Below are positions 1 to 64,000 of a stretch of 64,000 nucleotides of DNA, one piece after another. Source of the stretch: Solidesulfovibrio alcoholivorans DSM 5433 (GTDB lineage: Bacteria > Desulfobacterota > Desulfovibrionia > Desulfovibrionales > Desulfovibrionaceae). The position numbers were made by a program, and so were the translations under genes. The number at the start of each line of letters is the position of its first letter. Position 1 is the stretch's first letter. Below the pieces are notes generated by a model. It searched no databases. It worked only from the letters and a program-made list of their open reading frames with translations, and was not told the DNA's origin. The stretch is taken from NCBI RefSeq assembly GCF_000702665.1, contig NZ_JNJA01000002.1:186001-250000 (forward strand), read 5' to 3'.

Positions 1-86
1 GGGACGGCCCGGCGCGCAAGGCAATCATCAACAGGGGGGGCGACCGGTAACGGTTTTCCCCCCCTTGCGCTTTACGAGGTTTTCCC

Positions 87-1325
87 ATGGAAGAACTGCT
101 TATTTCCGATCCCGAAGTCGGGCGCGCCGTGTGCCTGGAGATCGAACGCCAGACCGGCAAGCTCGAGATGATCGCCTCCGAGAACTTCGTGTCCGTGGCC
201 GTGCGCCAGGCGCAGGGCAGCGTGCTCACGCACAAGTACGCCGAGGGCTATCCCGGCAAGCGCTACTACGGCGGTTGCGAGTACGTGGACCTGGCCGAGA
301 ACCTCGCGCGCGATCGCGTAAAGACGCTGTTCGGCTGCGAGTACGCCAACGTCCAGCCCCATTCCGGCTCCCAGGCCAACATGGCGGTCTATTTCGCGGC
401 CCTCAAACCCGGCGACACGCTGCTCGGCCTCGACCTTTCCCACGGCGGCCACCTGACCCACGGCTCGCCGGTCAACTTTTCGGGCCGCCTCTACAACATC
501 GTGTTCTACCACGTGAAAAAAGAGACCGGCACCATCGACTACGAGGAAGTGGAGCGCCTGGCCAAGGAGCACAAACCCGCGGCCATCGTGGCCGGAGCCA
601 GCGCCTATCCGCGCATCATCGACTTCCCGCGTTTTCGGGCCATCGCCGACGAGGTCGGGGCCAAGCTTATCGTGGACATGGCCCACATCGCCGGCCTCGT
701 CGCGACCGGCCACCACCCCTCGCCGATCCCCCACGCGCACTTTACGACCTCGACCACGCACAAGACCCTGCGCGGCCCGCGCGGCGGCCTGATCCTCTCT
801 TCCGAGGAGTTCGGCAAGTCGCTCAATTCGCAGATTTTCCCGGGCATGCAGGGTGGCCCGCTCATGCACGTCATCGCGGCCAAGGCCGTGGCCTTCGGCG
901 AGGCGCTCAAACCCGCGTTCAAGACCTACCAGGGCCAGGTGATCAAGAACTGCCAGGTGCTGGCCAAGGGCCTGCTCGACGCGGGCTACGACCTGGTTTC
1001 CGGCGGCACGGACAACCACCTCGTGCTGGTGGACCTGACGAAAAAGGACGTGACCGGCAAGGACGCCGAGCACGCCCTGGACGAGGCCGGCATCACGGTC
1101 AACAAGAACACGGTGCCTTTCGAGACGCGTTCGCCGTTCGTCACGTCGGGCGTGCGCATCGGCACGGCGGCGCTGACCACGCGCGGCATGGTCGAGGCGG
1201 ACATCGAAAAGATCGTCGGCTGGATCGACGCGGCCATCAAGTCCACGACCAACGAGACCAGGCTCGGCGAAATCCGCAAGGACGTCGAGCGCTTCGCCAA
1301 GAGCTTCCCGCTGTTCGCCTGGTAG
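87..1325 (+). CDS. glyA: Serine hydroxymethyltransferase
   Basis: PLP enzyme of the cytoplasm that interconverts serine and glycine while loading tetrahydrofolate with a one-carbon unit. At 412 residues it has the usual length. The PLP lysine is Lys226 in the motif [15 protein letters not shown], and the N-terminal block EMIASENF, the tract [13 protein letters not shown] and the glycine loop PGMQGGP are all present. The ATG follows an ACGAGG Shine-Dalgarno sequence by about 7 nt. The gene lies at the window edge, so any upstream operon partner is not visible; the 50 nt before it end in a stop codon but match nothing I recognise. A perfect hairpin lies 40 nt downstream. Confidence 0.98.
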
Positions 1326-1364
1326 AGCGGATCGGGGCGATGCCACCGGTTCGTATGGATACCT

Positions 1365-1400
1365 ATCGGGCCGCGAGACGCCAGCGTCTCGCGGCCCGAT
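1365..1400 (+). terminator. Perfect hairpin after glyA
   Basis: A 16-bp perfect stem (ATCGGGCCGCGAGACG and its complement) around a 4-nt CCAG loop. It is followed by GCGTTT rather than a long T run, so it is a probable terminator or mRNA 3' stabiliser for glyA. The stem is directly visible; the function is inferred from position. Confidence 0.6.
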
Positions 1401-1464
1401 GCGTTTGCGGCCCTGACCGCGTTCCCAAGCGACATGCTGGCCTTGCTGAAAGCCTAAGCGGCTG

Positions 1465-1491
1465 TAATCCGCTCCCTCGTCGTGCCGATAT
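1465..1491 (+). promoter_or_regulatory. Possible sigma-28-like promoter upstream of the diguanylate cyclase
   Basis: TAAT-N15-GCCGATAT, two mismatches from the FliA consensus TAAA-N15-GCCGATAA and with the correct spacing. It lies 230 nt upstream of the diguanylate cyclase start. It is weaker than the two clear sigma-28 promoters in this window (near 5.57 kb and 21.39 kb), so it is tentative. Confidence 0.35.
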
Positions 1492-1518
1492 GCCCCCTGT
1501 TGCAGGAAAGAACAATAT

Positions 1519-1716
1519 GTGCAATGCTACCTGGATATGACTCCGACAGCGAAGCCGGAATCCGAAATCCCGGGCCGTAGTATATGGTTGCGCCCCGAAG
1601 CCGATTCCCCTTTATTCGTCAACATTTCTTTCTCCCCCTTCCCGGTCCGTGGCCTCTTCGCAGTCCGCGACCACGCCTTCTACGATTCCGTGCGGGAAAC
1701 CCTGCACCAGCAATAA
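1519..1716 (+). CDS. Possible small protein, 65 aa, upstream of the diguanylate cyclase
   Basis: A GTG-initiated frame preceded by AGGAAAG at 9 nt that stops 8 nt before the diguanylate cyclase start, so it could be its leader cistron. The sequence is not obviously a shadow: it is not dominated by Arg or Pro and ends in an amphipathic stretch, FYDSVRETLHQQ. Third-position GC is lower than in neighbouring genes and I recognise no family. It may equally be untranslated leader. Confidence 0.25.
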   Translation: MQCYLDMTPTAKPESEIPGRSIWLRPEADSPLFVNISFSPFPVRGLFAVRDHAFYDSVRETLHQQ

Positions 1717-1724
1717 GCGCCGGC

Positions 1725-3206
1725 ATGTCCATCAAGGCCAAACTCCTGGCGCTTCTGATCGCGCCCATCATTGTCCTTTCCGCCATCCATATCCTGGAAT
1801 TGCAGCGTGTGATTTCCGGGTTGGCGGAAACCCTGGCCGCCCACAAGGAACAGGCCATGGCCGCCGTCGCCCACAATATCGAGGGCGCGATCGTCTCGAC
1901 AAACCGCATCACGTTAAACCTCGCACACCCCAAGGAGATCGCGCACGCCGTGCAGGCGGCGGACAACGAGGTGCTCTACGACTGGAGCCATTCCTTCACC
2001 GCCCAGGGCGCGACCGTCCTTTTTGCCGACGCGCGGGGCATGGTGCTCTCCCGGGCCCCGGCCGAATTCCGTTTCGGCGACGATATTTCCCGGTCCGCGT
2101 GGTTCGCGCGGGCGCTGCGCGACGGCGCGTTCGTCGGCCTGGCCGAGATGGACGGCGCGCTGCACCTCGTCAGCGCGCGCTGCGTGCGCAAATACGACGA
2201 CCTGCCCGTGGGCGTCGTCGCCGCGTCCGTGCCGCTCACCCCGCAGTGGCTCTCGCAATTCACCGACGACCGGCAGGTCCTGCGCGTGGTCGCCGCGGGC
2301 CGCAGCATCCAGAACGCGCCGACGCCGCCCGGCAACGCGGACTTTTTTCGCCTCGACGTCGCCGCAGCAGGATTCGCCGACCCGGACGCCTTTTCCGTGG
2401 CATTCCTTCCCGATCCCCAATACCGGCAACTGGTGGCGCTCAAACACGCCACCCTTATGACCGGATGCCTCACGGCCGTTGTCACCATCGTGGCCCTTGC
2501 CTTGCTGCTCGCCAGCCAGTTGCGCCCCTACGCGGCCATCGTTGCGAGCCTGCGGGACTACGCCCGCAACGCGGCCAGCCTCGAAACCGTACGCGAACGC
2601 CTGACGCGCCTGACCCCCGCCCGCCGCAACGAACTGCACGACATCATCGACGCCCTGGTCCGCATGATCGACGCCGTGCGCACCCAGCTCGACCGCGTGC
2701 GCGCCTACGCCGGGCAGCTCGAAACCCTGGCCGCAACCGACGCCCTGACCGGTCTGCACAACCGTATGTCCATAAGTGCCATCCTCCAGGCTGAAAAAAA
2801 GGACTTCGACGCGCATGGCATCCCCCTCACCGTGCTCATGCTGGACATCGATTCCTTCAAGGCCATCAACGACACCCACGGCCACCAGACGGGCGACGCG
2901 GCGCTCATGATCGTGGCCAAGGCCCTTCGCGGCGCGAGCCGCAAACAGGATAGCGTGGGGAGATGGGGCGGGGAGGAATTCCTGCTCGTCGCGCCGGGCA
3001 TCGACGCCGCGGCGGCTCCGGCCCTGGCCGAACGGCTGCGTGCCGCCGTCGCGGCCGAGGACTATCCCGACGGGCTGCGCGTCACGGCGAGCATCGGCGT
3101 GACGCAGTCCCGGCCGGGCGACACCGTCGACACGCTCATCGGCCGGGCCGATGCGGCGCTGTACCAGGCCAAGGCCGACGGGCGAAACACCGTGCGCGAG
3201 AGGTGA
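1725..3206 (+). CDS. Membrane-anchored diguanylate cyclase (GGDEF)
   Basis: Predicted to make cyclic di-GMP from two GTP. The 493-aa protein has an N-terminal membrane segment (about residues 5-24), a periplasmic sensor region of about 215 residues, a second membrane segment (243-264), a short HAMP-like or linker coil, and a C-terminal GGDEF domain. The active-site motif is intact GGEEF at 415-419. An RxxD inhibitory site (RKQD) lies five residues before it, so product inhibition is likely. I chose the start at MSIKAKLL because the longer in-frame extension is Arg/Pro rich and unlike protein. The sensor resembles a dCache-type domain, but its ligand cannot be told from sequence. Confidence 0.93.
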   Translation: MSIKAKLLALLIAPIIVLSAIHILELQRVISGLAETLAAHKEQAMAAVAHNIEGAIVSTNRITLNLAHPKEIAHAVQAADNEVLYDWSHSFTAQGATVLFADARGMVLSRAPAEFRFGDDISRSAWFARALRDGAFVGLAEMDGALHLVSARCVRKYDDLPVGVVAASVPLTPQWLSQFTDDRQVLRVVAAGRSIQNAPTPPGNADFFRLDVAAAGFADPDAFSVAFLPDPQYRQLVALKHATLMTGCLTAVVTIVALALLLASQLRPYAAIVASLRDYARNAASLETVRERLTRLTPARRNELHDIIDALVRMIDAVRTQLDRVRAYAGQLETLAATDALTGLHNRMSISAILQAEKKDFDAHGIPLTVLMLDIDSFKAINDTHGHQTGDAALMIVAKALRGASRKQDSVGRWGGEEFLLVAPGIDAAAAPALAERLRAAVAAEDYPDGLRVTASIGVTQSRPGDTVDTLIGRADAALYQAKADGRNTVRER

Positions 3207-3231
3207 CCCCGCGGCGTCAGACGCAACAACT

Positions 3232-3259
3232 CCTCCCGCAGCGTACTGCCTGCGGGAGG
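3232..3259. terminator. Hairpin between convergent genes
   Basis: A 10-bp perfect stem (CCTCCCGCAG and complement) with an 8-nt loop, placed 25 nt after the diguanylate cyclase stop and before the end of the convergent small secreted protein gene. There is no clear T run. Its position suggests a shared terminator. Confidence 0.4.
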
Positions 3260-3302
3260 TCTGCGACAGCGTACATGCCGCCCTTGCCGGCGGCGGGAGA
3301 GG

Positions 3303-3560
3303 TTATTGCACGAACGGACTGCCGAAGCCCGTGCTGTCCAGGGGCTGCGGCTGGGTGCCGTCGCCGAAGCCGAGTCCCAGGCCAAGACCTGTTTCCGTGC
3401 CGTCGCCCAGGCAAGACCCGGACAAAAGACCCTGCCCGCCCTGCGAAGCCTCGTCGCCGTCCATCCACCACGCGCCCGTACCATAGCCGTTACCTGCAAA
3501 GGCGAAGCCGGCCAGCAACACAAAAGCCGCCAACATCGTTCCCATCACATTCTTTTTCAC
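3303..3560 (-). CDS. Small glycine-rich secreted protein, 85 aa
   Basis: Function not recognised. The protein starts MKKNVMGTMLAAFVLLAGFAFA, a classic Sec signal peptide with an AFA cleavage site. The mature part is about 63 residues, rich in Gly, with a WWMDGDE segment, a GLGLGLGFGDG tract and a single Cys. The GTG start sits 4 nt after a full AGGAGGG Shine-Dalgarno sequence; the internal ATG at codon 6 is too far from it. A sigma-54 promoter lies just upstream. Tight regulation, export and a short low-complexity body fit a periplasmic or surface accessory peptide. No homologue comes to mind. Confidence 0.75.
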   Translation of the reverse strand: MKKNVMGTMLAAFVLLAGFAFAGNGYGTGAWWMDGDEASQGGQGLLSGSCLGDGTETGLGLGLGFGDGTQPQPLDSTGFGSPFVQ

Positions 3561-3593
3561 AATCCCTCCTTTGCCAAATCGTACACACCGTAA

Positions 3594-3609
3594 AGCAAAA
3601 GAGGTGCCA
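3594..3609 (-). promoter_or_regulatory. Sigma-54 (-24/-12) promoter of the small secreted protein
   Basis: Read on the minus strand the site is TGGCACCTCTTTTGCT: TGGCAC, then TTGCT with exactly 10 nt between the invariant GG and GC. This matches the RpoN consensus TGGCAC-N5-TTGCW. The expected transcription start is near 3583, leaving a leader of about 23 nt that contains the Shine-Dalgarno sequence. The 180-nt AT-rich stretch above it (to about 3790) includes the palindrome TTGTACAA at 3705-3712 and could hold an activator site. Confidence 0.75.
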
Positions 3610-3805
3610 GCTACAACAGGTCATTTATTTCTTGTGGTTAGCGCCAGACAGTCATGCCGCCATGGTTATTTTTCATACGCAACGCGTAGGATGCTGCTAA
3701 TTTTTTGTACAACTGTATTGTTTTAATATTTCCATTAATTTAGTATACAATAGATGCCGTGTCTTTCACGCGGCAAAACCGCCATTTTAGATCGAAGCCC
3801 TATGA

Positions 3806-3829
3806 ACCTGTCGTCCGACAACGACAGGT
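3806..3829 (-). terminator. Hairpin after the 556-aa repeat protein
   Basis: ACCTGTCGT and its exact complement around a 6-nt loop, 14 nt beyond the stop codon of the minus-strand gene ending at 3843. It lacks a T run. It could be a terminator or an activator binding dyad for the sigma-54 promoter downstream. Confidence 0.35.
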
Positions 3830-3842
3830 CCCGCCGCCCGAG

Positions 3843-5513
3843 TCATGCCTGGTCGGACTTTCCGGATGCCCCGGTCGGATCGAGGTTTTCCTGAAAGAGC
3901 GTGAGCAGATCGGTGAGGGTTCTCTGCACGGCGCTTCCCGCTTTTTGCGCGGCGGCGTTCCAGCGGGCGTCGGCCTCGACGAGCGTTTCCGACAGCTTGG
4001 CGTGGGTGTTGCGCACGGCATGGCCGGAGCCGGACGACGCGTCGACGTGGGTCTTGGTGCTGGTGACGCCGCGCGCGTCGTCTTCGGCGGATTCCCGCAT
4101 TTCCACGGCGGACTGCGCCACGAGACGGCCGTCCTGGTACGTTTCCACACGGTGGCTGGTGCTGCGCAGATACTTCGGGTCCTTGTCCTCGGACAGGCCC
4201 GTCAGGGTGTGAAACCCGGTCGTGTCGGGAAGGGTGTTCTCTTCCACCGTTTCGGTGTCCACTTCCCGCAGGGCCACCTTGCCGTCCTTGTAGAGGGTAT
4301 CCTCCCAGCTGACGCTGCCAGGAACAGCCCCGGCCCGACTGCGGGTAAAGGCCTGGGCCGGGTCATATCCGCCCGCGGCGATGTCGGTCAGCGCCGCGCT
4401 GAGCAAGGATCCCGATTCCGCGACGCGCCCGCCTTGCCCGTCGCCGAGCAGCGACTGCGCATCGAGAGGCGTCGTTGCGCCATAGCGCCCTTCGGACAGG
4501 GAAAGCGTCCCGAGCATGTCCGGGTGTTCGCCAAGGCCTCGGCCCTTTGCCTGCTTCTGGAGGATTTCGGCGCTGCTGTGCCTGACAAGCTGCCCGTTGT
4601 CGTACCAGCTGGCCTCGAACTGCTGTTGCTCGAACGTGCCTTCCTTGAAGGAATCCCGAAAGGACGCCTGGAAGGTAACATTGCCCGCATCGTCGTACAT
4701 CTCCTGCGTGATGGAGAATTCCGTCTGCCGCGAAAGTTCGACCGTGTCGTGTGCCTCGATGCCGTTTCGCATTTCGCTGCCGCGATTGGTCCTGTTCTCG
4801 GTCGTAACCGCGTGGGCGATGGAGGTCTTGCGGAAGAGCTTTCCCCCTGCGCCGTATTCGATGATGTCGCCGACATAATCGCTCGCCAGGTCGTCCCGCG
4901 TGAGCGTCCCGGCGAGTTCGTCCAGGCTCTGCGCGTCGCTGACGTCCTTGCCGTTGACGATGTCGGAGGAGGTATAGCTCGCCTTGACGGACATGGAATC
5001 GTGCAGTTCCTTCGAGACTTCGCCGTCCTTGTACCATGCGATGTCGCGGCGCAGGTACGCATGGCTGGTCGTGCCTGCGTCGCCGGAGGCGGCGAGTTCG
5101 GAATGGACGCGCCGGGTCAGTTCTCCGCGCTTGTCGTATTCCTCGATGTCCTTGACGACGCCGCCGGCGGCGATGCTGCCCGTTTCTTTGCGCACGAGTC
5201 TGTTGCCGTCGTATTCCAGAATCTCCATCTTGTTGCCGTCGATGGCGGTCGTCTGCTTATGCCCGTTTTTCAGGGTCACGGTACCGGCCTCAAGGCCGTA
5301 TCGCGTCAGCCAGAGGCTTTCGCCGGCCTCATCCTCCGGCTGCGTGGAAAGGGTCTCGTCGGTTACGCGCGCATTGCTTTTGGCCACAGCCTCTTCAGAA
5401 AACGAAACCGTGTCGCCCGTCGCGGCGGCGGAGGCCGCGGAGCCTGCATGCAGTCCTGCGGAAAAAGGCACAGTGGACGCCTTCAATAACGACGTTGCAA
5501 TGCCCTGGAACAT
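3843..5513 (-). CDS. Cysteine-free repeat protein, 556 aa, in a sigma-28 unit
   Basis: Function unknown. No signal peptide or membrane segment is seen and the 556 residues contain no Cys. The body carries eight degenerate copies of a short motif, aromatic-x-[D/K]-G-x-[L/V]-x-[R/K], at about residues 99, 124, 159, 219, 272, 302, 407 and 458 (for example WYDNGQLVRH and YKDGKVALRE). This resembles the YwqK/MORN-like beta-hairpin repeat. The N-terminal segment DTVSFSEEAVAK recalls short motifs in flagellum-associated Desulfovibrio proteins. The ATG follows GGAGGGC by a few nt, and a near-perfect FliA promoter lies 40 nt upstream. I infer a motility-regulon surface or secreted protein; this is not proven. 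Confidence 0.8.
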   Translation of the reverse strand: MFQGIATSLLKASTVPFSAGLHAGSAASAAATGDTVSFSEEAVAKSNARVTDETLSTQPEDEAGESLWLTRYGLEAGTVTLKNGHKQTTAIDGNKMEILEYDGNRLVRKETGSIAAGGVVKDIEEYDKRGELTRRVHSELAASGDAGTTSHAYLRRDIAWYKDGEVSKELHDSMSVKASYTSSDIVNGKDVSDAQSLDELAGTLTRDDLASDYVGDIIEYGAGGKLFRKTSIAHAVTTENRTNRGSEMRNGIEAHDTVELSRQTEFSITQEMYDDAGNVTFQASFRDSFKEGTFEQQQFEASWYDNGQLVRHSSAEILQKQAKGRGLGEHPDMLGTLSLSEGRYGATTPLDAQSLLGDGQGGRVAESGSLLSAALTDIAAGGYDPAQAFTRSRAGAVPGSVSWEDTLYKDGKVALREVDTETVEENTLPDTTGFHTLTGLSEDKDPKYLRSTSHRVETYQDGRLVAQSAVEMRESAEDDARGVTSTKTHVDASSGSGHAVRNTHAKLSETLVEADARWNAAAQKAGSAVQRTLTDLLTLFQENLDPTGASGKSDQA

Positions 5514-5554
5514 GCTGCCCTCCAGGAATCAATAATTGGACGCGCCATTCTATA

Positions 5555-5581
5555 CTATCGGCTATGCGAAGCGAATCTTTA
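5555..5581 (-). promoter_or_regulatory. Sigma-28 (FliA) promoter of the 556-aa repeat protein
   Basis: On the minus strand: TAAA, 15 nt, GCCGATAG. This differs from the consensus TAAA-N15-GCCGATAA only in the last base. The expected start is near 5548, giving a leader of about 35 nt that ends in the GGAGG Shine-Dalgarno sequence. It is the same sequence form as the motB promoter in this window. Confidence 0.8.
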
Positions 5582-5744
5582 GCAATATGTTGCATAAATC
5601 ACGAGTTCATTATGACTGTGAGATTCCGGCATGTTGCAAAAATAGATTCCCCCACCTCAGCCCCGCAGGTGCGACAGGCCTGCGAGGTTGGAATCGGTCG
5701 CACGACCGTACCCTCACCCGCCTCCCATCCTCCCGAATCACCAT

Positions 5745-5800
5745 CGAGGGGGCCGCGGGGCAGCATGCCCCCGGAGGAAACATGCAAGGCATCTTCCTCT
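5745..5800 (-). repeat. Dispersed intergenic hairpin element, copy 1 (degenerate)
   Basis: Read on the minus strand it begins GAAGATGCC, then has a GGGGGCATG/CTGCCCC inverted repeat and ends in a CCCCCTCGATGG block. This parallels the copy at 28.9 kb. It lies just beyond the stop of the hybrid kinase that ends at 5819. The rest of 5582-5818 shows no gene. Confidence 0.5.
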
Positions 5801-5818
5801 CTTCTCCCCCCTTCCTCC

Positions 5819-7849
5819 TTACGCCTTCACCCGGGGCAGGCGGGCGAGGGTAGCGGCGAGGGCGGCGGCTTCCACGGGTTTGGCAAGGTAGTCGTCCATG
5901 CCGGCGGCGAGAAAGCGTTCGCGGTCGCCGGCCATGGCGTGGGCGGTCAGTGCGATGACGGGGGTGCGGGCCTTGTTGCCGTGGATCGCGGGGTCGCGCA
6001 GCAGGGCAAGGGTTTCGAGGCCGTCCATGCCGGGCATCTGGATGTCGAGGAACACGGCGTCGAAGGGTTCGCTGGCGAAGATTTCCAGGGCATCCGTACC
6101 GGCGGCGGCTTCCACGACGACATGGCCTTGTTTGCGCAGGAGCGTGCCGACGGCGAGGCGGTTGATGCGTTCGTCTTCGACGAGCAGCAACCGCAGTCCC
6201 GGGGTGACGGATTGCGGCGTCAGCGGCTCGAGGTTGGCCGTTTCGGGGTCGGCTTTGGCGAGAGGCAGGGAGCATAGGATGCAGGTGCCGACGCCGGGTT
6301 CGCTGTCGATCCAGATGCTGCCACCCATGAGGTGCACGAGACGGTCCACGATGGAGAGCCCGAGGCCGGCCCCCTGGTGAGGGCGGGTATTGGAGGCGTC
6401 CACCTGGGTGAAGGTGTCGAAAACGGCGTCGAGCTTGTCGCGGGGGATGCCGATACCGGAATCGCTGACGCCGAAGACGAGGCGGAGCTTGTCCTGATCC
6501 TCAAGAGGGTAGCAGGCGGCTTCGAGGCCGATGCCGCCGCATTCGGTGAATTTGATGGCATTGCCCACGAGGTTGAGCAGGATCTGGCGGATGCGCCCCT
6601 CGTCGCCGCGCAGGCGAAGGGGGACGTTGGGGGCGACGGCAATGCCGAGGGAGAGACCGCGTTGTTCCAGGGCCACGGCGAAGATGCTTTGGATGGAGGC
6701 GAGGAGCGCACGCGGGGCGAAGGGGGCGATTTCGAGGTTCAGCTTGCCGGATTCGACGCGCGAGAGGTCGAGGATGTCGGTGAGCAGGCGTGTGAGGCGG
6801 CGGCCCGAGTCCAGGGCCGTGGCCACGCAGTCTCGCTGCTCTTCATCGAGGGTGGTGTCTTCGAGGATTTGCAGCATGCCGAGCAGGCCGTTTAAGGGCG
6901 TGCGGATTTCGTGGCTCATGTTGGCGAGGAATTCGCTTTTGGCTTTGTTGGCGGATTCCGCGGCGGCCTTGGCGCCGGCGAGGCGCGTTTCGGAAAGGCG
7001 CAGGGACTCTTCGGCGTGTTTGCGTTCCGTGATGTTGGTGAACATGCCGACCGAGCCGGCAAAACGGCCCGAGGCGTCGTATTCGCTACTGACGGCGATG
7101 AGCATCCAGATTTCCGCGCCAGTCGTGCTTTTGAGCCGCCGCTCGTAGAGTCCGCCGCCGGGAGGCAGGGCTTCGCGGCGCAGCATGGCGCGGTGGAGTG
7201 CGGCGTCCTCGGCGAAGAGGAAATCGGTGACGGAGCGGCCGGCCAGCTCTTCGGGCGTCGCGCCGAGCATCACGGCCATGACCGCGTTGACGTAGGTCGT
7301 GCGCCAGTTGGCGTCCACGGCCCAGATGCCTTCGTTGGCGGTTTCCACGATGCGGCGGTAACGGCTTTCGCTTTGGGCCAGCGCCCGTTCCGCTTGCTTG
7401 CGGTTGGTGATGTCGCGGATGACGCCGACCACGTGCCTGTTGCCCGCGCCGTCGATGTGGAGGGTTTTACGCGTCATGAAGGTGCGCCGGCGGTCGCTGG
7501 CGTCGTAGGCCGTTTCCTCGGCCACGTCCTCGTAGCCGCAGGCCAGGGTCATGGCGTCGTTTTTGAGCGAGGCCGCGCCGTGCCGGCCCGGGAAGACCTC
7601 CTCGGCATCCCGGCCGAGGATTTCCTGGCGCGCGCGGCCGGCCAGCATGCACAGGGCGTCGTTGACGCGCACGAACCGGCCGTCGGGACCTTTGACGTAA
7701 AAGGGGTCGGGCATGGTTTCGACGATGCGTGAAAGCAGGGGATCCTCGTCGCGGTCGCGATGGGAGGCGCGTCGCTTCATGGCGAGGAAGGCGGATAGCA
7801 GCAGGAGCAGGAAGGCGATGCACGTCGTCGCGAGGAGGAGGGCGTTCAT
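5819..7849 (-). CDS. Hybrid sensor histidine kinase (PAS-PAS-HisKA-HATPase-REC)
   Basis: A 676-residue two-component sensor. It has one N-terminal membrane anchor (residues 5-23), two PAS/PAC domains (about 38-150 and 160-280), the phospho-acceptor His313 in MSHEIRTPLNG, and an HATPase domain with the N-box LVGNAIKFTE and G-box GAGLGLSI. A C-terminal receiver carries Asp602 (VFLDIQMPGMDG). There is no periplasmic domain, so it probably senses a cytoplasmic redox or ligand cue. The start at MNALLLATT excludes an Arg-rich upstream extension. No separate response regulator is adjacent, so phosphotransfer must go elsewhere. A hairpin element lies at the 3' end. Confidence 0.95.
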   Translation of the reverse strand: MNALLLATTCIAFLLLLLSAFLAMKRRASHRDRDEDPLLSRIVETMPDPFYVKGPDGRFVRVNDALCMLAGRARQEILGRDAEEVFPGRHGAASLKNDAMTLACGYEDVAEETAYDASDRRRTFMTRKTLHIDGAGNRHVVGVIRDITNRKQAERALAQSESRYRRIVETANEGIWAVDANWRTTYVNAVMAVMLGATPEELAGRSVTDFLFAEDAALHRAMLRREALPPGGGLYERRLKSTTGAEIWMLIAVSSEYDASGRFAGSVGMFTNITERKHAEESLRLSETRLAGAKAAAESANKAKSEFLANMSHEIRTPLNGLLGMLQILEDTTLDEEQRDCVATALDSGRRLTRLLTDILDLSRVESGKLNLEIAPFAPRALLASIQSIFAVALEQRGLSLGIAVAPNVPLRLRGDEGRIRQILLNLVGNAIKFTECGGIGLEAACYPLEDQDKLRLVFGVSDSGIGIPRDKLDAVFDTFTQVDASNTRPHQGAGLGLSIVDRLVHLMGGSIWIDSEPGVGTCILCSLPLAKADPETANLEPLTPQSVTPGLRLLLVEDERINRLAVGTLLRKQGHVVVEAAAGTDALEIFASEPFDAVFLDIQMPGMDGLETLALLRDPAIHGNKARTPVIALTAHAMAGDRERFLAAGMDDYLAKPVEAAALAATLARLPRVKA

Positions 7850-8153
7850 GGCGGCGGCTCCAACGGCTCCTTGCGCGCTCGCTACGGAGCGCCGGGAACA
7901 GCCATGCCGTTTCCGGCGGCCATGGCTGTCACAATGGGGCGTGGAAACACGACGCCCTGTCAAGCCTAAGGGAAGTTTTGCCGTCTGACAAGGTCGCAGC
8001 CCCTGTCGTCCCGCACTGGCGTGCCCGTGGGAGCGCGGCGGATGGCGCGCCGGCCCGGAACGCCTCGTCCGCGACCGCCGCGGCAGGGGCGGATGCCTTG
8101 CGGACCGCAGCCCGGCGGGTGCGTGGCCGTCGTAGCGTCTGGCCGCGCCGGGT
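7850..8153. other. Intergenic region with an inverted repeat at 7898-7929
   Basis: 304 nt with no convincing gene. ACAGCCAT and ATGGCTGT form an 8-bp arm pair around a GC-rich centre at 7898-7929, in the leader of the hybrid kinase. A weak minus-strand TTGTCA-N17-TAGGCT lies upstream of it. Nothing else was seen. Confidence 0.4.
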
Positions 8154-8495
8154 TCAGCCCAGGGCGGCCAGGGTCTTTTCGATGGGACGGCGTTCGGGCA
8201 CCACGGGCAGGGGAGCCTTGCCGTCGCGCACCGCGGCCGAGACGTAGAGGCCGCAGAAACAGGCGCCGAACTCGGCCACGTCCGCGTCCCGGTACTGGCA
8301 GGGGCAGACCACGTCCCGGTCCAGCTCGAATTTCCCGGCGGCGAGCCGGCACGGGCAGGCCATATAGCCGTAGCGCTCCTTGTTGACGAGCAGGTTGCCG
8401 AGCAGGTCGAGGGTCATGCCCATGTCCGGGTTGAAGGAATGCCCCTTGGCTTCCTGGAGGGGGCGCAGGGTGTCGTAGAGCGCCTGCGCGTTCAT
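8154..8495 (-). CDS. Ferredoxin-thioredoxin reductase catalytic chain-like (FtrB family)
   Basis: A 113-aa protein of the FTR catalytic subunit family, which uses a [4Fe-4S] cluster next to a disulfide to reduce thioredoxin- or glutaredoxin-like partners with ferredoxin electrons. Three CxC motifs are visible: C47-P-C49, C64-P-C66 and C79-F-C81. The gaps are 14 and 12 residues, against 16 and 8 in the plant enzyme, so it belongs to a bacterial variant. The start at 8495 overlaps the glutaredoxin stop as ATGA, so translation is coupled. No variable-chain (FtrA) gene is adjacent. Confidence 0.88.
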   Translation of the reverse strand: MNAQALYDTLRPLQEAKGHSFNPDMGMTLDLLGNLLVNKERYGYMACPCRLAAGKFELDRDVVCPCQYRDADVAEFGACFCGLYVSAAVRDGKAPLPVVPERRPIEKTLAALG

Positions 8496-8755
8496 TTCTT
8501 CTCGCATTGGTCGATCGCCTGCTCGATCTCGTCCTGGCGGAAGCCCACGATGACCTTGTTGCCGATGACGATGGTGGGGAAGGACAGGGCGGGATTGAGC
8601 TTGCGCACGATGTCCATGACCTGCGCGCGCTCCTCGCCGGAGAGGAAGTCGACGTGGACGCAGTCGTAGGGGATCTTGTGTTCTTCCAGATATTCCTTGG
8701 CGTGCTTGCAGTGCACGCAGGTGGACAGGGCGTAGACTTTGATGTCCGAACTCAT
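8492..8755 (-). CDS. Glutaredoxin-like protein, CVHC active site
   Basis: An 87-residue glutaredoxin/NrdH-type thiol oxidoreductase. The redox motif is C13-V-H-C16 after the first strand (KVYALST), and the cis-proline segment is SFPTIVIGNKVIVGF. AAGGAG lies 6 nt before the ATG. Its coupling to the FtrB-like gene suggests the reductase keeps this protein reduced from ferredoxin rather than from glutathione. The final target is unknown. A second Cys near the C-terminus (DQCEKK) is unusual for the family. Confidence 0.9.
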   Translation of the reverse strand: MSSDIKVYALSTCVHCKHAKEYLEEHKIPYDCVHVDFLSGEERAQVMDIVRKLNPALSFPTIVIGNKVIVGFRQDEIEQAIDQCEKK

Positions 8756-8775
8756 GGGGCGCTCCTTGAATAATG

Positions 8776-9537
8776 TTAGCGCGGCAGGGAAGCGACTCCG
8801 TTTCGTATTCCTTTTTCCAGCCTGCCGGTCAAGTGCGAAAGGGGCCAGGTGAGCAGCAGGTAGAGCAGGGCCAGGGGCAGGTAGGCCTCGAAGGTCCGGT
8901 AGGTGGTGGCGTTGACCACTTCCGCCGCCTTGGTCAGTTCCCGGACGCTGATGACCGACAGCAGCGAGGAATCCTTGATGCAGGAGACGAACTGGCCCGT
9001 GACCGGGGGCACGATGCGCCGCAGCGCCTGGGGGAAGACGACATAGAAAAGCGCCTGCCGCCTGGTCAGCCCCGAGGAGAGCGCCGTCTCCCACTGGCCC
9101 CGGTCCACGGACTCCACCCCGGCCCGGACCATCTCGGAGATGTAGGCCCCGGAGAAGAACCCGAGCGCCGCCGTGCCGATCACGTAAGGGCTGTCCAGGT
9201 GTACGACCACGCCGACGCAGAAGTAGAAGATGAGGATCTGCACGAGCAGCGGCGTGCCGCGAAAGGCTCCGACGTAGAGTCCGGCCAGTTCCGTGAGCCA
9301 GACGTTGCCCGAGACCGAAGCCAGGCCCGAAGCCAGGCCGCAGGCCAGCCCCAGGGCGATGGCCCCCACGGACACGGCGAGCGTCATGCAAAATCCCGCC
9401 AGGAAGATGTCGCGGTAGGCCCAGACTGCGTCGAAGTCCCAGTGGTAGCGGATGTGCGCGAGAACGTACCACAATGCGCCGCCAAGAACCGCGAGCAGGA
9501 GCAGGCGGACCGCCCGCGGCGAGGGCGGCCGCCTCAT
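8776..9537 (-). CDS. Polar amino acid ABC transporter permease
   Basis: A 253-aa inner-membrane permease of the HisM/GlnP type with about five to six membrane segments. The EAA loop signature ALSSGLTRRQALFYVVFPQA is clear, as is the N-terminal HEQRO-like stretch FRGTPLLVQI. The ATG overlaps the stop of the preceding small periplasmic protein gene (ATGA), placing both in one unit with the substrate-binding gene upstream. No ATP-binding cassette gene is nearby, so the ATPase must be encoded elsewhere or shared. Confidence 0.93.
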   Translation of the reverse strand: MRRPPSPRAVRLLLLAVLGGALWYVLAHIRYHWDFDAVWAYRDIFLAGFCMTLAVSVGAIALGLACGLASGLASVSGNVWLTELAGLYVGAFRGTPLLVQILIFYFCVGVVVHLDSPYVIGTAALGFFSGAYISEMVRAGVESVDRGQWETALSSGLTRRQALFYVVFPQALRRIVPPVTGQFVSCIKDSSLLSVISVRELTKAAEVVNATTYRTFEAYLPLALLYLLLTWPLSHLTGRLEKGIRNGVASLPR

Positions 9538-9917
9538 TTGACGAACCGGTCCGCCGGAAAGACCAGGACGTAGGGCATGCGTTCGCCGAAATCGGCGGCG
9601 AGGCGCGCGGCGATGTCCTTGGAAAAGTCCCGCGCCGCCGTGACCAGGTAGACGATGTTGCCCTGGGTTTCGAGCTGGCCCTGTTCGTTCTTCCAGCCGC
9701 CGTCGCCCGCGCCGAGGCGCGTGTAGCCGCCGTAGGATTCGGTCAGCCAGGCCTCCAGGGCCGGGAGTTTCGCCGCGGCATCGCCGCCGCCCGGCAGGTC
9801 CGTCGGCACCGCGAACAGGTGGGCGAAAACCTGTTTGGTTTCGGCTTGCGCCGCGCCGGACAGGCAGGCGGCGGCCAGCAGCAGGCAGCACAGCAGGCGC
9901 ATCGTGCGTCGCGTCAT
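9534..9917 (-). CDS. Small periplasmic protein of the amino acid ABC cluster
   Basis: Function not recognised. It is 127 residues with a Sec signal peptide (MRLLCCLLLAAACLSGAAQA) and a mature part of about 100 residues that reads as a compact alpha/beta domain (GNIVYLVTAARDFSKDIAARLAADFGERMPYVLVF). It sits between the substrate-binding and permease genes, overlapping the permease start. This suggests an accessory to uptake, but no motif shows how. GGGGAGAAG precedes the ATG. The 180 nt between this gene and the binding-protein gene hold nothing obvious. Confidence 0.75.
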   Translation of the reverse strand: MTRRTMRLLCCLLLAAACLSGAAQAETKQVFAHLFAVPTDLPGGGDAAAKLPALEAWLTESYGGYTRLGAGDGGWKNEQGQLETQGNIVYLVTAARDFSKDIAARLAADFGERMPYVLVFPADRFVK

Positions 9918-10096
9918 GGTCTCTTCTCCCCTGTCCGCCGCCGGGACGGCCGGCTGTCTCCGCAAGCGCCACGGACGGGCGCGCGGATCGCGCTGTCGCG
10001 CCGGGCATTCCCGGTGATCGCGCGGCCGTCGGCGGCGGGTTGCGGGCCTGCGCCGCGCCCGTGCCCCCGTGTTCGCGGCGGCCCGGGCGCATGCCG

Positions 10097-10912
10097 CTAT
10101 TTGCCCAGGATATCCTTGAAATACTTGGCGCGCAGCGTTTCCAGCGTGCCATCGGCCCTGATCGTTGCCAGATACATTTCCAGCCACTGCCACCAGTCGA
10201 AATCGCCTTTCTGCAAGGCGATGCAGTAGGGTTCGTAGGTGAACGGCGTGAGAAGCGCCTTGGTGGTCTCGGCATTCTGCTTCTGGTGCTTGGCGATGGA
10301 GATCTGGTCGTAGAAGAAGGCGTCGGCCCGGCCGGCGGCCACTTCCTGCACGCAGGCGGTCTCTTCCTTGTAGCGGTTGATGGTCGCCTTGGGGAAGCGC
10401 TTGCTGGCCACGAGATCGGCGGTGGTGCCGGTCTTGACCGCGAGCACGCGCCCGGGCGCGTTGAGCTGCTCCACGTCCGTGACGTCGGCCGCCTTTTTGA
10501 CGCTAAGGAGCGTGCACAGGCCGGTGGTGAAGTAGGGGGAGGTGAAGGTGATGGACTTGGCCCGCTCGAGGGTGCCGGTGATGCCGGAGATGATGAGGTC
10601 GATCTTGCCGGCGCTTAAGGCCGGGATCAGCCCGGTCCACTCCATGTCCTTGATTTCCAGCTTGACCCCGAGCCGGTCGGCCAGGGTCTGGGCGATCTCC
10701 ACGTCGTAGCCGACGGGCTTGCCCTGTTCGTCCACGTACTCGAAGGGCCAGAATTTGAGTTCCATGCCCACGACGAGGGTGCCGCGCTCAACGATTTTGC
10801 GCAGGTTGCTGCCCTCGTAAATGTCGAAAGGCGTCGTGGCGGCGGACGACGTGCCGCAGCACATCGTCAGCGCCACGAAGGCGAGGCTCACGATGCGGAT
10901 GAAACGGACCAT
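10097..10912 (-). CDS. Amino acid ABC transporter substrate-binding protein (SBP_bac_3)
   Basis: A 271-aa periplasmic binding protein. It has a signal peptide of about 24 residues, then the family blocks GTLVVGMELKFWPFEYVDEQGKPVGYDVEIA and, near the middle, LAVKTGTTADLVA, which contacts the amino acid carboxylate in this family. AAGGAGG precedes the ATG. It is the first gene of the minus-strand run leading through the small periplasmic protein and permease. Ligand identity (polar amino acid or cystine-like) cannot be read from sequence alone. Confidence 0.93.
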   Translation of the reverse strand: MVRFIRIVSLAFVALTMCCGTSSAATTPFDIYEGSNLRKIVERGTLVVGMELKFWPFEYVDEQGKPVGYDVEIAQTLADRLGVKLEIKDMEWTGLIPALSAGKIDLIISGITGTLERAKSITFTSPYFTTGLCTLLSVKKAADVTDVEQLNAPGRVLAVKTGTTADLVASKRFPKATINRYKEETACVQEVAAGRADAFFYDQISIAKHQKQNAETTKALLTPFTYEPYCIALQKGDFDWWQWLEMYLATIRADGTLETLRAKYFKDILGK

Positions 10913-11005
10913 GGGGCTTCCTCCTTGCGAAACGGGGTTGCGATTCGTGCAAAGCCTACCCCATCGCGACTGGCACGGCCACCAAAAATGCGCGTTGGCC
11001 GGTAC

Positions 11006-12166
11006 CTAGGCCCGCTCTGCCGCGGCCCGACCCGAGGCGAAGGCCCAGTGGAGGTTGAACCCGCCCAGGCGGCCGGTCACGTCGAGGAGCTCGCCGATGA
11101 CGAAAAGTCCCGGGACGGCGGTTGCCTCCATGGTCTTGGAGGAGATGGCGGCCGTGTCCACGCCGCCGCAGGTCACTTCCGCCTTGGCGTAGCCCGCGGC
11201 CGCGGCCGGGGTGAAGGGAAAGGCGCGCAGGGTGGCGGCAAGCTCCCGCCGGGGCTCCGCGGCAAGTCCGGCCACGGGTCCGGCGAGCCCCAGGCGGGCG
11301 CAAAGCGCCGTCGCCAGCCGCCGGGGCAGGTGGCGGGCCAGGGCGTTTTTCACCTCCTGCTTCCCGGTCCCGGCGAGGATGGCGGCGATGTCGCGCCCGG
11401 GCAGGAGGTCGATGGCCAGGGCCTGGCCCTCGCGCCAGAAAAGCGAGGCGTCGAGGATCACCGGGCCGGAGAGTCCCTGGTGGGTGAAGAGCATGTCCCC
11501 GGACAGGGCGCACGGTCCGCCGACGGCCACGGGCAGGGACACGCCGGCCATGTCGCGGCAGAGAGGCAGGTCGCCTGGGCCGGCCAGAAGCGGCGTGAGC
11601 CCGGGGCGCAGGGGCGTGACCGCAAGGCCCAGGCGCGCGGCCAGGGCGTAGCCGAAGCCCGTTGCGCCAAGCCCGGGCCAGGACTTCCCGCCGAGCGCCA
11701 GCACCAGGGAGGCGCAGGCAATGGGGCCGGTGCCGGTTTCCACGATGAAGCCGCCTGCCTCCCGGCGCGCGCCGGTCACGGTCGCGCCAAGGCGCAGGCG
11801 CGCCCCGGCCTCCTCGGCCTGGCGCAGGAGGAAACGGGCCATGGCCGGCGCGCCGTCGCGGCAAAAGACCTTGCCGCCCGCCTCGACGACCGTGGCCACG
11901 CCCGCGCCGTGCAGGCGCGCGCGCAGAGCGTCCGGCGTCAAACGCGCCAGGGCGGATTTGACGAAATGGGGGTTGGCGCAGACGTAGTCCGTGGCGGCGA
12001 CGTCGGTGTTGGTGACGTTTGCGCGCCCGCCGCCCGAGGCGAGCACTTTTCGCGCGGCCTTGGCCCCGTGGTCGAGCACGACGACCGTGCGCCCGCGCGC
12101 GGCGCAGGCGGCGGCGCAGAATAGCCCCGAGGCCCCCGCGCCTATAATGACGACATCGACGTGCAT
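11006..12166 (-). CDS. NAD(P)/FAD-dependent oxidoreductase, BaiN/YhiN family
   Basis: A 386-residue flavoprotein of the HI0933/BaiN group. The N-terminal dinucleotide fold reads VVIIGAGASGLFCA; the family signature KVLASGGGRANVTN follows at about 40-53, and the C-terminal FAD block GLFVIGELLDVTGRLGGFNLHWAFASG is complete. Members of this family are widely conserved and in gut clostridia reduce bile acid intermediates; the general substrate is unknown. It is a lone minus-strand gene between the ABC cluster and a hybrid kinase. Confidence 0.92.
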   Translation of the reverse strand: MHVDVVIIGAGASGLFCAAACAARGRTVVVLDHGAKAARKVLASGGGRANVTNTDVAATDYVCANPHFVKSALARLTPDALRARLHGAGVATVVEAGGKVFCRDGAPAMARFLLRQAEEAGARLRLGATVTGARREAGGFIVETGTGPIACASLVLALGGKSWPGLGATGFGYALAARLGLAVTPLRPGLTPLLAGPGDLPLCRDMAGVSLPVAVGGPCALSGDMLFTHQGLSGPVILDASLFWREGQALAIDLLPGRDIAAILAGTGKQEVKNALARHLPRRLATALCARLGLAGPVAGLAAEPRRELAATLRAFPFTPAAAAGYAKAEVTCGGVDTAAISSKTMEATAVPGLFVIGELLDVTGRLGGFNLHWAFASGRAAAERA

Positions 12167-12194
12167 TGCTTCCTCAATATGGGGGGGTGAGAGT

Positions 12195-12256
12195 GGGGGG
12201 GAAGGACGCCTCCGGCGGCCAAAGGGCTTGCGTCCTCCGGACTCCTTTTATGGAGT
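12195..12256 (+). repeat. Dispersed intergenic hairpin element, copy 2
   Basis: GGGGAAG, then GACGCCTCCGGCGGCC (one change from the common core), then a self-complementary centre including GTCC-TCC-GGAC and AAAGG/CCTTTT. It fills much of the 205-nt gap between the flavoprotein start and the end of the next kinase gene. Nothing else was seen in the gap. Confidence 0.6.
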
Positions 12257-12371
12257 GCACGGGAACGCTTCGCCGGATTTTCGTAGGGATGTTCATGGTC
12301 GCGTTGTCATGGAAAAGGCATGGTGTTGCAGCGTACCGGCAGCGATGCGGTTTCGCCGACAGGGAAAAGGC

Positions 12372-15300
12372 CTATTGCGGCCCCAGAGCCATCCAGGTGT
12401 CGAGCGTCTCCAGGAGACGGCGCTTGGCGATGGGCTTGACCTGGAAATCGTCGCAGCCGGCGGCCAGGCTCTTTTGGCGGTGCTCCTCGAAGGCGTGGGC
12501 GGTCAGGGCGACGACGGGGACGCGCGGCCGGCCGCGCTCGTCTTCCAGGCGGCGCAGGGCCTCGGTTGTCTCGTAGCCGTCCATGCCGGGCATTTCCATG
12601 TCCATGAGCACGACGTCGTAGGGGCGCTCGCGCAACAGCGTGAGCCCGGCCTCGCCGCTCGGGGCCCAGGTCAGGTCGTAGGGCGTACCGTCGAGCATGA
12701 GCCGGATGACCTCGGCGTTGCCCGGGCTGTCCTCGATCAGGAGCACCGCGCCCCGGCGCGTCGACGGGAACGCGGCGACGCGCGCGTCGCCTGCGGGAGC
12801 GGCGGCCGCGGCCGCACGCAGGGGCAGGGTGACGGTAAAAAGCGAGCCTCCCCCGGGCCGGCTGTCCACACGCAGGCGGCCGCCCATGAGATCCACGAGT
12901 TTTTTGCAGATGGCCAGCCCCAGGCCCACGCCGCCGAATTTGCGGCCGGTCCCGGCATCGACCTGGGTGAAGCGCTCGAAAATGACCTCGCGCTTGTCGA
13001 GGGGGATGCCGATACCGGTGTCGCGCACGGCCAGACGCAGGAGCGGACCGGACGCGGGGTCTTCCTCACGCCCGAGTTCCAGGGCGACGCCGCCGGTTTG
13101 CGTGAATTTGATCGCGTTGCCGAGCAGGTTGACGAGCACCTGGCGCACGCGGTCGGGGCTTACGATCAGGCGCGGCGGCAGTTCCGCCTGGATGTCGAGG
13201 GTGATGTCGAGGCCCTTGCGCGCCGCGTCGGGCCGCAGCATCTCCACGAGGTCGGCGGCGAGCGCGGCCACGTCGCAGGGCTTCTCCTCCATGATGAACC
13301 CGCCGGCCTCGATCTGCGACAGGTCCAGGATGTCGCCCAGAAGGCCCATGAGGTTCGTGCCTGCGATCTTGATCGCGGCGAGGGCGCGGGTCGCCTCCGG
13401 GGGCAGGTCGGCCGCGGCGAGGGTGGCGGTCATGCCGAGGATGGTGTTCATGGGCGTGCGGATCTCGTGGCTTATGGTGGAGAGGAATTCGCTCTTGGCG
13501 CGGTTGGCGGCCTCGGCCGCGTCCTTGGCGCGGCGCAGGGCCTGTTCCATGGCCTTGCGCTCGGTGATGTCCACGAGCACGCACAGGATGCAGGGTTCGC
13601 CGCCCGTCTGGATGGGCACGGCCGAGAGCAGGGTGACGACGAGGGTGCCGTTTTTATGGCGCAGCGCCGCTTCCTTGGCCACGATGGCGCCGGTGCCCGT
13701 CAGTTCCTCCACGAAGGCCTGCCGCTCCTGCGGCGAGGGCCACAGGTCGATCTCGAGGCTCGAGCGCCCGACGACGTCGCTTGCGCGGTAGCCGAACATC
13801 CGTGCGCCGGCTTCGTTGGCGTCCACAATGCGGCCGTCGCGTCGGGATGAGACCGTGATGCCGACCAGGGCGTAACGGAAGATTTTCGCGAGCAGGTCCT
13901 GGCTTTCGCGCAGGGCGTCCTCGTCCCTCTTGCGGTCGGTGATGTCGGTGATGCCGCCGGCCATGCGCACCACGCGGCCGGAGGCGTCGGCGAGCCCCGC
14001 GCCGCGCTCGCTGATCCAGCGGAATGCGCCGTCGGTGTGGCGCAGGCGGTACTGCGCCGTGTAGGCGGCGGCTTCGCCGTCCGCGCAACGCTTGTGCGCG
14101 CGGATGGCGGCTTCGGCGTCGTCCGGGTGCAGTCGGGTGGTCCAGGCTTCGGGACGCAGCGGCGCGTTGCCTGGGGGCAGGCCCAGGATTTCGCGGTAGC
14201 GCGGGGAGAAATAGACCGTATCGGTTCGCAGGTCCCAGTCCCAGACGCCGTCGTTGGTGCCCCGCACCACGAGGGCATAGCGGGCTTCGCTGGCGGCCAG
14301 GGCCTCCTCGGCCTGCTTGCGTTCGGTGATGTCCGCGCCGACGCATAGAAACGCTTCCCCGCCTCCTTGCGTCGTGGCCAGCTGGCGTATGGTCCAGGCG
14401 ATCCAGACGCGGTGCCCTTCGGGACCTTGGTGCCGCCTGTCCAGGGTGCCCGCGCCGCCCGGGTCGTCGGCGATGCCGGAAAGGATTTCGCGCCAGGGCG
14501 CTTGCGGGGGCTGCGCCGCCGGGTCGTCGAACAGGCCGAGGTCGCGGCCGAGCAGGCGCGGCTGGGGCTGGCCGAACACGCGCTGGGCGAAGGAGTTGCA
14601 ATACACCACGCGCCCCAGGACATCGAGGCGCACGATGACCACGCCTGCGCTTTCCACCAGTTCGCGGTAGCGCTCCTCGCTCTGGCGCACGGCGGCGAGC
14701 AGTTCGTTGAGGGTTCCGGTCTGGCGGCGCACGACGCGGCGCAGCCAGGCGGCGGCGGCGAAAAAGAACGCGGCGGCGAACCCGAGCCCTGCCACGGCCC
14801 AGAGGGCGTGGCGCAGTCCCTTGGACGGAAAGAGCTTTTCCCCGCGCCATTTGTCTTCGATGGCGGCGTACTGTCCGGGGGTGATGCGGGAAAATCCGTC
14901 TTCCACGAAGCGCAGCAACTCCTCGTCGCCCTTGCGCACCGCCCGGTGGAACTGGCCGGAATAGAGCACGAAGGCCAGGCGGAAGTCGCCGGCCAGGCCG
15001 AACTTGTAGAGGTAATAGAGGGCCGGGGGCCGGTCCACGCAAAAGACCTTGACCTTGCCGTCGCCGGCGGCGCGCACCACGGCCTCGTAGCCCTCGAAAG
15101 GAAGCAGCGGCCCGACGCCCTGGGCGGTCAGGCGCGCGACGCTGGCGTCGCCCTGCTTGACGCCCACGGCGAACCCGCGCAGCGAAGCGGCGTCGCGGAT
15201 GCCGCCAAGGTCTTTATGCACGAAGACCGGGACTTCGATGGTGGCGTAGGGCTTTGAAAAAAGGTAATATTTCCGTCTCTCCGCATTTTCGAACAAGGTG

Positions 15301-15662
15301 TCGATGACGTCGGCCTTGCCGCGCAACATGAGATCCTGGGCCGCGTTCCAGTCCTGGAGGATGAAGGTCACGGGCACGCCGGTGACCCGCTCCCACAGCT
15401 GCCAGGTGTCGATGAGGATGCCCTGGGGCGCGCCTTGCGGGGTTTGGAACACGTAGGGCGGGTAGTCGCGATCGAGGACCACGGACAGGGTCTTGGGCGG
15501 CGTGGGGGGCGTCGTCGCGGGGGAGTTCTGGGCCGGGGCGGAGCCGGCGAGGAGGCACAGGGCCGCAAGCACGGCCAGGAGAAGGCCGCCCGCCGGGAGG
15601 CAACGCCGCAAACGTGCGTGTGTGCGGGACGCGATGCCGGGCATGGGGCGCAACCGGACCAT
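12372..15662 (-). CDS. Hybrid histidine kinase with periplasmic solute-binding sensor domain
   Basis: A 1096-residue BvgS-like sensor. Order: signal/anchor (about 25-45), an SBP_bac_3-like periplasmic domain (about 57-280; LSVVLDRDYPPYVF at its start), a membrane segment (about 285-307), three PAS/PAC domains (about 330-705), HisKA with SHEIRTPMNTI, HATPase with LLGNAIKFTQ and GVGLGLAI, and a receiver with Asp1021 (VLMDMEMPGMDG). The solute-binding domain suggests direct sensing of an amino-acid-like ligand. No strong Shine-Dalgarno sequence precedes either candidate ATG (codon 1 or codon 7), so the start is uncertain by a few residues. Confidence 0.94.
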   Translation of the reverse strand: MVRLRPMPGIASRTHARLRRCLPAGGLLLAVLAALCLLAGSAPAQNSPATTPPTPPKTLSVVLDRDYPPYVFQTPQGAPQGILIDTWQLWERVTGVPVTFILQDWNAAQDLMLRGKADVIDTLFENAERRKYYLFSKPYATIEVPVFVHKDLGGIRDAASLRGFAVGVKQGDASVARLTAQGVGPLLPFEGYEAVVRAAGDGKVKVFCVDRPPALYYLYKFGLAGDFRLAFVLYSGQFHRAVRKGDEELLRFVEDGFSRITPGQYAAIEDKWRGEKLFPSKGLRHALWAVAGLGFAAAFFFAAAAWLRRVVRRQTGTLNELLAAVRQSEERYRELVESAGVVIVRLDVLGRVVYCNSFAQRVFGQPQPRLLGRDLGLFDDPAAQPPQAPWREILSGIADDPGGAGTLDRRHQGPEGHRVWIAWTIRQLATTQGGGEAFLCVGADITERKQAEEALAASEARYALVVRGTNDGVWDWDLRTDTVYFSPRYREILGLPPGNAPLRPEAWTTRLHPDDAEAAIRAHKRCADGEAAAYTAQYRLRHTDGAFRWISERGAGLADASGRVVRMAGGITDITDRKRDEDALRESQDLLAKIFRYALVGITVSSRRDGRIVDANEAGARMFGYRASDVVGRSSLEIDLWPSPQERQAFVEELTGTGAIVAKEAALRHKNGTLVVTLLSAVPIQTGGEPCILCVLVDITERKAMEQALRRAKDAAEAANRAKSEFLSTISHEIRTPMNTILGMTATLAAADLPPEATRALAAIKIAGTNLMGLLGDILDLSQIEAGGFIMEEKPCDVAALAADLVEMLRPDAARKGLDITLDIQAELPPRLIVSPDRVRQVLVNLLGNAIKFTQTGGVALELGREEDPASGPLLRLAVRDTGIGIPLDKREVIFERFTQVDAGTGRKFGGVGLGLAICKKLVDLMGGRLRVDSRPGGGSLFTVTLPLRAAAAAAPAGDARVAAFPSTRRGAVLLIEDSPGNAEVIRLMLDGTPYDLTWAPSGEAGLTLLRERPYDVVLMDMEMPGMDGYETTEALRRLEDERGRPRVPVVALTAHAFEEHRQKSLAAGCDDFQVKPIAKRRLLETLDTWMALGPQ

Positions 15663-16135
15663 CCGCTAACGCAGGCCGGAGTTGTGGTGTCGGAAGCGGG
15701 CCTGTCGGCGCGCACCGCGCGAAGCGGGGACGCGTTCGACGGATGCGAACTGGCTGGCCCGGCGTGCGAAGTCGCGGCAGGAGTCGGTCACGAAAAAATC
15801 CTCGGCGGTTTTTTGCATAGGTCCGCACGGCGGCACGGTCTGGCGTGCTTACGGTCGGAACACGCGTTTTTCACCTATACCCCCGAGCCCCGGCAAGGGG
15901 CAAGGGCTCCCTGCCTCCGCCGGGGACAGGAATATTCCATGAAAACGCAGGGGCATCTTTTCTTCCTTCCTTGGTCACGCTATCCTGCGTTTATACCAGG
16001 AGTCGAGATACCGTCACGGTGTGTCCGCCGACGTGCACTGTCTCGTCCTGAAACGGTTCCATTGGCTGGTTGTGTCGCAAGGTGAAGTCCGCGCGATGCA
16101 GCGTCGGTGCAAGCGTCAACAAGAAGGGGAAAGCA
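15663..16135. other. Divergent intergenic region between kinase and chemoreceptor genes
   Basis: 473 nt with no convincing gene. It must hold promoters for both divergent genes. Visible items are an A6/T6 pair around a GC-rich loop at 15792-15813 and a TTGGTC-N15-TATACC upstream of the chemoreceptor, which is poorly spaced. No clear sigma-28 site was found for the chemoreceptor. Confidence 0.4.
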
Positions 16136-18184
16136 ATGCCGCCATCCAGGACAAGGACACTGTTCGGCCGATTGGGGTTCCGGCTCGGCGCCAGCTACGC
16201 CATCCTCGTCGTCGCCATCGCCGTGGTCGGGTATACGGGCTATTACGCCGCGCGCACCATCAGCGACAACCTGGACACGCTTTTTACCCGCTTCCTGCCA
16301 AGCGTCGATTTCCTGATCGAGGCCGACCGCGATCTGCACCAGCTGCTTGTGGCCGAGCGGACCATGATGTTCACGCCCCCTGGCAGCGAGGCCTTCAAGG
16401 CCCTCGAGGACAGCTATGCGCAGAACCTCAAGCAGGCCAAGGACCGTTTCGGCTCGTTTACGGCCCTGGCCACCACGCCCGAGGAAAAGCAGCTCGCCGG
16501 CCAGTTCGAGCAGGCGCTGCGCCAGTGGGAGGGAACCTCGGGCAAGGTCGTCAAGGAGCGCCAGCTGGGCACGGACGAGGCGACCGCGGCGGCCATGGCC
16601 CTGACCAAGGGCGAGGCCAACGAGAAGTTCGAGTTCGCCCGGGGATTCATCAACAAGCTGACGGAAGTGGAGCTCGGCTACGCGGACGCGAAGAACAAGC
16701 AGTCCGCCGCGCTCTATGCGCAGTCGCGCCTGATCATCATGGGGCTCACCACCGCCATGGCCTTTTTCGCGGTGCTCACGGGCTGGCTGATCGTGCGCGG
16801 CGTGCGCAGGAGCCTCGGCGGCGAGCCCGACGAGATCGCGGCCATCGCCCGGCGCGTGGCCGTGGGCGACCTCGCTCTCGAGTTCCATGAATCCGCGCAC
16901 CCGCAAAGCATCTACGAGGCCATGCGGGCCATGGTCCGGTCCTCGGCCGAGGTGGTCACGGCCGTCACCAAACTGGCCCAGGGCGACCTCGAGGTCATCG
17001 TCGCCGCCCGCTCGGACGCGGACGCGCTCATGCGCGCCCTGGCCACCCTCATCGCGGCGGAAAAAAACATCGCGGACATGGCCGGCAAGCTGGCCATCGG
17101 CAACCTCGACGTGACCGTGGCCAAACGCTCGGAAGGCGACGTGCTGCTGGCTTCGATCGAACGGCTGGTCGCGGCGGAAAAACACGTGGCGGCCATCATG
17201 GAGCGCCTCAGCCAGGGCGATCTGACCTTCCGCGTGCGCGCCCGCGACGCCGCGGACACGCTTATGCAGTCCCTGGACGCCATGATCGCCAAGGTCGGCG
17301 GCGTGATCCGCGAGGTGCAGGGCGGCTCGATCAACGTGGCCTCGGGCAGCGAGGAGCTGAGCGCCTCGTCGTCATCCCTGTCCCAGGGATCCACCGAACA
17401 GGCCGCGGCCATCGAGGAATCCTCGTCGGCCATGGAGGAAATGGCCGCGAGCATCGGCCAGACCGCTGACAACGCCAAACAGACCGAAGCCATCGCCGTC
17501 AAGGCCGCCAAGGACGCCCAGTCCTCGGGTGAGGCCGTGGTCCAGACCGTGTCCGCCATGAAGGCCATCACCGGCAAGATCTCCATCATCGAGGAGATAG
17601 CCCGGCAGACGGACCTGCTGGCCCTCAATGCCGCCGTGGAGGCCGCCCGGGCCGGTGAGCACGGGCGCGGTTTCGCCGTGGTCGCAAGCGAGGTGCGCAA
17701 GCTCGCCGAGCGCAGCCAGGCCGCGGCCTCGGAAATCACGAACCTGGCCGCCACCTCCACGGACATCGCGGAAAAGGCCGGGCACCTGCTCGAGCGGCTC
17801 GTGCCGGACATCCAGCGCACGGCGGACCTCGTCCAGGAAATCAACGCCGCAAGCCAGGAGCAGAGCCAGGGCGCAAGCCAGGTCAACCAGGCCCTGCAGC
17901 AGCTCGACCAGGTGATCCAGCAAAACGCGGCCGCGGCGGAGGAAATCGCCTCCACCTCGGAGGAACTTTCGGCGCAAGCCGCGCAGTTGCAGCAGACGAG
18001 CGCCTTTTTTCAGCTGCCCTCCGAAGCGGGGGAGGGGATGTCGCCGCGGGCCATGCCGTCGCGCCGGGGCGGCGGCGCGTCCCTGCCGGGCCGCCGCGCG
18101 CTTCCCGGGCAGCCGGGCGCGGGCGGACCCGGCACGATCATCCGCATGGAGGACGACGAGAAAGGGGATTTCGAGGCGTATTAG
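16136..18184 (+). CDS. Methyl-accepting chemotaxis protein with poly-HAMP array
   Basis: A 682-residue membrane chemoreceptor. It has TM1 (about 18-36), a four-helix-bundle-type periplasmic domain (37-196), TM2 (198-220), then four HAMP-like units whose GDL/GNL turns fall at residues 244, 283, 322 and 361, an exact 39-residue period. The signalling hairpin tip is [34 protein letters not shown] flexible Gly/Pro tail of about 45 residues ends in DFEAY, which fits the x-[HFYW]-x2-[HFYW] tether for CheR/CheB. AAGGGGAAAG precedes the ATG. No che genes are adjacent. Confidence 0.95.
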
Positions 18185-18241
18185 TCCCGGCGGCGCGGGA
18201 CCTGCCGGGGAGCCGCCGCTTCGCCGGCACGAAAAAACGCA

Positions 18242-18276
18242 GGCGCGGTCCGTCGGGGAGACGGGCCGCGCCTTTT
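18242..18276 (+). terminator. Rho-independent terminator of the chemoreceptor gene
   Basis: A 13-bp GC-rich stem (one G-U pair) with a 5-nt GGGGA loop followed by TTTT, 57 nt after the chemoreceptor stop. It sits before the convergent radical SAM gene end. Confidence 0.75.
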
Positions 18277-18299
18277 GGCGTCGAGGACGCCGGAGGCGC

Positions 18300-19322
18300 T
18301 CAGGACTCCAGGTTGCCGGCGGCGTCGCGGTAAAAGCCGATGTGTCCGTTCGTGGCGATGCCGTGTCGCCTCATGTATTCCTGGCATTGGAGGAGCTTTT
18401 CGTTGCCAAGGACGCGCCATTGCCTGCTGGCGGCCAGGGACTGCCCGGGCGTGTCGCTGATGTGCTGGAAGTGGAACACGTTGCAGCCATATTCTTCGTG
18501 GGAAATACGCAGCGTGTCGTACAGGGTGGCGACGGTCAATTGCATCAGTACGACCGAGCAGCCGTACTTGAAGTCGGGATAGGCCGTGGCCGCCAGCTGC
18601 TGGACGGTACGGAGGTTTTTGTCCGCGACGGCGAAATCGAAGCCGCGGATGATCTTATGGATCGTCCGGTCGATGGAGTCGATGGAGAAAAGCACTTGGT
18701 TGTGGGCTTCCATGACCGCCCGCCAGAGCTTTTCCGGGACGCGCAGGCTGCCGGCCGTGGTCGTCGTGGTGATCGCGTCGTGGCCTTTGGGACGGTGTTC
18801 CTTAAGCAACCGCAGGAAGTCCCGCAGCTGCGGGTAGAGGAACAGTTCGCCGAAGCAGTTGCTGTTGACGATGTCGGCTTTCGGGAAATGGTGGACGGCG
18901 AATTCCCGGCAATAGTCCAGGGGCAGGCGGTCGGCGTGCCGCTTCCGGTTTACCCCTTCGTACTTCCTGGCGATGCCGCACATGAAGCAGTGCAGGTTGC
19001 ACTGGTCCGTCAGGCCGAAGGAGATGACGGGGATTCTCTCCTGGCGCACGGGAAGGGACTGGCGCTTGTGCTGCCGGACTTCCGTATTGCGCAAGGTGCC
19101 ATGGAAGACGCAGCCGGTGCATATGCCGAATTCGAAGCTGTTGTTGAGGTTCTCGCGGTATTGCAGGACCGTCGGGTTGTTCCAGAGGTCCTTTATCTCG
19201 GACGGGTCACGTATCTTTCCGACAGGCGGGCCGCCGCAACATATCGTATATTCGCCGTTGGGAAAGACGACGAGCTCCTCCCAGGGCTTGGTGCACAAAT
19301 TGACGTATGACCGGTGCTGCAT
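18300..19322 (-). CDS. Radical SAM protein with N-terminal SPASM-like cysteine region
   Basis: A 340-residue protein with the radical SAM motif C108-x3-C112-x2-C115 (CNLHCFMC), which binds a [4Fe-4S] cluster and S-adenosylmethionine. A SPASM-like cysteine set (C10, C28, C29, C68, C71; CTKPWEELVVFPNGEYTICC) comes before the barrel instead of after it, so the usual order is reversed. Product unknown. I chose ATG 19322 because a TTGACA-type promoter overlaps the longer GTG-initiated frame (start 19391). GC content is lower than in neighbours. It is a lone gene; no precursor peptide was seen nearby. Confidence 0.82.
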   Translation of the reverse strand: MQHRSYVNLCTKPWEELVVFPNGEYTICCGGPPVGKIRDPSEIKDLWNNPTVLQYRENLNNSFEFGICTGCVFHGTLRNTEVRQHKRQSLPVRQERIPVISFGLTDQCNLHCFMCGIARKYEGVNRKRHADRLPLDYCREFAVHHFPKADIVNSNCFGELFLYPQLRDFLRLLKEHRPKGHDAITTTTTAGSLRVPEKLWRAVMEAHNQVLFSIDSIDRTIHKIIRGFDFAVADKNLRTVQQLAATAYPDFKYGCSVVLMQLTVATLYDTLRISHEEYGCNVFHFQHISDTPGQSLAASRQWRVLGNEKLLQCQEYMRRHGIATNGHIGFYRDAAGNLES

Positions 19323-19379
19323 GCTGGTTGACGGCGGGGTTCGAAGTTGCGCGGACACGGGAACGGATGGCGCTTGCCG

Positions 19380-19408
19380 GATACACGCCACACCGTTGCG
19401 GTTGTCAA
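19380..19408 (-). promoter_or_regulatory. Possible sigma-70 promoter of the radical SAM gene
   Basis: On the minus strand TTGACA is followed after 17 nt by TGTATC. The -35 is perfect; the -10 is weak. It lies inside the longer possible reading frame, which argues for the internal ATG as the real start. Confidence 0.35.
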
Positions 19409-19456
19409 GGGTATTGCCGCGCGGACGGCTTGCGCTTCGCCCCTGCGGCGGCCGGC

Positions 19457-20323
19457 TTATTTGCCCTTGCTGGCCTTGATCGCTTCCTCGAGTTCCTCGA
19501 AGCTCGGGCGCTTGTGGATGGGGATGGCGCGGCGGCCGGCCTCCAGGGCCACGGGCGGCGGGTTGCCTCCGACGAAGGCGGTCAGCGACGCCTTGGCCAC
19601 GAGCAGGATGGCTTCGGTTTCCTTGGCCCGGTGCTCGATGTTGGTGGCGATGGGCGCGACGAAGCCGTAGGCGGCCAGAACGCCCAGGAATGTGCCGACC
19701 AGGGCCGCGCCGATGCTGTGGCCGAGCACTTCGGCCGGCTCGTTGATCTTGCCCATGGTCAAAACGACGCCGAGCACGCAGGCGACGATGCCAAGCCCCG
19801 GCAGGGCGTCCGCGGTCTTGGAAATGGCGTGGGACGGGACGAGCGCCTCGTGGACCGTGGCCTCGATGTCCGCGTCCATGATGGTCTCGAATTCGTGGGC
19901 CTCGATGTTGACCGTGGAGAAGATGCGCATGGTGTCGCAGATAAACGACAGCACTTCATGGTTCTTCTTGTTTTTGGCGAAGTTGCTGAAGATCGGGCTT
20001 TCCGCCGGCCGCTCCACGTCTTTTTCGATGGCGACCAGGCCCTCGCGGCGGATTTTCATGTACAGCCCCGAGAGCGTGGTCAGAAGCTCCAGATAATAGG
20101 GCTTGCTCGTGATCATGCTGCCGAAGATGGAGAGCGCCCCCTTGAAGGTGGCGCCGAGCACGTCCTTGGGCGCGCTGATGACGAGCTGCCCCAGCGCGCC
20201 GCCGAGGATCATGAGCATTTCCGGGGGGGCGGCCGAGATGAGCAGGTCGAAGTTGCCCTTCTCCAGGATGAATCCGGCCAGGATGCAGCCGATGACGATG
20301 ACGAAGCCGATAATCGCGAACAT
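19457..20323 (-). CDS. motA: Flagellar motor stator protein MotA family
   Basis: A 288-residue inner-membrane stator subunit. It has four membrane segments (about 1-22, 33-52, 165-190, 198-222) with the large cytoplasmic loop between the second and third, as in MotA. Conserved helix residues appear in DALPGLGIVACVLGVVLTMG, just before the third segment. It is transcribed after motB with a 24-nt gap, so the gene order is motB-motA, the reverse of the enterobacterial order. The unit carries a sigma-28 promoter upstream of motB. Confidence 0.93.
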   Translation of the reverse strand: MFAIIGFVIVIGCILAGFILEKGNFDLLISAAPPEMLMILGGALGQLVISAPKDVLGATFKGALSIFGSMITSKPYYLELLTTLSGLYMKIRREGLVAIEKDVERPAESPIFSNFAKNKKNHEVLSFICDTMRIFSTVNIEAHEFETIMDADIEATVHEALVPSHAISKTADALPGLGIVACVLGVVLTMGKINEPAEVLGHSIGAALVGTFLGVLAAYGFVAPIATNIEHRAKETEAILLVAKASLTAFVGGNPPPVALEAGRRAIPIHKRPSFEELEEAIKASKGK

Positions 20324-20347
20324 AGCCTTGCCGGGAGCCGCCGCAGC

Positions 20348-21358
20348 CTAGAACTGGCTGTCGGTCGACTTGTCGTAGAGGTTGTTTATCTCCTGCTCCA
20401 GGACGTCGCCCACGTTCGGGGTCTTGGGCGTGACCACGGCGCCGCCCGAGCCCTGCTCCGCGCCGCCGGCCGGCTTTTCGCCGGGCTTCGGCTGGCGGTA
20501 GAGCAGGAGGCTGATGCGCCTGTTGCGCGGATCGTACATGTTGCCGGGCACGTAGGGCCGCGTGTCGGCGAACCCCGTCACCGCGGCCACCTGGTCCGGG
20601 GAGAGCCCCTGCTGGATCATCAGCCGCCGCGCCGCGAGCGCCCGGCCGGCCGAAAGGTCCCAGTTGGTGTAGGTCCCGGAATAGCGGTAGGCGTCGGTGT
20701 GCCCCTCGATGGCCACCTTGACCCCTTCCTTGCGGATCACGTCCGTGACCGCGGCCAGGATGCGCTGGGCGTCCGGGGTCAACGTCACGCCGCCGAGGTC
20801 GAAAAGCGGCCGCTCGGCCTTGTCCATGATCTCGATGCGCACACGGTCTTTTTCCTGGGTGACCGACACCTGGCCGGCCAGCTCCGGCACGGCTTTGGTC
20901 AGGGCCGCCTCGACCTGCTGTTCCAGGGCCTTGGCCTGTGCTTCGGCCGCCGCCTTGGCTTCCGCCGCGTCCTTGGCGTCGGGATGGCGGCCGCCGTCGA
21001 GGTCGCCCGTGCCCTGGCCCTTGCCGCCCGTAGGGGCCTTGCCGCCGCGGTCGATGGCCACGTCGGGCCGTTCGTCCTGGCTGCCGACGATGGCCCCGGG
21101 CGGCCCCAGGCCGCCGGAGTCGAGAAGCTGCGCCGAAGGGCCGGGATTTTGGAACAGGCTGAAGTCGTTGAAGTAGGCGGCGAGCTGTTCCTTCTTTTCC
21201 TGGGGTGTCATGTTGAGCAGCCACATGAGCAGGAAAAAGGCCATCATGGCCGTGACGAGGTCGGCGTAGGCGACCTTCCACGAACCGCCGTGGGCGCCGC
21301 CGGCGACCTTCTTCACGCGCTTGATGATGATGTTGGCCTTGTGCCCCTGTTCCGCCAT
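20348..21358 (-). CDS. motB: Flagellar motor stator protein MotB family
   Basis: A 336-residue stator subunit that anchors MotA to peptidoglycan. The single membrane helix carries the proton-binding Asp in WKVAYADLVTAMMAFFLLMW, and the C-terminal OmpA-like domain holds EGHTDAYRYSG and NWDLSAGRALAARR. The linker of about 100 residues is long and Ala/Gly/Lys rich (residues 70-170). GGAGGAGCC precedes the ATG, and the FliA promoter lies 20-45 nt upstream. motA follows at once. Confidence 0.95.
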   Translation of the reverse strand: MAEQGHKANIIIKRVKKVAGGAHGGSWKVAYADLVTAMMAFFLLMWLLNMTPQEKKEQLAAYFNDFSLFQNPGPSAQLLDSGGLGPPGAIVGSQDERPDVAIDRGGKAPTGGKGQGTGDLDGGRHPDAKDAAEAKAAAEAQAKALEQQVEAALTKAVPELAGQVSVTQEKDRVRIEIMDKAERPLFDLGGVTLTPDAQRILAAVTDVIRKEGVKVAIEGHTDAYRYSGTYTNWDLSAGRALAARRLMIQQGLSPDQVAAVTGFADTRPYVPGNMYDPRNRRISLLLYRQPKPGEKPAGGAEQGSGGAVVTPKTPNVGDVLEQEINNLYDKSTDSQF

Positions 21359-21376
21359 GGCTCCTCCGCCCTGTGC

Positions 21377-21403
21377 CTATCGGCCGGAAAGCCGGCCGGT
21401 TTA
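21377..21403 (-). promoter_or_regulatory. Sigma-28 (FliA) promoter of motB-motA
   Basis: Minus-strand TAAA, 15 nt, GCCGATAG: one mismatch from the FliA consensus. The expected start is near 21370, leaving a very short leader with the GGAGG Shine-Dalgarno sequence. This fits class III flagellar expression of the stator. Confidence 0.85.
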
Positions 21404-21490
21404 GGGAGACGGGCGTGTTTTGCGTTAGTTACGCATCCACGGGACAAAGGGCAACAGGAAGCGGCGGGACGGTTGCGCGCATGGAACACG

Positions 21491-21520
21491 AAAAGGGCGA
21501 AGGGAGGACTCCCTTCGCCC
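21491..21520 (-). terminator. Terminator of the rplU-rpmA operon
   Basis: An 11-bp perfect stem (GGGCGAAGGGA and complement) with a 4-nt loop, followed on the minus strand by TTTT. It separates rpmA from motB. Confidence 0.8.
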
Positions 21521-21569
21521 GGGTGCGGCTGCGTGACCGGAACCGTGGGGCACGGCGTCCGACAAAAAA

Positions 21570-21851
<282 letters not shown>

Positions 21852-21874
21852 GTCGGGACTCCTTCAAAATCTTG

Positions 21875-22183
21875 CTAGGCCTGGATGGACTTGACCTTAA
21901 GCTGGGTATAGCTCTGGCGATGGCCCTGCTTCTTGTGCGAATCCTGCCGCCGGCGCTTGTGGAAGACCATGATCTTCTTGCCTTTGACGTGACCGGCCAC
22001 TTCGCAGGCCACGGTCGCGCCGGAGACGAAGGGCGCGCCGACCTTGACCTCGGGGCCGCCGACGAGCAGCACCTTGTCGAGCACGTATTCCGAGCCGGCC
22101 TCGGCGGACAGAAGGTCCACGGTGATGGTGGCCCCTTCCTGGACCTTGTATTGCTTGCCGCCAGCCAAAATGATTGCGTACAT
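21875..22183 (-). CDS. rplU: 50S ribosomal protein L21
   Basis: A 102-residue ribosomal protein starting [17 protein letters not shown]. The C-terminal signature [17 protein letters not shown] is complete. ATCGGAGGTC lies before the ATG. It is the first gene of rplU-rpmA, 32 nt after the PHP-domain gene on the same strand, so the three may be co-transcribed. Confidence 0.98.
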
Positions 22184-22215
22184 GGATATGACCTCCGATA
22201 GGGAAGAGGCGTCAT

Positions 22216-23118
22216 TTACTCCGACGGGGCTTCGGAGTCAAGCGCTTTTTCTTCGTCGCAAGCCGCTCCGGCGGCCCGGCGCGCCAGGCGTGCGCGCAGC
22301 ACGTCGAGCACCGAAATGTCCACGCGCAGGTTGCCGCGCCCCCGGCCGAGCTCCACGTCGGGCTTGGCCGCGCCGTGGAAGTCCGAGCCGCCCGTGACGG
22401 CGAGGCCGAAACGCCTGGAGAGCGCCAGGTATTCCAGGGTCTGCGCCTGGGAATGTTCGGTGTAGAGCGCCTCGATGGCGTCGAGGCCCGCGTCGCGGTA
22501 GCGGCCGACGGTTTCGGTCAGCGCCGCGCCGGCCAGGCCCAGCATGTAGGGGTGGGCCAGGGCGGCCAGGCCCCCTTCGTCGTGAATGAGCGCCACGGCC
22601 CGCTCGAAGGTGAGCTTGTCCTTGGGCACGTAGGCGCGGCCGTGCGCGCCGAGGTAGCGGCTGAACGCCTCCTTGAAGCTCGTGACCGCGCCCATGGCCA
22701 GCATGGCCTGGGCGATGTGCGGCCGGCCCACCGCCCCCTTGGCAAGGGCGGTGACGGCCTTATATTCGAGGGGCACGCCCAGGGCGCGCAGCTTGTCGAG
22801 GATCAGCCGGTTGCGGTTGTGGCGGCGTTCGCGCAGGTAGGCCAGGGCTTCGGCCAGGGGGCCGGGGCGTTCGGGCAGGAAAAGCCCGAGCAGGTGCACG
22901 CTGCGTTCGCCGTCGGCCACGGAGAGCTCCACCCCGGCGATCACGTCGATGTCGTGGGCCTGCCCCGCGGCGCGGGCCTCGGGCAGTCCGTCCAGGGTGT
23001 CGTGGTCGGTGAGCGCCAGGGCGGCGAGGCCTTTTTTCGCGGCCATGTCCACGAGTTCGCCCGGGGACAGGCTGCCGTCGGAAGCCGTGGAATGCGTGTG
23101 CAGGTCGATAAGCGCCAT
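22216..23118 (-). CDS. PHP-domain phosphoesterase (RNase AM / YciV-like)
   Basis: A 300-residue PHP metal-dependent phosphoesterase. The metal motifs are HTHSTASDG near the N-terminus, ALTDHDTLDG, and the C-terminal GSDFHG. This is the YciV/RNase AM type, which removes nucleotides from the 5' end of RNA and also hydrolyses 3',5'-bisphosphonucleotides. The start at MALIDLHTH sits right at the domain edge; the longer frame upstream has no protein character. It is upstream of rplU on the same strand. Confidence 0.9.
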   Translation of the reverse strand: MALIDLHTHSTASDGSLSPGELVDMAAKKGLAALALTDHDTLDGLPEARAAGQAHDIDVIAGVELSVADGERSVHLLGLFLPERPGPLAEALAYLRERRHNRNRLILDKLRALGVPLEYKAVTALAKGAVGRPHIAQAMLAMGAVTSFKEAFSRYLGAHGRAYVPKDKLTFERAVALIHDEGGLAALAHPYMLGLAGAALTETVGRYRDAGLDAIEALYTEHSQAQTLEYLALSRRFGLAVTGGSDFHGAAKPDVELGRGRGNLRVDISVLDVLRARLARRAAGAACDEEKALDSEAPSE

Positions 23119-23235
23119 GGGGACAAGCCTAGCGCGCCGGGCGCGGCTTGTCGAACCCCCATGCGGGCCTTTCTTGCGCGCCGGCCGCGATTTGGCTATC
23201 ACATGTCCACAGTGACGCAACCAAGGAGACCCTTC

Positions 23236-23439
23236 GTGACCATCCATCCCGATCTGCTCGCCATCCTGGCCTGTCCCAAATGTAAGGGCGAACTGAGCAA
23301 ACCCGCCGCGGGCGAAGGGCTTGCCTGTCCGGCCTGCGGCGTGGTCTATCCCGTGCGCGACGACATCCCCATCATGCTCGTGGAAGAGGCCGTTCCGGCC
23401 GCGGACTGGGACGCCGGCAAGCGTTCGGTCAAGGAGTAG
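23236..23439 (+). CDS. Trm112/YcaR-family zinc-ribbon-like small protein
   Basis: A 67-aa protein of the Trm112 family. A four-cysteine zinc knuckle, CPKCKGELSKPAAGEGLACPACG, is followed by the conserved VVYPVRDDIPIMLVEEA. In other organisms Trm112 activates methyltransferases; the bacterial role is not settled. The GTG start is set by AAGGAGACCC 5 nt upstream. It precedes hsp20 by 28 nt. Confidence 0.88.
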   Translation: MTIHPDLLAILACPKCKGELSKPAAGEGLACPACGVVYPVRDDIPIMLVEEAVPAADWDAGKRSVKE

Positions 23440-23467
23440 GCGCTACTTTCGCGCCAAGGAGCCGCGC

Positions 23468-23893
23468 ATGGCCAAACTGCATTGGACGCCGTGGATGGCG
23501 TTGTCGGAGCTGGCCCAGGAGGCGGAGCATCTGATCGCCGAGGGCGGTCTCGCCCACGACACGGGCTACGCCTGGCAGCCCGTGGCGGATGTGCTGGAGA
23601 CGGCGGCGGCTTTCCGCCTCACCCTGGAACTGCCGGGCGTGGCCCGGGAGGACGTGCACATAGAGGCCCGGGGCCGCGCGCTCGTGGTTTCGGGCCTGCG
23701 CCGCTTCGTCCGGGAGCCGGGCGGGGTGTACCAGGCCGTGGAACGTTCCCACGGCCCGTTCGCCAGGCGCTTCGACCTGCCCAAGGGCGTTTCGCGCGCC
23801 GAGATCACCGCGGTGATGAAGGACGGCCTGCTCGTGGTGGTCGTACCCAAGCTCGGCCCGGAACGCCTGCGCCGCCGCATCCCCATCAGCTGA
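23468..23893 (+). CDS. Hsp20/alpha-crystallin small heat-shock protein
   Basis: A 141-residue holdase chaperone. The alpha-crystallin domain spans about 40-130 (TLELPGVAREDVHIEARGRALVVSG) and ends with the C-terminal I-x-I anchor RRIPIS. AAGGAGCC precedes the ATG. It sits between the Trm112-like gene and an htrA-type protease, a plausible protein-quality set. No sigma-32 or CIRCE site was seen. Confidence 0.92.
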   Translation: MAKLHWTPWMALSELAQEAEHLIAEGGLAHDTGYAWQPVADVLETAAAFRLTLELPGVAREDVHIEARGRALVVSGLRRFVREPGGVYQAVERSHGPFARRFDLPKGVSRAEITAVMKDGLLVVVVPKLGPERLRRRIPIS

Positions 23894-23942
23894 CGGGCAC
23901 CGCCCGTTTTCCCCTTACTTCTTCCCCAAAAGGAGACGCGAC

Positions 23943-25301
23943 ATGGGACGTCTCGGCCTGTGGGCCTTGTGCTGGCTGCTGCTTTGCTGCACGCCGCTTT
24001 CCGTATTTGCCGCCGCCGGACGCGAGGTCCGTATGACGCCCGTGGTCACTGCCGTGCGCGCCGTGGCCCCGGCCGTGGTCAACATCACCTCAGCGCGCAC
24101 CGTGGAACGCCGCGCCGGGCGGGGACCGTTTTTCGACGACGAATTCTTCCGCCAGTTCTTCGGCCCGGGATTCGCCCCGGGGCCTGCCGCGCCCCAGCGC
24201 GAAACCCAGGAAAGCCTGGGCTCCGGGGTCATCATCGACGGGGCCAAGGGGCTCGTGCTCACCAACGCCCACGTCATCGCCGGCGGCGCGGCCATCACGG
24301 CGCGGCTCCTCGACGGCCGCGAGCTGCCCGCGAGCCTGGTCGGCTCGGACCCGGACTTCGACGTGGCCGTGCTGCGCCTGGAAACCGGCGGCAAGCCCCT
24401 GCCCCAGGCGGCCATGGGCGATTCGTCGGACATCATGATCGGCGAGACGGCCATCGCCATCGGCAACCCCTTCGGCTACACCAACACCGTGACCACGGGC
24501 GTCGTTTCCGCCGTGGGCCGCTCGCTCAAGCACGAAGGCGGGGCCTACGCGGGCCTCATCCAGACCGACGCGGCCATCAACCCCGGCAACAGCGGCGGGC
24601 CGCTGGTCAACCTCGCCGGCGAGGTCATCGGCATCAACATGGCCATCCAGGCCCAGGCGCAGGGCATCGGCTTCGCCATCCCCATCGACAAGGCGCGGCG
24701 CGTGGTGGCGCAGATCGTTTCCGGCGGCGGCGTGACCCCGGCCTGGCTCGGGCTTTCCGGCCAGGACGTGGACGCCCGCACGGCCCGCTACTTTCACCTG
24801 GACCGGCCGCGCGGGGTGCTGGTGACCGAGGTGGCGGCGGGGTCGGCCGCGGCCAAGGCCGGACTGCGGCCGGGGGACCTCATGCTTGGCGTCGGCAACA
24901 CCGATCTCGACGACAAGGACCAGCTCCTGGGCGTGCTGCGCACCTCGCCCGTGGGCGAACCCCTGGCGCTGCGCCTGCGCCGCGGCGGGGAGGACCTGAG
25001 CGTCACGGCCGTGCCCACGGCGTTTGCCGACAAGGAAGCGGCGGAAGTGGCCGGGAAGCGCTGGGGCTTGAGCGTGGCCTTTTCCCGGGACGCGGCGACC
25101 GTGGCCGGGGTGACGCCGGGCTCGCCGGCGGCGCGGCTCGGCATCCGGGCCGGGGACGTGCTCGTCCAGATCGGCGGCGAAAAGCTCAAGGGACAAAAGG
25201 ACTTCACCCGCGCCGTCTACCTCAGCCGCATGCACCGCACGGTGCTCGTCATGATCGAGCGCGGCGGCCGTGGCTACTACGCCCGCATGGGCGTGGACTG
25301 A
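23943..25301 (+). CDS. Periplasmic Do/DegP-like serine protease (HtrA)
   Basis: A 452-residue periplasmic protease/chaperone. It has a signal peptide (1-24), a trypsin-like domain with triad His110 (TNAHVI), Asp140 (DFDVAVL) and Ser217 (GNSGGPL), then two PDZ domains (about 265-350 and 370-445). AAAAGGAGA lies before the ATG. Length and two PDZ domains match DegP/DegQ rather than DegS. It follows hsp20 by 49 nt on the same strand, so it may share its transcript. Confidence 0.96.
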   Translation: MGRLGLWALCWLLLCCTPLSVFAAAGREVRMTPVVTAVRAVAPAVVNITSARTVERRAGRGPFFDDEFFRQFFGPGFAPGPAAPQRETQESLGSGVIIDGAKGLVLTNAHVIAGGAAITARLLDGRELPASLVGSDPDFDVAVLRLETGGKPLPQAAMGDSSDIMIGETAIAIGNPFGYTNTVTTGVVSAVGRSLKHEGGAYAGLIQTDAAINPGNSGGPLVNLAGEVIGINMAIQAQAQGIGFAIPIDKARRVVAQIVSGGGVTPAWLGLSGQDVDARTARYFHLDRPRGVLVTEVAAGSAAAKAGLRPGDLMLGVGNTDLDDKDQLLGVLRTSPVGEPLALRLRRGGEDLSVTAVPTAFADKEAAEVAGKRWGLSVAFSRDAATVAGVTPGSPAARLGIRAGDVLVQIGGEKLKGQKDFTRAVYLSRMHRTVLVMIERGGRGYYARMGVD

Positions 25302-25321
25302 ACCGGCGGGACGCAAGGGGC

Positions 25322-25358
25322 AAAAAAGCCGGGTGCGGCGGCCATCCGCCGGCCCGGC
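25322..25358 (-). terminator. Terminator of the glycosyltransferase gene
   Basis: A GC-rich hairpin of about 13 bp with one bulge and a CCAT/ATGG loop, followed on the minus strand by TTTTTT. It also lies 27 nt after the htrA stop and could work for both. Confidence 0.7.
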
Positions 25359-25390
25359 GACGCTGGGAGCCCCGGCTCGCGCGAGGCTCC

Positions 25391-26332
25391 CTAGCCTCCT
25401 GTGCGCAACAGGTGCAGTTCGCCGTTTCCGGCCGGGGCGGGGCAATTGCGCTTGGCGGCCGTGCCCGTGAAGTCCTGCATGTAGCGCCAGACCTCCTCCA
25501 GGGAGACGTGGGAGCGCAGGTAGTCCTCGCACTTGGAGAAGCTGTAGTGGTGGGCGAGGCTCCTGCCGAGCACCGCCACCTTCATCTTGCCCGCGGCCAG
25601 GGCCAGGTTGAAGGCCTTTTCGTCGGTGGTGGGCTGGCCGGCCGTGGGCGCGGTGGGGAAGGGCAGCACCCGGCGCATGATGCGGCCGTCGAAGATGACG
25701 CAGTTGATGGTCAGGTAGCCGACGTAGCCGTATTTGGCCGGCGCTTCGCGCAGGTAGACCTCGGCCAGGTTCTCGTACAGGAGCTTTTCCCACATCCAGC
25801 GGTGGTAGACCCAGTTCTCCTCGATGGGAGGGCCGGAATACATCTGACGTTCCGAGGGGTAGGCCACGCGCAGGAAGCGGTTGAGCACGTGGCGGCCGGG
25901 CGGGCTTATTGGCACGAGCGGCATGACCAGCGGCACGTCGGGGCGGTCGGCGTGATCCAGGTAGCCGTCCACCAGGTGTTCGAGCCAGTGGGGCGTGACG
26001 AAGAGGTCCTCGTCGATCTTGATGACCACGTCGTCGATGTGCGCGCCGAGGATTTCGTTTTGCGCGGCGTGCACGGCCGGCACAAGGCCGCGCGGCCCCC
26101 TTTCGACCAGCGTGGCGTTGGCGTGGCGGGCCACGAAGTGCTTGGCCACGGCCGCATGGTCGGGACTCACGGCATTGGCGAGCACGTAGATGTGCTTGAG
26201 GCGCGAAAAGTCCGTGAACCGTTCCAGGCAGCGTATGCAGATCAGGAAGCAGTCGAGTCTGTGCGAGGTGAGCAACAGCAGAACCGGCCGAATGTCTCCG
26301 CGACGCGGGCGTAGATAGGTCAACTTGCCCAT
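25391..26332 (-). CDS. Glycosyltransferase-like protein (GT-A fold)
   Basis: A 313-residue protein that looks like a GT2-type nucleotide-sugar transferase. It begins a Rossmann-like half (PVLLLLTSHRLDCFLICI), then has IDDVVIKIDEDLFVTPHW, whose DED matches the DxD metal/nucleotide site. A later WMWEKLLYEN segment and PTTDEKAFNLAL may bind the acceptor. No membrane segments. Acceptor unknown. It is an isolated minus-strand gene bounded by a terminator; it may modify surface glycans or flagellin. Confidence 0.75.
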   Translation of the reverse strand: MGKLTYLRPRRGDIRPVLLLLTSHRLDCFLICIRCLERFTDFSRLKHIYVLANAVSPDHAAVAKHFVARHANATLVERGPRGLVPAVHAAQNEILGAHIDDVVIKIDEDLFVTPHWLEHLVDGYLDHADRPDVPLVMPLVPISPPGRHVLNRFLRVAYPSERQMYSGPPIEENWVYHRWMWEKLLYENLAEVYLREAPAKYGYVGYLTINCVIFDGRIMRRVLPFPTAPTAGQPTTDEKAFNLALAAGKMKVAVLGRSLAHHYSFSKCEDYLRSHVSLEEVWRYMQDFTGTAAKRNCPAPAGNGELHLLRTGG

Positions 26333-26733
26333 GGCCGTCCCTGGCTTTCAGGCATCCCTGCGTAAAAGGTTAAACTCCGCCTACATCCCCCTCTTCGGCA
26401 AATCGCTCCAGGAACTTTAGTCCCGAAATTGTTTTTTTTCTTCTTTTTTTCAAAGGGGATAGAGAGACGAAACAGCCGCGTCCAGGTTACATGCCCCTGC
26501 CGCGCCCCTGCGCGAGGCAAAAAAAACGGCATATCCGATTGCCGGATGCAAGCGGGCGGGCACCGCCGGGCGGCGGCGGAGCCCGCTTTCCCCCGTCGCG
26601 GAGGCCCTCCCTTGACACGCCGTCACGCCGGGGCTAAGCCTGCGTATGCCTTCGGAGGCGTATTTTCGTTTTGTCCTGCTATGTTAGGTGGATGGGACAA
26701 AAGCTTCCGACAGGCGACGTGCGGAGGTTCGCT
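26333..26733. other. Divergent intergenic region upstream of ferredoxin
   Basis: 401 nt without a gene. It includes a T-rich stretch (26430-26452) and an A8 tract (26520-26527). No RNA gene was recognised. Confidence 0.4.
26612..26640 (+). promoter_or_regulatory. Possible sigma-70 promoter of the ferredoxin gene
   Basis: TTGACA, 17 nt, TAAGCC. The -35 is perfect and spacing ideal, the -10 poor. It leaves a leader of about 85 nt before the ferredoxin ATG. Confidence 0.35.
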
Positions 26734-26922
26734 ATGGGATACAAAGTGATCGTCGACGCGCAGAAGTGCATCGGCGACGGCGAATGCGTGGATGTGTGCC
26801 CGGTGGAAGTCTATGCGCTGCGCGACGGCAAGGCCGTGGCCGTGAACATGGAGGAATGCCTGGGCTGCGAATCCTGCGTCGAGGTCTGCGACCAGGATGC
26901 CATCGTCGTCGAAGAAGAGTAG
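26734..26922 (+). CDS. Ferredoxin, D. africanus Fd III-like (CxxDxxC cluster motif)
   Basis: A 62-residue low-potential electron carrier. The second cluster motif is ordinary (C42-x2-C45-x2-C48-x3-C52). In the first, the second cysteine is Asp: C12-x2-D15-x2-C18-x3-C22-P. Without the initiator Met the Asp is residue 14, the same place as Asp14 of Desulfovibrio africanus ferredoxin III. That protein carries a [3Fe-4S] centre that takes up a fourth metal. GGAGG lies 7 nt before the ATG. Likely partners are pyruvate:ferredoxin oxidoreductase or hydrogenase, not encoded here. Confidence 0.93.
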   Translation: MGYKVIVDAQKCIGDGECVDVCPVEVYALRDGKAVAVNMEECLGCESCVEVCDQDAIVVEEE

Positions 26923-26940
26923 ATATTTCAAAATATTAAC

Positions 26941-26981
26941 CGGCAGCGGGAGCGGGCGGTCGCCGTCCGCTCCCGCTGCCG
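26941..26981 (+). terminator. Strong hairpin after ferredoxin
   Basis: A 15-bp perfect stem (CGGCAGCGGGAGCGG and complement) with an 11-nt loop, 19 nt after the ferredoxin stop. It has no T run. It may terminate or stabilise the abundant ferredoxin mRNA. Confidence 0.55.
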
Positions 26982-27057
26982 TCTCCGGCCCGGGCCGCTT
27001 GACCCTGCGCGGGGCCGCGTCATGGGGGGCGGGCAGGGCCGGTCGCGGAGTCCTTCG

Positions 27058-27888
27058 ATGCCCCCGGATTTTTCCCCTGCTTTCGCCCGCTACGAAGCCA
27101 TCGCCGCCGAGGCCGACGCCGTCTTCGCCAAGGTTGCCGCCGCCTGTCCGGGCATGGTGACCTGCGGCCAGGGGTGCAGCGACTGCTGCCACGCCCTGTT
27201 CGACCTGACCTTCATCGAGGCGCTGTACCTCAACCACCGCTTCAACGAGGCTTTTCCTCCGGGCCCGGCGCGTGACGCCATCCTGGAGCGGGCCAACGCC
27301 GCCGACCGCGAGCACTACAAGCTCAAGCGCAAGGCCTTTCGCGCCAGCCAGAACGGCGTGTCCACGGCCGAGATCCTGGCCGACATCGCCCGCGAGCGCA
27401 TCCGCTGCCCCCTGCTCGGCGAGGACGACCGCTGCGTGCTCTACGCCTTCCGGCCCGTGACCTGCCGTCTCTACGGCGTGCCCCAGGAAGTCGGCGGCGA
27501 AACCCACATCTGCGGCAAGGCCGGCTTCGAGCCGGGCGGGCGCTATCCCACGGTCAAGATCGAAAAGCTCCAGGACCGGCTCATGGAGCTGTCCCAGGAG
27601 GTCGTTGCCGCGCTGCCCACCAAGCAGCCGCTCATGGGCGACATCCTCGTGCCGGTGTCCCTGGCGCTGATCACCGACTATGACGACGAATACCTCGGCA
27701 TCTTCACCGAGGACGACCTCGTGCGGTTGCCGCCTGCGCCGGCCACGCCGCCGGCTGCGCCCCTCGGCGCGTCTTGCGGCTCCTGCGGCGAGCAGGCCGG
27801 CTCTTCCGCCTGCGCCTCGTGCGCCAGCGGACAGACCACCTGGGTGCTGCCCGGCCCGGACGGCGCTCCTGGCGACGACGACAAATAA
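27058..27888 (+). CDS. YkgJ-family cysteine-cluster protein
   Basis: A 276-aa protein of the YkgJ/zinc-iron-chelating class. The family cysteines are CGQGCSDCC near residue 35, CPLLGEDDRCVLYAFRPVTCRLYG in the middle and HICG after it. A second Cys-rich stretch, CGSCGEQAGSSACASCASG, sits in a Pro/Gly tail. Function is unproven; the motifs suggest metal or Fe-S binding. The start at MPPDF follows GGAG by 7 nt. It heads a run with a 119-aa protein (10-nt gap), a TPR protein and a HEAT-like protein. Confidence 0.85.
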   Translation: MPPDFSPAFARYEAIAAEADAVFAKVAAACPGMVTCGQGCSDCCHALFDLTFIEALYLNHRFNEAFPPGPARDAILERANAADREHYKLKRKAFRASQNGVSTAEILADIARERIRCPLLGEDDRCVLYAFRPVTCRLYGVPQEVGGETHICGKAGFEPGGRYPTVKIEKLQDRLMELSQEVVAALPTKQPLMGDILVPVSLALITDYDDEYLGIFTEDDLVRLPPAPATPPAAPLGASCGSCGEQAGSSACASCASGQTTWVLPGPDGAPGDDDK

Positions 27889-27898
27889 GGAGGCGCGC

Positions 27899-28258
27899 GT
27901 GGCCCATTCCCCCGAGGAACTGGCGCAGCTTAAGCGCGCCATCTACGAAAAGCTCAAGCCGCGCCGCCGGCGTTTCATCGACAAGATGGGCTACGACGCC
28001 TGGGACCCGTTCCAGGAGCCCAACGATCCGCTGGACATGCGCGAGGACGCCTCGCGCCGCACCAGCCAGCAGCTGGTCGCGGAATTCCTGGCGACCCAGC
28101 CCGGGGCTTCGAGCGAATTCGGCAAGGGCGCCTGGGAAGTGTGCGCGGGCGTCATGAGCGGTTCGGAAAAGCACCGGGGCATGTACGCCTTCTGCAAATG
28201 GTACAAGGAACTGCTGGCCCGGGAAGGCATCGACGCCGAACTCGGCCCGACCAAATAA
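27899..28258 (+). CDS. Conserved hypothetical protein, 119 aa
   Basis: Function not recognised. It is a soluble, charged protein with the segment LKPRRRRFIDKMGYDAWDPF and two Cys near the C-terminus (WEVCAGVMSG, YAFCKWYKELL). The GTG start is fixed by an AAGGAGG sequence 5 nt upstream. It sits between a YkgJ-like and a TPR gene with short gaps, so it probably acts with them. The high third-position GC matches its neighbours. Confidence 0.8.
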   Translation: MAHSPEELAQLKRAIYEKLKPRRRRFIDKMGYDAWDPFQEPNDPLDMREDASRRTSQQLVAEFLATQPGASSEFGKGAWEVCAGVMSGSEKHRGMYAFCKWYKELLAREGIDAELGPTK

Positions 28259-28275
28259 GCCCGCGAGGAGCATGC

Positions 28276-28911
28276 ATGGAATCGAGCTATACCGCACAGA
28301 CCCCCGACGAGTTCATCGCCGAACTGAAAAAACGCCTGTCGCAGAATCCCGGCTGCGGCGTGTCCCACTACAACCTGGGCACGGCCTACGTGGCCAAGGG
28401 CCGGTTCATCGAGGCCGAGGCGGAATTCCTCCAGGCCGTGGAATGCTCGCCGAACCTGGCCGAGGCCTACGTGCAGCTCGGCGGCCTGGCCATGAACAAG
28501 GGCAACATGGACGGCTGCCTGGAGTGGAACGAGAAGGCCAGCCGCGCCAGGCCCCTGTTCGCCGTGCCGTTCGGCAACATCGGCTTCGTGCACATGCAGC
28601 GCGGCGAGCTGGACAAGGCCGAAAAATCCTTGCGCCGGGCCATCAAGATCGACCCCAAGTACGTGCAGGCCATGGCCACCCTCGGCAACTGCCTGTTCAT
28701 GAAGGGCGAGCTCGATACGGCGGAGTTCCACAGCACCAAGGCGCTCGAGGTCGAGCCCATGTTCGGCCCGGCCATGAACACCCTGGCCCTGATCGCCATG
28801 GAGCGTGGCGATTTCGCCAAGGCCAAGGAACTCGTCGCGCGCGCCCGGGAGACCGGCTTCGAGCCCCATCCCGACATGGTCCGCGAAATCGAGGCCGCCC
28901 TGGCCAAGTAG
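28276..28911 (+). CDS. TPR-repeat protein
   Basis: A 211-residue protein made of about five tetratricopeptide repeats (GVSHYNLGTAYVAKGRFIEAEAEFLQAVECSP; PNLAEAYVQLGGLAMNKGNM; PLFAVPFGNIGFVHMQRGELDKAEKSL; PKYVQAMATLGNCLFMKGELDTAE). No signal peptide. TPR arrays scaffold protein complexes; the partner is probably a product of the same gene run. The ATG used follows GAGGAG; an overlapping ATG 4 nt upstream is out of frame. Confidence 0.9.
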   Translation: MESSYTAQTPDEFIAELKKRLSQNPGCGVSHYNLGTAYVAKGRFIEAEAEFLQAVECSPNLAEAYVQLGGLAMNKGNMDGCLEWNEKASRARPLFAVPFGNIGFVHMQRGELDKAEKSLRRAIKIDPKYVQAMATLGNCLFMKGELDTAEFHSTKALEVEPMFGPAMNTLALIAMERGDFAKAKELVARARETGFEPHPDMVREIEAALAK

Positions 28912-28922
28912 ACGGGGGGAGG

Positions 28923-28985
28923 AATCGGGGCTCCGCCCCGGGCCCCGCCGGGGGGCATGATGCCCCCCGGACCCCCTCGAAAGGG
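28923..28985 (+). repeat. Dispersed intergenic hairpin element, copy 3
   Basis: GGGGC-TCC-GCCCC, then CCGGGGGGCAT-G-ATGCCCCCCGG (11-bp perfect arms), then GGACCCCCTCGAAAGGG. It fills the gap between the TPR and HEAT-like genes. The centre differs from other copies yet is fully self-complementary. Confidence 0.7.
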
Positions 28986-29001
28986 AAGGAAGGTGGGCGT
29001 T

Positions 29002-29706
29002 ATGCCGTCACGCAGGCACTTGCTCGGGGAGATGCGCGACGTTTTGCGCGGGGACGGCCGCGAGGCGGCCCTGGCCGCCTTGGCCGCCACGCCGGCCAAG
29101 ACGCGCCTGGGACCGCTTTTTTCGCTGCTGCTCGACAGGGATTCGCTCGTGCGCTGGCGCGCCGTCACGGCCTTCGGCGCGGCCATGGCGGAGATCGCCG
29201 CCGCGCGCCTGGAAGACGCCCGCGACGTCTGGCGCAACCTCATGTGGCGCGTCAACGAGGAGTCGGGCAACATCGCCTGGGGCATCCCCGAGTGCATGGG
29301 CGAGACCCTGGCCGTGTGCCCGCCGCTTGCCCGCGAGTTCCACCGCATTCTCCTTTCCTACGTGCAGGACCTGTCCGGGGACTGCACCTTCATCGACCAC
29401 GCGCCGCTGCGGCGCGGAGCCTGGTGGGCCATCGCCCGCCTGGCCGGGGCCGCGCCCGAGCTGTGCGCGCCGGCCCTGCCCGAAATCGTCGCGGCGCTTG
29501 GCGACTGCGACCCCGCCGCGCGCGGCCTGGCCTGCCTGGCTGTGGCTCGCATGAGGCCCGATCCCTCGCGCACGCTGCTGGATGCGCTCACCGCCCTGGC
29601 CGGGGATAGGGCCGCATTCGACCGCTACGACGGCTGGGCGCTTGCCTCCGCCACCGTGGCGGACGTGGCCGCGCAGGCCCTGGCCGCGTGTCGCAGCTGC
29701 ATGTAA
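29002..29706 (+). CDS. HEAT-like repeat protein
   Basis: A 234-residue helical-repeat protein. Segments such as DSLVRWRAVTAFGAAMAEIA, RRGAWWAIARLAGAAPELC and DPAARGLACLAVARMRPDP look like HEAT-type helix pairs. Conserved features include VNEESGNIAWGIPE and a terminal Cys pair region (CRSCM). No enzyme motif. It is last in the YkgJ/119-aa/TPR run; a hairpin element separates it from the TPR gene and may reduce its expression. Confidence 0.8.
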   Translation: MPSRRHLLGEMRDVLRGDGREAALAALAATPAKTRLGPLFSLLLDRDSLVRWRAVTAFGAAMAEIAAARLEDARDVWRNLMWRVNEESGNIAWGIPECMGETLAVCPPLAREFHRILLSYVQDLSGDCTFIDHAPLRRGAWWAIARLAGAAPELCAPALPEIVAALGDCDPAARGLACLAVARMRPDPSRTLLDALTALAGDRAAFDRYDGWALASATVADVAAQALAACRSCM

Positions 29707-29772
29707 CCGCCTGTTCACATCCCGCGACCTCCCTTGCAGCAAACGGGGACACCGTCCCCTTGGAGGTTCGCC

Positions 29773-30207
29773 ATGCGCGCCACACCCTTTCTCACCGTAT
29801 TGCTCATTCTCGCCGTGCTCGCCCTGGCGGCGGCCACGGGCCATGCCGCCGACGTCTCCACCGGAGCGGCCGATTCTCCCGAACACCAAGTGGACGCCTA
29901 CCTGCGCGACTTGAGCGCGCATATTGCGCTTTCGCCCGAAGAAACGGCCGCCATGCGGCCGATCCTGATCGTCCAGGCGGCGAAACGGCAGGATCTGGCC
30001 CGGGCGCGGCTGGCCGCCAACCCCGGCATGGCCGGCATGCTCGCCCTGCGCGAGGACATGCGCGCCGTGACCCGGGAAACCGACGAAAAGCTGGCCGCCG
30101 TATTGTCCCCGGAAAGAATGGAACAGTTGCGCAACGACCGCGCGGCGCGCCTCGCCGCCTCCCGCGCGCAGGCCCGGCAACTGGCCGAGGTCCGGCCCGC
30201 CGACTGA
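29773..30207 (+). CDS. Periplasmic Spy/CpxP-like protein
   Basis: A 144-residue protein with a signal peptide (MRATPFLTVLLILAVLALAAATGHA) and an all-helical mature part. LSPEETAAMRPILI and LSPERMEQLRND repeat the LTxxQ-like motif seen in Spy/CpxP chaperones and metal-stress proteins. I infer a periplasmic chaperone or stress sensor. TGGAGG lies 7 nt before the ATG. The weak motif makes the family call moderate. Confidence 0.75.
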   Translation: MRATPFLTVLLILAVLALAAATGHAADVSTGAADSPEHQVDAYLRDLSAHIALSPEETAAMRPILIVQAAKRQDLARARLAANPGMAGMLALREDMRAVTRETDEKLAAVLSPERMEQLRNDRAARLAASRAQARQLAEVRPAD

Positions 30208-30250
30208 CCCCCATAAAGCTCTCCAGGCTCACGTCCCTCCCCTCAAGGCA

Positions 30251-30286
30251 GGGCGCGGCTTCCCCCCCCCGGCCGCGCCCTTTTTT
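30251..30286 (+). terminator. Rho-independent terminator
   Basis: GGGCGCGGC and its complement GCCGCGCCC around a C-rich loop, followed by TTTTTT. It ends the transcript of the Spy-like gene 44 nt upstream. Confidence 0.85.
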
Positions 30287-30316
30287 ATTGCGCGGGAAGG
30301 GGGGAATGAGGGGGGA

Positions 30317-30380
30317 GGGGAAGATGCCTCCGGCAGCCATGAGGGACCGAGGGTCCCTCATGGACCACCCCGAGAGGGGG
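30317..30380 (+). repeat. Dispersed intergenic hairpin element, copy 4
   Basis: GGGGAA, the core GATGCCTCCGGCAGCC (one change), a 12-bp perfect hairpin CCATGAGGGACC-GAG-complement, then GGACCACCCCGAGAGGGGG. It lies in a 354-nt gap that also holds a terminator and a promoter. Confidence 0.75.
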
Positions 30381-30472
30381 AGATGGTGGGGTGGGTGGGA
30401 ATATTTTTGGTGGGAAACAAGGGTGTTGCTGAGGAGATTGGGAAAAGGAACAGGGAAAAGTCGATTTTGTGC

Positions 30473-30500
30473 TTGACCGAAAAACTAAAAGGATTAAATT
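30473..30500 (+). promoter_or_regulatory. Sigma-70 promoter of the 116-aa conserved protein
   Basis: TTGACC, 16 nt, TAAATT in a locally AT-rich stretch. The expected start is near 30507, leaving a leader of about 55 nt ending in GGAGG. Confidence 0.5.
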
Positions 30501-30561
30501 TGTCCTACATCAATGCACGCACCATATGCCGCGGCAGCGACCGCACGATGGAGGAATTGCC

Positions 30562-30912
30562 ATGCAGACGCAGACGCCGATCGATTTGTCCGGACTGGTC
30601 ATCGACTGGAACATGACGCCCGAGGACGCCGTGACCCTGTATCTGGAATGGGGCAACAACTCCTGGCATGCCGAGCATAAGCCCGTGACTTCGAAGAACG
30701 ATTTCGCCACCTATTTCGTGGTCAACACGTGGTCGGGCCGGCCGGAACTGTCGCTTGTGCGGCGCAATTCCGAAGACTGCGTGGAACTGGCTTCCTTCGA
30801 TCTGCCGGAGGATCTGGCCCGGGCGTTCATGGAGGAAAACGGCGGCAACAAGGGCGTCTACGCGCCGAACGACGCCATCAAGAAGTGGCTGCAGGACACG
30901 CAGTTCAACTAG
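30562..30912 (+). CDS. Conserved hypothetical protein (DVU0772-like)
   Basis: A 116-residue soluble protein of a family I associate with Desulfovibrio (DVU0772-like, from memory); function unknown. It is rich in aromatic residues near the start (IDWNMTPEDAVTLYLEWGNNSWHAEHKP) and carries a mixed alpha/beta body with one Cys. No membrane or signal segment. GGAGGAA sits 7 nt before the ATG. It is a single-gene unit with its own promoter and a terminator downstream, which suggests steady, high expression. Confidence 0.8.
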   Translation: MQTQTPIDLSGLVIDWNMTPEDAVTLYLEWGNNSWHAEHKPVTSKNDFATYFVVNTWSGRPELSLVRRNSEDCVELASFDLPEDLARAFMEENGGNKGVYAPNDAIKKWLQDTQFN

Positions 30913-30962
30913 AATTTCCCGCAAACCCTCACACAACCCCCGCACCAGACCCCTCACGCCAT

Positions 30963-31006
30963 GGCGCGGCCCCGGGTGGATAGGCCCCGGAGCCGCGCCT
31001 TTCTTT
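30963..31006 (+). terminator. Rho-independent terminator
   Basis: GGCGCGGC and GCCGCGCC, with inner CCGG pairs, followed by TTTCTTTT. It ends the 116-aa protein transcript. Confidence 0.75.
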
Positions 31007-31057
31007 TCGGTGCCGCACGGCCTTGCCCTTGCCCGGCGAAGCTGCGAAAATGCCCCC

Positions 31058-31783
31058 ATGCTCCTTGCCGTCGTCGCCGACATCCACGCCAACCTCGAAG
31101 CCCTGGACGCCGTTTTGGCCGACATCGACGCGCTCGCGCCGACGGCGGTGGTGAGCCTCGGCGACAACATCGGCTACGGTCCCGATCCGGTCCTGGTGCT
31201 TGCGCGGCTCGCCGCGCGGGGCATCCCGAGCGTGCGCGGCAACCACGAATGGGCCGTGGCCGACCCGGCGCGCGAGCGGCTTTTCAATCCGCAGTCCCGC
31301 GAGGCGCTGTGGCGCACGCGCGAACTGCTGCCGCCGGAGCTCCTCGCCCGCGTGGCCGCCTATCCGACATCGCTTTCGCTATACGGCTGCCGGTTCGTCC
31401 ACGGGCTGCCACCCAACGACACGGCCACCTACCTGTTCGAGGCCGGCGACGTGACGTTGCGCCGGGCGTTTGCCCGCACGGCCGAGCGGATTTCGTTCGT
31501 GGGGCACACCCACATGCTGGAGGCCGCGGCGCTGCGCGGCCGCGACGTCCTGCGCTACGAATTGGGCCTTGGCGACAATCCCCTGGACGCGCGCGAGCGC
31601 CACATCGTCAACGTCGGCTCCGTGGGCCAGCCCCGCGACGGCGACACGCGCGCCAAGTACGGCCTCTATGACGACGCGCGCGGCGTGCTGACCATTCGCG
31701 CCGTGCCCTACGACGCGAAGGCAACGGCCGCCAAGATTGTCGCGCGCGGCCTGCCGCGCCGCTACGCCGACAGGCTGCTGTGA
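31058..31783 (+). CDS. Metallophosphoesterase (YfcE/calcineurin-like)
   Basis: A 241-residue metal-dependent phosphoesterase. All family blocks are present: VVADIHANLEAL, SLGDNIGYGPDP, VRGNHEW, FVHG and FVGHTHM. The GYGPDP insert after the second block is typical of a group acting on nucleotides or phosphodiesters; substrate unknown. The ATG follows an A/C-rich leader with no clear Shine-Dalgarno sequence. It stands alone between a terminator and a hairpin element. Confidence 0.9.
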   Translation: MLLAVVADIHANLEALDAVLADIDALAPTAVVSLGDNIGYGPDPVLVLARLAARGIPSVRGNHEWAVADPARERLFNPQSREALWRTRELLPPELLARVAAYPTSLSLYGCRFVHGLPPNDTATYLFEAGDVTLRRAFARTAERISFVGHTHMLEAAALRGRDVLRYELGLGDNPLDARERHIVNVGSVGQPRDGDTRAKYGLYDDARGVLTIRAVPYDAKATAAKIVARGLPRRYADRLL

Positions 31784-31800
31784 GTACGGCTACCCCTAAC

Positions 31801-31874
31801 CCCGTTGAAAGTTTTTGAAAGGTGGTCCGGGGGGAAATTTTTTTCAAAAAGTTTCCCCCGGCCGCCGGAGGCGA
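31801..31874 (-). repeat. Dispersed intergenic hairpin element, copy 5
   Basis: On the minus strand: CGCCTCCGGCGGCC, a hairpin with GGGGGAAAC/TTTCCCCC arms and an A/T-rich loop, CCGGACCACC, then a second A/T-rich half (TTTCAAAAACTTTCAAC). Read on the plus strand, its conserved arm supplies the GGAGG (31867-31871) used as Shine-Dalgarno sequence by the downstream kinase gene. Confidence 0.75.
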
Positions 31875-31882
31875 CTCCCTCT

Positions 31883-33229
31883 ATGCGTACCATCGGCAAG
31901 TATCCGCTGCTCGGCGTTCTCGGACGGGGCGGCATGGGCGCGGTGTTCAAGGCGCAGGTGCCGGTCGTCGGGCGCATCGTCGCCCTGAAGCTCCTGCGCC
32001 CGAGCGAGTTGACGCTCGGGCTGTGGGGCCGCGAGCGCGTGGTGCGGGCCTTTCGCGAGGAGGCCGCGCGCCTGGGCGGGCTGCGCCACGAGAACGTGGT
32101 CGGTGTGTTCGATTATGGCGAGATCGGCGACTGGCCCTATTTCGTCATGGACTTTTACGGCGAATCCCTGGGTTCGATCATCGGCGAGACGTACCGGGTG
32201 GAGGCGCGAAGCCGCCGCCTGCCCGTGCCGCGCGCCGCGGGCTACGCCGCGCAGCTGCTTGCCGGGCTCGCGCGGCTGCACCATGCCGGCATCGTCCACC
32301 GCGACGTCAAGCCCTTCAACCTGCTCGTCACCGACCGCGACGTGGTGAAAATCACCGACCTCGGCCTCTCCAAGGCCCGGGGCGAGCGCTTCGACGGTCC
32401 AACCAACCTCAAGGTGGGTTCGCCGTATTACGCCGCGCCCGAGCAGGAGGACGACCCCGACGCCGCAGACGCGCGGGCCGACCTGTTCGCCGCCGGGGTG
32501 ACGTTTTTCCGCATGCTGACCGGTCGGCTGCCCGAGCCGGGCACGGACGCCGTGGACGATCCGGCCGTAGCCGCCGGGGAGGTGTTCGACGGCTTTTTCG
32601 CCAAAGCGCTTGCCGTTTCGCCCAAGGCCCGTTTCGCAAGCGCCCGGGAGATGGCCGAGGCCCTGGCGGCCTGCCGCCGGGAATGGGAGCGGCGTCTCGC
32701 CGGGGTGTGCGCCGGCCTGGGAGAGGCCCTTGCCGCGCCGCACACGCCGCCCGGGGCGGCGCATCCGCGCCGCGCGCCCGTGCGGGTCGGGCTGCATCAG
32801 GCCAGGGCGGCTTTCGGGCTCGACGCGTTGTGGCGGCCGGCGGCCTACTGGCCGGCGCGGCTTGCAGACGAAGGTGGGGAGACGCTGTGCGACCCCGCCA
32901 CGGGCCTGTGCTGGCTGCGCGAGGCCACGCCCTATGCCGTGACCTGGCAGGAGGCCCGCGCGTACGTGGAAGCGCTTAACGCCGCGTCCCACGGCGGGCA
33001 CGCCGACTGGCGGCTGCCGACCGTGGCCGAACTCGTGACGTTGCTGCGGCCCGAGCCCACGGGCGAGGGCTATTGCCAGCCCGCGTCGCTGACCCAGCCC
33101 GTGCGCCGCGTCTGGAGCGCGGATACGGCCAACTACGCCAGCGCCTACACGGCGGATGTGGAGCTCGGCTACGTGACCCGGGCGGATTTCTGCTGCCCGG
33201 TGGCGGCGCGGGCCGTGCGCGCGGCGTGA
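31883..33229 (+). CDS. Ser/Thr protein kinase fused to a DUF1566-like domain
   Basis: A 448-residue Hanks-type kinase. It has a Gly loop GRGGMGAVF (14-22), catalytic Lys36 (VALKLL), HRDVKPFN at 139-146, DLG in place of DFG at 159-161, and the APE region YYAAPEQ. The C-terminal third (about 350-445) is a DUF1566/Lcl-like domain (GLCWLREATPYAVTWQEARAYVEALN; DWRLPTVAELVTLL) usually found outside the cell. No membrane segment separates them, so the fusion is cytoplasmic or unusual. I chose this ATG because the longer frame lies in a repeat element. Confidence 0.9.
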   Translation: MRTIGKYPLLGVLGRGGMGAVFKAQVPVVGRIVALKLLRPSELTLGLWGRERVVRAFREEAARLGGLRHENVVGVFDYGEIGDWPYFVMDFYGESLGSIIGETYRVEARSRRLPVPRAAGYAAQLLAGLARLHHAGIVHRDVKPFNLLVTDRDVVKITDLGLSKARGERFDGPTNLKVGSPYYAAPEQEDDPDAADARADLFAAGVTFFRMLTGRLPEPGTDAVDDPAVAAGEVFDGFFAKALAVSPKARFASAREMAEALAACRREWERRLAGVCAGLGEALAAPHTPPGAAHPRRAPVRVGLHQARAAFGLDALWRPAAYWPARLADEGGETLCDPATGLCWLREATPYAVTWQEARAYVEALNAASHGGHADWRLPTVAELVTLLRPEPTGEGYCQPASLTQPVRRVWSADTANYASAYTADVELGYVTRADFCCPVAARAVRAA

Positions 33230-33239
33230 GGCCTTTCCG

Positions 33240-34244
33240 CTACAGCGGGCATTTCCCCTTGGCCGGGAGCTTGTTGCCGGTCAGGCGCTTGTAGAGCGCC
33301 TCCTCCACGGGCTTGTCTCCGAACCTGGCGAGTTCGATCTCGGCGCGCGCCGCGCCGCGGTGCCCGCCGGCCGAACCGATGTCGCCGAACATCTTGGCGG
33401 CCATGGTGCCCATGTTGCGGCCGATGCCGTCGCCGCGGAAAATCACCACCACCTGTTTTTTGACGATGCCCGAGAGCATGTTCCAGGACAGGCCGTGCAC
33501 GCGGGTGAAGAAATCCGCCAGCATGACCAGGATGTCGGCGCTCTCCAGGCTGTCCATGTATACGAACAGGCCCCTGTTGCCGACGAAGCGCATCTTGCGG
33601 AAGGCCTTGGAGAAGAATTTCAGCCAGCGGCGATGGTATTCGCTGTGGATGATCTTGCGCACGAGCACCATGTCGCCGAATTTCGTGAGGTAGCTGAAGG
33701 CCTTGACGTCGGCCTCGATGAAGTGGCGCTCGAAGCTCTGGGTGTCGGCCTTGATGCCGTAGACCAGCGCCGTGGCCAGGAGTTTCCCCGGCCGGATATT
33801 CATGTTGTAGAGGTATTCCGTGAGGATGGTGCTCACCGAACCGTAATCGGGCCGGATGTCCACGAACGAGGCCGTCACCGGGCTGTCGGGTTTGATCGGA
33901 TGGTGGTCGATGACGATGCTGAACGAACAGGCCTTGAAACCGGGATGGTGGTGGGGCTGGGAATCGACCATGGCGAAATGGTCGTAATGCGCCCGGATTT
34001 CGTCGGTAAGCGGCTGGGTGGGGATGCGCAGAAAACGCATCATGGCCAGGTTGTCCGGCCGCTTGACCTCGTTGACGTGGGCGATGCCGACCTCGGCCAC
34101 CCGGTGGACCATGATGCGCCGCAGGGCCATGGCCGAGGCCATGGCGTCGGGGTCGGCGTTTATGACGATGAGCCACTTGTCCTCGCGCCCGAGCATCTGG
34201 GCCAGGCGCGTGGTTTCCAGGGTCAGCTTGCGAAAATAGCTCAT
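33240..34244 (-). CDS. DHH-family phosphoesterase (NrnA-like)
   Basis: A 334-residue DHH/DHHA1 phosphoesterase. Motifs: INADPDAMAS (Asp31, Asp33), the signature DHHP at 113-116, and the DHHA1 block GGHRGAARAEI near the end. Relatives degrade nanoRNA, c-di-AMP intermediates or pAp. The ATG overlaps the cobU stop (ATGA). Its place at the end of the cbiR-cobU run may be only transcriptional. It ends 10 nt from the convergent kinase gene. Confidence 0.9.
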   Translation of the reverse strand: MSYFRKLTLETTRLAQMLGREDKWLIVINADPDAMASAMALRRIMVHRVAEVGIAHVNEVKRPDNLAMMRFLRIPTQPLTDEIRAHYDHFAMVDSQPHHHPGFKACSFSIVIDHHPIKPDSPVTASFVDIRPDYGSVSTILTEYLYNMNIRPGKLLATALVYGIKADTQSFERHFIEADVKAFSYLTKFGDMVLVRKIIHSEYHRRWLKFFSKAFRKMRFVGNRGLFVYMDSLESADILVMLADFFTRVHGLSWNMLSGIVKKQVVVIFRGDGIGRNMGTMAAKMFGDIGSAGGHRGAARAEIELARFGDKPVEEALYKRLTGNKLPAKGKCPL

Positions 34245-34765
34245 GAGGCGGTTCCCTTGAGCGGCATGGCGCATCCGGCGACGACGAGGCGCACATCTCC
34301 GGCCAGGCCGGCCACGGCCTGGTTGCAGGTTCCAAGCAGGTCGGCGAAGCGGCGCATGGCGGCGCTTGCGCCGATCCCTCCCAATCCGACTTCGGTGCTC
34401 ACCACGATCAGTTCCGGCCCGTCCGCGGCGGCGTAAGCGGCCATTCCCGTAGTAAGGATTGCAGCGGGCGGTTGCATTACGGTTTTGCCATGGCAGGCGA
34501 AAAGCCAAAAGTCCAGGCTGTCGAAGAGCAACGTGCCCCCGCGCGCAGCCTCGGCGCAAAGGACATCCATGGCCGTGATGCCGGCCTCGATGACGGCCAC
34601 GCCTGCCGGGCGGGCGCGCTTGTGCGCGGCGATGCGCTCGCGAAAAGCGAAGTCGAGCGCCCGGCCCGTGGCCAGTACGCGGTGCGGGGCTTTCCCGGCC
34701 AGGAGCAGCCGTTCGGCCAGGGCCGATTTCCCGCTGCGCACGCCGCCGAGCAGCAGTCGGATCAC
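34241..34765 (-). CDS. cobU: Adenosylcobinamide kinase / guanylyltransferase
   Basis: A 174-residue enzyme that phosphorylates adenosylcobinamide and transfers GMP to it in the nucleotide-loop part of cobalamin synthesis and salvage. The P-loop is GGVRSGKS (7-14); the GMP-accepting His is His48 in RERIAAHKRAR. The GTG start overlaps the cbiR stop as GTGA, so the two are translated together. Confidence 0.9.
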   Translation of the reverse strand: MIRLLLGGVRSGKSALAERLLLAGKAPHRVLATGRALDFAFRERIAAHKRARPAGVAVIEAGITAMDVLCAEAARGGTLLFDSLDFWLFACHGKTVMQPPAAILTTGMAAYAAADGPELIVVSTEVGLGGIGASAAMRRFADLLGTCNQAVAGLAGDVRLVVAGCAMPLKGTAS

Positions 34766-35547
34766 GAGTCCTCCGCCGGGCAGGCGTGCGGGGCGTCCCG
34801 GCCCGTGGCCACGGCGTCGAGGACGTGCAGGCTTTCCATGAACGGCGCCGGGGCGAAGACCTCGACCACCACGGTCTCAGGGCGCAGGTTGCCGAGCATC
34901 CACACGAGCGCGTCCCGGCCTTCCGGCGCGAGGCAGCCGAGCGCGCGGTGGACGTGGCTGCGGCCCGGCGGCGGCCCCTCGGCCCCGAAGGGCGAATAGA
35001 CGTGGAGCATGCGGGTGCGCCGCGCAAGTTCCGGGTCGCCCGTGGGCAGGGCGTGGCCCATGGCCAGCATGTGGCCGAGGTCGATGCAGACGGAACAGCC
35101 CGTGGCCGCGGCCATGCCCAGGACGTCGGCCGGGGACGCGTCCTCGGTATTTTCCAGGAGCACGGTTGCCGGGTCGCGGCCCGTGTCCGCCAGGGCGGCG
35201 AGGAAGGCTTCCAGGGCGGCAAGCGTCGCCGGCGGATGGAGCACCATGCCCCAGGGCCGCAGCCGCGCCGTTTTTTGCAGGAGCGGCTCCATGGCGAAAA
35301 ACGCGGCGTCGCCGCCGTGGGCGAAGGGCAGGTCCAGGGGCAGATGCAGGTGGTAGCGCAGGCCGTAGTCCTTTTTGGGCAGGTCGTCCGGACCGTAGGC
35401 CAGGCAGCTTTCGAGTTCGAGCAGATACAGGCCCACTTCGTCCACGCTGCGGGAGAGCAGGCGGCAGTTGGCGGCGGCGGTGTCCGGCCAGACGCAGCTC
35501 GGGGCCGCGACGCGCCAGGGAACGGAAGGATTGCTTTTTTTTAACAT
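34762..35547 (-). CDS. cbiR: Cobamide-remodelling phosphodiesterase CbiR-like
   Basis: A 261-residue TIM-barrel protein of the AP-endonuclease/xylose-isomerase superfamily. Metal-type residues are in LLENTEDA, CIDLGHML and RMLHVYSPFG...SHVHRAL. Position directly before cobU and overall form match CbiR, which hydrolyses cobamides to a cobinamide-phosphate form so that the lower base can be replaced. The name rests on context plus fold recognition from memory. There is no good Shine-Dalgarno sequence at the ATG, so the exact start is less sure. Confidence 0.75.
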   Translation of the reverse strand: MLKKSNPSVPWRVAAPSCVWPDTAAANCRLLSRSVDEVGLYLLELESCLAYGPDDLPKKDYGLRYHLHLPLDLPFAHGGDAAFFAMEPLLQKTARLRPWGMVLHPPATLAALEAFLAALADTGRDPATVLLENTEDASPADVLGMAAATGCSVCIDLGHMLAMGHALPTGDPELARRTRMLHVYSPFGAEGPPPGRSHVHRALGCLAPEGRDALVWMLGNLRPETVVVEVFAPAPFMESLHVLDAVATGRDAPHACPAEDS

Positions 35548-35699
35548 ACCAAAATCGTTTGAAATAAAAGTTGCGATGGGAATCTTGAGGAAAGGCTCAG
35601 TCGGGAGTAAGGAATGCCGGTTGTCGGGAATTCAGGGCGATATTTTCAGGTCGCCGGTTTTGTCGCCGGGTACTCCCGGCAGTGAGAAGTGGTAGCGTC

Positions 35700-35843
35700 A
35701 TGCGACAAATTCGTAATTTCATGCAGCATTTTTTCAATCCGCTGCACGTGTATTGCCGACTCAAGGACATGGGCGTCAAGACGCCCACGGCCCACAAGAT
35801 GAGCAAAGCCTACGAGCGCTATCTTTGGCGCTTCATCTGGTAG
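35700..35843 (+). CDS. Small conserved-looking protein, 47 aa
   Basis: A 47-codon gene reading MRQIRNFMQHFFNPLHVYCR at its start and ending KAYERYLWRFIW. It is basic and aromatic, with one Cys. GAGAAG lies before the ATG. The composition is protein-like and unlike a random GC-rich frame. Its last 11 nt overlap the end of the convergent EndoQ-UvrD gene. Function unknown; possibly a small membrane-associated or nucleic-acid-associated peptide. Confidence 0.6.
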   Translation: MRQIRNFMQHFFNPLHVYCRLKDMGVKTPTAHKMSKAYERYLWRFIW

Positions 35844-38800
35844 GTTCCTCGACCCCGAACAGCGGCAGCTGCCGCGCCTGGCTGACGGTGCGGGCCACCA
35901 GGGCCGAGCGCCGAACCCCTCCGAGATCAAGGTTCTCCAGAAAGCGCGAGCGTTTGAGCATGAGCCGGCGGCCGAACAGGTCGCGGCGCACGGCGTGGGA
36001 CAGGTACAGCCGGTGTTTGGCCCGGGTGATGCCCACATAAAGCAGGCGTCGCTCCTCGTCCTCGTCCATCTGCCCTGCCAGATGCCCGGGTTTGCCCGTG
36101 AGGAAGTCCGTGCCGGCGAACGGCAGGATGCCGTCCTCCAGGGCCGGCAGGAACACCGCTGCGAATTCCAGGCCCTTGGCCGCGTGCAGGGTCATGATGC
36201 GGACCTTTTCGGCGCGTTTGCCCACGAGTTCCAGTTCGGTCTCGCCGGCGACGAAGTTGAGCAGGCCCGCCCAGCCGCCGTGGGCGTCGAAGGCCCGGCA
36301 CAGGGCGCGAAATTCCGGCCCCTGCCAGAACAGCCTGTCGAAGGGCGGGATGTCGCCGAGGAAGGCGGATAGCCCAAGAGGCCCCTGGGCCAGCACCCGG
36401 TCCGGCAGGGTCGGGGGCTTTTGCGCGTCGTCCGGCAGGGGCAGCCCCAGCAGCCGGCCGGCCGCGGCCAGGAGCAGGCGCACGCGCGGCTCGTTGAAAA
36501 AGGCGTCGGCCTCGGGCGCGGCGCAGGGGATGCCGAAGCGTTCGAGGCTCTTGCGGATGGGCACGATGAGCGCGGAGACGCGCACCAGCACGGCGATGTC
36601 CGCCGGGGAAAGGGTCTCGGCCGCGAGGTCCCGGGCCAGGGTGAGCGAGGTGCCGCCCAAGAGCGCGCTGATGCGCTCGCCCATCCAGCCGGCTTCGCCC
36701 GCGGCGGTCGGGGCCTCGAACAGCTGGATCTCCGTGGTCGCGGTGGTGTCGCGGCTGACGCGCGACACGAGCGGCGCGCGGCCCGGAAACAGGCCGGCGG
36801 CGAGGGTCAGGACCGGCTGGGTGGAGCGGTAGTTCTCCGCAAGCGTGGTCGTGGCGAGGTCCGGCCAAAACGCCGCGAGTTCCGCCTGCGCCGCGCCCGT
36901 GGCCCCGCGAAAGCCGTAGATGGCCTGGTCCGGGTCGCCGATGGCGAACAGGCTCGCGCGGTTTTCACCAACGAGCGCCGCGACCACGGCCAGTTGCAGG
37001 GCGCTCAGGTCCTGCACCTCGTCCACGAGCACGTGGGAATAGGGCGGGCGCAGGCCGCCGGCGGCGAGCTTTTCCAGCCAGAATTCGAGCAGGTCGGTAA
37101 AATCGAGCAGGTCCCAGTCGGCCTTTTGCCGGGCGTAGCGCGCGGCGTAGAGTCCGGGGCCGACGGTTACGGCGTCGGGTGGGGCTTGACGCCGTTCCCG
37201 GGCCAGGGACAGGTCGCGCCAGGCACTTTTGCACTTCGCGCCGGCAAGTTCGGGATTGGCCGCGGCGAAAAGCCGCCTGGCCGCGTCTTCGGAAAGCAGC
37301 ACCGGCTCCTGGCCGCCGGTCTGCGTCCAGGCCTCGAGCGCCAGGGCATGCAGGGTGTCGGCCCGGGGCAGATGTGTCGCGGCAGCCGCGCCGTCGCCGA
37401 GGCGCTGGCGCAGTTCCTCGGCCGCGCGGCGGGTGAAGGTCACGGCCAGGATGTCGCCGGCCGGGATGCCGGCGGCAAGCAGGGCGCGGATTTTGGCGAG
37501 CAGCGTATGGGTCTTGCCCGTGCCCGGACCGGCCACCACGAGCACGTGGCGGCTGCCGTTCTCGATGGCCGCCTGTTGCGCGGGATTGAGCCGGCGCGGC
37601 GCGGGCGCATCATCCTGCGCGGGCCGGGGCGCAGCGGGGGGAGGCTCGGCGGGCGGGTCGTCGCCTGCGGCGGGTTCGCGCGCCTTGGCCGCCTTGGCCG
37701 GCGGCGGCACGGCGAGGTAGCGGCCGCTTTTGAGCTCGCGCTGCTCCTGGGGCGTAAAAACCGAAATGCGGCCGTACTGGCCGTCGAAGCCGGGCCGCCG
37801 CAGCACGCGGCCGGCGCGCATGCGCGCCACGGCCTCGCCGAGGATGGCGTCCACGCGGCCGATTTCCTCGACAGGCGCGTCGCGCAGCACCGTAAGCTCC
37901 GCGCCGAAACGGGCGAGCAGCCGGGCGACGAGGCCGTGCGCCTTGGCCGTTTTCGGCCCCACGCCCATGACCTCGCCGGCGAGTTCGTCCAAGGGGATCA
38001 GCGACGTGAAGCCGGGCATGCCCTCGGGCCGCGCCGGTTCGTCGCGGTCGGCGAGCTCCAGCACCCGGTGCAGCACGCCGAGCGTGAGTTGCTTGCCGCA
38101 CACCGGGCACAGCCCGCCGCGCGCCTTGGCCTCGGCCGGCTCCATGACCACGCCGCATTCGCGGTGGCCGTCCAAGTGGTATTTGCCCTCTTCCGGAAAA
38201 AACTCCACCGTGCCGCAGAATTTCGGCCCCACGCCCTGGCCGCGCAGCGCCCGGTAGATGCCCTCGTAGGAGGGGTCGCCGGAAAAGAGGTTGCATTCGC
38301 GGCCGAGCTTTTCCCCGGAGTGGGCGTCGGAATTGGAGATGAGCCGGAAGCGGTCCAGGGCGGACAGCGTCCAGTTCATTTCCGGGTCGGACGACAGCCC
38401 GGTTTCCAGGGCGAAAATTTCCTTGGCAAGCGACCCGTAGCATTCCTCTACCGAGTCGAAGCCGGATTTGGAGCCGAACAGCGAAAACCACGGCGTCCAG
38501 ATATGGGCCGGCACGAGGTAGGCCAGGGGATCGGTCTCGAGCACCATTTCCAGCAGGTGGCGGCTGTCGAGGCCGAGGATCGGCCGGCCGTCCGAGGCGA
38601 GGTTGCCCACCTTGGCCAGCTTGCGGTTGAGGCTTTCGGCGGCCGCGAACGTGGGCACGTAGACGAGATTGTGGACTTTGCGGACCTTGCCGCCACGTTT
38701 GTAGATGGAGCTGATTTCCGCCGAGAGCAGGAAGCGTACGCGCCCGCTCGGGGCGGCGTCGGGCAGCCAGGGGAGTTCCCGGCCGAGGTGGGTCGGGTCT

Positions 38801-39003
38801 TTGAGGCGAAAGAGCCCCGAAGCGTCCGGGGCGAGGGCTTCCTCGAGTTCGCCGAGCCAGCCCGGGTGGGTGAAGTCCCCCGTGGCCACGACGGTAAGTC
38901 CTTTGATTTCGCCCCAGGCGGCGAGGTTGCGCGGCGTGAGCCCCTTGCTCGTGGCCCGGGAATAGCGGGAATGGATATGCAAATCGGCGAGATACTGCTC
39001 CAT
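35833..39003 (-). CDS. EndoQ-like PHP nuclease fused to UvrD/PcrA helicase
   Basis: A 1056-residue fusion. Residues 1-400 match the endonuclease Q family: PHP metal motifs LHIHSRYSRA (His9, His11), SAEIS (Glu96), SNSDAH (Asp226, His228), a zinc-type cluster C283, C299-x2-C302, then an HhH-like block GVGPKTAKAHGL. A Pro/Ala linker (about 432-470) leads to an SF1A helicase: Walker A AGPGTGKT (491-498), DEVQD, GDPDQAIYGFRG, LAENYRST, TLHAAKGLEF and YVGITRAKHRL. EndoQ cuts 5' of deaminated bases, so this may couple incision to unwinding. Start MEQYL follows AAAGG; the longer frame is Arg/Ser rich. Confidence 0.9.
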   Translation of the reverse strand: MEQYLADLHIHSRYSRATSKGLTPRNLAAWGEIKGLTVVATGDFTHPGWLGELEEALAPDASGLFRLKDPTHLGRELPWLPDAAPSGRVRFLLSAEISSIYKRGGKVRKVHNLVYVPTFAAAESLNRKLAKVGNLASDGRPILGLDSRHLLEMVLETDPLAYLVPAHIWTPWFSLFGSKSGFDSVEECYGSLAKEIFALETGLSSDPEMNWTLSALDRFRLISNSDAHSGEKLGRECNLFSGDPSYEGIYRALRGQGVGPKFCGTVEFFPEEGKYHLDGHRECGVVMEPAEAKARGGLCPVCGKQLTLGVLHRVLELADRDEPARPEGMPGFTSLIPLDELAGEVMGVGPKTAKAHGLVARLLARFGAELTVLRDAPVEEIGRVDAILGEAVARMRAGRVLRRPGFDGQYGRISVFTPQEQRELKSGRYLAVPPPAKAAKAREPAAGDDPPAEPPPAAPRPAQDDAPAPRRLNPAQQAAIENGSRHVLVVAGPGTGKTHTLLAKIRALLAAGIPAGDILAVTFTRRAAEELRQRLGDGAAAATHLPRADTLHALALEAWTQTGGQEPVLLSEDAARRLFAAANPELAGAKCKSAWRDLSLARERRQAPPDAVTVGPGLYAARYARQKADWDLLDFTDLLEFWLEKLAAGGLRPPYSHVLVDEVQDLSALQLAVVAALVGENRASLFAIGDPDQAIYGFRGATGAAQAELAAFWPDLATTTLAENYRSTQPVLTLAAGLFPGRAPLVSRVSRDTTATTEIQLFEAPTAAGEAGWMGERISALLGGTSLTLARDLAAETLSPADIAVLVRVSALIVPIRKSLERFGIPCAAPEADAFFNEPRVRLLLAAAGRLLGLPLPDDAQKPPTLPDRVLAQGPLGLSAFLGDIPPFDRLFWQGPEFRALCRAFDAHGGWAGLLNFVAGETELELVGKRAEKVRIMTLHAAKGLEFAAVFLPALEDGILPFAGTDFLTGKPGHLAGQMDEDEERRLLYVGITRAKHRLYLSHAVRRDLFGRRLMLKRSRFLENLDLGGVRRSALVARTVSQARQLPLFGVEEPTR

Positions 39004-39094
39004 GGCCTTTCGCATACAGGGACTTTGCAGGCGCGGCAAGGCCCGAAGCCGACGCGGGCGTACCGTGGACCGTATCCCTTGTGTCTGCGGCGCG

Positions 39095-39280
39095 TTAGAG
39101 CCGCAATTTGCGCTTGATGGCGTCGCAGGCCGATTGCGGGAAAAATTTCTCCATGCGGCGCGGGACGTCGAGGAGCATGCCTTTGCTGAAGAAGCGCACG
39201 ATTTCGAAATGTTTGCCGTCGATGGCGGCTGCGACCGCCGCGCCTTCCTCGATCTCGCGTCCGCCGGCGCATACGCGCAT
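39095..39280 (-). CDS. Small protein, 61 aa
   Basis: Function not recognised. A 61-residue basic protein (EIVRFFSKGMLLDVPRRMEKFFP...AIKRKLRL) with one N-terminal Cys. Its ATG directly follows the stop of the membrane protein gene upstream (TGAATG), which suggests coupled translation. The composition is balanced. Confidence 0.55.
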   Translation of the reverse strand: MRVCAGGREIEEGAAVAAAIDGKHFEIVRFFSKGMLLDVPRRMEKFFPQSACDAIKRKLRL

Positions 39281-39532
39281 TCAGAGGTAGTATCCGGGGA
39301 AGCCGATGCCTGCCTGCGTCGGGCCATCGCGGAGAAAATCGTATTGTACGGTGACCGGCTGTCCTTTCATGTCCGCGAAATAGGTCTGCGCATCTCGCGT
39401 GGGTAAGGCATCGAAGTCGGCTTCGTTTGGGGTGTTCGCCGCAACGTGCGCGAGGCCGATGAGAACCAAAAGGAGCAGCGGTAGGACAGTGAAAATGGCG
39501 AAGGTGAGAGCGGCGGCATGGATGCGCTGCAT
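39281..39532 (-). CDS. Small membrane-anchored protein, 83 aa
   Basis: Function not recognised. An N-terminal membrane helix or uncleaved signal (AALTFAIFTVLPLLLLVLIGLAHVA) is followed by about 55 polar residues with several aromatics (ADMKGQPVTVQYDFLRDG, GFPGYYL). It probably faces the periplasm. CGAGCTGCGT before the ATG is a weak Shine-Dalgarno sequence. It is coupled to the 61-aa gene downstream. Confidence 0.55.
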   Translation of the reverse strand: MQRIHAAALTFAIFTVLPLLLLVLIGLAHVAANTPNEADFDALPTRDAQTYFADMKGQPVTVQYDFLRDGPTQAGIGFPGYYL

Positions 39533-39679
39533 ACGCAGCTCGGTGAAGAATCGCAGCGAATGGTAGCAAGGGTACTGGGCGTTGTCGCATGCGGCAAGGC
39601 CGGTATCCGGCTTGGTTCCGCAAAAAATACGGTCCCGAAAGCGCACTGCCGCTTCCGGGGCCGTACACTTTCGGCGTCG

Positions 39680-40501
39680 CTAGGGCGCTGCCGGCGCGGC
39701 GGCCTGGCGGATGGCGGCGTAGACCGCGACCGGGGTCTTGCCGTTTTTCTCGGCGATGGCCTTGAGCGTCTCGCCCGGCGCGGCCGCGATGCCCTGCTCC
39801 GCCAGGGCGGCGACGACGGCGCTCGGGGAAAGGCCGTAGCGGCGGCACAGCTCTTCCAGGGCAAGGCTGCCGGTGCCGGGCGGCGGGGTTTGCGGCAATT
39901 CCCCGGACGACGTCGCCGGAAGCACGCGGGCGAGGATGCGCTGGGGCGAGGTGTGGCGGCTGCGGGCCAGGGTGAGCAGGGTCGCGTCGGGCGCGGCGTC
40001 GGAAAAGCCGGCTTGCCGCAGGGCGGCGACGAGGGCCTCGGGCGTCATGCCCACGGCCGGGGCGAGCAGGGTCAGCGGCGCGAGCTCGGCATGGCCGAAG
40101 GGCGGTTCGCCGTGGGCGCGCGCGGCGCGGTCCTTGAAATACGTGCCGCCGTCGAGCACCCAGGAGAAGGGCGGCGTCAGACCGAGCGTCCCCAGGGCCG
40201 TGAGGGCGACGATTGCAAACGCCGCGGCCGAGGCCGGCGTGACCAGTACGAGGTGGCGCGCCCGGCTGCAATAGGCCAGGATGGCCTTCCAGTTGTAGTA
40301 CGCGTGCAGCGCAAGCGAAAGGAGGAACAGGAAGCCGAGGTTGATGTGCAAATTGCCCCACTGCGTCTTGTCCATGCCCCAGAGCGTCCAGTCCGACCAG
40401 TAGGCGACACGCCCTTGCGGGGCGATGTAGAGGATGATGCTCGTGACGGCCGTCAGGATAAAGGACAGGAAGGCGACGAGGGAAGTGATTTTGCGGGTCA
40501 T
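39680..40501 (-). CDS. DUF4405-type membrane protein with C-terminal helical repeats
   Basis: A 273-residue inner-membrane protein. The first half has three to four membrane helices with histidines placed as in b-type cytochrome-like DUF4405 proteins (GNLHINLGFLFLLSLALHAYYNWKAI). The second half is soluble and has repeated blocks of the form GMTPEALVAALRQAG, GLSPSAVVAALAEQG and GKTPVAVYAAIRQAA, small helical modules. GGAGAAG precedes the ATG. Haem binding is inferred from the family, not shown. Single gene unit. Confidence 0.8.
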   Translation of the reverse strand: MTRKITSLVAFLSFILTAVTSIILYIAPQGRVAYWSDWTLWGMDKTQWGNLHINLGFLFLLSLALHAYYNWKAILAYCSRARHLVLVTPASAAAFAIVALTALGTLGLTPPFSWVLDGGTYFKDRAARAHGEPPFGHAELAPLTLLAPAVGMTPEALVAALRQAGFSDAAPDATLLTLARSRHTSPQRILARVLPATSSGELPQTPPPGTGSLALEELCRRYGLSPSAVVAALAEQGIAAAPGETLKAIAEKNGKTPVAVYAAIRQAAAPAAP

Positions 40502-40691
40502 GGCTTCTCCGTTGGGCGCAATGTTTACGACAATCGCCGCAGGATCTGGCTTTTGCATGTCGCGTCGCGGGCAAGATCGCCAAGTATGCGCAGTCCCGCG
40601 GAAGCGCTTGCGCGCAGTGCGTCAAGCTACAACCGGGCCAAAACGTGCATACGGTGTTGGCCGGTTTTTACAAGGCGCACCAGGCGTGAGG

Positions 40692-40727
40692 CGCATTTTT
40701 TCCATACGCCTGTATGGAAAAAATGCG
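40692..40727. repeat. Perfect 16-bp inverted repeat between sat and the DUF4405 gene
   Basis: CGCATTTTTTCCATAC, loop GCCT, then the exact complement. It lies between the sat terminator and the start of the downstream membrane protein gene. It has T6 in one arm and A6 in the other, so it is symmetric and could act as a second, bidirectional terminator or as an operator. Confidence 0.7.
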
Positions 40728-40773
40728 TATTCCAGAGCGGAACACGAGAGAATGCGGGGCAGGGCGGCGGCGC

Positions 40774-40806
40774 AAAAAAGGGGGGACGCTTTCGCGCCCC
40801 CCCTTT
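40774..40806 (-). terminator. Rho-independent terminator of sat
   Basis: On the minus strand: a G7 run, CGC, a GAAA tetraloop, GCG, T, C6, then TTTTTT. A 10-bp stem with a stable loop and U run, 25 nt after the sat stop. Confidence 0.9.
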
Positions 40807-40831
40807 GGCAATCGAACGATTGCGCGGATGC

Positions 40832-42124
40832 TTATTTGGCGGATTCGCCGGAAGCAGCGCCGTGCATCTTGATCTCGACCTTCTCGGTGAGGCCTTCATA
40901 GTACTTGCGCAGGATGACCAGGACTTCTTCGCGACCGAAGTGATCCGGGATCTCGCCGCCCTCGGACAGCATCTTGCGCAGCTTGGTGCCGGACAGGATG
41001 ACGCGGTCTTCCTTGGTGTGCGGGCAGGTGCGCAGGGAGGCCATGCCGTCGCACTTGTAGCAGTAGAAGGTCCAGTCGATCTTCAGCGGCTGGCAGAGCA
41101 GGGCCTTGCCGGGAGCGGGGCAAGCCTCGTTGACGTAGGGAATGCGGTCGAAGATTTCCTGGGCTTCGAACATGCCGTAGAAGTCGCCGACGCCGGCGTG
41201 GTCACGGCCGATGATCATCTTGTTGACGCCGTAGTTCTGGCGGAAGGTGGCGTGCAGCAGGCCTTCGCGGGGACCGGCGTAACGCATGTCGAGGGGGTAG
41301 CCGCCCTGGACCACGTTCTTTTCCACGAAGTAGTGCTTGACCAGGGTGTCGATGCACTCGACGCGGACCTCGGCCGGGATGTCGCCGGGCTTCAGGTTGC
41401 CGATCAGGGAGTGGATGATGACGCCGTCGCACACTTCGATGGCGATCTTGCACAGGTACTCGTGGGAGCGGTGCATGGGGTTGCGCAGCTGCAGAGCGGC
41501 GACGTTGGCCCAGCCACGCTCGTCGAAGATGGCGCGGGTTTCGGCCGGGCGCAGGTAGACACCCTTGTACTTGGTCGGATACTCGCCCTCGGACAGGACG
41601 TTGACCGGACCGGCGAGGCAGACGTCCTTGCGGGCCATGACCATCTTGACGCCCGGGTGGTCCTCAAGGGCGACCTTCCAGAACTTGTCGTCGGCGGAGT
41701 CGTCGCCGGCGCCTTTGTAGACCAGCTCGGATTCCCACTTCTTGTCGGCTTCGGTCAGCTCGAACTTCTCCGTCACCTTCATGGTGGCGTAGACTTCGCC
41801 GTTGCGCTCGAGGGTGATCTCCTCGCCTTCCTTGATCCCGGCGGCTTCTTCCTTGGTCACCGCCAGCACGACGGGAACCGGCCAGAAGGTGCCGTCGGCC
41901 AGGGTCATCTTCTCGACGACGCTCTTCCAATCGGCCTTGGTCATGAAGCCGTCCAGGGGCGAGAAGCCGCCGATGCCGATCATGATCAGGTCGCCCTTTT
42001 CCTGGGCGGTGATCTGCACTTTCTTGAGGCCGGCGGCCTTCTTCAGCTCGGCTTCCTTGGCAGCGCCCTCGAGCAGGCGAATGACCAGACCTTTGCCTCC
42101 ATGCGGCGGAACCAATTTGGACAT
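40832..42124 (-). CDS. sat: Sulfate adenylyltransferase (ATP sulfurylase)
   Basis: A 430-residue enzyme that activates sulfate with ATP to adenosine phosphosulfate, the first step of dissimilatory sulfate reduction. The nucleotide motif [10 protein letters not shown] (212-221; His218, His221) and GRDHAGVGD are intact. A zinc-type cluster [17 protein letters not shown] lies near residue 350. The gene has the Lys/Glu-rich, AAG-biased codon pattern of a highly expressed protein. AAGGAGG precedes the ATG. It is a single-gene unit with a clear promoter and strong terminator; no apr or pyrophosphatase gene is adjacent. Confidence 0.98.
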
Positions 42125-42219
42125 GTAGCGCCTCCTTACCGGTGATTTTGTTGGAGTTTCCGCGTATCACCTGGGTGGTCGGATGCTATCCGGAGCCGAC
42201 CGTCCCCATGAATGGAGCC

Positions 42220-42248
42220 GGTATACACCAGGGCCAGGGGAATACCAA
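42220..42248 (-). promoter_or_regulatory. Sigma-70 promoter of sat, with possible Rex half-site
   Basis: Minus-strand TTGGTA (42243-42248), 17 nt, TATACC (42220-42225). The leader is about 90 nt. Just upstream of the -35 is TTGATACATTTTTCACTT (42247-42264), which keeps one half of the Rex-type operator TTGTGAA-N4-TTCACAA. Rex is known to repress sat in Desulfovibrio vulgaris; the site here is only partial. Confidence 0.5.
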
Positions 42249-42413
42249 GTGAAAAATGTATCAAACCCCACGAAATTGTCCCCCGCCCGCCGCTCCACGG
42301 GGCGATTTTCGTGTCCGGCCCCGCCGCGCGACGCCTCGCATTGACCTCGGCGCTTCCTTCCATTATGTGCGTTGCCGACTCCAAGCGGCGTTTCGCCAAA
42401 GGCTCCCCCACGA

Positions 42414-44216
<1,803 letters not shown>

Positions 44217-44319
44217 CCGCCCCGTTTCGCCAACTCCCAACCCGCCGCCACGGCCGCGCCCCGCGCGGACCCCCGCGCCACGCCGTCCGGCCGATCCAAA
44301 CGACAAGGAAACCACGCCC

Positions 44320-44919
44320 ATGAATCCGAGATGGCAAAAAATGCTGCTGGAATATCTGGAGGCCCTGGCCGTCGCCCTGGTGCTCGCCTTCGTCATCCGT
44401 ACCTTCGTGGTCCAGGCCTTCAAGATTCCCTCGGGCTCCATGCTCGACACGCTGCTGATCGGCGACCACCTGTTGGTCAACAAGTTCCTCTATGGCACCC
44501 GCATCCCCTTCACCGACAAGGTGATTTTGCCCATCGAGGAGCCGGCCGACGGCGACGTCATCGTCTTCGAGTTTCCCGAGGACACCTCCAAGGACTTCAT
44601 CAAGCGCATCATCGGCGCGCCCGGCGACGTGCTGGAGATGAAGGACAAGGTCGTCTACCGCAACGGGCAAAAGCTCGACGAGCCCTACGTCAAGCACACC
44701 GACCCCAACATCCAGGCGCGCCGCGACAACTTCGGCCCCATCACCGTGCCGCCGGGCAAGTACTTCGCCATGGGCGACAACCGCGACGAATCCTACGACT
44801 CTCGTTTCTGGGGCTTCGTGGACAAGGACAAGATCCGCGGCAAGGCCTGGGTCATCTACTGGTCCTGGGACGGCCCCGCCGACATCCGCTGGAGCCGCAT
44901 CGGCAATTTGGTGCGATAG
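44320..44919 (+). CDS. lepB: Signal peptidase I
   Basis: A 199-residue membrane protease that removes Sec/Tat signal peptides. Catalytic Ser40 is in IPSGSMLDTLL, Lys95 in FIKRIIGAPGD, and box E is MGDNRDESYDSRFWGFV. One N-terminal membrane helix (about 12-30). AAGGAAACC lies before the ATG. A hairpin element follows the stop. Confidence 0.97.
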   Translation: MNPRWQKMLLEYLEALAVALVLAFVIRTFVVQAFKIPSGSMLDTLLIGDHLLVNKFLYGTRIPFTDKVILPIEEPADGDVIVFEFPEDTSKDFIKRIIGAPGDVLEMKDKVVYRNGQKLDEPYVKHTDPNIQARRDNFGPITVPPGKYFAMGDNRDESYDSRFWGFVDKDKIRGKAWVIYWSWDGPADIRWSRIGNLVR

Positions 44920-44926
44920 AGACGGC

Positions 44927-44989
44927 GGGGGCAAGATGCCTCCGGCGGCCAGGAGGGGCAGCGGCCCCTCCTGGACCTCCCGAAAGGGG
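44927..44989 (+). repeat. Dispersed intergenic hairpin element, copy 6
   Basis: Core GATGCCTCCGGCGGCC (44935-44950), hairpin CCAGGAGGGGC-AGCG-complement (11 bp), then GGACCTCCCGAAAGGGG. It lies 8 nt after lepB and is nearly identical, outside the loop, to the inverted copy at 49.7 kb. Confidence 0.8.
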
Positions 44990-45029
44990 AAAGCATTCTA
45001 GGCGGCCGCAAGGGCCATGGAGAACGTGG

Positions 45030-46076
45030 ATGACCGCGAGAAGCTGGCCCTGGCTGGCGTTGACGGTCGCCACGCTTTTTTTTACGGCCGGCTTGTGGCA
45101 CCTGCACCTGCCGGCGGCGCTTCTCGTCGGGCCGATGCTCGCAGGCATCGGCGTCGCGCTTTCCGGCGGCGGCATCTCCTTGCCGCGTCCTCCCTACATC
45201 CTGGCCCAGGCCGTGGTCGGCTGCTACATCTCCCGGGCCGCCACGCCGGACATCGTGCCGTCCTTCGCCCGGGGCTGGCCGCTTTTCCTGGCCGTGGTCC
45301 TGGCCACCATCGCGGCAAGCGGCGCGCTCGGCTGGCTGCTCTACCGCCACCGCGTCATGCCCGAGACCACGGGCATCTGGGGCACCTCGCCCGGCGGGGC
45401 CACGGCCATGGTCGTCATGGCCGAGGCCAACGGCGCGGACGTGCGCCTGGTCGCCTTCATGCAGTACCTGCGCGTCATCTGCGTGGCCCTGGCCGCGTCG
45501 CTGGTCGCGCATTTCTGGCAGGGCGGCGAACCCGTGTGGGTGGAGGCGGTCTGGTTCCCGGCCCCGGTCTGGGACACGACCCTGCCCACGCTCGGACTCG
45601 TGGCGCTTGGCGCATGGGTGGGGCTGAAGACCCGCATCCCTTCCGGGGCCATGCTCGCGCCGATGTTCGTCGGCGGCGCGCTGCACCTGTCCGGCCTCGC
45701 CGTCGCCGACGTGCCGGCCTGGCTGCTCGCCGCGACCTACGCCGCCATCGGCTGGCGCATCGGCCTGGGGTTCACCCGGCGCGTGGCCTTCCACGCCGCG
45801 CGTTCCCTGCCGGCCATCCTCGCCAGCATTCTGGCGCTCATGGCCTTTTGCGGCCTGCTCGCTTGGATCGTGGTCCGTTTCGCCGGCGTTGGCGCGCTCA
45901 CCGCCTATCTCGCTACCTGCCCGGGCGGCATGGACACCGTGGCCATCATCGCCGCCACGAGCCCCGTGGACCTCTCCTTCGTCATGACCTTGCAGACGGT
46001 GCGCTTTTTTCTCGTGACCCTGCTCGCCCCGCCCATGGCGCGGTTCCTGGCGGCCAAGGCCGCCCGGCGCGCCTAA
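45030..46076 (+). CDS. AbrB-family membrane transporter
   Basis: A 348-residue polytopic membrane protein of the AbrB (ammonia-monooxygenase-like putative transporter) family, with about ten helices and an internal duplication. The repeat signatures are LPAALLVGPMLAGIGVAL near the start and IPSGAMLAPMFVGGALHL in the second half; ETTGIWGTSPGGATAMVVMAE and YLATCPGGMDTVAIIA form the paired broken helices. Substrate unknown. GGAGAACGTGG precedes the ATG. It is followed by a huge homopolymer hairpin. Confidence 0.88.
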   Translation: MTARSWPWLALTVATLFFTAGLWHLHLPAALLVGPMLAGIGVALSGGGISLPRPPYILAQAVVGCYISRAATPDIVPSFARGWPLFLAVVLATIAASGALGWLLYRHRVMPETTGIWGTSPGGATAMVVMAEANGADVRLVAFMQYLRVICVALAASLVAHFWQGGEPVWVEAVWFPAPVWDTTLPTLGLVALGAWVGLKTRIPSGAMLAPMFVGGALHLSGLAVADVPAWLLAATYAAIGWRIGLGFTRRVAFHAARSLPAILASILALMAFCGLLAWIVVRFAGVGALTAYLATCPGGMDTVAIIAATSPVDLSFVMTLQTVRFFLVTLLAPPMARFLAAKAARRA

Positions 46077-46099
46077 AGGGGACCGCGCACTCCCGCCCG

Positions 46100-46157
<58 letters not shown>

Positions 46158-46207
46158 AGGACCCCCCCCCGGCCGCCGGAAGCCTCTTCCTCGGAGGCAT
46201 CTTCCCC
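46158..46207 (-). repeat. Dispersed intergenic hairpin element, copy 7
   Basis: Minus strand: GGGGAAGATGCCTCCGAGG, an AGAGGCTTCCGGCGGCC repeat of the core, then G9-TCC running into the homopolymer tract. The usual variable hairpin is replaced here by poly-G/poly-C. Confidence 0.7.
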
Positions 46208-46236
46208 TTGACAACCACCCTGGCCCCCGGTAATTT
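46208..46236 (+). promoter_or_regulatory. Sigma-70 promoter of the ilvBN operon
   Basis: TTGACA, 17 nt, TAATTT: consensus -35, ideal spacing and a good -10. The start is expected near 46243, about 25 nt before the leader peptide. Confidence 0.85.
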
Positions 46237-46268
46237 TCACGTCAGAGAACTTCGGAGGAATCCTTGCC

Positions 46269-46355
46269 ATGCCTGCTTCCATGACCAGCGCCATGCTATC
46301 CCTGTCCTTCGCGAAGAGCGCGGTCGTAGTAGGCGTCGCCATAGCGGCGCCTTAG
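46269..46355 (+). CDS. ilvB operon leader peptide (IvbL-like)
   Basis: A 28-codon gene: MPASMTSAMLSLSFAKSA followed by VVVGVAIAAP. GGAGGAA lies 8 nt before the ATG. It closely parallels enterobacterial IvbL in length, in the SML-type start and in a terminal Val-rich run after SA. The control stretch (codons 19-25) reads Val-Val-Val-Gly-Val-Ala-Ile and uses GTA twice and ATA once, codons rare in this GC-rich genome. Stalling for charged Val-tRNA would control the terminator 28 nt downstream. The recognition is by pattern; no experiment is implied. Confidence 0.8.
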   Translation: MPASMTSAMLSLSFAKSAVVVGVAIAAP

Positions 46356-46382
46356 CGGGGATTCTTTAGTTTAGAATTTTTC

Positions 46383-46416
46383 AAAGCCCCCGCCGGCGCG
46401 CCGGCGGGGGCTTTTT
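46383..46416 (+). terminator. Attenuator terminator before ilvB
   Basis: AGCCCCCGCCGGCG and its exact complement, back to back, followed by TTTTT, 45 nt before ilvB. GCGGGG (46355-46360), at the leader stop codon, is complementary to CCCCGC (46388-46393) in the 5' arm. This offers a competing antiterminator pairing that ribosome position could control. Confidence 0.85.
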
Positions 46417-46460
46417 GCGTTCTCCGCCGCGCGTCCGGGGCACACTGACGGAGGTCAGCC

Positions 46461-48143
46461 ATGATTGAGACGACCGGAGCGCGCATCATCGCGCAGAGCA
46501 TCGTGCGCCATGGCATCGATGTGGTGACGGGCATCCCGGGCGGGGCCAACCTGCCGCTTTTCGACGCCATTGCCGAAACCCCCGTCCGCATCGTGCTGGC
46601 CCGCCACGAGCAGGGGGCGGGGTTCATCAGCCAGGGCATGGCCCGGGTGACGGGCAGGCCGCAGGTCTGTCTGGCCACGTCGGGCCCCGGCGCGATGAAC
46701 CTGCTGACGGCCATCGCCGACGCCAAGGCCGATTCCGTGCCGTTGGTGTGCATCACGGGCCAGGTGCCGCGCGGGCTGATCGGCACGGACGCCTTCCAGG
46801 AAGTGGATGTGTACGGCCTGACGATCCCCATCGCCAAACACAACATGCTGGCGCGCCGGGCGTCGGATCTGCCGCGCATGATGACCGAGGCGTTTCGCAT
46901 CGCGGCGTCGGGGCGGCCGGGACCGGTGGTCATCGACGTGCCGCGTGACGTGCAGACCGAGGCGGTGACGCTCGAGGCCTGGCCTGAGCCGGCGCGGACC
47001 GAGGCGTCGTCCATGCCGCATCCGGCGGAACTGGCCAAGGCGGCGGCGCTGCTGGCGGGCAGCGAGCGGCCGGTGCTTTTGTGCGGCGGCGGCGCGGCGC
47101 GCGGCGGCGCGGGTGCGGCTGTGCTCGCGCTTGCCGAGGCGCTCGACGCGCCCGTGGTGACGACGCTGATGGGCCTTGGGCTTTTGCCCCACGACCATCC
47201 GCGAAACGCCGGCATGGTGGGCATGCACGGCCGGCCGGCGGTCAACCATGCGCTTGACGGCTGCGATCTGCTCGTGGCCATCGGCGCGCGTTTCGACGAC
47301 CGGGCCACGGGCGACGCCAAGCGTTTCTGCCCCGGCGCGGCGGTGGTGCACATCGACATCGACCCGGCCGAACACCACAAGAACCGCCGCGCCCACGTGG
47401 CCCTGGCCGGCGATGCGGCGCGGGTGCTGGACGCCTTGCTGCCGCTGGTGCCGGCGCGGCGGCGGCCCGACTGGGACGGCCATCGCGCGGCCCTGCGGCG
47501 CGAGCACGCCTTTCTGCCGCCGGGGCTTGGCGATCCGAAAAGCCCGTACGGCATGCTGGTGGCGGCGGCGGAACTGCTTGGCCCCGACGCCCTCGTGACC
47601 ACGGACGTGGGCCAGAACCAGATGCGCGCGGCCCAGGTCTGGCCCTGCCGCAGGCCCGGGAGGTTCCTCACCTCCGGGGGGCTTGGCACCATGGGCTTCG
47701 GGTTGCCTGCGGCCATCGGCGCGGCGCTCGCCGCGCCGGGCACGCCGGTCGCCTGCGTCACGGGCGACGGCGGACTGCTCATGAACATCCAGGAAATGGC
47801 GACGCTTGCCGAGCTCGGGCTGCCGGTCAAGATCCTGCTCATGGACAACGGCGTGCTCGGGCTCGTGCGGCAGCAGCAGGCGTTTTTCGTGGGGGGCCGC
47901 TACACCGCCTCGACGTTCGGGGCCCGGCCCGATTTTCCGGCCCTGGCCGCGGCGTTCGGCATGGCCTGCGTGGACCTCGATCATTGCCGCGATGCCCGGG
48001 GCGCGCTGGCCGCCGCCTTGCGCGCGCCCGGCCCGGCCCTGGTGCGCCTGGCCGTGGACCCCGACGCCCACGTCTATCCCATGGTGCCGCCCGGCGCCGC
48101 CAACAACGAAATGATCCTGGAGGGAAGCCATGCAAAAGCGTAG
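46461..48143 (+). CDS. ilvB: Acetolactate synthase large subunit
   Basis: A 560-residue thiamine-diphosphate enzyme that condenses pyruvate to acetolactate (or acetohydroxybutyrate) for Val, Leu and Ile. The catalytic Glu50 is in ARHEQGAGF, and the ThDP motif is GDGGLLMNIQEMATLAELGLP ending near LLMDN. FAD-domain sequences are present (GMVGMHG, HIDID). GGAGG lies before the ATG. It overlaps ilvN by 14 nt and is controlled by the leader and attenuator upstream. Confidence 0.97.
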   Translation: MIETTGARIIAQSIVRHGIDVVTGIPGGANLPLFDAIAETPVRIVLARHEQGAGFISQGMARVTGRPQVCLATSGPGAMNLLTAIADAKADSVPLVCITGQVPRGLIGTDAFQEVDVYGLTIPIAKHNMLARRASDLPRMMTEAFRIAASGRPGPVVIDVPRDVQTEAVTLEAWPEPARTEASSMPHPAELAKAAALLAGSERPVLLCGGGAARGGAGAAVLALAEALDAPVVTTLMGLGLLPHDHPRNAGMVGMHGRPAVNHALDGCDLLVAIGARFDDRATGDAKRFCPGAAVVHIDIDPAEHHKNRRAHVALAGDAARVLDALLPLVPARRRPDWDGHRAALRREHAFLPPGLGDPKSPYGMLVAAAELLGPDALVTTDVGQNQMRAAQVWPCRRPGRFLTSGGLGTMGFGLPAAIGAALAAPGTPVACVTGDGGLLMNIQEMATLAELGLPVKILLMDNGVLGLVRQQQAFFVGGRYTASTFGARPDFPALAAAFGMACVDLDHCRDARGALAAALRAPGPALVRLAVDPDAHVYPMVPPGAANNEMILEGSHAKA

Positions 48144-48441
48144 CGCGCAACCGAGCGGAGCCGCGGCCGGGGCCGTGTTGGAACTTTTCGCCACGGACGC
48201 CATGGATGCCGTGCGCCATGTGGCCGCCTGCCTGGCCAGGCGTTCCCATGCGCTGCTCGGACTGTTGTGCCTGCCGGGCACGGACGGGGAAGGGCGGCTG
48301 CTCGTCGCCCTTCCCGACGACGGACGCATCCCGCGGCTGCTGGTCGAACTGGGGGCCCTGCCCGGAGTGCGCGAGGCGCGGCGCGGCGCGGGGGATTGCC
48401 TCGGCTGCTTCGGCCTTGCCGCGACGGGGCTTGCCGCCTGA
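48130..48441 (+). CDS. ilvN: Acetolactate synthase small (regulatory) subunit, IlvN type
   Basis: A 103-residue ACT-domain protein, the short enterobacterial-style IlvN rather than the 160-residue IlvH. The line AVLELFATDAMDAVRHVAACL and the LLCLP strand match E. coli IlvN. It confers valine feedback on IlvB. The start overlaps ilvB, consistent with equal synthesis. The usual glycine-rich ACT turn is degraded (ATDAMDA), so valine sensitivity may be altered. Confidence 0.88.
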   Translation: MQKRSAQPSGAAAGAVLELFATDAMDAVRHVAACLARRSHALLGLLCLPGTDGEGRLLVALPDDGRIPRLLVELGALPGVREARRGAGDCLGCFGLAATGLAA

Positions 48442-48511
48442 AAGAGGTTTACGGGTCGCATACCCATGCGCTATGAATCCGGGGCTGCGTTTTTGCCGGG
48501 AGGTTTCGTTT

Positions 48512-49657
48512 GTGAACGCCGGATTCGTACCCTTGTTGCCGGCCGAGCGCCTGCCTTTGGATACCGTGAAGCGTCAGGCGTCGCTTTTCGCCGCGAGCCC
48601 GGCGGCGGGCGTGCTCGATCGCCTGCCGCTCGGCGTCGCGGTGTGCAACAGCGCGCGCCAGATTGTCTATTCCAACGAAAAGTTTCGTGAGCTTGCGTCC
48701 CTGGAGTGCGAAAGCGCGCTGCTCGTGGGCAAGCGTCTTGGCGAAGCCTTGTCGTGCCTGGGCGCGGGCCTGGAGGTGGGAGGCTGCGGCACGAGCGAAT
48801 TGTGCCGTTCGTGCGGCATGGCCAAGGCGCTGCTTGCGTCCCTGACCCAGCCGGGCATGACCCACGGCGAATGCTCCGTGGCGCGCCAGGGGAACAACAA
48901 GCTGGAGAGCCTGGATTTCCGCATCTGGATCTGGGCCATGGCCTATGGCGGGGAGTCGTTTCACGCCGCCATCCTCACCGACATCCGGGCCGAGAAGCGT
49001 CTGGCGCTCATGGAGCGCATCTTCTACCACGACATCCTCAACATGGTCTCGGGCATGCGCGGCATCTGCGAGCTGATGCGCGAGGAAGAGGAGTGCGCGC
49101 GCAACGCCGAGCTGGAACTGCTCACTTTCGCCGCCGAGCGCATCAACGACCTCATCCTGTCGCAGCGCGACTTCAGCCTGGCCGAGCACGGCGAGTACGA
49201 CGTCGCGTCCAACAAAATGGGCACGCTGTCGCTTTTATCCGACGTCACCGGACTCATGCGCCGCGAGCCTTCCGCCCGGGGCAAGAACCTCGTCATCGAC
49301 GGCGACAGCGCCGACGTCTTTTTCATCTCGGACCGCAAGCTCGTCACGCGCATCCTGGTCAACATGCAAAAAAACGCCCTGGAGGCCACCAAGGCCGGCG
49401 AGACGGTCACGGTCGGCTGCGACCAGGATGGCGGATTCGTGCGGTTTTGGGTGCGCAATCCCGGGCTCGTGCCTGACGAAGCCCGGCCGCAGATTTTCCG
49501 TCGCGCCTTTTCCACCAAGGGCGTGGGCCGGGGCCTTGGCACCTACGGCATGAAGCTTTTCGCCGAGAACTACCTCGACGGCGAAGTCGGCTTTACGAGC
49601 GACGCGGCTTCGGGAACCATGTTTTTCGTGCGCCTGCCGGCGGCGAACAAGGCCTAG
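48512..49657 (+). CDS. Cytoplasmic sensor histidine kinase with Cys-containing PAS-like domain
   Basis: A 381-residue soluble kinase. The N-terminal PAS-like domain (about 30-150) carries GCGTSELCRSCGMAKALL, a C-x6-C-x2-C motif that recurs in such sensors and could bind metal or sense redox state. The histidine is in RIFYHDILNMVSGMRG, a variant H-box. The ATPase has NMQKNALEATKAGE (N-box) and GRGLGTYGMKLF (G-box). I take the GTG at 48512 because GGGAGG lies 8 nt upstream; the ATG at 48473 has no such signal. No response regulator is adjacent. Confidence 0.87.
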   Translation: MNAGFVPLLPAERLPLDTVKRQASLFAASPAAGVLDRLPLGVAVCNSARQIVYSNEKFRELASLECESALLVGKRLGEALSCLGAGLEVGGCGTSELCRSCGMAKALLASLTQPGMTHGECSVARQGNNKLESLDFRIWIWAMAYGGESFHAAILTDIRAEKRLALMERIFYHDILNMVSGMRGICELMREEEECARNAELELLTFAAERINDLILSQRDFSLAEHGEYDVASNKMGTLSLLSDVTGLMRREPSARGKNLVIDGDSADVFFISDRKLVTRILVNMQKNALEATKAGETVTVGCDQDGGFVRFWVRNPGLVPDEARPQIFRRAFSTKGVGRGLGTYGMKLFAENYLDGEVGFTSDAASGTMFFVRLPAANKA

Positions 49658-49716
49658 CGCCGCATTTCCCTACGTCGGCCTGCGGGGCGCGGCTCACTCA
49701 CTACACGCGCCGCCGT

Positions 49717-49772
49717 CCCCCCTTTCGGGAGGTCCAGGAGGGGCAGTGCCCCTCCTGGCCGCCGGAGGCATT
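49717..49772 (-). repeat. Dispersed intergenic hairpin element, copy 8
   Basis: Inverted copy: on the minus strand ATGCCTCCGGCGGCC, hairpin CCAGGAGGGGC-ACT-complement, GGACCTCCCGAAAGGGG. It lies between two convergent genes, where it could serve as a shared terminator. Confidence 0.8.
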
Positions 49773-49795
49773 TCTTTCTTCCTCTCCCTTCACAG

Positions 49796-50320
49796 CTACG
49801 GCGTCGTCCCGGCGGCCGCGAGCAGGTCGCGGTAGGCGCCGGCGATGCGCGCGTCCGGGTCGAGGCCCAGCCGGGCGCAGAGGCCTTCGGCGATGGCTTC
49901 GCCCTGCGCCGCGCTCTGGCCTTCCCGCAGCAGCACTTCCAGTTCCAGGAAATCGCCGAGCCCCGTAACGCGATCCAGATGGATGCGCGTCTGGCCGCAA
50001 AGCAGGAGCAGGCGGCGCTTGATCACCCGTCCCGTGACGCCGAGCGCCTGCGCCAGCACCTCGCGCAGCGTGGCCGGGTCGGGCGTTTCGAAAATGGTGT
50101 AGTCGCTTTGCTTGGGGCCGGTCGTGTCGGGGCGGGTATAGTGAATGAGCTGGCCCGTGCCGTCGCCGAGCACGCGCAGCTTGAGCCGGCCGTCCCGGCA
50201 GGTGAAAAAAGTGTCGTCCTGGAGAATTTCCACCGGCGGCCCGTCGGCGAGCGCCCGGGCGGGGCCGAGCAGCGCCTCCACGCTCGGGATGCGGGCCTTG
50301 ATCTCGATGTTTCGCGCCAT
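49796..50320 (-). CDS. CYTH-domain protein (class IV adenylate cyclase-like)
   Basis: A 174-residue CYTH tunnel-fold protein. It has the N-terminal ExK signature NIEIKARI and alternating charged strands (RLKLRVLGDGTGQLIHYTRPD; FLELEVLL). Relatives bind triphosphates: class IV adenylate cyclases make cAMP and others are thiamine triphosphatases or tripolyphosphatases. Which one applies cannot be decided here. The start MARNIEIKA is the family start. Confidence 0.87.
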   Translation of the reverse strand: MARNIEIKARIPSVEALLGPARALADGPPVEILQDDTFFTCRDGRLKLRVLGDGTGQLIHYTRPDTTGPKQSDYTIFETPDPATLREVLAQALGVTGRVIKRRLLLLCGQTRIHLDRVTGLGDFLELEVLLREGQSAAQGEAIAEGLCARLGLDPDARIAGAYRDLLAAAGTTP

Positions 50321-50396
50321 GGGTCGTTTCCGCGGGGATGTCGCCTGGTCATCCGGCGGCCCGGTTTGCGGCGGGCCGCCGGAGGGGCGGGTCGCC

Positions 50397-50702
50397 CTAG
50401 AAACCGGGCATCTCGGCGAAGAGCTTGACGCTCATGGGTTCGGCCAGGAGTTCGGACGCCTTGGCCTTGAAGCCGTTTAAGTGCGGGGTGTCGAGGTGGC
50501 TGGCCAGCAGTTCCTTGCTCTGCCAGGCCTCGATCAGGACGAATTCCCCGGGGCGCGCCGCGGCCTCGTAGAGGTCGTAGGCGATGTAGCCGGGGTCTTT
50601 TTGCGTGGGCGCGACGAGGGCCGTCAGGGCGGTTTTGAGTTCCGCCTCTTTTCCGGGCTTGGCCACGAATTTGGCCACCACGTTGACGATGCCGTCTGCC
50701 AT
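50397..50702 (-). CDS. Antibiotic biosynthesis monooxygenase (ABM) family protein
   Basis: A 101-residue dimeric ferredoxin-like-fold protein (IVNVVAKFVAKPGKEAELKTAL; EFVLIEAWQSKELLASHLDTPHLNGF). The YgiN/ABM family includes quinol monooxygenases and detoxifying enzymes; substrate unknown. AAGGAG is 8 nt from the ATG at 50702 but only 2 nt from an upstream ATG, which decides the start. It is divergent from the TetR gene and may be co-regulated. Confidence 0.85.
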   Translation of the reverse strand: MADGIVNVVAKFVAKPGKEAELKTALTALVAPTQKDPGYIAYDLYEAAARPGEFVLIEAWQSKELLASHLDTPHLNGFKAKASELLAEPMSVKLFAEMPGF

Positions 50703-50831
50703 GGGCATTGCTCCTTCGTTGGGGTTTGCCGCAAGGATGATCCGGGCTAGGATGTTTCGGCGGCAAGGTCAACGCATGTCGGAAAAAAGGATGACAAAGG
50801 CGTAACCGTCGGCGCTCCTCCCGGGAAAGTA

Positions 50832-50876
50832 TTGACCGGTCTGGGGATCGTCCATAAATTCACTTTGAACGCGTTC
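50832..50876 (+). promoter_or_regulatory. Promoter and putative TetR operator
   Basis: TTGACC (50832-50837), 17 nt, TAAATT (50855-50860), followed at the expected start by the perfect palindrome GAACGCGTTC (50867-50876). A site overlapping the start suits autorepression by the TetR protein encoded next. Confidence 0.6.
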
Positions 50877-50891
50877 GCGAAAGGCGGTCTG

Positions 50892-51572
50892 ATGACGGGC
50901 AACGGTCGCGAGGACGAAACCCGGATGCGGCTTCTCGACGCCGCCGGTGAAATCTTCTCCAGCAAGGGCTACCAGGCCGCCACGGTCCGCGAGATCACCA
51001 AGTTGGCCAAGGCCAATCTGGCCGCCATCCACTACCATTTCGGCAGCAAGGACCGCCTCTACCAGGCCGTGCTCGAGCACGCCCACCGCGAGGCGAGCCG
51101 CCGCTTCCCGCCGGACCTGGGTCTTGCGCCCGGTGCCGACGCCAAGGCGCGGCTTTACGCTTACGTCCGCGCCCTGCTGCTGCGCCTCGAGGACAAGAGC
51201 CGCCATGCCTGGCTCTCGCGGCTCATGGCCCGGGAAATGGCCGAGCCGTCGCCAAACCTGACCCTTGTCGTGGAGCGCTGCCTGGCTCCGGCGAACGTGG
51301 TCTTGTGGGGTATCGTGGCCGAACTGCTGGGCCCGGACGCCGATCCGCTCGCCGTGGCGCGCCATTCCCAGAGCATCGTCGGCCAGTGCCGCCATTTCGT
51401 CCTGGACCGGCCGGTGCTCTCCCGCCTCTATCCCGACTGCGATCCCGGCCAGGGCGGCGTGGACGCCGTGGCCCTGCATATTGTCCGGTTTTCCCTGGCC
51501 GCCCTCGGTTGCGCGGGCGGCCGGGACTACCGACCCCCGAACCTTGTATCCGGAAGTGGAGACGCCTCGTGA
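50892..51572 (+). CDS. TetR-family repressor (CerR-type C-terminal domain)
   Basis: A 226-residue regulator. The N-terminal helix-turn-helix spans about 10-55 (RLLDAAGEIFSSKGYQAATVREI; AAIHYHFGSKDRLY). The C-terminal domain (SIVGQCRHFVLDRPVLSRL) matches the DUF1956/CerR type common beside RND pumps. AAAGGCGG precedes the ATG. The stop overlaps the efflux adaptor start (GTGA), so repressor and pump form one operon, probably self-repressed. Confidence 0.92.
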   Translation: MTGNGREDETRMRLLDAAGEIFSSKGYQAATVREITKLAKANLAAIHYHFGSKDRLYQAVLEHAHREASRRFPPDLGLAPGADAKARLYAYVRALLLRLEDKSRHAWLSRLMAREMAEPSPNLTLVVERCLAPANVVLWGIVAELLGPDADPLAVARHSQSIVGQCRHFVLDRPVLSRLYPDCDPGQGGVDAVALHIVRFSLAALGCAGGRDYRPPNLVSGSGDAS

Positions 51573-52738
51573 GCCGCATGTCGTTTACGCGCGCCGTCGT
51601 CCTGGCGCTTTCCGCGTTTGTGCTCTGGTCCTGCGGCGAAAGCGGCGACAAGGGCCGCAAGGGTGCCGCCCGTCCCGTGCCGGTCGTGGCCGTGCCGGCG
51701 AAAACCGAAACCCTGCCGCTGGTCGTGCGCGCCGTGGGCAATGTCGAGCCCATCGCCTCGGTCGCGGTCAAGCCGCAGGTGGGCGGGGCCATCGTCGCCC
51801 AGCTCGTGCGCGACGGGGCCGACGTGGCCAAGGGCGACCTGCTTTTCCGCATCGACCCCCGGCCGTACGAACTGGCCATCCGCGAATCCCTGGCCAAGCT
51901 CGACCGCGACAAGGCCCTGCTCGTCAAAGCCGAGGAAGACCTCAAGCGCTACGCCGAACTCAAGGCCAAAAACGTCGTGGCCCAAGGCCAGTATGACGAG
52001 ACCTACTCCCAGGCCAAGACCCTGGAAGGCACCATCCGCCTCAACGAGGCGAACCTGGCCCGCTCCCGCCTGGACCTCGAATACACCGACATCCGCGCCC
52101 CAATCGCCGGCCGGGTCGGGTCCGTGCTGCTGACCGTCGGCAATGTGGTCAAGGCCAACGACGACCGGGTCATGTGCGTCATCAATCAGATAAGCCCCAT
52201 CTTCATCTCCTTTTCCGTGCCCGAGCGCTACCTGCCGGCCATCCGCGCCCAGGTGGCCAAGGGCGGGCTGACCGTGACGGCCACCGCAGCCGGCGAGGAG
52301 AGCTTCCCGCCCGTGTCCGCCGCGCTTGCCTCGGTGGACAACGCCGTGGATTCCAAGACCGGCTCCATCCGTCTCAAGGCCATTTCCCAAAACGCCGACC
52401 ACCGCCTCTGGCCCGGCCAGTTCGTGCGCGTGGGGCTCAACCTTGCAACCATTGCCGACGCCGTGGTCATTCCCACCCGGGCCGTCATGGACGGGCTCAA
52501 GGGACCCTATGTGTATGTGGTCGGGCCCGACGGCGTGGTGGACGCGCGCGTCATTACGTCCGGGGCCATCGTGGACGACCAGACGGTCGTGGAAAAGGGT
52601 CTCGCCGCCGGGGAAATGGTGGTGGTGGACGGCCAGGTGCGCCTGTCCCCCGGGGCCAGGGCCGAGGTCAAGCAGCCGGCGGGCGGGGCCGCGCCAAAGG
52701 ACGCCGCGGCCAAGGCCAAGGCGGAGGCGGCGCAGTGA
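51569..52738 (+). CDS. RND efflux periplasmic adaptor (membrane fusion protein)
   Basis: A 389-residue HlyD/AcrA-type adaptor. A lipoprotein signal ends in LWSCGES (lipobox Cys), so it is anchored in the inner membrane. Then come the barrel-sandwich halves (EPIASVAVKPQVGGAIVAQLV; LDLEYTDIRAPIAGRVGSVL) flanking a coiled-coil hairpin (AEEDLKRYAELKAKNVVAQGQYDETYSQAK). The GTG start overlaps the TetR stop and is 7 nt from GGAG. It overlaps the pump gene downstream. Confidence 0.94.
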   Translation: MSRMSFTRAVVLALSAFVLWSCGESGDKGRKGAARPVPVVAVPAKTETLPLVVRAVGNVEPIASVAVKPQVGGAIVAQLVRDGADVAKGDLLFRIDPRPYELAIRESLAKLDRDKALLVKAEEDLKRYAELKAKNVVAQGQYDETYSQAKTLEGTIRLNEANLARSRLDLEYTDIRAPIAGRVGSVLLTVGNVVKANDDRVMCVINQISPIFISFSVPERYLPAIRAQVAKGGLTVTATAAGEESFPPVSAALASVDNAVDSKTGSIRLKAISQNADHRLWPGQFVRVGLNLATIADAVVIPTRAVMDGLKGPYVYVVGPDGVVDARVITSGAIVDDQTVVEKGLAAGEMVVVDGQVRLSPGARAEVKQPAGGAAPKDAAAKAKAEAAQ

Positions 52739-55700
52739 ACCCGGCCGCGATTTTCATCACCCGGCCCGTCATGACCACCCTGGTCATGGCCGCGCTGCTC
52801 ATCTTCGGCGTCATGGCCTACCTGAAACTGCCTGTTTCGGATCTGCCCAACGTCGATTTCCCCACCATCGAAGTCCGCGTCTCCCTGCCCGGGGCCAGCC
52901 CCGAGACCATGGCCAGCGCCGTGGCCAACCCGCTGGAAAAGCAGTTCTCCACCATCGCCGGCCTCGATTCCATGACGTCGATCAACTCCGTGGGTTCGAC
53001 GCGCATCACCCTGCAGTTCGCCCTCGACCGCAACATCGACGCCGCGGCCCTGGACGTGCAGTCGGCCATGACCACCGCCGGCAAGGATCTGCCCGACGAC
53101 CTGCCGTCGCCGCCGTACTTCCGCAAGGTCAACCCGGCCGACGCGCCCATCCTCTACCTCGCCATCTCCTCCGAGGTCATGCGCCTGTCCGACGTGGACG
53201 AATACGCCGAGAACATGATGGCCCAGCGCATCTCCATGGTGCCCGGCGTGGCGCAGGTCTCGGTCTACGGCTCGAAGAAGTACGCCGTGCGCATCCAGCT
53301 CGACCCCGAGGCCATGGCCGCCAAGGGCATCGGCGTGGACGAGGCGTCCGAGGCGGTCGCCAAGGGCAATGTCAACCTGCCCGTGGGCACGGTGTCCGGC
53401 CCGTCCAAGGAATACACCGTGCGCTCGAGCGGCAAGCTGCTCTCGGCCGCGGGCTACAAGCCGCTCATCGTCGCCTGGAGAAACGGCTCGCCGGTGCGGT
53501 TGTCGGAAATCGCCAATGTCACGGACTCCGTGGAGGAGACCCGGCGCTTCAATTGGTTTTCCGGCACCCCGGGCCTCGTGCTCGCCATCCAGCGCCAGCC
53601 CGGCACCAACACCGTGGAGGTGGTGGACGCCGTCAAGAGCCTGCTGCCACGCTTCCAGGCCCAACTGCCGGCCTCGGTCTCGCTCAAGGTGCTCTACGAC
53701 CGCTCCGTGTCCATCCGCGAATCCGTGGCCGACGTGAAGTTCACCCTCGTGCTCACGGTGTGCCTCGTGATCATGGTCATCTTCCTTTTCCTGCGCAACA
53801 TCCCGGCCACGGTCATCCCGAGCCTGGCGCTGCCCATGTCCGTGGTCGGCACCTTCGCCGCCGTGTACGTGCTGGGGTTCAGCCTCGACAACATCTCGCT
53901 CATGGCGCTCACGCTCTCCGTCGGCTTCGTCGTGGACGACGCCATCGTCATGCTCGAAAACATCGTGCGCCACATGGAGATGGGCAAAACGCCCCTGGCC
54001 GCGGCCATGGAAGGCTCGCGGGAGATCAGCTTCACCATCGTCTCCATGACCATCTCGCTCGCCGCCGTCTTTCTGCCGGTCTTTTTCATGGGCGGCATCG
54101 TGGGGCGGCTTTTCCACGAATTCGCCGTGACAATCATGGTCGCCATCCTCATCTCCGGCTTCGTGTCCATCTCGCTCACCCCCATGCTGTGCAACCTGGT
54201 GCTTTCGCCCCACGCGCACGTGCGCCACGGCGCGCTCTACAACGCCGTCGAACGGGGTTTCGACGGCCTGCGCGATTTCTACGAAACCACGCTGCGCCTG
54301 GTGCTCAGGCACCATTTTCTGACCTTTTGCGTCTCCGTGGCGCTGCTGTTCGTGACGGTCTGGCTCTTCCGGATCATCCCCAAGGGTTTTCTGCCGAGCG
54401 AGGACACGGGCCAGCTTCTCGTCACCACCGAAGCCGAGGAAGGCGTCGCGTTTTCGGCCATGATGGAGCGGCAAAAGCGGCTCAACGACGTGCTCCTCAA
54501 AGACCCGGATGTGGAGGAGTTCATGTCCGTGGTCGGTTCCGGCGGCCCCAACAACACCAACAACAACGGCCGCATGATGCTTTCCCTGAGGCCCCTGCAC
54601 GAACGCAAGGACAGCGCGGATGCCGTCATGCAGCGGTTGCGCCGCGAGTTCGCCGAGGTGCCGGGGCTGCGCTCCTACCTGCAAAACCCGCCGCCCATCC
54701 GCATCGGCGGCCGGGCGAGCAAGGGCCAGTACCAGTTCACGTTGCAGGGGCCGGACACGGAAGAACTGTTCCGGGCCTCGGCCGCCTTTGAACAGAAAAT
54801 GCGCGATGTCCCCGGCATCCAGGACGTGACATCGGATTTGCAGATAAAAAACCCCGAACTGCGCATCGACATCGACCGCGACAAGGCCTCGGCGCTCGGC
54901 ATTTCGGCCTACCAGATTGAAAACGCCCTGGCCACGTCCTACGGCAACAGACAGATCTCGACGATCTACGCCACCGACGACACCTACCAGGTCATCATGG
55001 AGCTGGCCCCGCAGTATCAGGCCAATCCCGAGGCGTTGGCGCTCCTTTATGTGCGCTCCGCCGACGGCCAGCTCGTGCCCCTCGATACGCTCATTAAACG
55101 CGAAGTCGCCGTGGGGCCGCTTTCCGTGAACCATTCCGGGCAGTCGCCCGCAGTGACCATTTCCTTCAACCTGCGCCCGGGCGCGTCGCTCGGCAACGTG
55201 GTCGCGGCCGTGGAGGAGCTGGCGCGCCGGGAGCTGCCCGGCTCCCTCTACACGAGCTTCCAGGGCGAGGCGCAGGCGTTCCAGAGTTCGCTCACGGGCC
55301 TGTCGCTTCTGCTCGGCATGGCCGTGCTCGTGATCTACATCGTGCTCGGCATCCTCTACGAGAGCTTCATCCACCCGCTGACGATCCTCTCGGGCCTGCC
55401 TTCGGCCGGCGTCGGCGCGCTGGCCACGCTCATGCTCTTCGGCATGGACCTCAACATCTACGGCTTCGTCGGCATCATCATGCTGATCGGCATCGTCAAA
55501 AAAAACGCCATCATGATGATCGACTTCGCCCTGGAGGCCCAGCGCGGCCAGGGCCTGCCCGCGCGGCAGGCCATCTTCGACGGCGCGGTCACGCGTTTTC
55601 GCCCGATCATGATGACGACCATGGCGGCGCTCATGGGCACATTGCCCATCGCCCTGGGGTTCGGGGCCGGCGCGGCGGCGCGGCGGCCGCTCGGCCTTTG

Positions 55701-55839
55701 CGTGGTGGGCGGGCTCGTGGTGTCGCAGTTGCTCACGCTCTATTTCACGCCGGTCTACTACATCTACCTCGACGGCCTGCAGGACTGGCTCAAGCGGCGT
55801 TTGGGCCGGCGCGAGGCAAAGGCGGCGCGGGCGACATAG
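52735..55839 (+). CDS. RND multidrug efflux pump, inner-membrane subunit
   Basis: A 1034-residue, 12-helix proton-driven pump of the AcrB/MdtBC class. The proton-relay Asp pair is in SVGFVVDDAIVMLENI (TM4), and TM10 carries IGIVKKNAIMMIDFA. The two large periplasmic loops are intact. The GTG start overlaps the adaptor stop. No outer-membrane channel gene follows, so a TolC-like partner must be encoded elsewhere. Confidence 0.96.
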   Translation: MNPAAIFITRPVMTTLVMAALLIFGVMAYLKLPVSDLPNVDFPTIEVRVSLPGASPETMASAVANPLEKQFSTIAGLDSMTSINSVGSTRITLQFALDRNIDAAALDVQSAMTTAGKDLPDDLPSPPYFRKVNPADAPILYLAISSEVMRLSDVDEYAENMMAQRISMVPGVAQVSVYGSKKYAVRIQLDPEAMAAKGIGVDEASEAVAKGNVNLPVGTVSGPSKEYTVRSSGKLLSAAGYKPLIVAWRNGSPVRLSEIANVTDSVEETRRFNWFSGTPGLVLAIQRQPGTNTVEVVDAVKSLLPRFQAQLPASVSLKVLYDRSVSIRESVADVKFTLVLTVCLVIMVIFLFLRNIPATVIPSLALPMSVVGTFAAVYVLGFSLDNISLMALTLSVGFVVDDAIVMLENIVRHMEMGKTPLAAAMEGSREISFTIVSMTISLAAVFLPVFFMGGIVGRLFHEFAVTIMVAILISGFVSISLTPMLCNLVLSPHAHVRHGALYNAVERGFDGLRDFYETTLRLVLRHHFLTFCVSVALLFVTVWLFRIIPKGFLPSEDTGQLLVTTEAEEGVAFSAMMERQKRLNDVLLKDPDVEEFMSVVGSGGPNNTNNNGRMMLSLRPLHERKDSADAVMQRLRREFAEVPGLRSYLQNPPPIRIGGRASKGQYQFTLQGPDTEELFRASAAFEQKMRDVPGIQDVTSDLQIKNPELRIDIDRDKASALGISAYQIENALATSYGNRQISTIYATDDTYQVIMELAPQYQANPEALALLYVRSADGQLVPLDTLIKREVAVGPLSVNHSGQSPAVTISFNLRPGASLGNVVAAVEELARRELPGSLYTSFQGEAQAFQSSLTGLSLLLGMAVLVIYIVLGILYESFIHPLTILSGLPSAGVGALATLMLFGMDLNIYGFVGIIMLIGIVKKNAIMMIDFALEAQRGQGLPARQAIFDGAVTRFRPIMMTTMAALMGTLPIALGFGAGAAARRPLGLCVVGGLVVSQLLTLYFTPVYYIYLDGLQDWLKRRLGRREAKAARAT

Positions 55840-55860
55840 GGCGCCTGGGCGGGGGGTGAA

Positions 55861-56981
55861 ATGGCCGTAGATATCATGCTTGTTGCGGCCGTTGCGCTCG
55901 GCGTCGGGATCGTCTTGTGGCTGGTGTTGCGCCGGGAGCGCGAATCGCCTCCCGAGTGGCGCGCCCCTGCCGGTTTCGGGGCCGATGCGCCCGAGACTCC
56001 CTCCGTTGCGGCGTACGGAGGCGCGGAGCAGTTCGAGGCCCGGCGATCGGCCGCCGCGCTCGATGCGTTGCTTCGCGAGGAGGATGCCGAGGCCCCCGGC
56101 GCGCCGGAACTCTTTGCCCTGCCGGGGCCGCCGTTGCCGCCACAGCTGGTCGCGGGACTCAAGCGCCTTTCGGCGGGAGCCGCCGGCGGCGAGGCGCTGC
56201 GCCGCCTGCAGAACCCTGACGTCAGCGCCCTGCAGCTTGCCGACGCCATCGCCGCCGATCCCGTGCTCACGGGCCATGTCCTCAAAATCGCCAACAGCCC
56301 GCTTTTCGGCCTGCGCGCCTCGGTGTCGAGCCTGCAGCAGGCCATCGGGACCATGGGTTTGACCAACCTGCGCATGCTCCTTTTCAGCGAGCTGCTGGAA
56401 AGCGCCGGAGCCAGGGCCGGGCTGGCCGCACCCCTGCGGCGGGAACTCTGGCCCCATCTCGGGGCCACGGCCGTGCTCGCGCGCCACATCGCCCCGGCCT
56501 TCCCCGGCCTGGACGCCGGAGCGCTCTTCACGGCCGGCATCCTCCACGACATCGGCCGGCTGGCGCTTTACGGCCCGGGCGATACGGCCTTTCTGGACGA
56601 TCTCCGCGCGGAGACGGCGCGGTTCGGCGTCAACCATGCCGTGGCCGGCGGCGTCGCCTGCCGGGCGTTCGAACTGCCGCAAAGCCTGTGCGAAGGCGTG
56701 CGTCTGCACCATGTCGCGTTTTTCGTGGAGATGGAGGACCTGGACGCCGCCGTGGACGACATCCGGCTGGCCCTGGCCCTTGGCCTGGCCGACCGGCCCA
56801 TTCTCTGGGAGAAGGCGGCGGGGGCATCCTGGACGAAGCGCCCCGGGAAACGATACCGCCCGTACTGGCGTCCTACCGTTTCCTCGTCCGTCCGGCGGTG
56901 TTGGGGAGTTGCCTGCGGGATCCCCGGCTCTACGCGGACCTTGCGCGCACGGACTCCCTGTTGCGCATGGGCACGCTCTGA
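55861..56981 (+). pseudogene. Membrane-anchored HDOD-domain protein, apparent frameshift at 56820-56824
   Basis: An HDOD signalling protein with one N-terminal membrane segment and the HDOD body (LQNPDVSALQLADAIAADPVLTGHVLKIANSPLFGL; GILHDIGRLALYG). After LADRPILWEKAAG the frame turns to nonsense. The +2 frame continues GILDEAPRETIPPVLASYRF and ends MGTL at 56981. One extra G in the G5 run at 56820-56824 would restore one gene of about 373 codons. This may be a sequencing error, a phase-variable tract or real decay. The unshifted frame runs open into the downstream lipoprotein gene by chance. Confidence 0.8.
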
Positions 56982-57012
56982 AAAGCGCTTTTGCCGCAGG
57001 GGCGGTGGCGCG

Positions 57013-57960
57013 TCAGGGCAGGGCGGACAGGACTCCGGGGAAAAAGATCGCCGTGAGCCCGGCCAAAAGGCCGGTTGCGGCCATGATCGATGCGGCGAAG
57101 GCCCCGACGAGCATGAACTTGTGGCGCAGGGCGTTTTCCTGGGGCATGACCACGGCCGCGAAAAGCAGGGTGAGCAGGCTCCCCGTGCCGTAGAGGGCCA
57201 CGGCGATGCTCAGGCGCGCGGACAGTTCGCCCACGAGCGGCAACAGCCCCACCACGATCCAGCCCATGGCGGCCAGGGCCAGGACCTGCCCGACGAAAGT
57301 CACGCGGGCCGCGAGGCGCAGGGTGAAGTTGTAATAGTCGCGGCCGAAATCGTCCTTGTTGCGCCGCCAGACCAGCCAGGCCCCGGTGTAGGCCCCGGCG
57401 AGGCTCAGCGACAGGGCGACGCCCTCGGCCAGGAAGCGCCAGAACAAGGAATTGCCGGGCGGCAGGAGAAAAAGCGCGTCCGCCGGGGCGGGCAGGCGCA
57501 GGGACAGGGGGCGCAGCATGGCGAGCCCCGCGTAGAAGGCGAGCCACAGGCAGGCCGTGGCGGCGAAGCCGATGCCGCCGTGCAGGGTTTTTTGCGTCTT
57601 GAGCCGCTGCCACAGCCCCCGGTAGCTCAAAAAGACCGCCGCGCCGGCCAGGATAGGCGCGGCAAGGGCGGCGGCGGGCCAGGGGATGGCGAGGAAGTAC
57701 GGGGCCGCCGCAGGCGCAAGGCCATGAAGGGCGGCCAGGGCGGCGCACAGGACCACGAAAACCCACAGCCCCCCGAGCAGGGCGAAGGTCGCGGACTGCT
57801 GGCCGAATTTGTCGATGAAGATCTTGAGCCGCTTGACCTTGGCCAGGCCTGCGGCAGCGGTGATGGTGGGCACGCCGGCCACGGCCAGTGCCAGGCCGAG
57901 ATGCGCGGCGCAAAGGATCATGACCGCCCAGAAAGCGGCGATGCGGGTGGCCTCGGGCAT
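57013..57960 (-). CDS. Polytopic inner-membrane protein, unknown function
   Basis: A 315-residue protein with about eight membrane helices. Conserved-looking features are KVKRLKIFIDKFGQQSATFALLG after the first helix and NKDDFGRDYYNFTLRLAARVTF before the sixth. Several histidines lie in or near helices, so haem binding is possible, but I cannot assign a family. AAGGAGAATGCTCCCC before the ATG sets the start. It is convergent with the HDOD gene (the palindrome AAAAGCGCTTTT lies between) and divergent from the CpoB-like gene. Confidence 0.8.
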   Translation of the reverse strand: MPEATRIAAFWAVMILCAAHLGLALAVAGVPTITAAAGLAKVKRLKIFIDKFGQQSATFALLGGLWVFVVLCAALAALHGLAPAAAPYFLAIPWPAAALAAPILAGAAVFLSYRGLWQRLKTQKTLHGGIGFAATACLWLAFYAGLAMLRPLSLRLPAPADALFLLPPGNSLFWRFLAEGVALSLSLAGAYTGAWLVWRRNKDDFGRDYYNFTLRLAARVTFVGQVLALAAMGWIVVGLLPLVGELSARLSIAVALYGTGSLLTLLFAAVVMPQENALRHKFMLVGAFAASIMAATGLLAGLTAIFFPGVLSALP

Positions 57961-58164
57961 GGGGAGCATTCTCCTTGGGTCCACGGGGTTGGCGGCAAGG
58001 GCGCAGGACGCCTTGCCGACGGTTTTTGCCCTAATTCGGCCGTGGATGCAACAAAGCGGCCGCGCGCGGCGAGAGAGCGAGAATCGGCTTGCGCAAACAG
58101 GCCCGCTGACGTAATCTCGTTGGAAGTTGAAAGAGTTGGCATACGCTTCCACACCTTGGCGTCC

Positions 58165-59313
58165 ATGATGGGAAAACGGCTCCATACTGCGGCGGTCCTT
58201 TGCCTCACCTGCCTGCTTTGCGCATGCGGGCCGGGCAATACGTTGCGCACGCCAAGCAGCGGCAGCGATGACTTTCGCCTCAAGGGCGTGGAATCCAACC
58301 TGGAGAAAACCCAGGACGAACTGAAGGAACTCAAGCGTCAGCAAGGGCAAAACGAGGCCGCCCTGGCCCGGTTGCAGCGCCAGGTCGGCGCGTTGGCCGC
58401 GGCGCTCAAGGCCAAGGGCCTGCCCGTTGCGGCCACGGAGCCCCAGGGCAGCGCCCTGGGCGTGGGGTTCGCCCACCCCGGCGCGACGGTCGGAGCCGAA
58501 ACGCCGCCTGCCCCGGCCGGAGAGCCCGCGCAACCGCCGCAACTCGCGCAACCGCCCGAACCGCCCGTTGCCTCCCGGCCCGAGCCTCCCGCTGCGCCGC
58601 CCACCGGACCGGAAGCGGTGCACGGCATCCCCATGCCGGCGCCCGCCGTGCGCAGCGCCGAAGCGCCCCCCGCCGCCGCGCGGGCGCAAGCCGCGCCCGT
58701 GCCGCCCAGGGACCGGCGCGCCATGGGCCGTGTCGCCCCGGCCACGCCCGAGGCGGCCATCGCCGCCGACCGCGCCGCCACGCCGCCCGCCCCGTCCGGG
58801 CCGTCCGCCACGGCCGCGCCGACGCCGTCGCCCGAAACTGCGGCGACGCCCGCTTCTGCCGAAACGCCACCAGCCGCGGCCAAGGCCGAGGCCGGCAAGG
58901 GCGGCCGTCCGGGAAGCCCGGCCGAAACCGCTTCCCCGGCCGAGAAAGAAGAATACAACCTGGCCCTGCAACAGGCGATCAACGGCAACGCCAAGGCGGC
59001 CAAGGCCGCTTTCGAGGCGTTCGCGACGGCCCATCCGACGAGCCCGCTCGCCCCGAGCGCCCTCTACTGGATCGGGGAGAGCGCCTACGCCGCCGGCGAT
59101 TACAAGACGGCCACGGCGGATTTCGACAAGGTGGCCAAGGGCTGGCCCGGGCACAGCAAGGCCGCCGATGCCCTGTACAAGATGGCCATGGCCCAGGAAA
59201 AGGCCGGCGACGTCCCCGCCGCCCGGGTCACGCTCGAACGTTATCTCAAGGACTATCCCGACGCGGAGCTGGCCTCCGTGGTGCGCCAGAAACTGCAAAC
59301 CCTGCCCAAATGA
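58165..59313 (+). CDS. CpoB/YbgF-like periplasmic lipoprotein with TPRs
   Basis: A 382-residue lipoprotein. The signal ends in the lipobox LLCAC, then a coiled coil (about 40-85: VESNLEKTQDELKELKRQQG), a long Pro/Ala-rich spacer (about 95-255) and a C-terminal TPR domain (EYNLALQQAINGNAKAAKAAFEAF and two further units). This is the layout of the Tol-Pal-associated CpoB/YbgF family, which couples outer-membrane constriction to septal wall synthesis. The spacer is far longer than usual. The stop overlaps the dprA start; no tol or pal genes are adjacent. Confidence 0.85.
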   Translation: MMGKRLHTAAVLCLTCLLCACGPGNTLRTPSSGSDDFRLKGVESNLEKTQDELKELKRQQGQNEAALARLQRQVGALAAALKAKGLPVAATEPQGSALGVGFAHPGATVGAETPPAPAGEPAQPPQLAQPPEPPVASRPEPPAAPPTGPEAVHGIPMPAPAVRSAEAPPAAARAQAAPVPPRDRRAMGRVAPATPEAAIAADRAATPPAPSGPSATAAPTPSPETAATPASAETPPAAAKAEAGKGGRPGSPAETASPAEKEEYNLALQQAINGNAKAAKAAFEAFATAHPTSPLAPSALYWIGESAYAAGDYKTATADFDKVAKGWPGHSKAADALYKMAMAQEKAGDVPAARVTLERYLKDYPDAELASVVRQKLQTLPK

Positions 59314-60590
59314 CCACGGATGCCGTCGCCCCGCCCCCTGTCGCACCGGTCGGCCCTGTCGGCTGGACGGGCGATGCGGCCTTTCTGGCCGAACTCGAAG
59401 CCAGCCTGCGCCTGCGTCATGCCCCGGGCATCGGCCCCCGGACCTGGAAGCGCATTTTCGAGCGCTACGATTCGGCCGTGGCCGCCCTGGACGATGTCCG
59501 TTCCTTCGGTCCGCAGGGCCTTTGCGACGACGCGGCCGCCGGAGCCCTCGCCCGCGGCGCGTCCACGCCTGCGGCGCGGCGCGAAATGGAGGCGGCGGCC
59601 CAAAAGGGCCTGCTCCCCATTCCCTATTTCCATCCCGCCTATCCGGCGCGGCTGCGCGAACTGCCCGACCCGCCGGCGGCGCTTTACGTCGTCGGCGACG
59701 CGCGCCTGCTCTCCGGGCCGTGCGTGGCCATGGTCGGGGCCAGGCAGTGCTCGCGCTACGGCTTCGCCCAGGCCCACGAGATCGCCGCCGGGCTGGCCGC
59801 GGCCGGCATCACCGTGGTTTCGGGGCTGGCCTTCGGCATCGATCGCCAGGCGCACCTGGGCGGCCTGACCGGCCCCGGACGTTCCCTTGCCGTGTGCGGC
59901 ACGGGGCTCGACCTGGTCTATCCCGACGCCAACCTGGACGTGTGGCGCGCGCTTGCCGCCTCCGGCGCGGTGGTCAGCGAATTCGCGCCCGGCACGCCGC
60001 CCCAGGCGCAGAATTTCCCCATCCGCAACCGCATCATCGCCGGGCTGTCCCTGGGCGTCCTGGTCGTGGAGGCGGCGGCCCGTTCGGGCAGCCTCATCAC
60101 CGCGCGGGCGGCCCTGGAGCAGGGCCGCGAAGTGTTCGCCATGCCCGGGCCCGTGAATCTGCCGAGCTTCGCCGGCTGCCATGCGCTGCTCGCCCAGGGC
60201 GCGCGGCTGGTGCAGACGGCGGACGACATCGTGGCCGCCCTGTCCCGGGAGCTCGCCGGCTTCGTGGCCGCGCCCCGGGCCGCGCCGCCCGTGGCCGTAC
60301 GGCCGGCGGCCCGCCCCGCAAGCGGCTCCCCGCCGTCCGCGCCGCCGCCTCGCCCCCCGAAAGAGCCCTCGCCGCCGCAAGCGTCCGCGCCGCCGCCGGA
60401 CGCCTCCGACCTGGGGGGGCTGGAGGCCGACGTGTTCGCCCTGCTCGGCGAGTCCGGCCGGCTGCACATCGACGCGCTGACCACGCGCCTGTCCGCCGCA
60501 TCCGGTGCGGTAAGCCGCGCCCTGGTCCTTTTGGAACTCAAGGGACTTGTGCGGAAATTGCCGGGCATGTACTACACGAGGGACGCGTAA
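59310..60590 (+). CDS. dprA: DNA-processing protein DprA
   Basis: A 426-residue ssDNA-binding RecA loader for natural transformation and recombination. It has an N-terminal HhH-like region (LRHAPGIGPRTWKRIFERY), the Rossmann core (CVAMVGARQCSRYG; VVSGLAFGIDRQAH; AVCGTGLD; PIRNRIIAGLS; VVEAAARSGSLITARAALEQGR) and a winged-helix C-terminus after a Pro-rich linker (about 330-360). The ATG overlaps the lipoprotein stop (ATGA). Confidence 0.96.
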   Translation: MTTDAVAPPPVAPVGPVGWTGDAAFLAELEASLRLRHAPGIGPRTWKRIFERYDSAVAALDDVRSFGPQGLCDDAAAGALARGASTPAARREMEAAAQKGLLPIPYFHPAYPARLRELPDPPAALYVVGDARLLSGPCVAMVGARQCSRYGFAQAHEIAAGLAAAGITVVSGLAFGIDRQAHLGGLTGPGRSLAVCGTGLDLVYPDANLDVWRALAASGAVVSEFAPGTPPQAQNFPIRNRIIAGLSLGVLVVEAAARSGSLITARAALEQGREVFAMPGPVNLPSFAGCHALLAQGARLVQTADDIVAALSRELAGFVAAPRAAPPVAVRPAARPASGSPPSAPPPRPPKEPSPPQASAPPPDASDLGGLEADVFALLGESGRLHIDALTTRLSAASGAVSRALVLLELKGLVRKLPGMYYTRDA

Positions 60591-60603
60591 GGACAGGCAG
60601 CCC

Positions 60604-61044
60604 ATGCAGAAAATCCCCCTCGACCTGGCGCGGCCGGGCATGATCCTGGCCAAGCCCGTGGCCCGGCCAGACGGTATCGCCGTGGCCGCGGCCGGCTCCG
60701 AACTTTCCGAAAGCCTGCTCGACCGCTTCGACTCCATGGGCGTGACCCACCTCGTGGTCGAGGGCGAGCCCGTGGCCCTGGACGGGCCGGCCGGTTCCTC
60801 GTCCTTCGACAAGCGCCTGGAGCGGCTGGACTACCTTTTCCGCAAATTTCCCGACGACAAGTGGATGGTCCAGATCCGCCGGCTGCTCGACCACTATTTC
60901 CGCATGAAGGCCGCGGCCAGCGCGGCCATGGTCGAGGCGGCCAAGGCTGCCAAGGTCGCCGCCGCGGCAGCAGCCGAAGCCGAGGCCGCCCAAGGGCCGC
61001 AAGGGGTCGAAGCGCCGGCCAAGGCCAGGGAGGCCGGACGATGA
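60604..61044 (+). CDS. Small protein resembling the N-terminal domain of HD-GYP proteins
   Basis: A 146-residue protein. The first 60 residues (IPLDLARPGMILAKPVARPDG...ESLLDRFDSMGVTHLVVEGEPV) look like the DUF3391-like module usually fused in front of HD-GYP phosphodiesterases, here standing alone. The C-terminal third is an Ala/Lys helix (MKAAASAAMVEAAKAAKVAAAAAA). Its stop overlaps the HDOD gene start (ATGA), so the two probably work together. Confidence 0.75.
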   Translation: MQKIPLDLARPGMILAKPVARPDGIAVAAAGSELSESLLDRFDSMGVTHLVVEGEPVALDGPAGSSSFDKRLERLDYLFRKFPDDKWMVQIRRLLDHYFRMKAAASAAMVEAAKAAKVAAAAAAEAEAAQGPQGVEAPAKAREAGR

Positions 61045-61880
61045 GCGAGGACCTGCGCACCGAGCGCAAGAACCGCATCCTGGCCGTGCGCGACCTGCCG
61101 ACCCTGCCCAAGGTTCTCGACGAGGTCAGCAAGCTCGTCGAGCGCCCGGATTCCACCACCGAACAGGTGGCCAAGCTCATCAGCATGGACCAGGTGCTCT
61201 CGGCCAAGGTCCTCAAGATGGTCAACTCGCCGGTCTACGGCTTTCCCGGCCGCATCAGTTCCATCGGCCACGCCCTCGTGCTGCTCGGGTTCAACGTCCT
61301 GCGTTCGATTATCGTGTCCACCTCGGTCTTCGAGGTCATGACCGAGAACATGGTCGGGCTGTGGGAGCACAGCCTCGGCTGCGCCATGGCCTGCGGCGCC
61401 ACGGCGCGCATGCTCGGCTTCAAGGACGCCGAGGAATATTCCGTGGCCGGGCTGCTCCACGACCTCGGCAAGGTCGTGGCCACGGTGCAACTGCCCGACC
61501 TCAAGCTCGAAATCGAGCGCGTGGTCACCGCGCGCGACCTTTTCTACCTCGAAGCCGAACGCGAGGTGCTGGGTTTCGGCCACGACCGCATCAACGCCTG
61601 GCTCGCCGACCACTGGAAGCTGCCGGCCAACATCAAGGAGGGGCTTTCCTACCATCACAAGCCCCATCTTGCTTCGCTGTATCCCGAGATGGCGAGCGTC
61701 GTGCATCTGGGCGATTTTCTGGTGCGCTCCTTCGAGTACGGCTTTTCCGGCGACGTCGGCGTGACCTACCTGCGCCCGGAAGCCCTGAAAGTCCTCAAGA
61801 TCAAGCCGGCGGATTTTGAAAAGCTCCTGGACCAGTTATGCGGCCAGTTCGTGGAGATCGCCGACCTGTCCTTCGCCTGA
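61041..61880 (+). CDS. HDOD-domain signalling protein
   Basis: A 279-residue soluble HDOD protein (LPTLPKVLDEVSKLVERPDSTTEQVAKLISMDQVLSAKVLKMVNSP; GLLHDLGKVVA). HDOD domains resemble HD phosphohydrolases but usually lack the full metal site and act as signalling scaffolds. It is coupled to the small module upstream and followed after 4 nt by a GGDEF protein, so a c-di-GMP-linked signalling unit is likely. Confidence 0.92.
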   Translation: MSEDLRTERKNRILAVRDLPTLPKVLDEVSKLVERPDSTTEQVAKLISMDQVLSAKVLKMVNSPVYGFPGRISSIGHALVLLGFNVLRSIIVSTSVFEVMTENMVGLWEHSLGCAMACGATARMLGFKDAEEYSVAGLLHDLGKVVATVQLPDLKLEIERVVTARDLFYLEAEREVLGFGHDRINAWLADHWKLPANIKEGLSYHHKPHLASLYPEMASVVHLGDFLVRSFEYGFSGDVGVTYLRPEALKVLKIKPADFEKLLDQLCGQFVEIADLSFA

Positions 61881-61884
61881 GCCC

Positions 61885-62844
61885 ATGCCCGAACGCCCTC
61901 TTTGCCTGTTCACCAGGCCCCAAAAAATCATGGTCCTCAGCCCCGGAGAGGAGTTGGCCGCGCTTTTCGCCGTCGCCTTTTCCCCGGCCGAGGTCGAGGT
62001 CATGGCCCTTGCGCGCGGTCGCGGGGCCGTGGAGACGCTTTTCATCGACCCGCCCGACCTGCTGGTGGTGGACGCCGCCCTTGCCGACCTCCCGGGGCTC
62101 GAACTCGTCGCCATGGTCAAAAGCGAAAACGTCTACCGCCAGTTGCCCGTGGCCTTCGTCATGGACGAGGCGGCGCTCGTCGAGGACATCGACTGGTGTG
62201 CGGCCGAGGTGGACGAGCTGCTGACCCGCCCCCTGACCGCGCCCATGCTGCGCGCCCGCATCAGCCTGACCCTGGCCCGGGCCTCGCGTTCACTGGACGC
62301 CAACCCCCTGACCAAGTTGCCGGGCAACACCTCCATCATCGGCCGCATCCAGGAGCGCATCGAGCGCAAGGAGGATTTCGCGCTGGCCTACGCCGACCTC
62401 GACTATTTCAAGTCCTTCAATGACAAGTACGGCTTTTCCCGGGGCGACGAGGTGCTCATGATGACGGCGCGCATCATCGTCAACACCGTGCGCGCCGTGG
62501 GCGGGGCCAAGGCCTTTGTCGGACACGTGGGCGGCGACGATTTCGTCTTCATCCTGCCTGTCGACCAGGTGGAAGCGGCCTGCCAGGCCGTGGTGCGGAG
62601 CTTCGACGACATCGTGCCGCATTTCTACGACGCCGACGACCGCGAGCGCGGCTTCATCCAGTCCGTGGACCGCGAAGGCAACCGCCGTTCCTTTCCGCTC
62701 ATGGCCATTTCCATCGCCGTGATCTTCAACCGGGACGGGCGGTTGACGCACTACGGCGAGGCCTCCCAGATGGCCATGACGCTCAAGAAGAAAGCCAAGG
62801 AAAATCCCCGGAGCTGCTATGTCCTCGACAAGCGGCAGTACTGA
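61885..62844 (+). CDS. GGDEF-domain protein with receiver-like N-terminus
   Basis: A 319-residue protein. Residues 1-130 have the fold pattern of a response-regulator receiver (LVVDAALADLPGLELVAMVKS) but start in a degenerate way. The GGDEF domain (about 150-310) has GGDDF in HVGGDDFVF, an allowed active form. NPLTKLPGNTSIIGRIQERI marks the domain start. No RxxD inhibitory site precedes the motif. It overlaps the xer recombinase gene by 26 nt. Confidence 0.88.
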   Translation: MPERPLCLFTRPQKIMVLSPGEELAALFAVAFSPAEVEVMALARGRGAVETLFIDPPDLLVVDAALADLPGLELVAMVKSENVYRQLPVAFVMDEAALVEDIDWCAAEVDELLTRPLTAPMLRARISLTLARASRSLDANPLTKLPGNTSIIGRIQERIERKEDFALAYADLDYFKSFNDKYGFSRGDEVLMMTARIIVNTVRAVGGAKAFVGHVGGDDFVFILPVDQVEAACQAVVRSFDDIVPHFYDADDRERGFIQSVDREGNRRSFPLMAISIAVIFNRDGRLTHYGEASQMAMTLKKKAKENPRSCYVLDKRQY

Positions 62845-63781
62845 CGCCGCCGCGCCCGTCCGTCCGGCAACCGTGGCGGCCTACCTCGACCATCTCGCCG
62901 TGGCCAAGGGCTACGCGCCGGCGACCATCGCCGCCTACGGCGAGGATCTGCTCCAGTTCGAGGCGTATCTCGCCCGTAGCGGCCTGACGCTCGCCCGGCC
63001 CGGCGAGGTGACGCGCGTGGAGGCCCGGGGCTTTCTCGCCGAACTGCACCGTCGCCGCGAGGCCAAGACGTCCATGGGCCGCAAACTCTCGGCATTGCGG
63101 GGTTTTTACGTCTTCATGCGCCAGAAGAAGCTGGCCGCCGCCGATCCCCTTTCGGGGCTTAAAAATCCCAAGCCGGAAAAGCGCCAGCCCCGGGCGCTCA
63201 ATGTGGACGAGGCCGTGGCGCTCGTTTCGCCCAAGGCCGCGAGCCCCCATGCCGACGGCTCCATCGCCTCCTGCCGCGACCTGGCCCTGGCCGAGCTGCT
63301 CTACGGTTCGGGGCTGCGCGTCAGCGAAGCGGTGGGACTTGATGTCAATGACGTGGACCTGTCCCAGGGCATCGTGCGCGTGCTCGGTAAGGGCTCCAAG
63401 GAGCGCCTCGCGCCCGTCAGCGACGCCGCGAGAAAGCGCCTGCGCGAGTACTCCATGCGCCGGGGCGAGCTCGTGACCGCGCCGGCGGAACAGGCCTTTT
63501 TTCTGGGCGCGCGCGGCGGCAGGCTCGACCGGCGTCAGGCGGCGCGCATCCTCGACGCTATGGCGAGGGAGGCGGGCATTGCCCAGCACACGCACCCGCA
63601 CATGCTGCGCCACAGCTTCGCCACCCACCTGCTCGAGTCCGGGGCAGACCTGCGCAGCGTCCAGGAACTGCTTGGCCACGAACGCCTGAGCACGACCCAG
63701 CGCTACACCCACCTGGAACTCGCCCGCATCATGCGCGTCTACGACAAGGCGCATCCGCGCTCGGACGAGTCGAAGTCCTAG
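62819..63781 (+). CDS. Tyrosine recombinase XerC/XerD family
   Basis: A 320-residue site-specific recombinase. All catalytic residues are present at XerD-like spacing: Arg167 (GSGLR), Lys191 (GKGSKE), His261 and Arg264 (HMLRHSF), His287 (LLGHERL) and nucleophile Tyr296 (QRYTHLE). The N-terminal SAM-like domain (about 15-110) is intact. In this context it is more likely the housekeeping chromosome-dimer resolvase than a phage integrase; no att site or prophage gene is seen. XerC versus XerD cannot be settled. Confidence 0.93.
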   Translation: MSSTSGSTDAAAPVRPATVAAYLDHLAVAKGYAPATIAAYGEDLLQFEAYLARSGLTLARPGEVTRVEARGFLAELHRRREAKTSMGRKLSALRGFYVFMRQKKLAAADPLSGLKNPKPEKRQPRALNVDEAVALVSPKAASPHADGSIASCRDLALAELLYGSGLRVSEAVGLDVNDVDLSQGIVRVLGKGSKERLAPVSDAARKRLREYSMRRGELVTAPAEQAFFLGARGGRLDRRQAARILDAMAREAGIAQHTHPHMLRHSFATHLLESGADLRSVQELLGHERLSTTQRYTHLELARIMRVYDKAHPRSDESKS

Positions 63782-63953
63782 AGGCCTTTGGCGAGAGGAC
63801 GGCCCTGACATCGGGCAGAGGATCGACCTACGCCAGAAATGCAAGGCTATTGCGGCGTCGTTTCTTTTATGACACCTTGCCGCCGGGTGTGTTTCCATAT
63901 AAGAACAGGGACGCCAGCGCTTCACAAAACACAGCCACGCCCAGGGGGACTTC

Positions 63954-64000
63954 ATGATTCGCCGCATGCTGCCAGTCGTCTGTCTGCTCGTTCTTTTATG
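63954..64000 (+). CDS. Start of an exported protein, cut by the window end
   Basis: Only about 15 codons are visible: MIRRMLPVVCLLVLL, the start of a signal peptide or membrane anchor. AGGGGGAC precedes the ATG. The 172 nt before it contain an AT-rich stretch (CCATATAAGAAC) that may be its promoter. Identity unknown. Confidence 0.6.
   Translation, partial: MIRRMLPVVCLLVLL

Follow-up and report, generated by a model that had tools for sequence, protein, structure and literature searches.

Organization of the region upstream of ilvB

The window, that is, the whole stretch of 64,000 nucleotides of Solidesulfovibrio alcoholivorans DSM 5433 that we analysed, holds an ilvB gene followed by an overlapping ilvN-like gene. 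An upstream ORF ends at 46076 and ilvB starts at 46461, and a promoter candidate, a leader ORF and a terminator lie in between. The features are as follows.

46208-46236 (+): candidate sigma-70 promoter, read directly; -35 TTGACA at 46208-46213, 17 nt, -10 TAATTT at 46231-46236
46254-46258 (+): Shine-Dalgarno sequence GGAGG of the leader ORF, read directly
46269-46355 (+): leader peptide MPASMTSAMLSLSFAKSAVVVGVAIAAP, 28 codons and the stop TAG; ORF read directly
46323-46343 (+): putative control codons GTC GTA GTA GGC GTC GCC ATA (Val19-21, Val23, Ile25)
46331-46352 (+): predicted protector hairpin; segment 1 (46331-46339, AGGCGUCGC) with segment 2 (46344-46352, GCGGCGCCU), from the RNA fold of the transcript to 46362, window only
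46339-46418 (+): match to covariance model R1, 67.9 bits, E 5.7e-13 genome-wide, the window being one of the 39 training rows
46347-46360 (+): antiterminator segment 2, across the leader stop; GCGCC at 46347-46351, UUA, GCGGGG at 46355-46360, from duplex and fold models and compensatory changes
46383-46416 (+): intrinsic terminator; segment 3 (CCCCGC at 46388-46393 and GGCGC at 46395-46399), loop, segment 4 to 46414, T tract (T5) at 46412-46416
46461-48143 (+): ilvB, AHAS I-type large subunit of 560 aa, the proposed regulated gene; TIGR00118 614 bits, cut-off 538
48130-48441 (+): ilvN-like small subunit of 103 aa, overlapping the end of ilvB; weak matches

Comparison and computation together recovered all the parts of an ivbL-type attenuator: a short ORF with a valine run and its own start signal, a Rho-independent terminator, and a mutually exclusive antiterminator that spans the leader stop. 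A first, sequence-only reading of this DNA had listed a TTGACA-N17-TAATTT promoter, a 28-codon leader with its own Shine-Dalgarno sequence and a T5 terminator before ilvB, and all three are present as letters, the -10 hexamer being weak (3/6 matches to TATAAT). It had also proposed a competing pairing of GCGGGG (46355-46360) with CCCCGC (46388-46393); we recovered this pairing and added its second half, GCGCC at 46347-46351 with GGCGC at 46395-46399, as well as the segment 1:2 hairpin, neither of which was among the parts it named. The leader RNA had a fold z score of -4.6 relative to shuffles. A simple consensus scan of the window reported neither promoter nor terminator; the promoter was missed because of its poor -10 hexamer and the terminator, in our reading, because the palindromic stem extends into the T tract.

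Just 5' of the promoter, in the region 46100-46157, a C run reaching 46136 is followed by a G run at 46137-46157. These runs are absent from the other 11 loci of the same genus (330 nt upstream of ilvB) and probably reflect faulty sequencing or assembly of GC-rich intergenic DNA. A repeat-like sequence, CCCGGCCGCCGGAGGC, occurs at 46168-46183, at 31857-31872 and at four weaker sites (6 copies at two or fewer mismatches against 1.0 expected), and near-identical letters stand upstream of ilvB at another locus (L009).

Predicted folding of the leader transcript

The transcript was folded in each state that a ribosome would impose on it, with ribosome footprint sizes taken from general knowledge. 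When the transcript ended just beyond the leader stop, segment 1 (AGGCGUCGC) was predicted to pair with segment 2 (GCGGCGCCU), and the terminator was present in the fold of the full leader free of ribosomes. With a ribosome at Val20 and segment 4 absent, the pairing of segments 2 and 3 (GCGCC..GCGGGG with CCCCGC.GGCGC) was computed at -14.3, -23.5 and -26.6 kcal/mol for successive stages in the emergence of the 5' arm and the loop, while a ribosome at Val21 gave an antiterminator of -24.5 kcal/mol. A ribosome at the UAG stop masked segment 2 and left a terminator of -30.9 kcal/mol. Once the terminator sequence was complete, the terminator was the most stable fold (-37.4) even with a stalled ribosome; the switch must therefore be kinetic, and antitermination would depend on timing. 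The codons of Val20 and Val21 end 18 and 15 nt 5' of segment 2, respectively, so that segment 2 should stay accessible when a ribosome stalls at either codon.

These folds are consistent with the following sequence of events. When charged tRNA-Val is ample, the ribosome would reach the UAG stop and mask segment 2, the 3:4 terminator would form and RNA polymerase would halt before ilvB. When charged tRNA-Val is scarce, above all the one that reads GUA, the ribosome would stall at codons 19-21 and leave segment 2 free, which could then pair with segment 3 ahead of the synthesis of segment 4 and allow read-through into ilvB. If the leader is not translated, the 1:2 pairing would permit formation of the terminator.

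Conservation of the element within the Desulfovibrionaceae

A search for IlvB in 288 Desulfovibrionaceae genomes gave a match at E<=1e-160 in 132 of them, from 22 of 44 genera, and all 132 upstream regions were inspected. A leader was defined as an ORF of 12-50 codons with at least four Val or Ile per eight residues near its end, or at least five in a stricter version of the rule. By these definitions a leader was found at 132/132 and 115/132 of the ilvBN loci, respectively; at one locus (L190) the script chose the wrong frame and the Val leader is visible in another. The terminator script was positive at 120/132 loci, and leader (at least four) and terminator occurred together at 120/132; an earlier and stricter version of this script gave 115/132, and the laxer one is behind all counts given here. 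At the 12 loci without a scripted terminator, inspection by eye shows a GC-rich hairpin that is bulged or whose T tract is interrupted.

The leader rule by itself is loose, since with the threshold at four it was passed by 81 of 660 dinucleotide shuffles and by 16 of 132 reverse complements, as well as by 2 of 132 slices taken within ilvB and by 1 of 14 ilvBH-type paralogues. In these four control sets, the threshold of five was passed by 7, 4, 0 and 0 sequences, a terminator was called in 16, 9, 3 and 0, and leader and terminator occurred together in 0, 1, 0 and 0, respectively.

At 81/132 family loci, the leader start that was chosen has a Shine-Dalgarno-like 4-mer no more than 16 nt away, and the Val and Ile codons peak 9-11 codons 5' of the stop (131 family leaders). 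Eleven of 13 further genomes of the window's genus have an ilvBN-type ilvB. The leader was found at 12/12 Solidesulfovibrio ilvBN loci, with GTCGTAGTAGGCGT identical in all 12 and a variable N-terminal half, and TTGAC[AG] lies 57-66 nt 5' of the leader ATG in 12/12.

The genome of the window has a second ilvB, of the ilvBH-type AHAS (G000, C4:345547-347241, L002), with no Val leader in the 420 nt examined, and only one of the two AHAS enzymes therefore seems to be under attenuator control.

Compensatory changes in the competing helices

The antiterminator was analysed on 117 of the 132 family rows, after removal of L190 and of near-identical rows (>=95%), and on 39 elements from many groups (alignment A1). 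Because related sequences are not independent, the shuffle counts given here are no probabilities. On the 117 family rows, 81.1% of the antiterminator cells held a standard pair, where 500 shuffles averaged 78.3 and did not exceed 79.5, and 48 cells carried a double change, compared with a shuffle mean of 26 and a maximum of 36 of 500; when the partners were slid against each other, pairing fell from 81% to 36-47%. The terminator pairs were standard in 97.3% of cells against 92.8% in shuffles, with 41 double-change cells against 6.6. Striking variants occur at L112, where GCAGGG stands with CCCUGC, and at L193, where GAGCCGGAGGG stands with CCCCCGCCGGCUC.

Across the 39 cross-phylum rows, the helix GCGCC:GGCGC was paired in 99% and changed on both sides in 3/5 pairs, while the helix GCGGGG:CCCCGC was paired in 78%, its outermost pair in 18/39. 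Paired cells of the antiterminator were barely above those of shuffles in this set (88.0 against 87.3; 43/500), and the double-changed pairs exceeded them (1/500). For the terminator it was the paired cells that exceeded shuffles (1/500) and not the double-changed pairs (206/500).

Duplexes between a locus's own segments 2 and 3 averaged -20.8 against -18.5 (sd 0.17) for swapped segments and were stronger than in all 20 swaps (n=203; L011, L012, L030 and L190, at which the hairpin or the leader was mis-picked, were omitted). Taken one sequence at a time, the 2:3 pairing was equalled by at most 5 of 100 shuffles at only 66/129 family loci and 31/74 other loci, and by 9/100 at the window, shuffles often doing as well because the region is GC-rich.

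Putative control codons and valine tRNAs

The sequence-only reading had called the GTA codons of the control run rare, and they make up 0/112 Val codons in four genes of the window. In 12 Solidesulfovibrio, GTA accounts for 37.5% of the Val codons of the leaders (last 22 codons) and for 0.4% of those of ilvB. Over the 132 family loci, these shares were 41% and 6.5%, with the leader higher at 103/132, while over 37 Enterobacterales loci (L108, described below, included) they were 1.9% and 13.3%.

Among 48 tRNA matches in the draft genome, the Val tRNA genes carry the anticodons CAC (two), GAC (one) and UAC (one); no tRNA-Ile(GAU) gene was seen in this draft assembly, so that Val tRNA genes could be missing from it too. 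By the standard wobble rules, GUA is read only by the UAC tRNA among these Val tRNAs. That GUA acts as the sensitive codon is predicted, since the favoured codon of a leader need not be the rarest one: in the excerpted text of PMC1183508, the theory of selective charging and the data alike have leaders favour the codon whose tRNA discharges first. The Val codon bias may also be in part a constraint of RNA structure.

Occurrence outside the family

Named loci outside our family search were taken as the best 80 of at least 583 by likeness of their IlvB to that of the window, several being metagenome bins, and the taxonomic spread that they show is no census. By the rule, 75 of these best 80 of at least 583 loci had a leader and 57 a leader and a terminator. 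They belong mostly to Rhodocyclales and Enterobacterales and also to Thermodesulfobacteriota and Verrucomicrobiota, with single bins labelled Hydrogenedentes, Spirochaetota, Elusimicrobiota, Latescibacterota and Binatota. Three of the named loci (L030, L088 and L103) are on contigs equal in length to those of the family loci L012, L175 and L129, respectively, and are apparently duplicates of them. Among the five failures of the rule in this set, inspection by eye showed a Val/Arg leader with a terminator at L034 and L039, L037 and L041 have a Leu/Val leader, and L048 has none. The last is the sole leaderless locus in the best 80 of at least 583, and another ORF ends directly before its ilvB. 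One locus labelled Chryseobacterium sp. 18061 (L108) carries an ivbL-ilvB of enterobacterial type; the bin or strain is probably contaminated with enterobacterial DNA.

Since the named loci had been picked by likeness to the window, two even draws were added. An ilvBN-type ilvB was present in 12/247 genomes of the phylum, six of them outside the Desulfovibrionaceae and in six different families, and in 8/276 genomes from the class to which an Enterobacter genome belongs, seven besides that genome. Leader and terminator were found by the rule at 13/13 of the even-draw loci outside the family. In Enterobacter and Yersinia, used as controls, ilvB and ilvG were leader-positive and ilvI was negative in both; the ilvG operon is a known attenuated operon, and we know of no attenuation of ilvI. 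At Yersinia ilvB the leader was found and the bulged terminator was missed by the script.

Homology of the element with ivbL

The 39 elements of alignment A1, from which model R1 was built, share letters over the leader stop (GCGCCGUAGCGGG) and beyond it (AACCCCCGCCGGCGC..GCCGGCGGGGGUUUUU); L109 was left out of A1, and L141 and L158, whose stops were mis-assigned, were left out of the model alignments. In the genome of the window, the next full-length R1 match elsewhere scored 23.9 bits, and the 30.6 bits of a partial match on the antisense strand come from the same palindrome as the match in the window. In 118 genomes of the phylum, searched with stricter filters, R1 gave 8 matches above 40 bits, 7 before ilvB and 1 before ilvD (L241). 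At that locus (genome G324, 1300-3091), an attenuator of 54.5 bits with the Leu/Val leader MNRDVHSPNTMLPIRLALLGVGVGVRVLDAAVP lies 5' of an ilvD-like gene, which is ilvD by Pfam and NCBIfam and is truncated by the end of the locus. In six genomes of other phyla, R1 had a match at E<=0.001 in five, and the Latescibacterota bin had no match at that threshold. The model was weak at L268 (21.5 bits) and at L261 (24.6 bits); the latter locus (genome G399) has two strong terminator-like hairpins, one before and one after the leader. Matches of 30-33 bits at L245, L246, L248 and L249 have no adjoining ilvB match and were treated as chance terminators.

To exclude circularity, the training of a second model, R2, was restricted to 24 Desulfovibrionaceae rows. 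It was run on nine genomes picked for their previously known ilvB leaders (two Enterobacterales, three Rhodocyclaceae/Rhodocyclales/Thauera, and bins of Verrucomicrobiota, Spirochaetota, Elusimicrobiota and Binatota). The best genome-wide match of R2 was the ilvB leader in 9/9 of these chosen genomes, at 28.7 to 52.9 bits; in G804 a second match was close (27.2 against 28.7 bits), and in G807 further matches reached 33.6 bits. On E. coli K-12 ivbL (NC_000913), R1 scored 63.9 bits and R2 42 bits. On the window, as on 14 of the related loci, every Rfam family stayed below its gathering score, and the relaxed matches P15, His_leader and Leu_leader were put down to likely chance or generic attenuator likeness. 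A riboswitch reading was set aside because the conserved core consists of the stop codon and the terminator.

Attenuators with Val-rich leaders might evolve easily and have arisen before ilvB repeatedly, in which case the likeness to ivbL would be convergence. The N-termini of the leaders are indeed highly variable, the ilvG leader, another Val/Ile attenuator, reaches just 13.3 bits with R2, and leader-peptide control of ilvB with another RNA layout has been proposed for Actinobacteria in the excerpted texts of PMC1262725 and PMC10272879. We nevertheless consider such repeated origin unlikely, because letters beyond the Val codons are common across phyla, GCGCCGUAGCGGG at the stop and CCCCGCCGGCGC in the terminator, and because a model trained on sulfate reducers only ranked the ilvB leader first in each of the nine chosen foreign genomes. 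Judged by these shared letters, the relation between the element of sulfate reducers and E. coli ivbL is homology, not mere likeness.

The hairpin could also be a fixed terminator, or part of a processed leader, marking the end of an upstream small RNA or of read-through from a gene, with the ORF incidental. Its great strength on its own (-30.9 kcal/mol) and the silence of the simple scan about a promoter are in keeping with this, but it would leave unexplained a Val/Ile ORF at every family locus (132/132 against 81/660 shuffles by the loose rule, 115/132 against 7/660 by the strict one), the covariation of segment 2 with segment 3 and the tie of strong model matches to ilvB or ilvD; we hold it to be very improbable. 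An equally small chance falls to translational coupling or re-initiation, by which translation of the leader would expose or hide the ilvB start and transcription would not terminate. Only 105 nt separate the leader stop from the ilvB start, and re-initiation at leaders has been proposed elsewhere; yet a strong terminator with a T tract, conserved in the family, stands between the two, and the excerpted part of the same paper gives a spacing of about 10-13 nt for re-initiation and of 40 or more for attenuation (PMC4833913).

The AHAS I genes and the history of IlvB

For the window's large subunit, PRK08155, which we take to be IlvB, was the best-scoring model and remained under its equivalog cut-off (766 against 870 bits). 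The small subunit, whose length of 103 aa fits a short subunit with a single ACT domain, was best matched by PRK08178, which we take to be IlvN, although weakly (E 7e-6, 25.9 bits, under the cut-off of 128), and matched Pfam ACT_AHAS_ss weakly (15.8 bits against a cut-off of 27). By a crude rule that takes the longest ORF starting near the ilvB stop, and that picked an out-of-frame ORF at the window, the median small-subunit length was 98 aa at 119/132 family loci and 160 aa at 14/14 paralogue loci. The window's IlvB is 52.6% identical to that of E. coli K-12 over 551 columns, and its closest relative in the best 80 of at least 583 named loci, at 80% identity, is that of S. aerotolerans DSM 16695 (L030).

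In a tree of 78 IlvB rows (LG+C20), Solidesulfovibrio IlvB groups with that of L112, from another Desulfovibrionaceae genus (100/96). The Enterobacterales set of seven, which consists of six Enterobacterales and Natronospirillum (L091, of another order), is sister to a Rhodocyclales sequence (100/98) within a beta/gamma clade (100/99). When IlvG and IlvI were added as outgroups, the window's large subunit fell in a 75-row IlvB clade (100/99), with the IlvG, IlvI and ilvBH-type rows outside. In that tree, Desulfobacterota and one Spirochaetota bin branch off first, and the 65-row clade without them has 100/99; the root and direction of the tree are set by the IlvG, IlvI and ilvBH outgroups, and the deep forks are partly weak (60/7, 72/81, 74/86). 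L190, L208 and L228 shift position between the trees with and without added outgroups. The AU test rejected Desulfovibrionaceae IlvB as one clade (p=1.5e-12), and the gene is sporadic outside the family, so that operon and attenuator likely moved together between sulfate reducers and other phyla. No record of a plasmid collection had a single place covering 80% of the query, and there is accordingly no sign in that collection of recent plasmid carriage.

The sequence-only reading had offered two explanations, a wider conservation of this attenuation than assumed or acquisition of the whole operon. The first stands, for the element lies before ilvBN across the Desulfovibrionaceae and in several other phyla; the second, if the donor is sought among enterobacteria, does not. 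Recent lateral acquisition from Enterobacterales would account for the architecture shared with ivbL, and transfer has been proposed for the AHAS I of Desulfovibrio in the excerpted text of PMC5727371, but we give it next to no credence, since one clade of Solidesulfovibrio with the seven was rejected (AU p=1.6e-7), each side has its own neighbours in the tree, and the two groups make opposite choices of GTA. Our tree nests enterobacterial IlvB as a late branch, at odds with the origin of AHAS I in gamma-proteobacteria that has been published. The excerpted text of that paper reports AHAS I only in gamma-proteobacteria, Desulfovibrio and one firmicute and proposes a gamma origin followed by transfer (PMC5727371); neither our IlvB tree nor the presence of copies in Rhodocyclales, Verrucomicrobiota and other groups agrees with this proposal.

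Discussion

The region upstream of ilvB is very probably a ribosome-mediated transcription attenuator of ilvBN that senses valyl-tRNA, and probably isoleucyl-tRNA too, and that is homologous to E. coli ivbL. The IvbL-like Val/Ile attenuation of the first reading gains support from conservation, compensatory changes, codon bias and an RNA model that holds across phyla. From the parts, their conservation, the compensatory changes and the homology, all directly supported, we infer translation of the leader, stalling, read-through and a response to valine. The element is of an ordinary kind and strongly evidenced, and it is wider and probably older than the first reading had supposed.

Leader-peptide attenuators are usually regarded as fast-evolving and lineage-bound. 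In the present case, the non-coding letters allow the element to be traced in sulfate reducers, in Rhodocyclales and Enterobacterales and in several further phyla, and because the strong model matches that were followed up always lay before ilvB (once before ilvD), how it evolved, moved and chose its codons can be tested directly. On balance we favour a history in which the ilvBN attenuator is one old element, inherited and transferred in one piece with the AHAS I genes across many phyla. In this history ivbL would be a late, derived copy that entered the Enterobacterales by way of a Rhodocyclales-like lineage. The RNA switch would have been kept and the sensing codon exchanged, sulfate reducers using GUA, for which they have a dedicated minor tRNA-Val, and enterobacteria GUC/GUG. 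The data suggest an old switch that travels with its genes and no import from gut bacteria. They also put the history of AHAS I in question, as AHAS I would not be an enterobacterial invention lent to Desulfovibrio.

For sulfate reducers, the element offers a testable valine control point, the second AHAS (ilvBH) having no leader-plus-terminator at the 14 loci examined. A second, AHAS I-like enzyme of Desulfovibrio has already been published, according to the excerpted text of PMC5727371. We found no description of an ilvB attenuator of sulfate reducers in the literature searched; Lopatovskaya 2010 or Vitreschak 2004 may list some.

Comparison with known systems

The ilvBNC leader of Corynebacterium (ilvB-II motif) and the ilvB-OMG motif share with our element the proposal of leader-peptide attenuation at ilvB, but the published description, as excerpted, sets them apart by another RNA layout (PMC10272879). 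The ilvL-ilvGMEDA operon of Enterobacterales (L264, L265) also has a Val/Ile-rich leader and a terminator before a large AHAS subunit; however, the letters of its leader and terminator differ, R2 gave just 13.3 bits for L264 and 12.1 for L265, and its target IlvG forms a separate clade.

The closest counterpart is ivbL-ilvBN of E. coli K-12 (b3672, annotated 'ilvBN operon leader peptide'), a reporter of which responds to valine and leucine in E. coli, according to the excerpted text of PMC11187965. It shares with the window the Val run, the AP-stop end of the leader, GCGCC over the stop, the CCCCGCCGGCGC arm of the terminator, the T tract and the order ilvB then ilvN. The leader of the window is shorter than that of E. 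coli (28 codons against 32), contains one Ile and fewer Val, and has GUA GUA where E. coli has GUC/GUG. The terminator of the window is a perfect palindrome, and its post-stop GCGGGG is longer than the GGG of K-12.
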